NCBI GenBank assembly: GCA_019244235.1
Contig: JAFASY010000042.1
Span: forward strand, 1-41,716
Direction of reading: 5' to 3'
DNA length: 41,716 nucleotides
Source of the DNA: Chroococcidiopsidaceae cyanobacterium CP_BM_ER_R8_30
GTDB lineage: Bacteria; Cyanobacteriota; Cyanobacteriia; Cyanobacteriales; Chroococcidiopsidaceae
Positions 1 to 41,716 of this stretch are shown here, piece after piece. The notes beneath the pieces were generated by a model. It saw only the letters and a list, made by a program, of their open reading frames with translations, searched no databases and was not told the DNA's origin. Made by a program: the position numbers and the translations under genes. Position 1 is the first letter of the stretch; the number at the start of each line of letters is the position of its first letter.

Positions 1-370
1 TAGTTGCAGAGTTAGTAGTTTCATGCAGCACAATGATGCTTTGATTGTACAGAGATATGCCATTGACATCATTGGTATACCGTTCCCCATAATTAGTCGG
101 GTGTACCCAAGCAATTTTATAATTAGGTCTATATTTCAATACATTCTTTGCTGTTCTAACTGAAGCCCTGCGCGAACGTTGAGGGTGAGTGACTCTTCCC
201 ACTGGAAAATGAGCGTTGGGGAATTGATTCCAGGTCAGGGTTGCCGGATTCGGTGCTACTATTGTTGTCTGTGGCTTTTCCGGTTTTCCCCCAAGCGCTA
301 TAACTGCCATTACAGCCAATGACAGCAGCAGCATAAGTAATGCTCTAATCGTCCAAACCTTGCTACTCAT
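1..370 (-). CDS. N-acetylmuramoyl-L-alanine amidase (N-terminal part, cut by window edge)
   Basis: The minus-strand frame is open from an ATG at 370 to the window edge (123 codons). It begins with a short basic stretch and a hydrophobic segment at residues 8-27, fitting a signal or membrane anchor for export to the periplasm. The visible end reads NGISLYNQSIIVLHETTNSA, which matches the start of the zinc amidase_2/PGRP fold; the His in VLHET is the first expected zinc ligand. Such enzymes cut the amide bond between muramic acid and the stem peptide of peptidoglycan. The preceding NYKIAWVHPTNYGERY stretch is also typical of cyanobacterial members. The catalytic core lies outside the window, so activity cannot be judged. 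Confidence 0.75.
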   Translation of the reverse strand, partial: MSSKVWTIRALLMLLLSLAVMAVIALGGKPEKPQTTIVAPNPATLTWNQFPNAHFPVGRVTHPQRSRRASVRTAKNVLKYRPNYKIAWVHPTNYGERYTNDVNGISLYNQSIIVLHETTNSAT

Positions 371-523
371 TTCTCAAGGCTGGTAAAACTCTTACCGGAG
401 GCATTTTTTGCGTTGTAACCTCATTCAGCGATATTATGACCTATTTCTGCAAACATGTGCCAAAACCTAGAAGCAGGTATTGCCCTAGAGCTTAGACATA
501 CAGCAAACCATCTTGCCTGAAAA

Positions 524-1054
524 ATGAACCAAGAGCCCACCCGTGATAGTCCTAGTCCCTTTACTCAAGTCCATTTTGACTTTGATCGCCTGCCCTACCT
601 CACTAGTCCTTGGCAAAAGCTCAATCTGCATGGAGTGGCTCTGGGGCTGATTCATTTGCCACCTAATGAGGGTTATACCTTCACCCACAGCCACGCTGAG
701 CAGGAAGAAGTTTACATTGTAGTTGAAGGGAAAGGACTGATGATAGTTGATGGGGAATTATTAAAACTGGAGCGGGGTGACATTGTCAGGGTTGCCCCAA
801 CCGCGAAGAGAGCCTTGAAAGCCTCAGAGGATAATAGCTTGTTTGCTATCTGTGCTGGTGGAGTTGCAGCAGGTTATCCCAAACAACCCAGCTCACGCTA
901 CCTAATAGACGACGGAATCCCCCACTACAACGATATTCCACCCTGGTATCAGGACAATCCAGAGATTGCGCAGCGGAATGCCCAACTTCAAGCAAGGATG
1001 TTAAGGGCGCAGGCTAAACGAGCCAAGCTCGAAGCTGATACCAACTCTGTGTGA
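524..1054 (+). CDS. Cupin-fold protein (cupin_2), 176 aa
   Basis: A single cupin barrel spans about residues 35-115. Motif 1 is visible as HSHAEQEEVYIVVEGKG, with candidate metal ligands H55, H57 and E61. Motif 2 (GDIVRVAPTAKRAL, about residues 85-98) has Arg or Lys where the usual last metal-binding His would be, so a normal four-ligand metal centre is doubtful. The C-terminus from about residue 140 is a charged helix rich in Gln, Arg and Ala. No substrate can be named. It lies 28 bp upstream of the methyltransferase start on the same strand, so cotranscription is possible. The ATG at 524 has no strong Shine-Dalgarno sequence, but no better start precedes the cupin fold. Confidence 0.8.
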   Translation: MNQEPTRDSPSPFTQVHFDFDRLPYLTSPWQKLNLHGVALGLIHLPPNEGYTFTHSHAEQEEVYIVVEGKGLMIVDGELLKLERGDIVRVAPTAKRALKASEDNSLFAICAGGVAAGYPKQPSSRYLIDDGIPHYNDIPPWYQDNPEIAQRNAQLQARMLRAQAKRAKLEADTNSV

Positions 1055-1082
1055 AATTGCTGTTTTGAGGAAGGCGTATTTA

Positions 1083-1958
1083 ATGGTAGTACAAGTGCAA
1101 CTTGAACAAGGGGAAGCGCATCTGGCATGGCAGTCAGAGGATGGGCAATCCTTACTCTATCACAGCGACAGCTTAGAGGTCATGGCGTCGCTACCAGCTG
1201 AAACCGTAGACTGCATTTGGACCGATCCACCGTACAATCTCTCCAACGACGGTATCACTTGTGTTGCAGGGCGAATGGTCAAGGTGAATAAGGGCGAGTG
1301 GGATAAGAGCCGTGGGGCGGAGCTAGACCACGAGTTCAATAAGACGTGGCTCGCTGCTTGTTATCGACTCCTCAAGCCGACTGGAACTATTTGGGTGACT
1401 GGCACATTACATGTGTATCCGTCAGTTGGATTTGCCATGCAGCAATTAGGCTTTCGTATCCTCAACGACATTATTTGGGAAAAACCTGCCCCGCCTCCCA
1501 ATCTGGGTTGCCGATGCTTTACTCACTCGACAGAACTCATATTTTGGGCAACAAAAGCGCAGAAAGGTAAAGACCGCTACACATTCAACTATAAGGATAT
1601 GAAATCCGAGAATGACGACAAGCAGATGAAAAACCTGTGGAGAATGCCTGCTCCTAGCAATGATGAGAAACGCTACGGCAAGCATCCAACCCAGAAGCCC
1701 ATTGGGCTTGTTGCCCGATGTTTGCGAGCCAGCACTCTTCCAGGTGACTTGGTTTTCGATCCGTTCTCTGGTTCATCTACAACTGGGGTTGCAGCTTTGG
1801 CATTGGGTCGCCGCTTCATTGGGTGCGAAGCAAATAAGGAATATATTGAGCTTTCGCGCAGGCGTCTTACAAATTCGTTTGACATGGAGGCTCAAGTTGT
1901 ACCAAATACAACAAAGCAGCTGCAACTGTGGCACGAGCGGAAGCGCATCAAAGAATAA
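1083..1958 (+). CDS. Solitary DNA methyltransferase, beta class, likely N6-adenine
   Basis: The protein (291 aa) carries DPPYN at residues 48-52 (catalytic motif IV) near the N-terminus and FDPFSGSSTTG around residue 224-234 (AdoMet-binding motif I) near the C-terminus. This order defines beta-class DNA methyltransferases, and DPPY most often means m6A, though m4C is not excluded. HPTQKP just before motif I is the usual motif X. The target-recognition region lies between. I chose the ATG at 1083 because GAGGAAGG sits about 10 nt upstream; a TTG at 1065 would add six residues. No restriction endonuclease gene is adjacent, so it looks like an orphan enzyme for regulation, a phage-type modification gene or half of a decayed system. 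The target site cannot be read from sequence. Confidence 0.9.
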   Translation: MVVQVQLEQGEAHLAWQSEDGQSLLYHSDSLEVMASLPAETVDCIWTDPPYNLSNDGITCVAGRMVKVNKGEWDKSRGAELDHEFNKTWLAACYRLLKPTGTIWVTGTLHVYPSVGFAMQQLGFRILNDIIWEKPAPPPNLGCRCFTHSTELIFWATKAQKGKDRYTFNYKDMKSENDDKQMKNLWRMPAPSNDEKRYGKHPTQKPIGLVARCLRASTLPGDLVFDPFSGSSTTGVAALALGRRFIGCEANKEYIELSRRRLTNSFDMEAQVVPNTTKQLQLWHERKRIKE

Positions 1959-1996
1959 CCTTACCTTGCTTGTAGGTCAAGATTTAGGGTGGTACG

Positions 1997-2067
1997 TGAT
2001 ACAAGATTGATACAAGTTTTTACCTGCGTCAATGGCTATAATCGATCTACTGATACCCATTTGATAC
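1997..2067. repeat. Two pairs of TGATAC hexamers, 11 bp apart
   Basis: TGATAC starts at 1997, 2008, 2051 and 2062. Within each pair the spacing is 11 bp, about one helical turn, so the boxes would lie on one face of the DNA. The block sits between the methyltransferase stop and tRNA-Lys. It could be a binding-site array or leftover coding repeats from a lost gene; no protein can be assigned. Confidence 0.45.
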
Positions 2068-2196
2068 CTAAAAGAGAAGAATTAGGGATTTAGATAAAAA
2101 AATACCTTTATCAGGCACAGAAAAAACCTAAACAGGTCCAAACTTGCTTAGAAGAGACTCTAAAGCCCTTTTGAATGGAGAGCTAAAAGTGACTTA

Positions 2197-2268
2197 TGGG
2201 TCGCCCGGGATTCGAACCCGGAACTAATCGGTTAAAAGCCGAGTACTCTACCGTTGAGTTAGCGACCC
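2197..2268 (-). tRNA. trnK: tRNA-Lys (anticodon UUU)
   Basis: A complete 72-nt cloverleaf reads on the minus strand: seven-pair acceptor stem GGGTCGC/GCGACCC, D-arm with AACGGTAGA, anticodon loop CTTTTAA (anticodon TTT), T-arm with GGTTCGAATCC and discriminator A. CCA is not encoded. The sequence closely resembles plastid trnK exons but has no intron here. Its 3' end faces the methyltransferase, a common insertion position for integrative elements, but no second copy of the tRNA 3' end was seen in the window. Confidence 0.97.
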
Positions 2269-2392
2269 AAAATTTGCATTTTTTTGATGCGTTTTCCACT
2301 GTAGCACAAGTTTCAAAAAGTTGGGAAATAATCTGAAAACTTGCACTTTAGCAGGAGTGGCTGACAACCAGCTCCTGGTTCTTTGACCGTCT

Positions 2393-2422
2393 AAAAAACT
2401 AGAGTGGGATAGGTATTATCCC
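2393..2422 (-). terminator. Intrinsic terminator of pdhA
   Basis: On the minus strand, 40 nt past the pdhA stop, GGGATA pairs with TATCCC over a five-base loop (2406-2422) and is followed after seven bases by six T residues (2393-2398). The stem is short but placement and the T-run fit factor-independent termination before tRNA-Lys. Confidence 0.55.
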
Positions 2423-2462
2423 AACTGTTATTAGACAAGGAGATGGCATTCCACAGATAGCT

Positions 2463-3497
2463 TCACTCATCCTCAGCAAACACGAAGCGATGTAGCTCAC
2501 TCGGATCGGGTTCTGGACTGCTTTCTGCTACCTTAACTGCTTCGTCTATGACTGCTTGAATTTTACGCTCAATCGCCTTTAATTCTTCCTGATCTGCTAA
2601 GTTCTGCTCAATGAGGTACGCCGCAAATTTTTTAATGGGGTCACGAGCGAACCAAAGTTCTTTCTCGGCTTTGGCACGTAATGTGTCTGGATCAGCTAAC
2701 GAATGACCGCGAAAACGGTAAGTCAAAGCTTCAATTAGAGTCGGACCTTCACCAGATCGAGCTCTCTCTACCGCTTCAGTAGCTGCTGCTCTGACTGCTA
2801 ACACATCCATTCCATCTACCTCTACTCCTGCCATGCCAAACACACTAGCTTTCTTGTAGATTTCTGGCTGAGAGGTTGCACGTTCGTGAGCCATGCCAAT
2901 TGCCCACTTATTATTCTCTACAACATAAATAATTGGCAATTTCCAAAGTGCTGCCATGTTCAAGCATTCAAAAAACTGACCGTTGTTGGCAGCGCCATCA
3001 CCAAAAAAACAAGCAGTTACCTGGTCGGCAGTTTCATCTCCTAATGCTTCACGGCGATATTTAGTTTGAAAAGCTGCACCAGTGGCAACAGGAATCCCCT
3101 CAGCGACAAAAGCATAGCCCCCAAGCAGACGATGCTCAGCCGAAAACATATGCATAGAGCCGCCACGTCCTTTACTACAACCCGTAGCTTTGCCGAATAA
3201 CTCTGCCATCACTTCTTTGGCAGGTACACCTGCACTTAAGGCATGAACATGGTCGCGATACGTACTGCAAACATAATCCTCACCTGGACGCATCGCCTGA
3301 ATAACGCCAGTCGAAACAGCCTCTTGACCATTGTATAAATGGACGAATCCGAACATTTTGCCGAGGTAGTACATTTCAGCGCACTTGTCTTCAAAAAAGC
3401 GCCCTAAAACCATGTCTTCGTACAAGCACAACCCCTCGGCTTTAGTGATTTGAACCTGAGCTGCCTGAAAACCCGGTAATATCCGTTCCTGAACCAT
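2463..3497 (-). CDS. pdhA: Pyruvate dehydrogenase E1 component, alpha subunit
   Basis: The 344-residue protein is the alpha subunit of the thiamine-diphosphate E1 enzyme that decarboxylates pyruvate and feeds the acetyl group to E2 lipoamide, in the cytoplasm. The cofactor motif is visible as [12 protein letters not shown] near residue 168, ending in the ENNKWAIGM stretch. The active-site loop region [12 protein letters not shown] follows near residue 265, and [12 protein letters not shown] is the other family signature. Length fits plastid/cyanobacterial E1-alpha. AAGGAAAA lies 5-10 nt upstream of the ATG. The beta subunit is not adjacent, as is usual for cyanobacterial pdhA and pdhB. It is transcribed divergently from ftn2 over a 308-bp spacer. 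Confidence 0.95.
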
Positions 3498-3805
3498 AAA
3501 ATTTTCCTTTACTTGTTAGGCTTGCCAAAGTCAACGTTTTCCCACAAGGAAACCTTCGGGAACTGCGTTGCCTTTGTCAATTTCAGAATAATCACAAGAT
3601 GACCTGATTTCAAGAGAATTGATTGCTGTAGCCAACAGGCAACTACTAAATCTAGATTGTAAAGCCAATAATCTTTACAAGAGATACTAATCTTAATTAC
3701 TAAAGATAGTAGCTTTTAGTTAAAAAATACACGTTATGATAAATTCAGCCCGAAGATTAAAGACAAACAGTCAATTTTGTTATAAGAGCGATGGGGACGT
3801 AGATT
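3498..3805. promoter_or_regulatory. Divergent promoter region between pdhA and ftn2
   Basis: This AT-rich 308-bp spacer holds the outward promoters of pdhA (minus) and ftn2 (plus). No ORF, RNA gene or convincing palindrome was found in it. No specific -10 or -35 box can be assigned with confidence. Confidence 0.4.
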
Positions 3806-6085
3806 GTGCGAATTCCGCTCGATTACTACCGGATTTTAGGGCTGCCAGTTCAGGCAAGTCAGGAACAGTTACAGCAGGCTTATCGTGATCGCATCGTACA
3901 GTTGCCACGCCAGGAGTATTCCGACGCAGCAGTTGCGGCTCGCAAGCAACTCCTAGAAGCTGCTTATGCAGTGCTGTCCGACCCTAACAAACGCGCCTAC
4001 TACGATACCAGCTATCTCGCCCACACCTATAAGTCTGAGACTCAAGGGTTTGCGGGATCTACCTCCAACTTTCCTGAGCCAACTCAAAATCTCACCGAGG
4101 GCAAAGCTGGAGAATCCCCTGCACTGCTCCAAGTTGCCTTTGACCCCCATACTCCAAGTATTGAAATACCAGACGAGCAATGGGGGAGTGCCTTACTGAT
4201 TTTGCAAGAGCTAGGGGAATACGAACTTGTATTGCAGCTAGGGCTCCCTTACCTCAACGGTCGCCATGTTAGCCCAGAAGCTGGAGCCCCAAATACACCC
4301 GATCCAGTGAGGTCAGATATTGCGCTGACTGTAGCCCTTGCCCAGTTAGAACTAGGTCGTGAGCGATGGCAGCAAGGTAGATATGAAGATGCGGCTGCCT
4401 CGCTAGAAGCTGGACGAGAAATGCTGTTACGCGAAGGGCTATTTCCTAACATCCAAACTGAAATTCAGGCAGATCTTTACAAATTGCGTCCCTATCGGAT
4501 TCTGGAGCTACTGGCACAACCTGAAGAGAATGTCAAAGAAAGACGTCAAGGTTTGCAGCTCTTGCAGAAGCTCCTACAGGCACGTGGTGGAATTGACGGT
4601 ACGGGAGAAGATGGATCTGGTTTAAGCATGGATGACTTTCTCCGCTTCATCCAGCAATTGCGGAGCTACCTGACAGTAGCAGAGCAACAAAATTTGTTTG
4701 AGCCCTATCAGCGTTCCTCTGCTGTGACTGCATATCTGGTTGCATATGGGTTAATGGCACAGGGATTTGCTCAACGGCTACCGGCCTCAATTACCAGGGC
4801 GCAGTTGCTGTTGCTGCGTCTAGGTAGGCACCAAGATTTGCATTTAGAACAGGCAGTTTGTTCATTGTTACTAGGTCAGACACAACAAGCAAATAGTGCC
4901 TTAGAGTTGAGTCAGGAGTATGAAACTTTAGCCTTTATTCGAGAACATTCACAAGATTCTCCAGATCTGCTACCGGGGCTGTGTCTCTATGGGGAACGTT
5001 GGTTACAAACCGAAGTGTTCCCTCACTTCCGGGATCTCAAGCAGCAACAGGCTTCCCTCAAAGACTACTTCGCAGATGAGCAGGTGCAATCCTATTTGGA
5101 GGCACTGCCACCAGTGAATAGCCTAGAAGTACCACCGTCTGCTGATAGCAACGCATCAGGTTTGTTGACCCAGTCTAGTACTCGTAGTCTCAGACAGCAG
5201 ACGCAAGAGAAGGCAAAAGGTATTCAGTCTCCCAATCCATCCATGATGTCTGCCACCACCATCTTGAGTACTAATTCAGATGGTTCTGTCATCCCCACCG
5301 CAGCACGCTCTTCGGGAGCTACCACCACTCACCGTCAGACGAATATACCTAACGCGACTACTAAGAATCGTCAACTACGGCAGTCAAAGCGACAAAGACG
5401 CAGCAACCAAGGTCCAACGGCAAATGGTCAAACGTTACCTCATCGCTGGGTTAGGATGTCTAGCAGGGATTTGAGACAGGTTCTAGCAGTCCAGCGAGTG
5501 CAGCTCCTAACTTTGCTAGCGATTGTTGGGGTTCTAGGTATGGTTGTATTAGGGTTTCTGGTCAAGCAATCCTTCAGAGCTACATCCGTATCCTTACAGA
5601 AACAGTCGCCGCAGGGATTGTCGCAAACGAGTCAGATCAATCAACCGCCACCATCTCCTATCCCCAAACCAAGCACCAGCCCGCCCCCCACTACTAGTCC
5701 GCTTACGCAAGAACAAGCTCAAGCAGTTATTCAAACTTGGCTATCTACAAAAGCTGCAGCTCTTGGTCCAAAACATGTTGATGGGCTAAAGCAGATTCTC
5801 GTTGAGCCAGCTTTATCTAAGTGGCAACAACTCGTACAAAATGCTAAGGCTGATAACCATTACCTACAGTACAACGAGCATGGTCTGAAAATTAACTCTA
5901 TTAATGTAAGCCGAACCAATCCCAACCGAGCAGAGGTAGAAGCCACTGTTAATGAAGTGGCACAAGTGTATAGAAATGGTAAACTCGACCGGATTTCCTC
6001 CTACGATAAAAGTCTGCATGTCAAATATCATTTTATTCACCAAGATAATCAGTGGCGGATCGATGACATGAGGCTTCTGAATTAG
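3806..6085 (+). CDS. ftn2: Cell division protein Ftn2/ZipN (ARC6 homologue)
   Basis: This is the cyanobacterial counterpart of plastid ARC6, which tethers FtsZ filaments to the inner membrane and helps assemble the divisome. Order of parts in 759 aa: a J-like domain at about 1-70 (PLDYYRILGLP to DPNKRAYYD), a long helical repeat region to about 430, a low-complexity Ser/Thr/Gln linker to about 545, one membrane segment at about 563-585 (LLTLLAIVGVLGMVVLGFLV), a Pro-rich spacer, and a C-terminal IMS/DUF4101 domain from about 635. The J domain lacks the HPD tripeptide needed to stimulate DnaK, as in this family. The start is GTG at 3806. A strong terminator follows the stop. Confidence 0.93.
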   Translation: MRIPLDYYRILGLPVQASQEQLQQAYRDRIVQLPRQEYSDAAVAARKQLLEAAYAVLSDPNKRAYYDTSYLAHTYKSETQGFAGSTSNFPEPTQNLTEGKAGESPALLQVAFDPHTPSIEIPDEQWGSALLILQELGEYELVLQLGLPYLNGRHVSPEAGAPNTPDPVRSDIALTVALAQLELGRERWQQGRYEDAAASLEAGREMLLREGLFPNIQTEIQADLYKLRPYRILELLAQPEENVKERRQGLQLLQKLLQARGGIDGTGEDGSGLSMDDFLRFIQQLRSYLTVAEQQNLFEPYQRSSAVTAYLVAYGLMAQGFAQRLPASITRAQLLLLRLGRHQDLHLEQAVCSLLLGQTQQANSALELSQEYETLAFIREHSQDSPDLLPGLCLYGERWLQTEVFPHFRDLKQQQASLKDYFADEQVQSYLEALPPVNSLEVPPSADSNASGLLTQSSTRSLRQQTQEKAKGIQSPNPSMMSATTILSTNSDGSVIPTAARSSGATTTHRQTNIPNATTKNRQLRQSKRQRRSNQGPTANGQTLPHRWVRMSSRDLRQVLAVQRVQLLTLLAIVGVLGMVVLGFLVKQSFRATSVSLQKQSPQGLSQTSQINQPPPSPIPKPSTSPPPTTSPLTQEQAQAVIQTWLSTKAAALGPKHVDGLKQILVEPALSKWQQLVQNAKADNHYLQYNEHGLKINSINVSRTNPNRAEVEATVNEVAQVYRNGKLDRISSYDKSLHVKYHFIHQDNQWRIDDMRLLN

Positions 6086-6099
6086 TAGACAACCCTTTC

Positions 6100-6140
6100 A
6101 AGCTAGTCTCGGCGATCACTGAGATTGCCTAGCTTTTTTT
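6100..6140 (+). terminator. Intrinsic terminator of ftn2
   Basis: AAGCTAG (6100-6106) pairs with CTAGCTT (6129-6135), with an inner TCTC/GAGA helix, and the arm runs straight into a T-tract ending at 6140. It lies 14 bp after the ftn2 stop. Confidence 0.85.
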
Positions 6141-6608
6141 GTTTCCTCTTTAACACTCTTCCAGTCCAGTGGGAATTCTTGCTTCCACTCCCCCTCTGCT
6201 TACGGTTGAGATCGCAACCTTATTGGTTGTTTAGCTAAATTCAAAATCCACCTTTTGTCATGAAATTTTGACATTTTGATCCCCAGATGGATGAAAACTC
6301 GTGAAGTGAATGAAAACAAACTAAGCACCCCCTTGATCCCAGCCATATTTTTATTGCTTAATATTAATTAATAAAGCGATCCCCAAGATCCGAAGACATG
6401 CACCTTTTTTGCATGTATAGAGGCTGGTACGGTTTCCTACCTGCCTTTTACCTAGAGGCTACTAGCCGCTAGATAAGAGCCTTGATATCTTCATGATTCA
6501 AGTATAAAAAGTGATAGGAACTGTACACTGGGGTTTGTTGCAATCTGAACGGAGTCTATTGTCTGAAGAAAACCAATTTACCGTTCAACTATATCGGAGG
6601 CCACATTC
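6141..6608 (+). promoter_or_regulatory. Long leader/promoter region of the DUF4912 gene with a 7-bp inverted repeat
   Basis: This 468-bp gene-free stretch contains ACATGCA (6396-6402) and TGCATGT (6410-6416) around a seven-base T-rich loop, a perfect inverted repeat that could be an operator or an RNA hairpin. A smaller CAACC/GGTTG hairpin lies at 6215-6229. A strong ribosome site, CGGAGG, precedes the ATG at 6609. No ORF was credible. Confidence 0.45.
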
Positions 6609-7853
6609 ATGGCAAAAGAACGACCACCGCTGGAGGAGATGACGTTGCGGCAACTACGTCGGGTTGCTAGTGAGTATGGCGTCTCCCGCTACAGCCGTAT
6701 GCGTAAGTCGCAACTTTTGGCGTCAATCCAAGAAGTTGAGCGCAGCAAAGTTTCTTTTAATCCAACTCGTGTACTGGAGGCACAGGAAGCAGTGGAAGCA
6801 GCTAAATTTGAACTAGGTCAAGAAGACCGCAACGGCAGCTTTCTCACCGATGTTGATGAAGGGCTGGCTGAGCTGCCAGCAGGTTATGGTGAGAGCCGGA
6901 TTGTCCTCATGCCACGAGATCCGCAGTGGGCTTACACATATTGGGACGTACCAAACGAACACAAGGAATATCTGCGGCAACAGGGTGGACAACAGGTGGC
7001 ACTACGGATTTACGATGTCACCGACATTAACCTGGATTATCAGAGTCCGCACAGCCTGCAAGAATATCCTTGTGATGAACTAGCGCGGGAATGGTATTTA
7101 CCGCTCCCAGTTAGTGATCGCGACTATGTCGTTGATATTGGCTACCGCTGTGCAGATGGTCGCTGGCTGATTTTAGCTCGTTCTGCCCCAGTTCACGTTC
7201 CTCCTGTCTATCCGTCTGATTGGATTGAGGACTACTTCATCACTGTCAACTTTGATGAGAACTTGCAGGGTAAAACCGTAGCTGAACTTGTTCCACCCGC
7301 TAAGCGGACGGCAGCAGCAACCAATGGAGCCTACAGCACCAGTAACCCAATTTACGACGAGATCTTCGGTATGGCTCAAGCTACAGAGGCACAACGGGTA
7401 GCTGGTTCTCTGTACGGTTCTATGCAGCAAGCGCCGATCCACGAACAGGCAATCAGCTCCTATGTCTTCCCCTCTGGGGTAGGTATGTGGGCAGTGCCGA
7501 CAGTATCTGGTCTTACCATGTCAGGTGTGGGAATGTCAGGTGTTGGCTTCTCTGGCTCTCTGCCGCCAATTCGCCCTCGTCAATTCTGGTTAATTGCTGA
7601 TGCGGAACTGATTGTCTATGGGGCAACAGAGCCAGATGCAAATGTCACGATTGGGGGACGCCCAATTAAGCTTAACCCGGACGGCACTTTCCGCTTCCAA
7701 ATGTCGTTCCAGGACGGTCTGATTGACTATCCAATCCTGGCTGTAGCAGCAGATGGCGAACAAACCCGCTCCATCCACATGAAGTTTAACCGCGAGACTC
7801 CTTCACGTCATACAAACACGAAGGAAGAAGCGGTGCAAGAGTGGCTGATGTAA
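6609..7853 (+). CDS. DUF4912 protein with N-terminal Rho-N/SAP-like segment
   Basis: Residues about 8-45 (MTLRQLRRVASEYGVSRYSR, then MRKSQLLASIQEV) form the short helix-extended-helix typical of Rho-N/SAP-like nucleic-acid-binding modules. DUF4912 follows from about residue 95 (RIVLMPRDPQWAYTYWDVP) to about 200. A Gly/Met/Ser linker with MSGVGMSGVGFSGS (near 300) leads to a C-terminal beta-rich segment containing FWLIADAELIVYGATEP and GGRPIKLNPDGTF. There is no signal peptide. The function of these proteins is not established; the basic N-terminus suggests nucleic-acid contact. It has its own leader and terminator, so it is monocistronic. Confidence 0.85.
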   Translation: MAKERPPLEEMTLRQLRRVASEYGVSRYSRMRKSQLLASIQEVERSKVSFNPTRVLEAQEAVEAAKFELGQEDRNGSFLTDVDEGLAELPAGYGESRIVLMPRDPQWAYTYWDVPNEHKEYLRQQGGQQVALRIYDVTDINLDYQSPHSLQEYPCDELAREWYLPLPVSDRDYVVDIGYRCADGRWLILARSAPVHVPPVYPSDWIEDYFITVNFDENLQGKTVAELVPPAKRTAAATNGAYSTSNPIYDEIFGMAQATEAQRVAGSLYGSMQQAPIHEQAISSYVFPSGVGMWAVPTVSGLTMSGVGMSGVGFSGSLPPIRPRQFWLIADAELIVYGATEPDANVTIGGRPIKLNPDGTFRFQMSFQDGLIDYPILAVAADGEQTRSIHMKFNRETPSRHTNTKEEAVQEWLM

Positions 7854-7903
7854 TTTTTGATTATGTTTATCTGCTTTCCATCAGCTAAAACCTAAATTTT
7901 CTT

Positions 7904-7931
7904 CCCCTGGCAACTGCTGGGGGCTTTTTTT
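7904..7931 (+). terminator. Intrinsic terminator after the DUF4912 gene
   Basis: CCCCTGGC (7904-7911) pairs with GCTGGGGG (7916-7923), including two G-U pairs, over the loop AACT, and is followed by seven T residues (7925-7931). Confidence 0.85.
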
Positions 7932-7981
7932 CACCCTCAGCTAGACTGGTGACATCCTCAATTGTTAAACTATTGGGCTTG

Positions 7982-8833
7982 ATGAAAATTGGTGTTGTAG
8001 GGCTTGGGCTGATTGGCGGTTCACTAGGGTTAGATTTACGCTCCCAGGGGCATCAAGTCTTAGGGATGAGTCGGCGCGAAGAAACTTGTGCCGAGGCGAT
8101 CGCTCGCGGGGTGGTGGATGATGCCAGCGTTAATCCTGCTTTGTTGACAGCGGCGGAGGTTGTGTTTATTTGTACGCCTTTAGCAGCGATCACTCCCACA
8201 GTAGAGCAACTCATTCCCTATCTGACTCCCGCCACGGTTTTAACTGATGTGGGTTCAGTTAAAACACCAGTGGTTGAGGCAATAGCTCCTCTATGGTCAA
8301 ATTTTGTCGGTGGGCATCCCATGGCGGGAAAGGCAGACAGTGGTATTGCTGCAGCTGAGCTAGCTTTATTTGCGTCTCGACCATATGTGCTAACTCCAGT
8401 GGCAACGACCCCAATCCAAGCTGTAGCAGTAGTAGAGGAAATTGCGCGATCGCTTCGAGCCGTTGTCTATCATTGTCAACCAGAGGAACATGACCGAGCT
8501 GTAAGCTGGATTTCCCATTTACCAGTTATGGTGAGTGCCGGGTTGATTGCTGCCTGTATGAGTGAAACTAACTCAGGTGTTTTAGCATTAGCACAAAAGC
8601 TAGCTAGTTCTGGTTTTCAGGATACTAGTCGTGTAGGGGGCGGCAGTCCTGAGTTAGGGGTGATGATGGCGCGCTATAACAAACGAGAGTTACTGCGATC
8701 GCTCCAACAGTACCGCCACAATATAGAAGCATTAATTGACCTAATAGAGCAAGAAGACTGGATTGCCTTAGAACAACAGTTAGAGTTAACCCAGATGGCG
8801 CGGCATCAGTTCAATGTCAAGAACGGGGTGTAG
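7982..8833 (+). CDS. tyrA: Prephenate/arogenate dehydrogenase
   Basis: TyrA catalyses the oxidative decarboxylation leading to tyrosine; cyanobacterial enzymes usually act on arogenate with NADP. The protein (283 aa) starts with MKIGVVGLGLIGGSLG, whose GLGLIG is the dinucleotide fold at residues 7-12. VGGHPMAGKADSGI near residue 111 is the family signature with the catalytic-region His, and the HDRAVSWISHLPVM helix follows near 170. I chose the ATG at 7982; a GTG at 7949 would add eleven residues that do not fit the family and would lie just after the upstream terminator. The gene converges on the 2-oxoglutarate decarboxylase gene with only 8 bp between stops. Confidence 0.93.
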   Translation: MKIGVVGLGLIGGSLGLDLRSQGHQVLGMSRREETCAEAIARGVVDDASVNPALLTAAEVVFICTPLAAITPTVEQLIPYLTPATVLTDVGSVKTPVVEAIAPLWSNFVGGHPMAGKADSGIAAAELALFASRPYVLTPVATTPIQAVAVVEEIARSLRAVVYHCQPEEHDRAVSWISHLPVMVSAGLIAACMSETNSGVLALAQKLASSGFQDTSRVGGGSPELGVMMARYNKRELLRSLQQYRHNIEALIDLIEQEDWIALEQQLELTQMARHQFNVKNGV

Positions 8834-8841
8834 GAAAGACG

Positions 8842-10479
8842 TTATAGACTACAACTTAAATCGCTAGCTTTTTGAGTGAAAAGGTAATTCTCACGGTAGT
8901 CCACAGGACAGTCAATAACAGCGGGGACATCTTGCTCTAAAGCGGTTTTGAGGGTGGGGATGAAGGAGGCTGTTGATTCAATGCGGTAGCCTTTAAGTCC
9001 CATACTTTCTGCTAACTTGACAAAATCGGGGTTGCCAAAGTGGACAAAGGAGGCTGCACCGAACTGGTTCTGCTGCTTCCATTCAATTAAGCCATAGCCA
9101 CCATCATTAAAAATGAGAGTCACAAATGGTGTTCCTACCCGTAAAGCTGTTTCTAACTCCTGACAGTTCATCATAAACCCCCCATCCCCTGTTGCCGCTA
9201 CCACTTTCCGTTCGGGATAAACGAGCTTCGCAGCTAAAGCCCCCGGAATGGCAATGCCCATAGCAGCAAACCCATTAGAGATTAAACAGGTATTGGGGCG
9301 ATCACAATGATACTGACGTGCTATCCACATCTTGTGCGCCCCCACATCAGAGATCACAATATCTTCTGGTCCCATGACCTGCCGCAGATCGTAAATTAGC
9401 TTTTGAGGCTTGATCGGAAACCCATCGTCTGTGGCGTACTGTTCGTAATCTGCTCGAATTTCCTCTCGTAAACTCAGGGCATATGAATCAAGTTTGCCTT
9501 GTCGATTTGCTCGTTGTAAAATTTCTCTAAGCGAGTCAGAGATATCTCCCACAACTTCAACTATTGGGATGTAGCTGCTATCGATTTCAGCAGGATTGAC
9601 AGCGATATGAATAATTGGAATCTCTCCTTCTGGATTCCATTTTTTTGGAGAATATTCAATCAAGTCATAGCCAATAGCAATGACCAAGTCTGTGTTATCA
9701 AAGCTACAGCTGATGTAGTCCCGCTGTTGTAACCCCACACTCCATAAAGCCAAGGGATGGGTATAGGGAATCACTCCCTTCCCCATAAAGGTATTTGCCA
9801 CTGGGATATTTAGCTGGGTAGCAAATTCGGTTAGAGCCTCGCTGGCATGAGCCCGGATAGCTCCGTTTCCCACCATAATTATGGGATTTTTCGCCTGAGA
9901 AATTGCCGTTGCTGCCTCAGTAATACTTTGGAAAGCAGCATAAGTTTTTTCCAGCTTATCTTTATGGAGAGGGTGACCTACCGCAGGCATAGCAGCAATA
10001 TTTTCGGGCAAATCGATGTGAACCGCCCCTGGTTTTTCACTCTGCGATCGCTTAAACGCTTTACGGACAATTTCGGGCGTATTGCTTGGTCGGACAATTT
10101 GAGTACTCCATTTCGTCACTGGAGCGAACATTGCGACTAAATCTAGATACTGGTGGGCTTCAATATGCATCTGATCTGTCCCCACCTGCCCTGTAATTGC
10201 CACAAGTGGGGCACCATCTAGGTTAGCATCAGCCACTCCGGTCATCAGATTTGTTGCCCCTGGACCTAGAGTAGATAGGCACACTCCTGCTTTCCCTGTC
10301 AATCGACCATAAACATCTGCCATGAATGCAGCACCCTGCTCGTGACGGACTGTAATAAATTGAATTGAGGATTGTTTGAGCGCTTCTAGAACATGTAGGT
10401 TTTCTTCTCCAGGGAGTCCAAAAACGTAATGTACGCCTTCGTTTTCCAAGCAGCGTACTAAAAGTTCAGCTGTATTCAT
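8842..10479 (-). CDS. 2-Oxoglutarate decarboxylase (acetolactate-synthase-like ThDP enzyme)
   Basis: The protein has the three-domain layout of acetolactate synthase-type thiamine-diphosphate enzymes. It carries the activating Glu in VRHEQGAAFMADVYGR near residue 47 and the cofactor motif GDGGFMMN to FNDGGYGLIEW from about 430. Biosynthetic acetolactate synthase is usually unlinked to an aldehyde dehydrogenase. Here the gene sits directly behind a succinate-semialdehyde dehydrogenase, the arrangement known for cyanobacterial 2-oxoglutarate decarboxylase, which forms succinic semialdehyde and CO2. I therefore favour that role by context; catabolic acetolactate synthase is the alternative. The ATG at 10479 fits the family start; an ATG at 10500 would overlap the upstream gene by 13 bp. 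Confidence 0.75.
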   Translation of the reverse strand: MNTAELLVRCLENEGVHYVFGLPGEENLHVLEALKQSSIQFITVRHEQGAAFMADVYGRLTGKAGVCLSTLGPGATNLMTGVADANLDGAPLVAITGQVGTDQMHIEAHQYLDLVAMFAPVTKWSTQIVRPSNTPEIVRKAFKRSQSEKPGAVHIDLPENIAAMPAVGHPLHKDKLEKTYAAFQSITEAATAISQAKNPIIMVGNGAIRAHASEALTEFATQLNIPVANTFMGKGVIPYTHPLALWSVGLQQRDYISCSFDNTDLVIAIGYDLIEYSPKKWNPEGEIPIIHIAVNPAEIDSSYIPIVEVVGDISDSLREILQRANRQGKLDSYALSLREEIRADYEQYATDDGFPIKPQKLIYDLRQVMGPEDIVISDVGAHKMWIARQYHCDRPNTCLISNGFAAMGIAIPGALAAKLVYPERKVVAATGDGGFMMNCQELETALRVGTPFVTLIFNDGGYGLIEWKQQNQFGAASFVHFGNPDFVKLAESMGLKGYRIESTASFIPTLKTALEQDVPAVIDCPVDYRENYLFTQKASDLSCSL

Positions 10480-10487
10480 AAAGTCTT

Positions 10488-11858
10488 TTATCTCACCCAC
10501 ACTGTTTTAACATTGACAAATTCATGAATGCCCTGGACACCCAATTCTCTTCCATACCCAGAACGCTTAATGCCGCCAAAGGGGAGGCGGGGGTCAGATT
10601 TGACCATACCGTTAATAAATACAGAGCCAGCTGCAATTTCCTCAATCAGGCGATCACGCTCCCGATTGTCGTTTGTCCAGGCGCTTGCTCCTAGTCCAAA
10701 GGGTGTAGCATTAGCTAGCTTAATAGCAGCATCAAGATCTGCTACCTGAAATAGCAAAGCTACCGGACCAAAAAATTCTTCTTGGGAGATAGGACTACTG
10801 GGTGGAAGATCGGTGACGATTGTAGGCGGATAGAAATTTCCTCTTTCGCGATCTGATAGACGCTGTCCTCCAGTTAAGACTCTTGCCCCACATCTTATGC
10901 ACTCTTCAACTTGCTGCTCTAGAGTCTTAAGGATACCTGGAGTTGCCAATGGACCTAAGTCAGTGTCTGGCAGCATGGGATTGCCAACAACAAGTGCCTC
11001 AAATTTCTCAACCAGTCGTTTTTCAAATTCTTGGGCAATCGCCTCTACCACAATGAAGCGTTTCGCCGCAATGCAAGATTGACCGTTACAGATCATGCGT
11101 GCTGTTGCCGCTGTCGTAATAGCTGCTTCTAGATCAGCACTTTTTAGCACAATAAATGGATCGCTCCCCCCCAGTTCTAAAACAGTTTTTTTCAGCTGTT
11201 TCCCAGCAGCTACTGCTAGGCTGACTCCAGCTGGCTCACTGCCTGTAAGAGTTGCTGCCATAACACGTTCATCGGCAATCAAGGCAGCAACTTGCTCAGA
11301 ACCTACGAGAAGAGTTTGAAAAACTCCTGTGGGAAAACCCGCTTGTTGAATAATTTCTGCAATTGCCAACGCACCTTGCGGTACGTTGGAGGCATGTTTA
11401 AGCAGCCCTACATTGCCCGCCATTAGGGCTGGAGCTGCAAAGCGGAACACCTGCCAGAAGGGAAAATTCCAGGGCATCACCGCTAAAATGACCCCTAAAG
11501 GCTGGTAGCGGACAAAACTTTGGCTACCGTCAGTTTTGGCTGGAACATCTGCCAAGAAATCAGCCCCATATTCGGCATAGTAGCGACATACCGCAGCACA
11601 TTTTTCCACCTCAGCGATCGCACTCTTGAGGGTTTTACCCATTTCTAGAGTTATGAGCTTGCCGAAGTCTTCCTTCCGTTGCTCCAAAATTTTTGCTGTT
11701 GCCTGAAGCCACTGGGAGCGCTGTGCCATTGATGTATGACAATATTGCTCAAAAGCCTGATGTGCACTACGTAAAGCGGCTTCAATCTCATCAGCAGTTA
11801 AAGGCTCAAAGGTTTTGAGCGTTTCTCCTGTGGCAGGATTGATGGTGGCGATGCCCAT
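10488..11858 (-). CDS. gabD: Succinate-semialdehyde dehydrogenase
   Basis: A cytoplasmic aldehyde dehydrogenase of 456 aa that would oxidise succinic semialdehyde to succinate with NAD(P). Visible motifs are [11 protein letters not shown] (near 130), the general-base Glu in VLELGGSDP (near 227), the catalytic Cys in [11 protein letters not shown] (near 262), and [11 protein letters not shown] and [16 protein letters not shown] near the C-terminus. It is the first gene of a two-gene unit; the decarboxylase that would produce its substrate starts about 8 bp downstream. Together they give the 2-oxoglutarate to succinate bypass that replaces 2-oxoglutarate dehydrogenase in cyanobacteria. The upstream spacer holds paired sequences that may fold in its leader. 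Confidence 0.88.
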
Positions 11859-11989
11859 TGCCTAACTTCCCCTTGAACAACTGAATCATTGGTGTAGCTA
11901 ACTTGTGGTCTTGACTTCGTCTAGAGACCGCGCTCTTAGTCAAGATTTTTTACTACAACAATTGATTCTCTTTAATTGTACAAAGATTC

Positions 11990-12065
11990 AAATACCTAAG
12001 TATTTAGACTCAAAGGTCTGCCGGAGATGGCTCCCGTAAACCCTTAAGCCAGCTCAATCCTTGAG
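11990..12065 (-). promoter_or_regulatory. Possible structured leader of the gabD operon
   Basis: AAATAC/GTATTT pairs at 11990-12005 around a four-base loop. Next to it, CTCAAAGG (12009-12016) pairs with CCTTGAG (12059-12065, one bulge) and encloses a second stem GAG-GGCT/AGCC-CTC (12024-12055). The block lies 130-210 nt upstream of gabD. It could be an RNA leader on the minus strand or a DNA site. It matches no RNA class I recognise. Confidence 0.35.
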
Positions 12066-12422
12066 TTTGCATTATGCAGTTTGACCCAATGGGGAGCTAC
12101 CTCAGCAATCTGCTTGCAGTACTACGAAAGGCAGTGTATTTTTAAATAAATGTTAAATTATGGACACAATTTGTAATGCTAAACACAAAAATAGCTACTT
12201 TTCAGATTGCTTGAGGAAGTTGTGGGTGCTATCCCCAACAAATCCTTGAGTCTTTTCTCAAAGTTATTAAGACTAAGTCAAGGAACAGTTGAATGATTTT
12301 ACACAATCTTTAAATTAAAGCAAATATTCGCTAAGATGGATGGCAAGAGAGTTTTGATTCCGCAGCAGCCTGTTTACAGCTCTCCCCGAACAAGCAGGTG
12401 TCCTTAGTCTGCTAATAACTAA

Positions 12423-12466
12423 GAGCCAATCCATCGCAAGCGCCTGAAAAGCCGCTCAGGGAATGC
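12423..12466 (+). ncRNA. Leader motif copy 1 (GCAAGCG-hairpin-GAATGC)
   Basis: GAGCC (12423) is followed by GCAAGCG (12436-12442), a hairpin with stem CCTGA/TCAGG (12443-12460) and GAATGC (12461-12466). The outer GCA/TGC can pair, leaving an asymmetric purine-rich internal loop. The same arrangement recurs at 13724-13768 upstream of the paralogous gene, with a different but still complementary stem. It ends 57 nt before the ATG at 12524. This looks like a cis-acting RNA, but I cannot match it to a known riboswitch class. A longer CTTAGT/ACTAAG hairpin lies just upstream at about 12404-12424. Confidence 0.45.
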
Positions 12467-12523
12467 TGATCTAGTTTTTTAGAGAGATTGGTAATACAGC
12501 AATTGACATTTCCCCAACGGAGC

Positions 12524-12958
12524 ATGAACTTGGAACTTTTACTCAAGAGCGTTCAGATAGCTGTAACTAACTCCCCGTTAATTCTGGCAGTTGATGACGA
12601 TGAAGACAACCTGCTACTGCTAACTGAGATACTGAAACCCATATGCTGCTCCTGTATAACGGCAATTGATGGTCATACGGCTCTAGTGTTAGCACAAGAG
12701 AAGCAACCAGATTTAATCTTGCTAGATGTGATGCTGCCTGACTTGAATGGGACAGCAGTTATCCAACGCCTGCGGCAGAATCCGAAGACTAGTGCGATTC
12801 CAATTGTTGCTGTGACAGCCCTAGCTAGAGTTGAGGACCGAGAGAGCCTCATTTTGGCAGGGTGTAATGACTATATCAGTAAGCCCTATATGATTGATGA
12901 CCTAGAAGCACTTATCAATCATTATCTAAATCTGAGCCTGAAATCTTCTGTGGCGTAA
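12524..12958 (+). CDS. Single-domain response regulator (copy 1)
   Basis: A stand-alone receiver domain of 144 aa without an output domain. The acidic pocket is AVDDDEDN, the phospho-acceptor is D68 in DLILLDVMLPD, the switch Thr lies in VAVTALAR and the Lys in DYISKPYMI. Such proteins pass phosphate or bind a partner rather than DNA. I chose the ATG at 12524 because it makes the distance from Met to the acidic pocket identical to that in the paralogue at 13876; a TTG at 12488 would add 12 residues. It converges on a DUF2294 gene with 7 bp between stops, and the pair is duplicated next door. Confidence 0.88.
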   Translation: MNLELLLKSVQIAVTNSPLILAVDDDEDNLLLLTEILKPICCSCITAIDGHTALVLAQEKQPDLILLDVMLPDLNGTAVIQRLRQNPKTSAIPIVAVTALARVEDRESLILAGCNDYISKPYMIDDLEALINHYLNLSLKSSVA

Positions 12959-12965
12959 CCTTTGT

Positions 12966-13349
12966 TTAAGAGGGTAGATTATTGGCTTCTGGCTTAGCCG
13001 CTAGAAAGGCAGTAACGCTAGTGCGACCTGACTGAAGACTGGAATTGCCCAGCAGGTCAGTGACACTTACCATAAGTACTTCCTCAATTAAAGCCTTCAG
13101 TTGTGGCTGAAAAGCTTTGTGGATGCTAGCACGTACTTGCTCGGCTAACTGCTGCTTGCCACTTGCCACCAAAAACCGTTCTACTGCGGTAGTTGGGTCA
13201 TTGACAACAATTGTTAATGACTGATCGAGGAGTTGGCAAGAGACCTGAGTAGGCTTATGTCCCATACAGTTGAGGTACAAAACTTGAATCTGCTGTGAGA
13301 GGCTTTGTTCTAACTGCCTCGAATTGGGTGCTGAATCTTCGTACTTCAT
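12966..13349 (-). CDS. DUF2294/MpsC-like protein (copy 1)
   Basis: A 127-aa soluble protein, related over most of its length to the gene at 14289-14666. Shared blocks are the N-terminal QLEQSLSQQIQ helix, a central beta region (VSCQLLDQSLTIVV) and a C-terminal LIEEVLMVSVTDLLGN block followed by GRTSVTAFLA. This pattern fits DUF2294, also called the MpsC family because one member belongs to a sodium-transport system; no MpsA or MpsB membrane gene is present here, so that role is not supported. I chose the ATG at 13349, with GAAGGG upstream and a start matching the paralogue; an ATG at 13370 would add seven residues. Confidence 0.7.
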   Translation of the reverse strand: MKYEDSAPNSRQLEQSLSQQIQVLYLNCMGHKPTQVSCQLLDQSLTIVVNDPTTAVERFLVASGKQQLAEQVRASIHKAFQPQLKALIEEVLMVSVTDLLGNSSLQSGRTSVTAFLAAKPEANNLPS

Positions 13350-13723
13350 GTACCCTTCAATCAAAAACAAATACTATTAGTTTTAATTTTGTCTACCAAG
13401 TTAACAGTTTTAAATAATTAATACAACGTTCTAAAGATAGAGATTGCTGAGGTTTTAAATTATTAGCTTAAAAAACGAAACGATTTTATATTCAATATCT
13501 TAAACTTAAAATTGCTTAAATAATCTAGGTGTATTTAGCCAGAACCTAATCCCAAATTGGCACCTTCTGAAACGCCGCGCCTTGAGACTACCTCTGCTAT
13601 TGCCTAGCTATTGAGAATTCCAACGATTTTATGTAATATTGTGCAGCAAGCGACTTAATTGCTAGTTTGTTGTGATTCGTTCTGCAGTCAATCAGAATCA
13701 TAAACTAGCATGAGTTAATCAAC
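13350..13723. promoter_or_regulatory. Divergent spacer between DUF2294 copy 1 and response regulator copy 2
   Basis: An AT-rich gene-free stretch. It contains a long two-tier inverted repeat: GCTAGTTT (13661-13668) with AAACTAGC (13702-13709), and inside it TGATTC (13673-13678) with GAATCA (13695-13700). The arm sits 15 nt before leader motif copy 2, so the two may form one leader RNA. No ORF was credible. Confidence 0.4.
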
Positions 13724-13768
13724 GAGCCAGTCCGTATGCAAGCGCCAAGCCCGCCGTTTGGGGAATGC
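13724..13768 (+). ncRNA. Leader motif copy 2 (GCAAGCG-hairpin-GGAATGC)
   Basis: GAGCC (13724) is followed by GCAAGCG (13738-13744), a stem CCAAG/TTTGG (13745-13761, last pair G-U) and GGAATGC (13762-13768). Flanks are conserved with copy 1 (12423-12466), while the stem has changed on both sides so that pairing is kept. Downstream, ACCGC/GCGGT (13842-13856) forms another hairpin about 20 nt before the start codon. The motif ends 107 nt before the ATG. Confidence 0.45.
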
Positions 13769-13875
13769 CTCGTCCCAGCTTCCAACAAAGGATAGCTTTG
13801 GTCAAAGGTACACCGCTCTGGCAGGGGTGACGTATCTACTGACCGCATTCAGCGGTTAAAGGTTAAAAACGGCAG

Positions 13876-14292
13876 ATGGACATGGCATCTACATCTGGCA
13901 ACGATTGCCAGGACATTATTGTACGACCTCTAGTTTTGACTGTGGATGATAATGAAGATAACTTAGCGCTCCTGAATCAGGTGCTAATTATTATTGGTTG
14001 CTCATTCGTTAGTTCTAAAGATGGTCATTCGGCTATTCTCGTAGCACAAAAATATCAGCCAGATCTCATATTGTTGGACATCATGCTGCCAGATTTAGAT
14101 GGTATGGAAGTTGTCCGTCAACTTAAGCAAGACCCTAAAACCAGGCAGATTCCAATCGTGGCGGTGACAGCTATGGCACGAACAGAAGACCACGATCGTA
14201 TTCTTGCAGTTGGCTGTGATGGCTATATTAAAAAACCATACATGATTGACGAGCTAGAAGCCACAATTCGCCGATTTCTCTTTGGTGTTTAA
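13876..14292 (+). CDS. Single-domain response regulator (copy 2)
   Basis: A receiver-only protein of 138 aa, paralogous to the gene at 12524. The acidic pocket reads TVDDNEDN, the acceptor is D68 in DLILLDIMLPD, the Thr is in VAVTAMAR and the Lys in GYIKKPYMID. Identity with copy 1 is high around the active site and the C-terminal MIDELEA, and low in the first 20 residues. No histidine kinase is adjacent. The stop overlaps the convergent DUF2294 stop by 4 bp (TTAA). The leader repeats the hairpin motif seen before copy 1. Confidence 0.9.
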   Translation: MDMASTSGNDCQDIIVRPLVLTVDDNEDNLALLNQVLIIIGCSFVSSKDGHSAILVAQKYQPDLILLDIMLPDLDGMEVVRQLKQDPKTRQIPIVAVTAMARTEDHDRILAVGCDGYIKKPYMIDELEATIRRFLFGV

Positions 14293-14666
14293 GAGGATGG
14301 CTTGCGAACTTGGGGGGAATCAGCCAAGATTGCCACGGTTGCCGTTCGACCTGTTGATAATTTTGCATCGCTTAACAAATCGAGCACTGTTACTCCCACC
14401 ACTTCTTCAATTAGCGCAATCACTTGAGGCTGAAGCATCTCATCCAACTCCGTCCGTACCTGCTCTGCTAGCTTCTCTTGACCACTAGTGGCTAAAAGTT
14501 TCTCAGGTTGAGTAATAGAATTTTCTAGAATAATGGCTATTTTTTCGTCAAAAATCTGACATGTCACTCGACTAGGTTGATGCTCTAGTTGTGTGCGATA
14601 CAGAGACTGAATTCGCTGTGAAAGGGTTCGTTCTAATTGCCCACGCGTAGGAGGGAGTGAATCCAT
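14289..14666 (-). CDS. DUF2294/MpsC-like protein (copy 2)
   Basis: A 125-aa soluble protein, the second copy of the DUF2294-like gene. It shares RGQLERTLSQRIQSLY at the N-terminus, VTCQIFDEKIAIIL in the middle, and the ALIEEVVGVTVLDLLSD and GRTATVAIL blocks with copy 1. The family's biochemical role is not clear to me. Its fixed position tail-to-tail with a receiver protein in both copies suggests a functional link, possibly that one binds or tunes the other. No membrane segment or known catalytic motif is visible. Confidence 0.7.
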   Translation of the reverse strand: MDSLPPTRGQLERTLSQRIQSLYRTQLEHQPSRVTCQIFDEKIAIILENSITQPEKLLATSGQEKLAEQVRTELDEMLQPQVIALIEEVVGVTVLDLLSDAKLSTGRTATVAILADSPQVRKPSS

Positions 14667-14803
14667 GAGTCGTGAAAACTATAAAGAAATCTATCATTAG
14701 ATGGATGATAAACCAAACTATACCAGTTGAGCAAATTCAAAAGAATCTCTAAAAAGGGAGATGCTTCTTTAAGACAAGTTGTAGTAGGGATAACTAAATA
14801 TTG

Positions 14804-15850
14804 CTAGGGATAGATTAAAATCTTGTAAGTTGTAGGGGTAGGAGCAACTGCCTGTGCCACAGCTATAGGTAAATCCCGTAAGGGGTAGCGATCACTGATT
14901 AACGCTTCTACATTGATTCTCTGGTTAAACACAATATCAGCTGCTAAGTTTTGGAGACGGTAGGAAGAACTGTAGCTACCTAACAGGTCGATTTCTTTGC
15001 GGTAGAGTATGTTGGGATTAATGGGAATTTCTACCTCATCGGGAAACTCGGCAAAAAAGAGAATTTTGCCGCCTTTGCGAGTGCAATCGAGGGCTTGAAA
15101 GAAAGCTTTTTCGTTGGGAACTGCTAAGAGAGTGGTATCAACTCCCATACCATTAGTCAGTGCTTGCACACTTGCAAGAAAATTGGGGTCGCGGGGATCG
15201 AAAGCTGCCTCTGCACCTAAACTTAGAGCTTTGGCGATACGGGAGGGAAGTAAGTCGGTAGCGATCGCTCTCGCGCCAAAGTAATTCACCAGCATGATAA
15301 ACATGAGCCCAATTGGTCCTGCACCTGTAATCAGCACTGTTTGACCAGGAGCAATTTGAGCTTTTTTCACCGCTTTGAGGCAGCAGTTTGTCGGCTCCAC
15401 AAAACTTGCCACTTCAAAACTCACTCGGTCGGGAATGGGGATTAATCCTCCATTACGGACGATATGACCTGGAACCTTAACAAATTCAGCAAAGCCGCCA
15501 CCACTGGGAGTAAACCCCGCTGTCGTAGAGATATTTTTGTAGACATCGCACATAGAGAAGTTATCGTTGAGGCAATATCCACAGTACATACAGGGGATAT
15601 GGTGCATCACGACAACCCGCTGTCCGACTTGAAAGTTATTGACTGTTTCTCCTACTGCAGCAATTGTCCCGGCAGTTTCATGTCCAAAGATCCGAGGTGG
15701 TTCATAGAGAGGATAGCGAATCTTTTTAATATCTGATTGACACAAGCCAACGACCTGCACCTGAACCAGCACTTCATCAGGTAGAAGTGTTGGTATTGGC
15801 AATTCTTCAAAACTTAACTGGTTGACACCCCTAAATACCTGTGCTTTCAC
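14804..15850 (-). CDS. Zinc-dependent alcohol dehydrogenase (MDR family)
   Basis: A 348-aa medium-chain dehydrogenase. Catalytic zinc ligands are visible as C37 (GLCQSD) and H57-E58 (GHE). The structural zinc lobe has C87, C90, C93 and C101 (CMYCGYC then SMC). The nucleotide-binding Rossmann motif is GAGPIGLMF near residue 175. The family includes threonine, sorbitol and galactitol-phosphate dehydrogenases. The substrate cannot be decided. A GC-rich repeat block lies just upstream, and no neighbour shares its pathway. Confidence 0.85.
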   Translation of the reverse strand: MKAQVFRGVNQLSFEELPIPTLLPDEVLVQVQVVGLCQSDIKKIRYPLYEPPRIFGHETAGTIAAVGETVNNFQVGQRVVVMHHIPCMYCGYCLNDNFSMCDVYKNISTTAGFTPSGGGFAEFVKVPGHIVRNGGLIPIPDRVSFEVASFVEPTNCCLKAVKKAQIAPGQTVLITGAGPIGLMFIMLVNYFGARAIATDLLPSRIAKALSLGAEAAFDPRDPNFLASVQALTNGMGVDTTLLAVPNEKAFFQALDCTRKGGKILFFAEFPDEVEIPINPNILYRKEIDLLGSYSSSYRLQNLAADIVFNQRINVEALISDRYPLRDLPIAVAQAVAPTPTTYKILIYP

Positions 15851-15907
15851 GCTATTTTCTCACTACTTAAAGATATAGCACTCCTAAATGATTCCTTAAA
15901 AATCCTA

Positions 15908-16026
15908 CTTCTTTTCTTGGCGCTCTAACGCGCTTCGCGCTTCGCTTCGCTGGCGGCGCCTAACGCCTCCGGCTAACGGCTTCGCGTAACGCTTGCGCTG
16001 GCGCTCTGCTAGCGCCGCGCTCTTGG
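15908..16026. repeat. GC-rich interspersed repeat cluster
   Basis: A 120-bp run of short overlapping direct and inverted repeats built from units such as CGCTTCGC, TAACGC, GGCGC and CTAGCGCC, in a genome that is otherwise AT-richer. The kernel CTTCGCTTCGCTG also occurs at 29253-29265. Such mosaics are common cyanobacterial intergenic repeats. This one lies between the DUF92 stop and the alcohol dehydrogenase start, and could fold as a terminator or transcript-stabilising element. Confidence 0.65.
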
Positions 16027-16070
16027 CGGTTCAATCAAAAAAAGGACTGCTACATAAGATTTAACACCAA

Positions 16071-16853
16071 TTAGCTACACCCATACCATTGCCATGCCAG
16101 CACTAGTATTACAGCAGTAGTTGCCCCAACCACTGTATTGATAAAGTTCACAACCTCATTTGTCAGCCAACTGACCTTAGCTTGTAATGTTGCCCCAATG
16201 GCGCTTTCTAAATTGGTGGCAATAAACGCTGCTAGTACACAACAGATAACTCCTGACAGGCTGACAAATCCGACTGCCCAACCAAGGAGCGCGATCACCA
16301 TTGATGCCACTAACCCAGCCAGCGTCCCTTCCAGACTCACTGCCCCATCTGTTCCCCGCGGTACTGGTTGCAGGGTGGTGATGAGAATTGTCTGCTTACC
16401 ATAGACTTTACCCACTTCACTGCCGCAAGTATCCGCAAGTTTTGTACTGAAACTTGCCACGTAGCCAAGCAACAGTAGACTAGTTATCAGTTGTGGTTCC
16501 ACCTTCAAGGCGGGAATGACAAGTGTGCCAAGAGCACAGATTGCCCCAGTCAAAGCTGAACCCCAAACATTCTCTGGTCCTCGCGCTCCGGAACGCTTTT
16601 CGGCAATTCCTTCAGCTTCCTTTTGCGCCATGCCGATTCGCGTTGCGGCAGAACCAACAAGAAAATAAAATAGCGCTAATATATATCCCTGCCAACCCAA
16701 GCTACCCCAAATTAAGATACCCAATAGCCAAGCGTGTAGTAGCCCAGATGGGGTGAGGAGTTTTGCGGGAGCAATCCAACCGATAAGTAAAAAGATGGTA
16801 TTGAGCCCTACAGCAACTAGCCAAGGGTTAAAAGGATAAATTGGAGAAAGCAT
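16071..16853 (-). CDS. DUF92 membrane protein, VTE6-like (candidate phytyl-phosphate kinase)
   Basis: A 260-aa polytopic membrane protein with about six hydrophobic segments. Family marks are LVGSAATRIGMAQK (near 67), the conserved KLADTCGSEVGKVYGK (near 138) and the RGTDGAVSLEGTLAG block (near 165), which are the DUF92 signature. In plants and cyanobacteria, VTE6 of this family phosphorylates phytyl phosphate to phytyl diphosphate for tocopherol and phylloquinone salvage from chlorophyll. Assignment of that activity here rests on family membership only. Its start lies just 26 bp from the divergent VOC gene, so the two promoters must overlap each other or the coding regions. Confidence 0.8.
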   Translation of the reverse strand: MLSPIYPFNPWLVAVGLNTIFLLIGWIAPAKLLTPSGLLHAWLLGILIWGSLGWQGYILALFYFLVGSAATRIGMAQKEAEGIAEKRSGARGPENVWGSALTGAICALGTLVIPALKVEPQLITSLLLLGYVASFSTKLADTCGSEVGKVYGKQTILITTLQPVPRGTDGAVSLEGTLAGLVASMVIALLGWAVGFVSLSGVICCVLAAFIATNLESAIGATLQAKVSWLTNEVVNFINTVVGATTAVILVLAWQWYGCS

Positions 16854-16879
16854 AGTCTATCAGCCTCCCAGACAAAGCC

Positions 16880-17338
16880 ATGAACCAAGCGCTATTTCAT
16901 CTTGCTTTTCCCATTACTGATGTTGCTCAAGCAAAAGCATATTACGTTGACGGACTTGGCTGTACTGCTGGTCGCGAAACCCACCATGCCCTAATTTTAG
17001 ATTTATACGGGCATCAGTTGGTAGCTCATGTCACTAAAGATCCTCTCATCCCTCAACGAGGTATCTATCCTAGACACTTTGGGCTAATTTTCACTTTAGA
17101 AAGCGATTGGGAAACTTTACTGGCAAGATCCCGACAGCAGCATCTGTCTTTTAGAGAAGAACCTAAACACCGTTTTCCAGGATTACCGACAGAGCATCGT
17201 ACCTTCTTCTTAGAGGACCCGTTCTATAACCTAATAGAGTTTAAGTATTACCGTTATGCCGAGGCAATTTTTGGCAGTCGTGACTATGCTCAAATTGGCG
17301 ATTCTCTCAATAGGACACCAACTGGCGCTCACGCTTAG
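16880..17338 (+). CDS. VOC (glyoxalase/dioxygenase) superfamily protein
   Basis: A 152-aa protein with the paired beta-alpha-beta-beta-beta modules of the vicinal-oxygen-chelate fold. It opens with FHLAFPITDVAQAKAYYVDG, where His8 is a likely metal ligand. The second half carries HFGLIFTL and ends with FFLEDPFYNLIEFKYY, where the Glu in LIEFK is the usual last ligand. Substrate is unknown; dioxygenases, lyases and binding proteins share this fold. Divergent from DUF92. Confidence 0.82.
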   Translation: MNQALFHLAFPITDVAQAKAYYVDGLGCTAGRETHHALILDLYGHQLVAHVTKDPLIPQRGIYPRHFGLIFTLESDWETLLARSRQQHLSFREEPKHRFPGLPTEHRTFFLEDPFYNLIEFKYYRYAEAIFGSRDYAQIGDSLNRTPTGAHA

Positions 17339-17728
17339 CGAGTGGGAGAATCGCCAACCGTATTCTGTTTATAAGTGGGCTTTAAACCCCAACTGAGGTT
17401 AAGAGCATTATTTCTTTACCTTCTGTCCTTGCTTTGTAAAGTTTTGTCAAGAGATATCTAAAGATCTTGCTTTGGCTATCAGGAAAAATTGATAATTGAT
17501 TCTGACTGGCTGCGGGTGCTAGTTCCCTGAGGGAAAGACTGATATGACGTCTGCACCTAGAGGCAAGGGCTCTCAAGTTGGAAGTCAGATTCTTGGCTCT
17601 TGTCAACCTAAATGGGTTGCAAGGCAGAAACTGAGTCGGTCAATCAGGTCTCGATGAAAGGTTAATATTTTGCCCTAATATTTAAGGGTGGCAGTCAGGT
17701 TCTTTAGAGCAACGCCAGGAGAATTGAG
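17339..17728. other. Gene-free stretch before the repeat-rich hypothetical gene
   Basis: No credible gene. Two small symmetric elements are present: a 16-bp palindrome with one mismatch at 17376-17391 (TGGGC TTTAAA CCCCA) and a TTCCC/GGGAA hairpin at 17523-17535. A good ribosome site, CAGGAGAA, precedes the ATG at 17729. Confidence 0.4.
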
Positions 17729-18403
17729 ATGCTCGATTTTATCAAAAACTTATTCAATGGGATTTTATCTTTCTTTGCTAGCCTTTTCAGCGGCTTTGCT
17801 AAGCTTACTGGTGGCAAGAAGTCGCAGGAAGGCCAACCCAATAACCAAGCAGCTATAAAACCAGCAACTTCTAAGAAGGGGAAAACTAAGGGCTACTTTA
17901 TGGAACTGGATGAAGAAGCTGAGGCTAATGGTAGTCAGCTCATATCTAGCTCTGTAGCTACGGTTAAATCAGCGACTAAGGAGCTAGCCAAGGCTGCGGA
18001 ACCTGTAGCTGCTAAAGTAACAGCAGCAACTCAGGAGCTAGCTAAGACTGCGGAATCTGTAGCTAATAAACCAGCCAAAGAGCCAGCCAAGGCTGCGGAA
18101 TCTGTAGCTAATAAACCAGCCAAAGAGCCAGCCAAGACTTCAGAACCTAAAGGTGCAAAGTCAGCAGGTAAAGTACAGCTTAAACCAGACGAAGTGGAAC
18201 TAGTTCAGACTGCTGAGGGTGTTAAAGTTGAACCTGCTAAACCAGCAAAAGCACCAGTTAGCCCAAATGGTCAGGCTCACGCTGAAACCACATTTGCGCC
18301 TAAGTATCTCATCCCATCCAATAGTTCTAACAGCCGTCGCCGCCCTGGTCCAAATATGAACCCCTTCCTAGATATGGCGCGCCAGGTTAATGCTCGTGGC
18401 TAA
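17729..18403 (+). CDS. Cyanobacterial hypothetical protein with Ala/Lys repeats
   Basis: The 224-aa product begins with an amphipathic or hydrophobic stretch of about 28 residues (MLDFIKNLFNGILSFFASLF) that may bind membrane. The middle is a low-complexity Ala/Lys/Glu/Pro region with a 15-residue repeat (AESVANKPAKEPAK twice). The C-terminus, about 190-224, is Arg/Pro/Asn-rich and ends RRRPGPNMNPFLDMARQVNA, which looks conserved rather than random. No enzymatic motif is present. The repeat is also exact at DNA level: two 44-nt copies at 18048-18091 and 18093-18136. It converges on rsmE with a 4-bp stop overlap (CTAA). Function unknown. Confidence 0.75.
   Translation: MLDFIKNLFNGILSFFASLFSGFAKLTGGKKSQEGQPNNQAAIKPATSKKGKTKGYFMELDEEAEANGSQLISSSVATVKSATKELAKAAEPVAAKVTAATQELAKTAESVANKPAKEPAKAAESVANKPAKEPAKTSEPKGAKSAGKVQLKPDEVELVQTAEGVKVEPAKPAKAPVSPNGQAHAETTFAPKYLIPSNSSNSRRRPGPNMNPFLDMARQVNARG
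18048..18136 (+). repeat. 45-bp tandem repeat inside a coding region
   Basis: Two identical 44-nt copies with a 45-bp period keep the reading frame and encode two copies of a 15-residue Ala/Lys unit. Perfect DNA identity suggests a recent duplication that may vary in copy number between strains. A more diverged unit precedes them at about 17990-18040. Confidence 0.85.
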
Positions 18404-19131
18404 TCGCACTCCAGTGCAGCCATTGCTAAGGATAGGGCAACGATGGGCGCTGTAACTGCGCGAAGGATGCGACGACCTAAGGAAACAGGTTGAAACCCAG
18501 TGTTGATCGCATCCTCTATTTCTGAGTCAGTCCATCCTCCTTCTGGACCAGTAGCAATAGTCACAGCGTTTAAGTCCGTAGTTGAAATGGTGGCACTCAA
18601 GTGATTCAGGAAGTGAGGGTAGGTGCCGCGAGCAACACAAAGATATCGGTGGGAAGTCTCATCAGCAAGACTGTTGCGAAAAGGGACTGGAGCTAGAATG
18701 GTGGGCACGATTTGGCGTTCTGATTGCTCAGCAGCTTCTTGGGCAATCCGTTGCCAGCGCCCTAGTTTCTGGGGACTAGGTGAGGGTATTGTGTGATCGC
18801 TGAGTACTGGCTTGATGCAAGTCGCGCCCAATTCAGTGCAGCAGCGCACTACTTCATCAAATCCATTGCCCTTGGGCAGCGCTACTATCAGTGTGATAGA
18901 TATGGGCAGCTCATTTTGTACAGAAATTTGCTCTAGAATTTGTGCCTCTGTATTCTCTAGTTTGACCATCCACCAATGTCCCAGCCCATCCATTGCAATG
19001 AAGTGATCGCCACTCCGCAACCGCAGGACATGGCTGAGATAATGTTGTTGTTGGGGTGTTAGGTTAATTGCCTCCTTCTGGAATTGGGAGGGGGCAATGA
19101 CTAGTCTTTGCAGTTGGGCTGTTTGCTTCAA
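18400..19131 (-). CDS. rsmE: 16S rRNA (uracil-1498-N3)-methyltransferase
   Basis: RsmE uses AdoMet to methylate N3 of U1498 in 16S rRNA. The 243-aa protein has the N-terminal PUA-like part (QQHYLSHVLRLRSGDHF) and a C-terminal SPOUT knot with IATGPEGGWTDSEI and SLGRRILRAVTAPI, the family signatures. It starts with TTG at 19131, one base after the sir stop, so translation probably depends on the sir mRNA. The linkage with sir has no obvious functional reason. Confidence 0.92.
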   Translation of the reverse strand: MKQTAQLQRLVIAPSQFQKEAINLTPQQQHYLSHVLRLRSGDHFIAMDGLGHWWMVKLENTEAQILEQISVQNELPISITLIVALPKGNGFDEVVRCCTELGATCIKPVLSDHTIPSPSPQKLGRWQRIAQEAAEQSERQIVPTILAPVPFRNSLADETSHRYLCVARGTYPHFLNHLSATISTTDLNAVTIATGPEGGWTDSEIEDAINTGFQPVSLGRRILRAVTAPIVALSLAMAALECD

Positions 19132-19132
19132 A

Positions 19133-21097
19133 CTACGACTCTAAATATGCTTCTAACGCCTCATTGACTAGTTGAGTAACTGGTTTACCTTGGCTAAGGG
19201 CAACTTCCTTTAACCGTTCATAAACTCCATCCTGAATGCTAACTCGACGACGTGCTTTGGCAGCAGTAGTCACAGGTTCTGAGTTTGTCACTAGAGCGTT
19301 GCTGTTATTTGTTGCCTCTACATAAGCTGTCGAGTCTGACTGGTATTCAGCTACAAATTGCTGGACGGCTTCTAGCCCTACGCGGTGATAAAAGTCACCA
19401 AACTTTTCGTCTAATTTGCGGGATTTTTTGAAGTAAACGAATATGGGCTCTAGTGTTGCCTCTAGTTCATTGATGTGCATCTTGTCTATATAAGTTTCTG
19501 CTAGTCTAGTTTGGTTAGCTGAACCACCTAGCCAAACTTGATAAGTATCTGGACCACTACCAACAAACCCAAGTTCTGCCATGTACGGTCTAGCACAACC
19601 GTTTGGACAGCCAGTCATCCGCACACCAAAGTATTCTTGCTCTAAGCCAACTTTGTCTAGTAGGGTCTCTATCCGTTTCAGAACGCTGGGCATGACTCGT
19701 TCAGATTCTGTTGTTGCTAAACCACAAGTTGGTAGGGCTGGGCAAGCCATTGAGTACCGCACTAGGGGATTGAGGGCTTCTGGATCGGCTTGAACGCCAT
19801 ACTGGTTTAGGAGCTGCTCAATTTTCTGCTTTTGCTCAGGTGCAATGTCATAGAAGATTAAGTTCTGGTGCGGTGTAAGGCGGATAGGTAGGGCAAATTG
19901 CTGCACAATCTCCCTTAGCACTGTTCTTAGCTTCCAAGAGCCTTCGTCCTTAATCCGACCATTTTCAATAGAAATGCCCAAGAAGAGTTTTCCGTCTCCT
20001 TGTTCTTGCCAACCCAAAAAGTCTTTGTACTTAAATTCTGGTAGGGGTTTGAAGGGTTCTAGTGGTTTACCAAAGTATTCCTCTACCATGGAGTGGAATT
20101 TGTCAATCCCCCAATCGTGAATCAAGTACTTCAAGCGAGCACGACGTCGATCTGTGCGATCGCCATAGTCTCGTTGAGTGGCGACAATCGCCTTGACCAT
20201 GTCGTAGACTTCTGCCTGTGGCACATAGCAAATTGGGTCAGCTAAACGGGCAAAGGTTTCCTCTTTATTGTGGGTGCGACCTAGTCCGCCACCAGCAAAG
20301 ACGTTGAACCCTTCTAGCTTTTGATCATTAACGATTGCAACTAACGCAAGATCTTGGGAATAGAGATCTACTGAGTTATCTTCTGGCACAGTTACAGCAC
20401 ACTTAAACTTGCGGGGCATGTAGTGACTGCCGTAGATTGGTTCTTCACCAGAGTGAAAAATGGTTCCTGTGCCGTTACGTTGCCTTGCTGCTACGAGAGC
20501 TGGATTTTCTTCGACGCTAATTGCCTTCTCCCCATCCAGCCAGATCTCGTAGTAAGCACCTGTCTGAGGCGATAGCAATTGAGCAATGTTATTGGCATAC
20601 TCCCAAGCGTATTGATACTCTGGTTTATTTTTAAATGGAGCTGGGGGAGCCATGACGTTGCGGTTGAGGTCGCCGCAAGCTCCGAGCGTCGAACCCATGT
20701 TTTTGATGATAGCGGCAATTGCGGCTTTGAGATTCCGTTTTAAAATCCCGTGCAGTTGAAAGCCCTGTCTAGTAGTGACTCGCAACGTCTGATTGCCATA
20801 TTCCTCTGCTAAGCGATCTAACGTGAGGTAGAGTTGCGGTGGTACAAAGCCACCCGGACTTTTTGTCCGAATCATGAATTGGTAGTCTTTTTCCTGCCCC
20901 TTAACCCGATTGTCCCGGTTGTCCTGCTGGTAGGAACCGTGAAATTTCAGAATTTGAGTTGCATCTTCTGTGAAGTGATTTGTGTCCTGTAAAATTTCTG
21001 TGGCTACAGGCTCGCGTAAAAAGTTACTTTTTTCTTTCAAACCTTCTACTTTGGAAGGTTTACGGGTAGCGGGAGCAGGAGTTAAAGATTTATCCAT
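19133..21097 (-). CDS. sir: Ferredoxin-sulfite reductase with C-terminal RHH-like extension
   Basis: Sir reduces sulfite to sulfide with six electrons from ferredoxin, using siroheme and a [4Fe-4S] cluster. Cluster ligands are visible as [10 protein letters not shown] and [18 protein letters not shown]. The siroheme region includes [27 protein letters not shown] and the [14 protein letters not shown] stretch. I chose the ATG at 21097 (654 aa), which fits the family N-terminus; an ATG at 21130 would add 11 residues. After the reductase fold there is a Ser/Thr/Asn-rich linker, and the last 40 residues ([20 protein letters not shown] onward) resemble a ribbon-helix-helix DNA-binding unit. Nitrite reductase is the alternative family, but length and context favour sulfite. 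rsmE follows in the same unit. Confidence 0.9.
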
Positions 21098-21289
21098 AGG
21101 ATTCTGTACTAAAGAATGCGGACAATGCATCTATCGCCCGCCGCTCAATCACCAGCAATTCGGTCGATATTACGATAATTTACCCGATCCTAACATGACT
21201 ACAGTCTGATATGAGTCTACCCTTACATCTCCCTGACCTCTTTTTTCCCTTAACAGCTGCCAATGAGGTACAAGTCGTCTTCACTTCCC

Positions 21290-21358
21290 CAGCTCTCTTA
21301 CTCTTCCTCAGCTTCCCCCGCTCTCTTAGTCTCCCCCAGCTCCCCCCGCTCTCTTCCT
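21290..21358. repeat. Polypyrimidine/polypurine short repeat at the end of the glycosylase gene
   Basis: Units of CAGCT(C/T)CCC and CGCTCTCTT recur several times on the plus strand. They cover the last codons of the glycosylase gene and the start of the spacer before sir. It resembles the GA-rich interspersed repeats of cyanobacterial intergenic DNA. Confidence 0.6.
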
Positions 21359-22044
21359 TGACGGATTTCATCTAGCTTTGCTCGCACCGCCTGAATATCC
21401 TGCCACATCAACCATTTAGGGCTGCCCTGTTCGCGAGAGGGATTCCGCAGGAGATACGCTGGGTGGAAAATTGGCATACATTGACGTCCTTCCCACTCAG
21501 TCCAAGTCCCGCGAAGTTTGGTAATACTCCGCTTATCTCCGGTTAAACTTTTAAGCGCTGTTGCACCAGTTAACAGAATAATTTTGGGATCAACTAGACG
21601 AATCTGCTCTAAGATGTAGGGTTTGCAAGCCGTAGTTTCTTCAGTGGTGGGAGTACGGTTGTTAGGCGGGCGACACTTGATAATGTTACAGATGTAAATA
21701 TCTTGTTGACTATCAAGCTTGACCGATGCCAAGATCCTTTCTAGCAGTTCCCCAGCTCTGCCCACAAACGGCAACCCTGTTTCATCTTCATTTTGACCAG
21801 GTGCTTCTCCTACAATCATGATTGGTGCCTGTAGGTTGCCACGTCCGACGACGGCATGAGTCCGACTCTCTCCCAATCCACAGCGATGGCACTGGTTACA
21901 ATGCTGAGCTAACTCAGTCATTGTGTGATATGTGCCAGCAGGAATGGAAATTTTGGCATCTGTCGGAATCAAATCTGGTTTCGATACCGCTGGCGGCTCA
22001 ACAGTTGAGCTGTCAAAGAGGCTGAGTTGGTCATCGCTGGTCAT
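21298..22044 (-). CDS. Uracil-DNA glycosylase, family 4 (iron-sulfur)
   Basis: This enzyme removes uracil from DNA as the first step of base-excision repair. Family-4 marks in 248 aa are CNQCHRCGLG (Cys 49, 52, 55), the pair in IIKCRPPNNRTP and TACKPYILEQ for the [4Fe-4S] cluster, motif A GEAPGQNEDETGLPFVGRAG (near 88) and the later motif IFHPAYLLRNP. The last 20 or so residues (RQGRERGELGETKRAGEAEE) lie in a polypurine repeat and are not part of the fold. ATG at 22044 leads into a disordered-looking segment containing LSLFDSS. Confidence 0.9.
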   Translation of the reverse strand: MTSDDQLSLFDSSTVEPPAVSKPDLIPTDAKISIPAGTYHTMTELAQHCNQCHRCGLGESRTHAVVGRGNLQAPIMIVGEAPGQNEDETGLPFVGRAGELLERILASVKLDSQQDIYICNIIKCRPPNNRTPTTEETTACKPYILEQIRLVDPKIILLTGATALKSLTGDKRSITKLRGTWTEWEGRQCMPIFHPAYLLRNPSREQGSPKWLMWQDIQAVRAKLDEIRQGRERGELGETKRAGEAEEE

Positions 22045-22400
22045 GAGCGGAATTGGAAATAGAGAGTAAGGGGATAGACTGAGGTAGACTTTACCAGCCT
22101 GATTCCCTAATTTTAAAGCAAATTTAAACCAGGAATTTCTATCCTTTCAGTGCAGTCTCTACTTCCTTGGCCTTTGTTAACAATCAGTCTCTAATAATAC
22201 AGCAGCGTTTGGACTGTAGCTAATACTTCTACTAACTCATCAAATGCCATTTTGCTCTATCAGGGGTTGTAGAACTGTAAGTTTTATTTCAAGGCAGCAG
22301 CTTGTATTACACAATGTGCAACAATGCCTGAAAGCTCCGGTGGCCCGTAGTTTCACAAAGATATCAATATGTAGTCTACGAACATTAAGAGGCAAGCTTC
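22045..22400. other. Spacer between glycosylase and radical SAM genes
   Basis: A 356-bp divergent spacer. A 76-codon Cys-containing ORF begins at 22244 but runs into the radical SAM gene in another frame and has no good ribosome site, so I do not call it. AAGAGG lies about 9 nt before the ATG at 22401. No clear operator or fold was seen. Confidence 0.35.
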
Positions 22401-23474
22401 ATGGAATTATCGACTTTGTCCAGGCTGGGAGTAAAGCATGCCCAAAATGCAGCAGCGGAAACGATTTACCGTAGTATCGGCTACGATATCACTCAGCCAG
22501 TCACTTTTTATGGGATTATTAACGAGCATTGTAACGTCAAATGCCGACAATGCGAGTATTGGCGGTTCAAGCACTACAAAGAGGAGATGACTATTGAAGA
22601 GTGGCAGAACGCCCTACTAAGCATTAAAGAATTTGTGGGTAAGTTCTCCATAAACTTTAGTGGTGGAGAACCATTTATCAAAAAAGACTTTGTAGATCTG
22701 CTTGCTTTTTGTCATCAAAATGACATTCTAAGCGGCGTGACGACTAATGGTTCTTGCATGACGAGAGAGAATGCAGCAAGGACTGTGGCAGCGCACCCTT
22801 TCAATGTCAATATCTCAGTGGATGGACCCAATGCAGAACTTCATGATTACCTGCGTGGTTCCCCAGGATTATTTGCCAAGCTTTCTAACGGTATTAGATA
22901 TTTGCGTGAGGAAAGCCAAAAACAGGGTGTGCAGTTTCCTATCATCGTTAAGCCAACTATCAACAGACTAAATTTCCGCCTGTTGCCCCAAATAGTTGAG
23001 TGGGCTCAAGAAATTGGTGCCACAACTATCAACTTCCAACCAACCTACCGTTGGACAAGAGAAACATATGAAGAGCTCTGGATAGAAGAAGAAGAACACG
23101 AGGCATTAGAGCAGGTTCTTGAGCACTTAATTGAAATGAAGAAAAACGGTGCTCCAATTATGAACAGTGATGAAGTTCTCCGACTAATGTTGCCTCACTT
23201 CCGTGAAGAAAAAGCTCCTGCTAAATCTCGTCCCTGTAGAGTCGGGCTCCGGAATTTCTGGATAGATACCCGTGGAGATGTGAAACTCTGTGATGAATAT
23301 CCGGTCATTGGTAACATCAAACACCAAAGTGCCCGAGAAATCTGGTATGGGGAAAAGGCAGAAGCAGTTCGCCGACAGACCTTAGCATGCGGTAAACTTT
23401 GTCTCATTACCTGTGTGTCACAAAAAACACTTATGGATAAGGTCACGATGGGGCTGAAGCTGCTAAAGAATTGA
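22401..23474 (+). CDS. Radical SAM protein with SPASM-like C-terminus
   Basis: The 357-aa protein has the radical SAM cluster motif CNVKCRQC (CxxxCxxC, near residue 49), followed by NFSGGEPFIKKDF (the GGE AdoMet contact), TTNGS and NISVDGPNAELHDYLRG, all in family order. The C-terminus has further cysteines: CRVG, KLCDEY, and a cluster ending CGKLCLITC. This is a SPASM/twitch-like auxiliary cluster region, as in peptide- or sugar-modifying enzymes. No precursor peptide or partner gene is visible beside it, and the substrate is unknown. It stands alone between a 356-bp leader and the convergent aldehyde dehydrogenase gene. Confidence 0.85.
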   Translation: MELSTLSRLGVKHAQNAAAETIYRSIGYDITQPVTFYGIINEHCNVKCRQCEYWRFKHYKEEMTIEEWQNALLSIKEFVGKFSINFSGGEPFIKKDFVDLLAFCHQNDILSGVTTNGSCMTRENAARTVAAHPFNVNISVDGPNAELHDYLRGSPGLFAKLSNGIRYLREESQKQGVQFPIIVKPTINRLNFRLLPQIVEWAQEIGATTINFQPTYRWTRETYEELWIEEEEHEALEQVLEHLIEMKKNGAPIMNSDEVLRLMLPHFREEKAPAKSRPCRVGLRNFWIDTRGDVKLCDEYPVIGNIKHQSAREIWYGEKAEAVRRQTLACGKLCLITCVSQKTLMDKVTMGLKLLKN

Positions 23475-23636
23475 AATCAAAATATCACGCTTCCAATTAG
23501 CCGACTGAAAAACCCAAATCCAAGCTTTTCTAGTTCAAGAGGTTGTTTGTTGCATTTATTTCAGAAATTGAATGGGTTGTGCAACGGCGATCTCAGCTTG
23601 GCTAACAATTACTTCCGTTCGAAGTATAGAGGGAGA

Positions 23637-25028
23637 TTAATTTAGACCGAAAATTCGTTTGAGTAGAGGTAATTTGCCTTTGTAGGGAGCGTATCGAATG
23701 TTTGGATCAAAAAGGAAGGACTTTTTCAATACGCTTTTGTGATGGGAAAAGGTATCAAAGCTAGCTTTACCGTGATAGCTTCCTATACCGCTATTGCCAA
23801 CACCTCCAAATGGTAAAGATGGCACAATCGCTTGCATGATTGTGTCATTTATCGTAATACTGCCAGATGAGGTTTCCTGTAAAACTCGCTCTTGCAGCTT
23901 TTGATTGCGAGAAAAGAAGTATAGTGTCAGAGGTTTTGGTCTAGCGTTGACTGTGGCAATCGCCTCTGTAATTTCAGCATATTCAACTACAGGTAAAATT
24001 GGTCCAAATATTTCCTCCTGCATCACTGGCTCTTCCCAGGAAACTCGATCGATTATAGTGGGAGCAATGTAACAGCTAGCTGCGTCAGTTTCTCCACCTG
24101 TTATCATTTCACCAGCTTGTAGCAATCCAACCAGTCGATTGAAGTGTTTTTGATTAATAATTCTGGCATAGTCAGGGCTAGTAGCTGGGTGATCGCCATA
24201 AAATTCACGAATATGTTTTTTGAGACTATTTAACAGTTCCTTTTTAACGGCTCTATTAACTAGAAGATAGTCTGGAGCAAGACAAGTTTGACCTGCATTG
24301 AGGAACTTTCCCCAGGCAATTCGTCTAGCAGTGTATTCAATATTAATGTCAGCATCTACAATACAGGGACTCTTACCACCTAGCTCCAGAGTCACAGGTG
24401 TTAAATTTTTTGCTGCCGCTGCCATGACAATTTTGCCAATTGGCTCGCTCCCAGTGAAAAAGATGTGATCAAACTTTTGCCCTAATATTTGTTGGCTAGT
24501 TTCTACATCTCCTTCTATAACTGTAATATAGGCTGGATTGAAGTGCTTTTGGACAATATCAGCGACCAGATGAGAGGTATGAGGGGCAAGTTCCGAAGGT
24601 TTAAGGACAGCACAGTTTCCAGCTGCGATCGCTCCTACTGAAGGTGAAATCATGAGTTGAAATGGATAGTTCCAAGCACCGATGATTAGCACAACTCCTA
24701 GGGGTTCTGGATAAATTTTCGCTCTTGCGGGAAATTGTTCAATGGGAATTTGAGCTGGCTTAGGTTTAGTCCAAGATTTGATATGTTTAATCGCATAATC
24801 AATCTCTCGGAATACAATCAGTTCTGTGCCATAAGCCTCAAATTCCGGTTTATTTAAATCCCTCTTTAAAGCATCTACGATATCTGACTGATGCTCAGCA
24901 ATTGCTCGTTTTAGAGTTCTTAATTGTGCCACCCGAAAAGCAACATCTTTAGTTACACCAGTACAAAAAAAGTCACGTTGCTGCTGCACAATATCTGCAG
25001 CATTCTCCCCATCACCCCATCTACTCAT
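23637..25028 (-). CDS. Aldehyde dehydrogenase (ALDH3-like; fatty or apocarotenoid aldehydes likely)
   Basis: A 463-aa ALDH3-type enzyme. The general-base Glu lies in TLELGGKSP (near 216) and the catalytic Cys in NAGQTCLAPDYLLV (near 249). QEEIFGPILPVV and PFGGVGNSGIGSYHGKASF are the C-terminal family motifs, followed by SHHKSVLKKSF. In cyanobacteria this subgroup oxidises long-chain aldehydes and apocarotenals to acids; that substrate range is an inference from family. It starts 24 bp after the upstream response regulator-kinase gene, so the two are likely cotranscribed. Confidence 0.87.
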   Translation of the reverse strand: MSRWGDGENAADIVQQQRDFFCTGVTKDVAFRVAQLRTLKRAIAEHQSDIVDALKRDLNKPEFEAYGTELIVFREIDYAIKHIKSWTKPKPAQIPIEQFPARAKIYPEPLGVVLIIGAWNYPFQLMISPSVGAIAAGNCAVLKPSELAPHTSHLVADIVQKHFNPAYITVIEGDVETSQQILGQKFDHIFFTGSEPIGKIVMAAAAKNLTPVTLELGGKSPCIVDADINIEYTARRIAWGKFLNAGQTCLAPDYLLVNRAVKKELLNSLKKHIREFYGDHPATSPDYARIINQKHFNRLVGLLQAGEMITGGETDAASCYIAPTIIDRVSWEEPVMQEEIFGPILPVVEYAEITEAIATVNARPKPLTLYFFSRNQKLQERVLQETSSGSITINDTIMQAIVPSLPFGGVGNSGIGSYHGKASFDTFSHHKSVLKKSFLFDPNIRYAPYKGKLPLLKRIFGLN

Positions 25029-25052
25029 CTCTGCATCTCCCTAGCCAGCATC

Positions 25053-26198
25053 CTATTCAGACTGTACAGGTAGACGCACAGTGAACACACTACCTCTACC
25101 AAATTGAGATTTGACCTCAATCGCGCCTTGATGAGCTTCCACAATTCGACGGGATAGGTACAGCCCCAAACCGCTGCCGGAACGCTTATGGCTGCCACGG
25201 CGAAATCTCTCAAATAAACTGGCTTGCTCCTCAAGTGGAATACCTATGCCTGAATCCTCTATCTCAATCGCAATACCACAGCCAGCTTGTTGCTGCGAGC
25301 GATCGTCAATTGCCGGAGCAGTAGTTGGGATTAGGCGGATAATAACTGAGCCAGCGTCGGTAAATTTGATGGCATTTCCTACCAAGTTAGTAAATAGCCG
25401 ATGCAGTTCTAATCGATCGCCTCTGACTGAGCGCTTTGCTGCTGGCAAAGCTTTGTATTCTCTAAGATCCAGTCGCAGTAATAGCCCTTTTTCCTGAGAT
25501 AAGGGTGTCAGTTCTTTAACAACCTCTTCTAACAAATCTTGTAAATCAACTGGCGTGAAAGTCAGGGTTTTGCGACCAGCTTCAAAGCGGTAGACTTCGA
25601 GTAACGTATTAACCATCGACAGTAAGTTAATGTTACTGCGAGCCATTGTGGCGAGCGCTTCTTGCATTGTCGGCGAGAGTTCTCCCAAAGCTCCTTGCTG
25701 AAACAGATTCAGCATTCGATCTGCCGCAATTAGGGGGGTGCGCAAATCATGAGTGAGGCGGGAGACGAAATCTTCTCGTTGACGAGCAATTTGGTCGCGT
25801 TCATCTACACTGTGTTTGAGTCGTAGCAATGAGCGGACTCGCGCTAGCAATTCATCGACTTCAACAGGTTTACGGATGAAATCATCCGCACCCATATCTA
25901 ACCCCTGCGCCACACTAGGCGAGTCATGGGCAGTGATAAGTAGAATCGGAATAAATGGCAAATTGGCGTTCTTACGGATGCGCTCAGTGACTTCAAAGCC
26001 ATCCATCACGGGCATCATGACATCTAGCAATATTAGATCGGGCGGAGACTGTTCAACTTGCGCCAGGGCAGAAGGACCATCCTCCGCTGTACTTATTGTG
26101 TAACCTTCTTCTTCTAAAATAGTCTGGACAAGGAACACATTGTCAGGAGAATCATCTACAACAAGGACATGGTCAGATTGAGACAATTGCACACTCAT
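25053..26198 (-). CDS. Response regulator-histidine kinase fusion
   Basis: A soluble 381-aa signalling protein. The receiver domain comes first (residues 8-125: VVDDSPDN, acceptor D59 in LILLDVMMPVMDG, K110 in FIRKP). The dimerisation/phosphotransfer helix follows with H150 in RLTHDLRTPL, then the ATPase domain with LFTNLVGNAIKFTD (N box), EIEDSGIGIP (G1) and GSGLGLYLSRRIVEAHQG (G2). There is no membrane or sensory domain, so input probably arrives by phosphate on D59 or from a partner kinase. Downstream, 24 bp away, is the aldehyde dehydrogenase gene, perhaps its target or a passenger. Confidence 0.92.
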   Translation of the reverse strand: MSVQLSQSDHVLVVDDSPDNVFLVQTILEEEGYTISTAEDGPSALAQVEQSPPDLILLDVMMPVMDGFEVTERIRKNANLPFIPILLITAHDSPSVAQGLDMGADDFIRKPVEVDELLARVRSLLRLKHSVDERDQIARQREDFVSRLTHDLRTPLIAADRMLNLFQQGALGELSPTMQEALATMARSNINLLSMVNTLLEVYRFEAGRKTLTFTPVDLQDLLEEVVKELTPLSQEKGLLLRLDLREYKALPAAKRSVRGDRLELHRLFTNLVGNAIKFTDAGSVIIRLIPTTAPAIDDRSQQQAGCGIAIEIEDSGIGIPLEEQASLFERFRRGSHKRSGSGLGLYLSRRIVEAHQGAIEVKSQFGRGSVFTVRLPVQSE

Positions 26199-26378
26199 GG
26201 AGTTGAAAGCTATACAGTGCTATTTAATTCTTTATTAGGAATTAGTGTCTGTATCATTCTTCCCTTTGAGTACACAACAAACCTCCTACCCGCGGGGGAT
26301 TCTTTATTTGAAAGTTTCCTTCAAGTTTCTATTGCCCCTAAAAACAACATATCAGCTGTATCATCAATAACAAAAATT

Positions 26379-27716
26379 TTACTCCCCGGTAATCGACAGA
26401 TCGTCGATCCAGACTTTAGGACATACGCCAGCAGCAGTAAGTTCCGACTCATGCTCCACAAAAATAATGGACTGGAGGAGTTTTAGAAAGTCTCCTGCCA
26501 CAGTTGCTGACTCAATACTCGTGTACTTCCCGTTTTCCACTATCCAGCCAGTGAATGGCAGAGAAAAGGAACCCTGTAGTGCTTTCACTCCAGCATGAAG
26601 AGCCTGAAGCTCATCGACTAAAATGACTTTCTCAGCATTAGCCAAGCTGTACTCCTGCTTGGCTGGAACTCCTGGAAAGACATGATAGAAGTGTGAGCCA
26701 ACAGTTACTTTAGCACCAATCTGAGCATGACCCGTAGGCTCTTGCTGTAGTCTTTTGGCAGTACCAGCACTATGAAGAAAGCCGCTCAATACTCCATTCT
26801 TCATTAACTCAACCCGGCGGGTTGGAGTTCCTTCTCCATCAAAAGTTGGCGCAACCACATTATCTGGATGTAGAGCATCATCACAGACACAAAGAAGGGG
26901 AGAAGCAATTTGCTGCCCCAAGGAGTCAGGCGTAGAGAGGCTCTGATTATCCAGAATATTCTGGGCATTGAAGATGTTAGAAAAAGCACCTAGCAAGCTC
27001 AGGAAGGCATCTGGTGAGAAAACAACTCTATATTTGCCAGACTTGACCTTTTCGTAATTCAAGTGACTAATAGTTTTCTTTGCAGTCTCTTTTAGACAAC
27101 CGTCAATATCTAGTTGGGGTAAACCCTGGCTGATTCTAAACGCTCCGGCGCTACGCGGCTTTTTCCCATCCTCTTCTGTTTTCGTGTAAAGGTAGATTGA
27201 GGCATAGGAGCGAGCTTCGGTTCTCATTGCACCGTTGCTATTCAAATAAATCTTGTCTATATCTCTTTGCGCCAGCCCGTTGTAGGGCACTCCTGCGATC
27301 GCTGGGTGAGCTGCCAGTAGCTCTTTCTCTGCATCGAGCAGCGTTGTTATCAGTTCTGAGACATTTGCTTGTGGCGTTTTAGTGCCACTATCGGCAATCG
27401 GGACAGCAGCCTCTGGGCTAAAATCAGGCACATGTTCTTTGACACCAAAAAAACTTGCCTCATAAGCAGTTTTCAGAGCTAACTCAACACCGCTTGGCTC
27501 TAAGTCTGTCGTAGTGGTAACACCCATTGTCTGGTGTTCATTCCATACCCGAACAGTCACAGTAGAACGGTTTGAAGCTTTGACTTGTTTAGGCGTTCCT
27601 CTGTCTACCTGGACGCTAGTTTCATCAACAGTTGAACCATATATGTCAAATTTGTGGATACCAAGCTGAGTAGCACAAGAGCGAGCATGATGGCTCAGGT
27701 CATTAATGTTCGGCAT
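26379..27716 (-). CDS. pmbA: TldE/PmbA-family metalloprotease subunit
   Basis: TldD and TldE/PmbA form a heterodimeric peptidase that degrades unfolded or modified peptides; TldE lacks the catalytic metal site. This 445-aa protein has the TldE pattern: the N-terminal STVTVRVW block, KYRVVFSPDAFLSLLGAFSN, and the C-terminal VELMKNGVLSGFLHSAGTAK and TGWIVENGK blocks. No HExxxH is present. The ATG at 27716 (MPNINDLSHHA) lies 2 bp after the tldD stop; a longer frame would overlap tldD by 118 bp and was rejected. Confidence 0.87.
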   Translation of the reverse strand: MPNINDLSHHARSCATQLGIHKFDIYGSTVDETSVQVDRGTPKQVKASNRSTVTVRVWNEHQTMGVTTTTDLEPSGVELALKTAYEASFFGVKEHVPDFSPEAAVPIADSGTKTPQANVSELITTLLDAEKELLAAHPAIAGVPYNGLAQRDIDKIYLNSNGAMRTEARSYASIYLYTKTEEDGKKPRSAGAFRISQGLPQLDIDGCLKETAKKTISHLNYEKVKSGKYRVVFSPDAFLSLLGAFSNIFNAQNILDNQSLSTPDSLGQQIASPLLCVCDDALHPDNVVAPTFDGEGTPTRRVELMKNGVLSGFLHSAGTAKRLQQEPTGHAQIGAKVTVGSHFYHVFPGVPAKQEYSLANAEKVILVDELQALHAGVKALQGSFSLPFTGWIVENGKYTSIESATVAGDFLKLLQSIIFVEHESELTAAGVCPKVWIDDLSITGE

Positions 27717-27718
27717 TT

Positions 27719-29200
27719 CTATCGACCCCCTACAGTGATAGAATCCACCTTGATGTGGGGTTGCCCTACTGTTACATAGATACTGCCACTGATTGAACCA
27801 CAGAAGCCCGCTGCCAGCGCTAAGTCTTGAGAACACATAGAAATTTTGTTCATGATTTCCTTCGCTTCACCAATGAGTGTGGCTCCCTTCAAGGGCTTAG
27901 TCATTTTTCCATTCTCAATCAGGTAGGCTTCTTCCACAGAAAAGTTAAACTGTCCAGTAGCCCCTACACTGCCGCCACCCATTCTCTTACAGTAGACACC
28001 TTTATCTACAGAGGCGAACAACTCTTCGACGGAATAATCGCCTGTAGCAATGTATGTATTTCGCATGCGGCTAGCAGCTGCAAAGGTATAGTTCTGACGC
28101 CGCCCACTTCCAGTTCTTGGGTGTCCAGTGCGCCAAGAACCAGCTCTATCGGCTAAGAAATTTTTGAGTATCCCTTTTTCAATTAACAGCGTTCTTTGAG
28201 CTGGCATACCCTCATCATCCATGTCAATCGTCCCAAAAGCGGTCGATGAGAGTCCTTCATCCCAAGCTGTCAGGCTTTCGTGAGCTATCTTCTCGCCTTT
28301 TTGCTCAGAAAAGGGAGATGTGTTTCTCTCAATCTGAGTTGTTTCCAATAGGTGTCCGCAAGCTTCATGGAAGATAACACCACCAAATTCATTTGCCATG
28401 ATAATCGGATAAGTCCCCGACTCTACATAGTCTGCCCGTAGCATTTGCCCTGCTGCCTGAGCGATCTCAGCTGCCGCCGACTTGTAATCCCACAAGCGCA
28501 AGAAGCCGGGATCGCTTGTGTCCCCAGCACGTTGACTGATAGAAGAACGATGAGCCCCCTCAGCACAGAGCAGGTTATATCCTGTTGATTGTGTCAAGCG
28601 AATATCCCTAGCGAAGGTGCCATCACTGGCTGCTACTAAGACTTCCTGGCAGTCTCGGAAGTATAAAGCTCGTCTGGACTGTACGTGACTAGCTTCAAGC
28701 TTGAGCTGGGCATTAGCACTCAGTAGGACTTCCCCCATCTCACGCATAGAGCTACATTCAGACAGCCAGTTATCTTTCTTTTTTAGAGCCGCATAGTCTC
28801 TGAGTGGTTCTAGGTTAATTTCTGGAATATAAGAGTTGGGAGCTGGAAGTTGCAGTCCCAAAATTGCGAGTCCTTTTTCTAGGGCGGATTTTAATCCAGA
28901 AAATGAAAGATCGTTGGTACTAACGTAGCAGTCAGCTTTACCTCGAAACACTCTCACCCCGGCCCCTTTGGAAAGACGCGGGGCAATGCTGGTAATTTGA
29001 TCATCTTCAGCTAAACAGCTAATGTAGTTTACCCGTTCTAAGAAGAACTCAATAAAGTCAGCACCCGCTGCACGTCCTGCTCCTAAAAGAGTTGATAAGG
29101 TCGCTTCCCAGGTTTCATCAAACCGATCCGCTGTTGATGTGTACTGCAAGTTGGGCAGCTCTTTGGAAAGAAGGGTACTGGGATACGCAGATAGCCTCAT
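27719..29200 (-). CDS. tldD: TldD-family metalloprotease
   Basis: The catalytic partner of the TldD/TldE peptidase, 493 aa. The zinc motif HExxxH is present as [10 protein letters not shown] (near residue 277), in the context [13 protein letters not shown]. Further family blocks are [21 protein letters not shown], the Asn/Arg-rich ASRMRNTYI and the C-terminal [21 protein letters not shown]-like region. The N-terminus is about 20 residues longer than the fold needs. First gene of a tight two-gene operon with pmbA. The upstream region carries inverted repeats and a divergent GntR gene. In other bacteria TldD/E matures or degrades modified peptides; no such peptide gene is adjacent. Confidence 0.92.
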
Positions 29201-29252
29201 TTACTAACGTCCTTAAAGGGGTTGACAAAACAATTCGCAATAACGCCTTCGG

Positions 29253-29287
29253 CTTCGCTTCGCTGACGCAATTCGTAATTCGCAATT
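29253..29287. repeat. Interspersed repeat plus left arm of an inverted repeat
   Basis: A CTTCGCTTCGCTGACG kernel (29253 onward, also in the 15.9-kb cluster) is followed by a 21-nt arm at 29267-29287 that is the exact reverse complement of 29715-29735. Confidence 0.8.
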
Positions 29288-29293
29288 AGACCT

Positions 29294-29434
29294 ATGAAAA
29301 CTTTAACTGTGGGTTTCAAGCTCACCGTAAACAAAGAACTGTGCCAAGATGCGAAGGACGAGGTACAAAACGCCCTTATCTCAAACCCTCGACTTCAGTC
29401 TTGGGTTCAATCACAGCTTGCGAATTGCTGGTGA
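29294..29434 (+). CDS. Possible small protein, 46 aa
   Basis: ATG at 29294 opens a frame of 46 codons ending TGA. The product begins MKTLTVGFKLTVNKELC and ends SWVQSQLANCW. It is amphipathic with two cysteines and no membrane segment. Codon use resembles neighbouring genes, but the ribosome site is poor and it starts just after a repeat arm. It may be real, a remnant or chance; I do not recognise it. Confidence 0.3.
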   Translation: MKTLTVGFKLTVNKELCQDAKDEVQNALISNPRLQSWVQSQLANCW

Positions 29435-29479
29435 CTGACACTTAGGCTCATTTAGTCTAGCAAATTACTCAAAGGGAGC

Positions 29480-29498
29480 GCCGGAGTTCCACTCCGGC
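29480..29498. repeat. Perfect 8-bp hairpin
   Basis: GCCGGAGT (29480-29487) and ACTCCGGC (29491-29498) pair perfectly over TCC. No T-run follows on either strand, so it is probably a repeat-derived hairpin rather than a normal terminator. Confidence 0.7.
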
Positions 29499-29559
29499 TG
29501 TGCTAAGAGCGCAAGCTCAAAAGCTCGAAAGGTCTTAGGATTTGTTATTGATGTTCAAC

Positions 29560-29579
29560 GTATACCGTATGCATGATAC
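29560..29579 (+). promoter_or_regulatory. Candidate GntR operator
   Basis: GTATAC (29560-29565) is followed by GTAT-N5-ATAC (29567-29579). GTATAC-like palindromes are typical sites for FadR/VanR-type GntR regulators. It lies about 180 bp upstream of such a gene, consistent with autoregulation. This is inference. Confidence 0.35.
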
Positions 29580-29714
29580 AATAACAACTACTAATACATG
29601 TAGGTTAACGCTGCGCTGTAGTTCGTGATTGTCGATTCTATGGAGCGGTGCGCCTCGCCACTGATTGTAAACCTCGCCTCCTGTCGATGAGAGAGGAGGT
29701 TAGTACCCTCGAAA

Positions 29715-29735
29715 AATTGCGAATTACGAATTGCG
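29715..29735. repeat. Right arm of 21-bp inverted repeat
   Basis: Exact reverse complement of 29267-29287. The unit consists of overlapping GCGAATT/AATTACGAATT words. The two arms are 427 bp apart and enclose the small ORF, the hairpin and the operator-like site. Confidence 0.85.
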
Positions 29736-29757
29736 AATTGTATAGAGGAGCTTTAGT

Positions 29758-30492
29758 TTGGCTATATCTTCACAACCTCTACAGCGGAGTAAATCGCTCC
29801 ATGAACAAACTTATAAAGCACTCCGGGCAAGTATCTTGTCAGGAGACATAGCTCCAGGTGCGCGTCTGGTAGAAACTCAACTGGCTGAGCAGTTGCAGGT
29901 TAGTCGCACTCCTGTTCGAGAGGCAATCCGGCAACTCCAACGAGAAGAATTAGTTACGGCTGACTCAAATGGTGGATTACGAGTCACTACTATTTCCACC
30001 ACTGATGCAGTTCAGCTATACGATTGCCGTCTGGCTTTAGAACAGCTTGCTGTGGTAGGTGCTTGTGAAAAAGCTACCGCCTCACAGATAAAGAAACTGA
30101 ACCAGTGTGTGGTGTCAGCAAAAGAGTTGAAATCTAGCTCTTCTCACCTCAAGAACTCTCAAATGTTAGATTTAGACTATCAATTTCATTGGTTGATTGC
30201 AGAAAGTTCAGGTAACCCGTGGCTTGTTTCTCTACTAGAGCAGGTATTTAGTAAAATGGCACTCCTGAGACTACAGACAGCTAATCACAATCCAGATGTA
30301 CTAGAGATCAGAAATGAACACCAGCAGATTTACGCAGCGATAGCCGAGCGTAATGCTGAAGCAGCAACCGAAGCAATTCAAAACCATTTAATTGCTAGCA
30401 AAGCTAGGGTAGTACAAGAGATTCAAAATCTACAACGGAGAGCCGAAGAAACAACACACAGCCGCAGCCCTAGAGGTCGTCGCAGTTATTAA
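29758..30492 (+). CDS. GntR-family regulator (FadR/FCD type)
   Basis: A 244-aa DNA-binding regulator. The winged helix at about 15-75 has the GntR motif SGDIAPGARLVETQLAEQLQ followed by VSRTPVREAIRQLQREELV. An all-helical FCD ligand domain follows from about 95, with DLDYQFHWLIAESSGN holding likely metal- or acid-binding His and Asp residues. Ligands of this family are mostly organic acids. The TTG start at 29758 is supported by AGAGGAG 8 nt upstream. The stop overlaps the convergent transporter by 4 bp (TTAA). Neighbours tldD and the EamA transporter are candidate targets. Confidence 0.9.
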   Translation: MAISSQPLQRSKSLHEQTYKALRASILSGDIAPGARLVETQLAEQLQVSRTPVREAIRQLQREELVTADSNGGLRVTTISTTDAVQLYDCRLALEQLAVVGACEKATASQIKKLNQCVVSAKELKSSSSHLKNSQMLDLDYQFHWLIAESSGNPWLVSLLEQVFSKMALLRLQTANHNPDVLEIRNEHQQIYAAIAERNAEAATEAIQNHLIASKARVVQEIQNLQRRAEETTHSRSPRGRRSY

Positions 30493-31406
30493 AGTTGAGA
30501 GCCAACTGCAGCAGTGGAGACTCCAATTAATAAAATCAGTGAACCAACAATTGCATAACTATTTGGAAATTCGCCAAATAGCAAGTAACCTAAAAAACTA
30601 GCGACTATAGGCTCAAGCGTAATAACTAGAGTCACGACCGTGGGCGAGATCTGGGTTACTGCCCAGTTCAAACTCGTTTGACCAATCAGTTGAGGTAAGA
30701 GTGCCAGCAGAATTGTGTAAGCATATACTGATAGTGGATAACCGAGATAAGGTGTAGCAAAAAATTGCGGTAGTGGTAGAAGTGTTAAGGCAGCAGCACT
30801 GTAGGCTATCGCAGCATAGAGAGATGTTCCTAGTCCTTGGCGCTGTGCCTCACGTCCAAGTAGGAAATAGATACTTATAGCCCATGAACCCACTAATGCG
30901 AGAAAGTTTCCCCATAGGACGTGACTGCCTTTCGCATTCATGGTAATACCGTCTAAGCCGATTAAGACTCCGCCTACCATTGCTATAGAAATACCAATAA
31001 TAGTGGAGATGGATGGTTTTTCCTTGAACCAAAACCATGAAATTAGGGTAACCCAAACGGGATTTGTAGTGACCAGAGTTGTAGAGGCTGCTATTGATGT
31101 ATAGGAAAGAGATGTTATCCAAGTTGCATAGTGTAAACCTAAAAATACACCAGCTAAGGTTGAGTAAAATAGAGATTTAGCTGTTAAATTCTGATATAAG
31201 CTTCGCCATGCTGGAAGCATAATGAATGATGCTATTGTGAGACGTGAGGCTGCTAGAAACAGGCTAAATCCACTCCCTCTTAACCCTGCTGCTTCCGTAG
31301 CTAGTCTAATAATGATTGCGGCAGTTGAGATAGCAAAAACGCCTATAGAAAGAATGAATATAATTTGAGATTTAGTTGCTCTGCTAGAGGAATCTATTAC
31401 AGGCAT
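30489..31406 (-). CDS. EamA/DMT-family transporter
   Basis: A 305-aa inner-membrane protein with about ten hydrophobic helices arranged as two EamA repeats (about 20-150 and 165-300). Typical marks are SLSYTSIAASTTLVTTNPVW in the first half and ISPTVVTLVITLEPIVASFL in the second. The family exports metabolites, amino acids or drugs; the substrate is unknown. It shares its end with the GntR gene. A 30-bp repeat lies just upstream of its start. Confidence 0.88.
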   Translation of the reverse strand: MPVIDSSSRATKSQIIFILSIGVFAISTAAIIIRLATEAAGLRGSGFSLFLAASRLTIASFIMLPAWRSLYQNLTAKSLFYSTLAGVFLGLHYATWITSLSYTSIAASTTLVTTNPVWVTLISWFWFKEKPSISTIIGISIAMVGGVLIGLDGITMNAKGSHVLWGNFLALVGSWAISIYFLLGREAQRQGLGTSLYAAIAYSAAALTLLPLPQFFATPYLGYPLSVYAYTILLALLPQLIGQTSLNWAVTQISPTVVTLVITLEPIVASFLGYLLFGEFPNSYAIVGSLILLIGVSTAAVGSQL

Positions 31407-31411
31407 TATTT

Positions 31412-31441
31412 GGTAAAGGGCGCATCTAACGGTTAGGGGAG
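31412..31441. repeat. 30-bp imperfect direct repeat, copy A
   Basis: Starts GGTAAAGGGCGCATCT and ends GGTTAGGGGAG; 25 of 30 positions match copy B at 34106-34135 in the same orientation. It sits 5 bp upstream of the transporter start. Confidence 0.7.
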
Positions 31442-31537
31442 TACAGTTTCAATACTAACGGTTCATCAGCGAAAAGAGAATCAAAGTATCCATTGACCCA
31501 AGCAAGTTGCAAATGAAGCAAATGGTTAAAACCGTCC

Positions 31538-31882
31538 TCACTCCACTGATTCCCCTGACCAGGCCGCTAAGAGTAATGGAACGTCACTTAGAGCGGAGAC
31601 AATGGCAAAGTCTTGATTTAACTTGAGAGACGCTTTTTCTGCACAGGTCAAAATGATATCCTCTCCCTTAACTGTGATCCACGCAACACCTGACAACACT
31701 TGAATCTCTCGGTCTGCTGATGTCAGCCGAAATACTTCACCTTGGCGGATGGTAAAAAGACGAGGAATCAGGAATTTTGTCGGTCCCAAAAACAGAGCAG
31801 TAAAAGAATTAAATGTGTCGGAGTACTTGCTGACCGCTCTTGCTATTGACACTCGCTGAAAAGTTTTCGGAAAATGTTTCAT
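31538..31882 (-). CDS. DUF2917-like small protein
   Basis: A 114-aa protein. The central part from about residue 40 (IRQGEVFRLTSADREIQVLS, then GVAWITVKGEDIILT) has the DUF2917 pattern of a small beta-rich domain with the invariant-looking Trp in GVAWIT. The N-terminus is basic with no clear signal peptide. The ATG at 31882 has CGAGG about 9 nt upstream; a TTG at 31888 is less likely. Function unknown. It lies in the repeat-bracketed module with two small paralogues and a MocR gene. Confidence 0.65.
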   Translation of the reverse strand: MKHFPKTFQRVSIARAVSKYSDTFNSFTALFLGPTKFLIPRLFTIRQGEVFRLTSADREIQVLSGVAWITVKGEDIILTCAEKASLKLNQDFAIVSALSDVPLLLAAWSGESVE

Positions 31883-32024
31883 AGTCAAAGACCTCGTTCT
31901 TAACTAGGAATTAGTTAATTTGACTGACAAATTCCCTGTGATTGTGTACCATCAAGGGCATTGTTACTTGTCTTGTTCTTAGACAACTTGGCTTTAGATA
32001 AATTGATTTGTAACCGCTGACTTA

Positions 32025-32207
32025 CTAGTAGTAACGCCGCTCAATCCATGCCCGCATTGACGCTTCATCATCGGTAGAATTATAACGACCGCTTAGGGGA
32101 TCGAAGACGTGCCACCAGTTCTTACCGAAGCGGTCATAGGTCTGCCAAACTCGTAGTTCATTACTCCCAACAAACACTTTCATCATCCGCTGCCAAATCT
32201 TCTTCAT
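32025..32207 (-). CDS. Small aromatic-rich protein, paralogue A (60 aa)
   Basis: The 60-aa product contains WQTYDRFGKNWWHVFDPLSG and ends DDEASMRAWIERRYY. It resembles the product at 32376-32552: both have a basic helix at the N-terminus, a Tyr-x-Asp-x-x-Gly-Asn-Trp core, a V(F/Y)DP motif and an acidic segment before a C-terminal Trp helix. Conservation between the two copies supports that it is coding. No signal peptide, no known domain, function unknown. Confidence 0.6.
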   Translation of the reverse strand: MKKIWQRMMKVFVGSNELRVWQTYDRFGKNWWHVFDPLSGRYNSTDDEASMRAWIERRYY

Positions 32208-32375
32208 AACTGATAAAAATGTCTTTCATTTGCATTATGTTTAAGCGGCATTTGTTACGACTCAAGTGAACTCTTTAGACTCTCTTCTAATCTTCTCCGG
32301 CTGTTGCCGAGAAGTTGGGCAATGTCAGCGTAGAAGAGTCTAACGCACCATCTTGTTTAGCTAGTGATAATAACG

Positions 32376-32552
32376 CTAGTCAAGCCAAACTTTCACTTCC
32401 TGTTCTGTTCCAAATGCATTGTGCTTATCAGCTTGAGGATCGTAAACCTGATAATACCAATTTCCTTGAGTATCACAGCGATAGGTTACTTGCGGTTTAC
32501 TACTACGAGCGATTCGATTCATCACAGCATTCCAGAAGCGATTCAATTTCAT
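32376..32552 (-). CDS. Small aromatic-rich protein, paralogue B (58 aa)
   Basis: ATG at 32552 to TAG at 32376 encodes 58 aa beginning MKLNRFWNAVMNRIARSS, with the core YRCDTQGNWYYQVYDPQ and ending EQEVKVWLD. It matches paralogue A (32025-32207) across the core at several Trp, Tyr, Gly, Asn, Asp and Pro positions. The C-terminus is shorter and lacks the RRYY tail. It is divergent from the MocR gene 108 bp away, which may regulate it. Function unknown. Confidence 0.55.
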   Translation of the reverse strand: MKLNRFWNAVMNRIARSSKPQVTYRCDTQGNWYYQVYDPQADKHNAFGTEQEVKVWLD

Positions 32553-32660
32553 ACTTCGTGATGTTGAGCGATAACTTAATTTTCTGCTTGAATGCTCTAC
32601 CCAACCAGAGACAGTTCGCGTAGATTGTAATGAGTACAGTTTTGTTTTTCTTCAACTGTT

Positions 32661-34097
32661 ATGGTCAGTAATCCACAGAACTGTGATGCTTCGACGCTTT
32701 ACGAACAAGTTGCCAATCGCATTCGCTCCTTGATTCAAGAAGGAACGCTAAGACCAGGCGATCGCGTTCCCTCGGTGCGAAAACTACACCAGCAATTCTC
32801 AGTAAGCATTTCAACGGTTCTAGAAGCCTACCGATTGCTCGAAGATCAAGGCTGGATCGGAGCGCGCCCGCAATCAGGCTACTATATCAAACCGTTGTCG
32901 AACCGCGCAGAACCTAAAACGACTGTTGCACTTCATCGAGACTTTCCGGTGGAGGTCTCCCTCGCGTTCCGCATGAGTTCGGAGATGCGCGATCCGCAAA
33001 ATACCGGATTGGGTCATGCGTTTCCGGGAATTGAACTTTTGCCGATCGCATCGCTCAACCGCATTGCCAATCGCATTGTCCGAGAGCATCCGACCGCCCT
33101 TCATGCTTACAACGCACCGAACGGTTCAGAAGTGCTACGGCATGAAGTCGCCCGTCGATCAATTGAAGCTGGATGTATGTTTTCATCGAATGATCTCGTT
33201 ATCACCAATGGTGCAACTGAAGCCATTCATTTAGCTTTACGTGCTGTAACTCAGCCTGGAGATGTTGTGGCAATCGAGTCACCAACATATTACGGGTTTC
33301 TAGAGATTCTCGAATCACTTCATCTCAAAGCGTTAGAGATTACAACTGAACCGAAAGACGGCATTTCATTAGACCATCTAGAATTCGCCTTGAAGCATTG
33401 CAAAGTTGCAGCGTGTCTGATCGTCTCAAACTTCAGCAATCCCTTGGGGAGTTGCATGAGCGATCACAAGAAGCAGCAACTTGTCGAACTGCTGAATCAG
33501 TACGACGTGCCGCTAATCGAAGATGATGTTTACGGAGAGCTATCCTTCTCGAATCATCGTCCTAAAGCGATAAAAGCGTTTGATACTGAAAAGCGCGTGT
33601 TGTATTGTGCATCGATTAGTAAAACATTGTCTCCAGGATTGCGAGTGGGCTGGTGTGCCGCAGGACAGTATCTAGTCAAGGTTGAGCAATTGAAAATGGC
33701 AATGAATTGGACGACGGCGATCGTCCCACAGTTAACCGTTGCGGAATTTTTATCAAAGGGTGGGTGTGAGCGTCATTTGCGACGAATCCGGCGAGCATAT
33801 CAAACACAAATCCTCCGAATGAGACAAGCCGTGTGCGATTACTTCCCGATTGAGACCTGTGTGACTCAACCGAGTGGCGGTCAAGTGTTGTGGTTGGAGT
33901 TCCCGATTGAGTTCGATGTGATGAAGCTGTATCAAGTTGCACTACAACATCGAATTAGTGTTGCTCCGGGGATCATGTTCTCGCCCACTGGTGCGTATCG
34001 AAACTGTGTGCGATTGAATTGCGGCTTACCTTGGTCAACCCACCTCGAAAGGGCAATGTACACACTCGGACACCTGTGTAAACAGCAGTTGCAATAA
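32661..34097 (+). CDS. MocR-type regulator (GntR helix-turn-helix + aminotransferase fold)
   Basis: The 478-aa protein joins a GntR winged helix at about 12-78 (RSLIQEGTLRPGDRVPSVRK) to a class I aminotransferase-like domain from about 115. The pyridoxal-phosphate Lys is visible in ASISKTLSPGLRVGW (near 319), with SNFSNPLG and EDDVYGELSF as other cofactor contacts. MocR proteins sense PLP adducts or amino compounds and usually control a divergent gene. Here the divergent neighbours are the small paralogues and the DUF2917 gene. ATG at 32661 is the only reasonable start. Confidence 0.92.
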   Translation: MVSNPQNCDASTLYEQVANRIRSLIQEGTLRPGDRVPSVRKLHQQFSVSISTVLEAYRLLEDQGWIGARPQSGYYIKPLSNRAEPKTTVALHRDFPVEVSLAFRMSSEMRDPQNTGLGHAFPGIELLPIASLNRIANRIVREHPTALHAYNAPNGSEVLRHEVARRSIEAGCMFSSNDLVITNGATEAIHLALRAVTQPGDVVAIESPTYYGFLEILESLHLKALEITTEPKDGISLDHLEFALKHCKVAACLIVSNFSNPLGSCMSDHKKQQLVELLNQYDVPLIEDDVYGELSFSNHRPKAIKAFDTEKRVLYCASISKTLSPGLRVGWCAAGQYLVKVEQLKMAMNWTTAIVPQLTVAEFLSKGGCERHLRRIRRAYQTQILRMRQAVCDYFPIETCVTQPSGGQVLWLEFPIEFDVMKLYQVALQHRISVAPGIMFSPTGAYRNCVRLNCGLPWSTHLERAMYTLGHLCKQQLQ

Positions 34098-34105
34098 GCT
34101 GGAGC

Positions 34106-34135
34106 GGTAGGGGGCGCATCTAGTGGTTGGGGGAG
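34106..34135. repeat. 30-bp imperfect direct repeat, copy B
   Basis: Matches copy A (31412-31441) at 25 of 30 positions. It lies 9 bp after the MocR stop. The two copies bracket the DUF2917 gene, both small paralogues and the MocR gene. Confidence 0.7.
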
Positions 34136-34165
34136 ATAGTAAAAGCGTGTATTCACTCACTTCAC

Positions 34166-34330
34166 TCAGAAGCGAACTCCAAACATTTTGAAGAATTCGA
34201 CTCGTCCAACTTCTGTGATTCGCACCGCACGACTTGCCGGAGTGCGTTGAATCCAGGCAAGCTCAAACCAACGAGATTGAAGTGCAGCACCTAATACCCC
34301 AGCCAAATGATAATGCCGCTCACTCCAACA
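34166..34330 (-). pseudogene. C-terminal remnant of an ArsR-family regulator
   Basis: The minus frame ending at 34166 reads CWSERHYHLAGVLGAALQSR and continues through ELAWIQRTPASRAVRITEVG to the stop. This matches the last 50 or so residues of ArsR-type winged-helix regulators, where a WSERxxHLAGxLG motif is followed by a wing and a final xVTxxGR segment. The helix-turn-helix part is absent: upstream the frame enters the flavoprotein gene, whose stop at 34320 it overlaps. I read it as a truncated relic joined to the flavoprotein gene by rearrangement. Confidence 0.6.
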
Positions 34331-35870
34331 GACACCCAATATCCTCAAGCATTGCCAAATGCTTTGACACAGGTGCAAGGGTATTGGCAGCGATCGCCCC
34401 ACTGGCAGCGACTGCTGGGAGACCAATACCGGGAAATGTCGAGTCTCCACAGCATAGCAGTCCAGGTATTGGTGTGCCAGGACCAGGAAATAGGCCTGCT
34501 CCAGCCCGGATTGCCGGACCATAAGAACCCCGATGGCGGCGCAGAAAGCGCTCGTGTGTGAGCGGGGTACCAACTAGTGTCACTTCAGTTCGTTCGCGAA
34601 TGTCTGGTATGACTCCCTCTAAAGCCTGCCACATAACTTCGGCACGCACTTGCTTATGCCGCTGATATTCCTGACTCTGACGCTCCATGCCCTGCCAAAG
34701 GGCATAAGGTTCGTTACCAGGTGTATAGACATGAATAACATGCTTTCCTGCTGGTGCCAGCCCTGAATCCAAAACTGATGGAATCGACACAACCACAACG
34801 TTTTGAGGTGCAGCGACACCTGCCTCCCAATTATTGACCACAACATAGTGGCAGGCGAGGTTGGGTGAGATGCCTGCTGCATCAATGCCGAGATGGAGGT
34901 GCATAAAGCTATCACACTCAGGCGTTGCTTGGCGCTTGGCTCGAAACTGTTTTGGCAATGCTTCCTCTGGCAACAGCTTGAGCGTATCCCAAACCGATGC
35001 ATTTGACACAACTGCTCGACGCGCTCGGATCTCTTTACCACCACGCAGACGGACTCCGACTGTACGGCTGCCTTCCACAAGAATTTGCTCGACATGAGCA
35101 CCCAGCATGAGCTGACCGCCATATCGCTCTAATCCTCTCACCATGGCATTAACAACAGCACCACTTCCACCGATGGGATAGTCTAGCACCACACCCGGTC
35201 GATACCAATCGGCAAACATAAATGCGACTTCTGCTGCACTGGTGCCATTAGCAGGCAAGCCAGAAAGGAGAAAACACAGTAAGTCAAGCCAGTTACGTGT
35301 AAACGGGTCCTTAATTGCGCCGTCCATAATAGAGGAGAAAGGCCCTGTGAGCTTGACGACGTTTACAGCATGTCGGAGCAGAGATGGAGCAAATCGGCTT
35401 GTGACGATTGCTGCACCTAGATCAAAGCGCAAGGCAAGGGGTGGAACTGCCAGCACTGCGCTCATAAAGGGTTCCATCACCTGTTGGAACTTGCGCCACT
35501 CGATGGCAGCATCGCTACCACGGAGTTTTGTCAGAACTTGACAAAATTGCTCGGCACCCACTGCTGTGTCAAAATTTGCTTCTGGCAGGCGGCAGCCCCA
35601 AGTATCATAGGTGGCGCATGGAAGTTCCTCGCCAATAGCATCTAGTACTTGTCGGAGGGGGTTTGCAGAGGGACTGTAAGACAGACCAGAATAGAGAGAT
35701 GGTCCTGAGTCAAATTTAAATCCATTGCGCTCAAAAGCGTGTGCAGCACCCCCAGGGATTGAATGGCTCTCGCAGAGAGTTACCTCAAAACCATACCGCG
35801 CCAGTAGTGCGGCGCAACTCAAACCACCAATCCCGCTACCAATCACAACAATGTCTGTCAAAATGCCCAC
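34320..35870 (-). CDS. FAD-dependent oxidoreductase, CrtISO/phytoene-desaturase-like
   Basis: The 516-aa protein opens with the dinucleotide-binding motif DIVVIGSGIGGLSCAALLAR and SIPGGAAHAFERNGFKFDSG, the start of the carotenoid desaturase/isomerase superfamily. The C-terminal FAD segment is GLLCCGDSTFPGIGLPAVAA. It resembles prolycopene isomerase and related carotenoid enzymes, but the exact substrate cannot be read. The start is GTG at 35870; a TTG 9 nt further in is possible. It is the last gene of a coupled operon after a histidine kinase and an SRPBCC protein. The last 15 residues may be altered, since an ArsR remnant abuts the 3' end. Confidence 0.85.
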   Translation of the reverse strand: MGILTDIVVIGSGIGGLSCAALLARYGFEVTLCESHSIPGGAAHAFERNGFKFDSGPSLYSGLSYSPSANPLRQVLDAIGEELPCATYDTWGCRLPEANFDTAVGAEQFCQVLTKLRGSDAAIEWRKFQQVMEPFMSAVLAVPPLALRFDLGAAIVTSRFAPSLLRHAVNVVKLTGPFSSIMDGAIKDPFTRNWLDLLCFLLSGLPANGTSAAEVAFMFADWYRPGVVLDYPIGGSGAVVNAMVRGLERYGGQLMLGAHVEQILVEGSRTVGVRLRGGKEIRARRAVVSNASVWDTLKLLPEEALPKQFRAKRQATPECDSFMHLHLGIDAAGISPNLACHYVVVNNWEAGVAAPQNVVVVSIPSVLDSGLAPAGKHVIHVYTPGNEPYALWQGMERQSQEYQRHKQVRAEVMWQALEGVIPDIRERTEVTLVGTPLTHERFLRRHRGSYGPAIRAGAGLFPGPGTPIPGLLCCGDSTFPGIGLPAVAASGAIAANTLAPVSKHLAMLEDIGCLLE

Positions 35871-35886
35871 ACCCTACACCCTGTTA

Positions 35887-36498
35887 CTAGCCAAACAGTT
35901 CATCTGCTCGCTGGCGAATTGCTAAGAGATTTAACCGGAGATCGCTGCAAAGGCGACGCTCAATGATAGCGACTGGTGTGGTCCGCTTAGGCCAAACATG
36001 CACAGTATAACCAAGGTTAGTTGATTGCTGTGTGGGTGAAGTCGGCTCTAGCCGCCAACTACCAGAATAGTCTCTCAAGTCCCCCTCAACTAAAGTGAAA
36101 TTAATTTCATGAGGGAACTTTTCCTCTAAGTCTAGAACCACACGCGCACTAAAGTTGAAGCGTAGTAATTTTTGGGTACCTACTTGCTCTAGACGAATTC
36201 CTCCTGCCGGATGATCGAGGAGACGACTCTTTGCTAGGTTGGGGATGAAGTCTGCCAAGGCTTCATAATCTGTTAAAACTTGCCAGACATGCTCAACTGG
36301 GTGCGGAATCTGAATTCGAGCTGAGATCAGCCGCTGTCGCTCAGCTATCGGTTGGGTTTGCACCTCCACCGCTTGGAGCAAGTCTGTTTGGATGTCATCA
36401 GCGTCAGCAGGAAAGTCAACGAACTTAGACCGCCGTACAACGGCGGAGCGCGGTTCGACTTCGTCAAGTTCTAGATTAGGATCGTATTCTTCAGTCAC
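35887..36498 (-). CDS. SRPBCC (START/polyketide-cyclase-like) lipid-binding protein
   Basis: From GTG at 36498 the product is 203 aa. After an acidic N-terminal segment (about 50 residues) comes the helix-grip fold: ISARIQIPHPVEHVWQVLTD, ALADFIPNLAKSRLL, then FSARVVLDLEEKFPHEINFT and GSWRLEP. Such folds bind hydrophobic ligands. The GTG overlaps the kinase stop as GTGA (36495-36498), so it is probably translated by coupling; an ATG at 36540 would overlap the kinase by 46 bp. The flavoprotein gene begins 16 bp later. A ligand-delivery role for that enzyme is inference. Confidence 0.82.
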   Translation of the reverse strand: MTEEYDPNLELDEVEPRSAVVRRSKFVDFPADADDIQTDLLQAVEVQTQPIAERQRLISARIQIPHPVEHVWQVLTDYEALADFIPNLAKSRLLDHPAGGIRLEQVGTQKLLRFNFSARVVLDLEEKFPHEINFTLVEGDLRDYSGSWRLEPTSPTQQSTNLGYTVHVWPKRTTPVAIIERRLCSDLRLNLLAIRQRADELFG

Positions 36499-38501
36499 GG
36501 CTGCGGCTCGAAAAACTTGGGCAAAGTAAGGGTAAAGCAAATTTTGCTGATATTCAACTGGCTATCAGGACAACGAGAAACATCGATATCAATCGTGCCA
36601 TGCAAATGCTGTACTAAGCGCTTGACTAAAGCTAGACCTAAACCAGTGCCTTGAATTGCTCTTTGGGTGATACCGCGACCGCGATGGAACTTGTCGAAGA
36701 GCTGGCTTGCCTCCTCTGGAGAGATATTAGAACTCATATTGGTTAGGCTAAATATCACTCTATCGGCTTGTTCATCAACTTTCAAATCGATAGGGGTATT
36801 TGAGTTGGAGTACTTGCTAGCATTAGTGAGCAGTTCTTGAAGAATGCGATTGAGACTATCGGCTTCAGTTGCAATCAGCAACGGTGCTGTCGGGAGTTCA
36901 ACCCGCGCCGTCAATTTCTTATCTGCCCATTTTGTCTTGAAGGACTGAAGTAGCTCTCTAACTTTAAGCTTGAGATCGATGGTTTCTATCTGGAGAGGAA
37001 TTTGCTCGAACTGTAGTTCCTGGAACTGGAGTAGGTCATTAATTAATTTAGTTTCCTGAGTACATTGCTGCTCTAGAATATCTAGATATTTAGTTTGAGT
37101 TTCAGTTGAAAGATTTGGTTGGCGTAATAGACGAATTGCTACACTCATGCTAGTGAGAGGCGTGCGTAACTCATGATTCACATTACTGAGAAAGTCATCC
37201 TTCAACTGATTGAGATACCGCAGTTGGTCAATATGTTGGCGCGTTTTTTCGTACAATTTAGCCTGAATTTGTAGGCTAGTTTTCAGTTGCGCCGTGCGTT
37301 CCTCTACTAAAGCTTGTACCTGTTGCAGCGTTTGGTTTTGAATAATGAAACCACTAACCTGAGCACTGACTAGTTCTAGTAAAGCTAATTCCTCTGACTG
37401 CCAAAGACGAGGTGATGAGTGCTGTAACACTATAAAACCCAATACTGTGCCTTGACTCTCTAAAGGGAACAACAAAATTCCGGCTGTTTGGGAGAGCTGA
37501 AATGTGGGGGCAATATCTTCAGATAGGTCAACTGTTGAAGAATTGTGTATGTCAACAATTGCGACTGGTTTAGGAGCAGCTTGAAATGCTTGTCGGCATA
37601 AACAACACTCTGAAAGCCAGAAGGACTGGGATAGGGAGCTTACTTTAGGCTCAGTGTCAACATTAAACCACTCACAAATAACAGTGGCTTTAGCTTTAGG
37701 AATTTGTGCTTGTCTATCACTGATTTTTAATAAAGGGTCCGCATATTTCAACAGCAGAATCGAGCCATACTTAACTCCAAAAGTCTGGACGATACCAGCG
37801 ATCACCAGTTGAAGAAATTGCTGTAATTCTAAGGAGCTACGGCTTGCTATTACCAATTGATTCATCAAGGTTTGATAGTCTGCAACAGCTTTCGCTTGCT
37901 GTTGCAAAGTAGCTATCATTGCAGTTTGTTTAACCTGAGAGATAGCGATCGCCACTGACGAGGCTACAGCCTGAGCCCGTTCTATTTCTGTAGCTGTCCA
38001 ATAATGAGGCTCTCTTTGCATCAACAAAATTAGCCCACAAATCTTGTCTTTAAATCGGACGGGAATTTGCAAAACTGCCCTGACTGGCAGCAGTAGATGC
38101 TGCCAAACCGTTGATAGGTTGTTTTCAGTTGCCTGAGTGTCATCAATGATCTGTGTATTGGTATCCGCTGATATTAGCGGTACGAGTTGTTTTAAGGCAA
38201 GCATTTCCAGTTTCGGTGACACAGGCAACTGGTTGCCAGAATACCAAAAAGCAGCTTGAGATTGGTCATAATTACCATTTTGGATGGTAATTATGCAGCA
38301 GTCTACCTGGAAGCTCTCGCCTATAGTCTGCACTATCTGCTGCATCATTTTTGCTGGCTCAAAGCTGTCCGAAACAATTTGGTTAATTTGCTGTGCCAAA
38401 GAGGCTGTTTCTGCCTGATGCTGCATTGGTATGACAGGGATATTCCTGAGAGCGCTCTGATTTATGTGGACAGTGTGGCGGCAACGAGAAAAGTTAGTCA
38501 T
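36495..38501 (-). CDS. Sensor histidine kinase with two GAF domains
   Basis: A soluble 668-aa kinase. Two GAF-type sensory domains are visible at about 45-190 and 225-400, the second with paired Cys in SECCLCRQAF. A coiled-coil linker leads to the phosphotransfer helix with H443 in NVNHELRTPLTSM. The ATPase domain has ILQELLTNASKYSN (N box), FDKFHRGRGITQRAIQG and GTGLGLALVKRLVQHLHG (G2). GAF2 could bind a chromophore or cyclic nucleotide, but no clear bilin-lyase motif is recognised. No response regulator is adjacent. First gene of the operon; its stop overlaps the SRPBCC start. Confidence 0.92.
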   Translation of the reverse strand: MTNFSRCRHTVHINQSALRNIPVIPMQHQAETASLAQQINQIVSDSFEPAKMMQQIVQTIGESFQVDCCIITIQNGNYDQSQAAFWYSGNQLPVSPKLEMLALKQLVPLISADTNTQIIDDTQATENNLSTVWQHLLLPVRAVLQIPVRFKDKICGLILLMQREPHYWTATEIERAQAVASSVAIAISQVKQTAMIATLQQQAKAVADYQTLMNQLVIASRSSLELQQFLQLVIAGIVQTFGVKYGSILLLKYADPLLKISDRQAQIPKAKATVICEWFNVDTEPKVSSLSQSFWLSECCLCRQAFQAAPKPVAIVDIHNSSTVDLSEDIAPTFQLSQTAGILLFPLESQGTVLGFIVLQHSSPRLWQSEELALLELVSAQVSGFIIQNQTLQQVQALVEERTAQLKTSLQIQAKLYEKTRQHIDQLRYLNQLKDDFLSNVNHELRTPLTSMSVAIRLLRQPNLSTETQTKYLDILEQQCTQETKLINDLLQFQELQFEQIPLQIETIDLKLKVRELLQSFKTKWADKKLTARVELPTAPLLIATEADSLNRILQELLTNASKYSNSNTPIDLKVDEQADRVIFSLTNMSSNISPEEASQLFDKFHRGRGITQRAIQGTGLGLALVKRLVQHLHGTIDIDVSRCPDSQLNISKICFTLTLPKFFEPQP

Positions 38502-38541
38502 TAATTTATGTTTATGGATAGGTATCGCATGCTAAAGAGAA

Positions 38542-38564
38542 GGCAATGTCTTGCATACATTGCC
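38542..38564 (-). promoter_or_regulatory. 8-bp perfect inverted repeat upstream of the kinase operon
   Basis: GGCAATGT (38542-38549) and ACATTGCC (38557-38564) flank a seven-base spacer, 41 bp upstream of the kinase start. It may be an operator or a leader hairpin. No regulator can be named. Confidence 0.5.
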
Positions 38565-38702
38565 GACCATAGAATTGCGATAAATTTATAACGCCAGCAG
38601 AAGCCTTAGTTGACACACTTTCCCTCCCCTGTACCCTCTGCTTTCAGCAAAAATGCTCAAACCAGGATACTCAAAACTCATTTAACGGTAACTATGGCAG
38701 CA

Positions 38703-38837
38703 CTGCTTTCATGCTCGTCATTTGCAACTAGCTGTTAAGGGATGTCGCCTACCTTGTGAGAACGGTGACCCCATGCAACGGCGGTGAAAGCAGCGTTGGC
38801 TTTAGAGGAATCAAGAGCGGTTGCCGCTCTGACATCC
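38703..38837 (+). ncRNA. Candidate structured RNA with pseudoknot-like pairing
   Basis: CTGCTTTCA (38703-38711) pairs perfectly with TGAAAGCAG (38785-38793). GGATGTC (38740-38746) pairs with GACATCC (38831-38837). The two helices interleave, as in a pseudoknot, and AGAGCGG/CCGCTCT (38814-38830) forms a hairpin inside the second. A short frame here also reads VRTVTPCNGGESSVGFRGIK to a stop, so it could instead be the 3' end of a decayed TnpB-type gene, where a guide RNA scaffold is expected. Identity is open. Confidence 0.35.
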
Positions 38838-39187
38838 ATTGAAGATCGCCAATTCCAAACTACCTTACTGCTCACTAAATAGAATCCGTAATTTCTCTAG
38901 AATATTGGACAACTTTTGACAGGTCAGTTCGAGATATAGGTTTAATTCCCTAGAACTCGCTCAGCCTCATTAAGAAAACATAATAATCTACAATTAAGTT
39001 AGTTATTTTAATGCCTATTTGTTGATATGGTTTTTGAGATTAAAGTCACAAATCCAAAGTGCATTCTTACTGCTTTATAATGCAATTTTAGTCGCGCCAA
39101 TGAACAAGAAATGCAACAAATTCAGCAAGAGCTTTATTCATAAACCATGAATTCATTTATCATGCTATCAGCTTTTACTTAGGCCAA

Positions 39188-39213
39188 AGAGAGTAGGGCT
39201 CCCCCTGCTCTCT
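39188..39213 (-). terminator. Hairpin after the RHH gene
   Basis: AGAGAGTAGGG (39188-39198) pairs with CCCTGCTCTCT (39203-39213), 11 pairs with one G-U, loop of four bases. It lies 33 bp past the RHH gene stop. The following T-run is weak (CTCTCTTTGG on the minus strand), so termination efficiency is uncertain. Confidence 0.5.
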
Positions 39214-39245
39214 CTAAATAACTTGAAATATATCAAAGAGTAGAT

Positions 39246-39581
39246 TTATCCTGCCAAACTCCCAACGCTTAAAGGAACTAGCTCTCCGTTAGCAGTAAGT
39301 CCTAGGAACATAGATTCTTGCGGTCGAATTAATTGCCCCGTTAGTACGCAGTGTTCTTCCCGTTGGGCTGTAGCAGCTATACTCGCTCGGATATCAGATA
39401 GCGAAAATTCGGGTCTATAATCACCAGATTTTTGCTGCACATAGCTCCACAAGACATCTCGAATCAGAGCTTGATAACCCTGGTGATCGGCTAGTTCTTT
39501 GAGTTTATCTTTTAACTCCCGCTCTAGGCGGATGCTGGTGACTTCCATCTCAGTGGTTGTTTTGCGAGTCAGTGTATGCAT
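39246..39581 (-). CDS. Ribbon-helix-helix type DNA-binding protein
   Basis: An ATG at 39581 with GGAGGAG about 8 nt upstream gives a 111-aa protein; a longer frame to 39719 has no such site and overlaps the upstream gene. Residues about 12-55 (EVTSIRLERELKDKLKELAD and following helix YQALIRDVLWSYVQQ) match an RHH domain, usually a DNA-binding dimer. The second half has CVLTGQLIRPQESMFLGLTA and no known domain. It sits 86 bp after the polysaccharide deacetylase gene. It may be a regulator or antitoxin-like; no toxin gene is adjacent. Confidence 0.8.
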   Translation of the reverse strand: MHTLTRKTTTEMEVTSIRLERELKDKLKELADHQGYQALIRDVLWSYVQQKSGDYRPEFSLSDIRASIAATAQREEHCVLTGQLIRPQESMFLGLTANGELVPLSVGSLAG

Positions 39582-39667
39582 CTTTTCTCCTCCAAGATAT
39601 GGACAGGTTAATAATACAAGTGTAGTATGTTTAATGCCATGTTCAAGCTGCTCCCTTGCCTCTTCTG

Positions 39668-41113
39668 TCACCTTGACAGTGTCATTCCTCCCCAGGAGCG
39701 GGTAATCGCAGATTGCCAATCCAACGAACCGATGCGGTCAATTGCTAGCAAATCCTTTGATTGTTCGGCAAAGCGGTCTTCAAGGTCATTCATCGTTAGC
39801 GCCGCCCTATATCCCGCCTGTCGTAGCAAATCTGTTACGCGCTCATCATACTTACCTGAGGGATAAGTAAAGTATTGAATGGGAATACCAAGCTGTGCTT
39901 CTAGTATGCGTTTGGACTCCATCACTTCTAGCCGTAGCTGACTCGTAGGTAGTGCCCTCAAATCCATTGGATGAGTGACGCTGTGAGAAGCAATAGTCAC
40001 TAAAGGGCTAGCTATCATTTCCCGGAGTTGAGCCCAAGTCACATGGTCTCTGCCAGTATTTTTTCCAACGTTTAAGGTGTAAATTGAAAAAACAGCGGGG
40101 TAGCCATACTGTTTGAGGAGCGGGAAAACATATTTATAGGCGCTTTCATAGCCATCGTCAAAGGTCAGCAGGACTGGCTTACCCGGCAGTGGAAGTCCGG
40201 TACGCAGATGAGTGACCAGCTGCTCAAGACTAATTGGAGTAATACCACGCTCCCGGAATGAACGCAGTTGTTGTTCAAACTCCTGTGGAGTCATGTCGAA
40301 AAACACGAGTTTCTTTGGCAGGATGTCGTGATACATCAAGACTGGAATTCTAGCCAAGCGGGCCTGTGCGTTAATATGCGGCCAAGGACTGGGGTGCAAG
40401 TAAGCTAGCAGCTCATGAGCAGAGAGTGACTGCTGTTGGGCGACAGATAGGGAAGCAATTTCAGCTTGGCTCCAAGAATCGAGCTGAACCAGTTCATCCT
40501 TCAGCTTTTGCGCATTTGCTGCATATATTGCTGCACGATCGGGTTTTAGTTGCGACAAACTCTGGTCGATTGCTTCGGTCATCTTGATGCCATCTGGCAG
40601 AGTTAATCGGCTCTCTTGGGCGCTTACTGTTTTGCTATTCGCTGCTAGCTGGGGAACGATAAATTCATCCACTGCAACTTTAGGTGCTGGATTTAAGCTA
40701 GCTTGAATCAATTTGCTCAATCTAGGTTCAGCATTGTAGCGGCGGTAAAGAATTAGCCGAGCCTGCTCAATCGCCTTGCCATCCTCCATCTGAAGCTGGG
40801 ACTTATGGGATTTGGCATCTGGAGCAGCCAAACATTTGAGATCAACAGTATCAACGGCAATTTTGTGAGTTAAGCCACAAGTGATAGTGTCAGTTGCCAC
40901 AACCAGAGGCCGTTCCCCAACTGCTGCAACTGAGTTAGATATGGTACTGGTATTAGTAGTGTTACTGTTGGTGATAGATGTGCCAGGGATTGCGCTGGAA
41001 GCCAGATTTAGTTTAGGGGCTGAATTACACCCACCTAGGACAGCAACTAGCGATAGCGCTGTTATTCTCCAGGTTTGACGAACTTTAGTCACTAAGTGTT
41101 TACGTGGTATCAT
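39668..41113 (-). CDS. Lipoprotein polysaccharide deacetylase (NodB domain)
   Basis: A 481-aa exported enzyme. The N-terminus has basic residues, a hydrophobic stretch and a lipobox LGGC with Cys29, so it is likely lipidated and envelope-bound. A Ser/Thr/Asn-rich linker follows. The NodB domain begins near residue 262 with PVLMYHDILP. Its metal/catalytic motifs are LTFDDGYES (near 318) and ASHSVTHP (near 371), with YFTYPSGKYDE as motif 3. It would remove acetyl groups from amino sugars of peptidoglycan or an exopolysaccharide; the substrate is not decided. Length between the lipobox and the NodB domain (about 230 residues) is unusual and lacks a recognised fold. Confidence 0.88.
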   Translation of the reverse strand: MIPRKHLVTKVRQTWRITALSLVAVLGGCNSAPKLNLASSAIPGTSITNSNTTNTSTISNSVAAVGERPLVVATDTITCGLTHKIAVDTVDLKCLAAPDAKSHKSQLQMEDGKAIEQARLILYRRYNAEPRLSKLIQASLNPAPKVAVDEFIVPQLAANSKTVSAQESRLTLPDGIKMTEAIDQSLSQLKPDRAAIYAANAQKLKDELVQLDSWSQAEIASLSVAQQQSLSAHELLAYLHPSPWPHINAQARLARIPVLMYHDILPKKLVFFDMTPQEFEQQLRSFRERGITPISLEQLVTHLRTGLPLPGKPVLLTFDDGYESAYKYVFPLLKQYGYPAVFSIYTLNVGKNTGRDHVTWAQLREMIASPLVTIASHSVTHPMDLRALPTSQLRLEVMESKRILEAQLGIPIQYFTYPSGKYDERVTDLLRQAGYRAALTMNDLEDRFAEQSKDLLAIDRIGSLDWQSAITRSWGGMTLSR

Positions 41114-41237
41114 CCTTCAAGCTTTAAAATATAATATCAACCGTTTAAACTACCAAATCATGCCTCGTTAGCACAGAGCAACTTTTCATTTTCGTCCACT
41201 TAGAGGACCTTTTAGATATCTAAGATATTTCGGCTAG

Positions 41238-41716
41238 GTGGTTATTTCAATAAGATTGCTAACAGAACAGCCTATCAGCTTACATAAGCTAGCTCGTAGC
41301 TCACAAGAAATGCCGCATCTCGGTTCAGAAAAAACAATCCGCCTTAAAAACATCCGCAAGCAGCAGCAAGCTATACGGCAAGCCATATCTATCTTATCCA
41401 AGTCAGTTATAGACCAAGATAAAACCCAGGAATTGGCAAAGAGACTGGAACTCACGGTTCGAGAAATTGAACGATTGTGTGACCAGCAGAATATTGCTAT
41501 CGCTGACTTATCTGCTTCGTCTCGCCAAATCTATAGTTGGATGAAGTTTTTAACGCTACATCACTTAGAACTTCACTTAAAGGTCATCCAGCAGATTAAC
41601 CAGATTGTAGCAGAGATCCTTGTTGATAAAAGACATCTCAGACCAGGTTTTCATTCTGTTCCTACAGTAGAAGTAGAATTAGTCAATAGCACTAGTCTCT
41701 ATAAGGTAAGCAGAAA
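41238..41716 (+). CDS. Hypothetical protein, 3' end outside window
   Basis: The plus frame is open from a stop at 41235 to the window end (about 160 codons). Starts at GTG 41238, TTG 41256 or ATG 41310 are possible; none has a strong ribosome site. The product is basic and helix-rich near the start (EKTIRLKNIRKQQQAIRQAI), followed by a heptad-like stretch to about residue 80 and SSRQIYSWMKFLTLHHLELH, then a beta-like VEVELVNSTSLYKV segment at the cut end. No family is recognised. It is divergent from the deacetylase gene over 124 bp. Confidence 0.5.
   Translation, partial: MVISIRLLTEQPISLHKLARSSQEMPHLGSEKTIRLKNIRKQQQAIRQAISILSKSVIDQDKTQELAKRLELTVREIERLCDQQNIAIADLSASSRQIYSWMKFLTLHHLELHLKVIQQINQIVAEILVDKRHLRPGFHSVPTVEVELVNSTSLYKVSR

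Follow-up and report, generated by a model that had tools for sequence, protein, structure and literature searches.

ANTAR-target RNAs are paired short hairpins that are bound by ANTAR-domain regulators. Like the element described here, they are structured RNAs with a link to signalling proteins of bacteria (PMC8164766), whereas the receiver proteins of the present locus carry neither an ANTAR domain nor any other output domain. Among the structured RNAs of cyanobacteria, the glnA and Downstream-peptide motifs (RF01739, RF01704) were likewise found by comparative genomics as potential 5' UTRs (PMC2864571), but they precede other genes and have another fold, the present element being a single interrupted hairpin without a match in Rfam. 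The psaA motif (RF01752) is also a hairpin element, confined to the leader of a single operon of cyanobacteria (PMC2864571); it comprises three hairpins upstream of photosystem genes, whereas the element reported here has just one, carries C•C mismatches and precedes receiver genes. The convergent partner gene belongs to the same protein family as staphylococcal MpsC (DUF2294, PF10057). In the accessible portion of the report on Staphylococcus aureus, mpsC is described as dispensable for MpsAB function, and neither an RNA element nor a receiver gene is mentioned (PMC6689103).

Here we report an element from a cyanobacterial genome that, in our best reading of the comparative data, would represent a new orphan class of cis-regulatory structured RNA absent from Rfam. 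A search of the window against Rfam 15 at E-values up to 10 returned no family over the element, in agreement with the preliminary description, which could not assign it to a known riboswitch class; the sole match in the window was a tRNA elsewhere. The same database gave no family over the element in eight divergent relatives at permissive E-values, and no match there reached the gathering cut-off. A literature survey of incomplete coverage (MpsC, DUF2294, PF10057 and cyanobacterial RNA motifs) yielded no published description of the element.

The two element copies and their genes

The window, i.e. the whole stretch of DNA that was analysed, consists of 41,716 nt of Chroococcidiopsidaceae cyanobacterium CP_BM_ER_R8_30 (contig JAFASY010000042.1). 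It contains a tandem pair of receiver genes with a single 57-nt element in the leader of each (12418-12474 and 13719-13776). The features are as follows (positions in the window, strand, description, evidence):

12418-12474, plus strand: element copy 1, in the leader of RR1 (R2 model, 48.6 bits, E 1.1e-12 in the window; gapped-pattern match)
12524-12958, plus strand: RR1, stand-alone receiver protein (ORF; Pfam Response_reg, 3.3e-23)
12966-13370, minus strand: MpsC-family gene 1 (DUF2294), convergent with RR1 (PF10057, 1.9e-27)
13719-13776, plus strand: element copy 2, in the leader of RR2, canonical member (R2 model, 60.8 bits, E 2e-16; gapped-pattern match)
13722-13726, plus strand: P1 5' strand ACGAG of copy 2, partner CUCGU at 13769-13773 (model alignment; outer-stem covariation)
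13727, plus strand: first C•C mismatch of copy 2, C13727 versus C13768, flanks GCC/GCC (CC in 112/115 copies)
13739-13744, plus strand: P2 5' strand CAAGCG of copy 2, partner CGUUUG at 13755-13760 (model alignment; the helix holds the top covarying pair)
13745, plus strand: second C•C mismatch of copy 2, C13745 versus C13754 (CC in 107/111 copies)
13876-14292, plus strand: RR2, stand-alone receiver protein (Pfam Response_reg, 2.8e-24)
14289-14666, minus strand: MpsC-family gene 2 (DUF2294), convergent with RR2 (PF10057, 9.7e-37)

The start codon of RR1 (ATG at 12524) is preceded by GGAG, and a TTG at 12488 is a possible alternative start of the ORF. Pfam detected no DNA-binding, ANTAR or other output domain in the RR1 and RR2 receiver proteins. 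The AlphaFold model of the MpsC protein encoded at 14292-14666 is confident (pLDDT 93.7), with the element order H-E-E-H-H-E-E; its comparison with the PDB, made with an RNA-binding fold in mind, produced nothing confident (best Foldseek E 0.011, best Z 7.4), TRAPP/BcsD-like and unrelated folds being mixed among the matches. A weak sigma-70-like promoter match (9/12, TTGAGA-17-TAATAT) is located at 13611-13639, approximately 80 nt 5' of copy 2, and no promoter-like match was present upstream of copy 1.

The preliminary description had placed a motif GAGCC...GCAAGCG...GAATGC at 12423-12466 and 13724-13768, each time 5' of a receiver gene and in otherwise diverged surroundings. Both the positions and the divergence were confirmed: a core of 31 nt is 71% identical between the two copies, and the flanks have diverged. 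As a gapped pattern, the motif has exactly two matches in the 5.54-Mb genome, and the reversed control has none. Copy 1 is a partly degenerate member; it retains the conserved core GCCAAUCC/GGGAAUGC, but its outer stem P1 is mostly broken and its P2 is reduced to AGCG/CGCU.

The helix originally proposed for the element, CCTGA/TCAGG in one copy and CCAAG/TTTGG in the other, did not survive the comparison. Stems of the CCTGA/TCAGG type are not kept in relatives and are ruled out as the helix of the element; the 118 copies collected here show a shifted stem, CAAGCG/CGCUUG, which begins inside the sequence formerly taken as a conserved flank. Since the 5' strand of P2 is identical in both window copies and pairs are broken in copy 1, which retains about four P2 pairs, these two copies alone show no compensatory change. 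Their single-copy folding stability is not unusual either (z 0.07 and -0.70). The evidence for structure comes from relatives and not from the single window copies.

Distribution and linkage to MpsC genes

Receiver homologues of Symplocastrum and Kastovskya carry the same element in two copies each, and it is also present at the receiver loci of close relatives. Two covariance models were built, the first from 19 copies and the second from 52 copies, and the whole-genome scans were blind to gene positions. The first model recovered at least one element in each of 22/22 relative loci and, class-wide, 28 elements in 24 of 388 genomes; all 28 are located directly 5' of a receiver gene of the same family, and nearly all have a convergent MpsC gene. 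The second model had matches in 86 of the 291 genomes of the same order at E 0.05, of which a few of the weakest are false, leaving about 80 genomes with the element. The element also extends to other cyanobacterial orders, in one of which the second model matched 15/36 genomes, a number that includes a few weak false matches. The model search found no element in receiver loci from other phyla.

When the fetched loci were rescored, a receiver ORF followed directly downstream of 135 of the 151 matches. The exceptions were cut loci, two extra degenerate copies (L093, L090), or matches of at most 25.2 bits. Above 25.2 bits and with complete downstream DNA, a receiver gene of the same family always follows, and an MpsC gene is nearly always convergent with it. 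Other target genes were considered and rejected; where a match of at most 25.2 bits lacks a receiver gene, it mostly falls within or spans unrelated ORFs, or it is an additional copy in a leader that already has one. The two degenerate copies (L093:1064-1118, plus strand, 20.6 bits; L090:1847-1900, minus strand, 18.7 bits) are second copies situated further up the same receiver leader, which suggests tandem elements in the leaders of two genomes of one genus. The initial proposal of a cis-acting structured RNA that was duplicated with its module thus gains support from many further copies 5' of homologous receiver genes across cyanobacteria, together with the covariation of the hairpin.

Linkage to MpsC was quantified in 40 relatives, where 45/54 MpsC genes face an element and 45/48 elements face an MpsC gene. 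At the genome level, the element is present in 26 of 28 genomes with MpsC versus none of 12 without (Fisher p 1.6e-8). The three elements that do not face an MpsC gene (G304, G306 and the second copy of G171) are still located 5' of receiver genes. No element was found at nine receiver paralogues without an adjacent MpsC gene (49-56% identical and about equally similar), nor at MpsC genes that have no receiver of this family next to them. Because MpsC-linked receivers carry the element and neither the unlinked paralogues nor the lone MpsC genes do, it is a feature of the receiver gene in receiver-MpsC modules.

The scores fade as the families become more distant (29.2 bits in L237, 19.7 in L232, 16.5 in L236 and 12.9 in L229), with all four matches at or just 5' of the receiver start; in receiver-MpsC modules of other families (L233, L235, L239, L221), the element was not detectable. 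Some genomes have two or three MpsC genes, and seven loci (L226, L227, L228, L230, L231, L234, L238) have MpsC/DUF2294 genes without a close receiver of the same family beside them. No MpsC gene was found on plasmid or phage records.

Structure and covariation of the hairpin

The full alignment comprises 118 copies (117 distinct rows) and was fitted to the model, which biases it towards the structure. The fold is one long interrupted hairpin. P1, of 5 bp, is followed by a C•C mismatch and 2 bp, then by a purine•purine mismatch and 3 bp; beyond an internal loop lie the 6 bp of P2, another C•C mismatch, a last 2 bp and the terminal loop. Both C•C mismatches are nearly invariant, at the frequencies listed above, and each lies within a symmetric GCC/GCC step; the purine•purine mismatch is kept in 104/116 copies. 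The internal loop is asymmetric, with 4 nt by 1 nt in most copies. The terminal loop ranges from 7 to 59 nt, a spacing without phase, and is approximately 45-50 nt longer in five loci with an unchanged core (L137, L172, L173, L174, L178).

Given the 118 copies and no structure, RNAalifold recovered pairs of the same four helices. In the 52-copy alignment, 90.1% of the cells are paired, and changes on both sides of a pair occur in 57 cells versus 19.2 in shuffles and at most 27 in slid registers. When 1,378 column pairs were ranked by a corrected G-test, the first six all proved to be predicted base pairs, the strongest being in P2. Covariation was also assessed on the receiver-protein tree, using purpose-written nulls in the style of R-scape rather than R-scape itself; the hairpin was supported, with 5 of 18 pairs at E<0.05 in the two-set test and one pair in the stricter one-set test. 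For the best pairs, parsimony reconstruction put the number of independent compensatory changes at 9, 9, 8, 7 and 6, and such changes are repeated at most pairs. The element has pairs that covary across lineages, and it occupies a constant position on the coding strand, ahead of a single set of genes. Independent departures from Watson-Crick pairing led to G•U far more often than to A•C (83 versus 34, p 7e-6), which assigns the structure to the coding-strand RNA.

Position ahead of the receiver gene and proposed mode of action

The distance from the end of the element to the first in-frame ATG of the receiver gene has a median of 49 nt, and conservation is near zero outside the edges of the element, which forms a compact island. 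A gap this short could hardly accommodate an intervening promoter, which makes it probable that the element is contained in the leader of the receiver mRNA. A fixed -10 box beside it is ruled out by flanks that lack positional conservation. A search of the leaders revealed neither a conserved intrinsic terminator (U-runs in 20/115 leaders) nor conserved base pairing that would sequester the Shine-Dalgarno sequence in the ribosome-binding region; start-region pairing was 0.232 with the leaders' own elements versus 0.200 with swapped elements (p 0.54). A leader peptide or uORF that begins with the conserved RUG was also rejected, as the reading frames opened by the internal ATG/GTG show scattered lengths (median 12 codons); the UG of this triplet is conserved because it pairs in the hairpin.

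We consider it likely that the 5' leader of the receiver mRNA contains the element as a structured RNA that acts in cis on the receiver gene, with a partner in trans at the mismatches. It would be transcribed and regulatory, and the receiver genes are probably subject to control through RNA. The conserved mismatches appear to be its obvious recognition feature; being invariant, they would provide a specific site for a trans-acting binding partner. The likeliest partner is a protein that belongs to the signalling module itself, and it would tune the translation or stability of the receiver mRNA. Control of a single gene family makes a dedicated protein more plausible than a general metabolite, and MpsC is a candidate partner named from its linkage alone. 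A bolder version, which we regard as distinctly unlikely, has the C•C and purine•purine mismatches serve for sensing or recognition in a new kind of RNA switch, either as a site read by MpsC or as a direct sensor, e.g. of pH via protonated C•C+, wired into a two-component receiver.

A metabolite or ion riboswitch, in which the internal loops would form a small aptamer and the ligand would alter receiver expression, is a rather unlikely alternative. It would account for the small conserved internal loops, the free length of the terminal loop and the fixed position in the leader; however, riboswitches usually precede several genes of a pathway and here only one gene family is controlled, no expression platform was seen in the leaders, and linkage to transporter or enzyme genes is absent.

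The inverted-repeat character would also suit a DNA operator, an imperfect dyad bound as a duplex by a transcription factor that perhaps responds to the receiver pathway, and two-component genes are often autoregulated. This reading is nevertheless quite improbable, since the terminal loop leaves no fixed half-site spacing, G•U is strongly preferred to A•C, an invariant C opposite C is unexpected in a dyad, and the receiver proteins have no DNA-binding domain. An independent small RNA, encoded in the leader region and acting in trans, would fit the compact island of conservation, but it is very improbable given that the receiver start follows closely at a fairly constant spacing, and given the lack of a conserved terminator after the element, and the tie to the receiver gene even without an adjacent MpsC gene. 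An attenuator, a leader peptide or a chance repeat left by tandem duplication is hardly credible: the window copies do lie in a duplicated module, but many lineages carry the element with covariation, U-runs are few, conservation already contradicts these readings, and the putative ORF lengths are scattered.

The structured leader RNA favoured here is represented by more than 100 copies in this study and is dedicated to one cyanobacterial signalling module. It suggests that a two-component receiver is under RNA-level control, and its tight linkage to MpsC provides a handle on a protein family without assigned function. If MpsC does read the mismatches, DUF2294 would gain its first function, and one linked to RNA.
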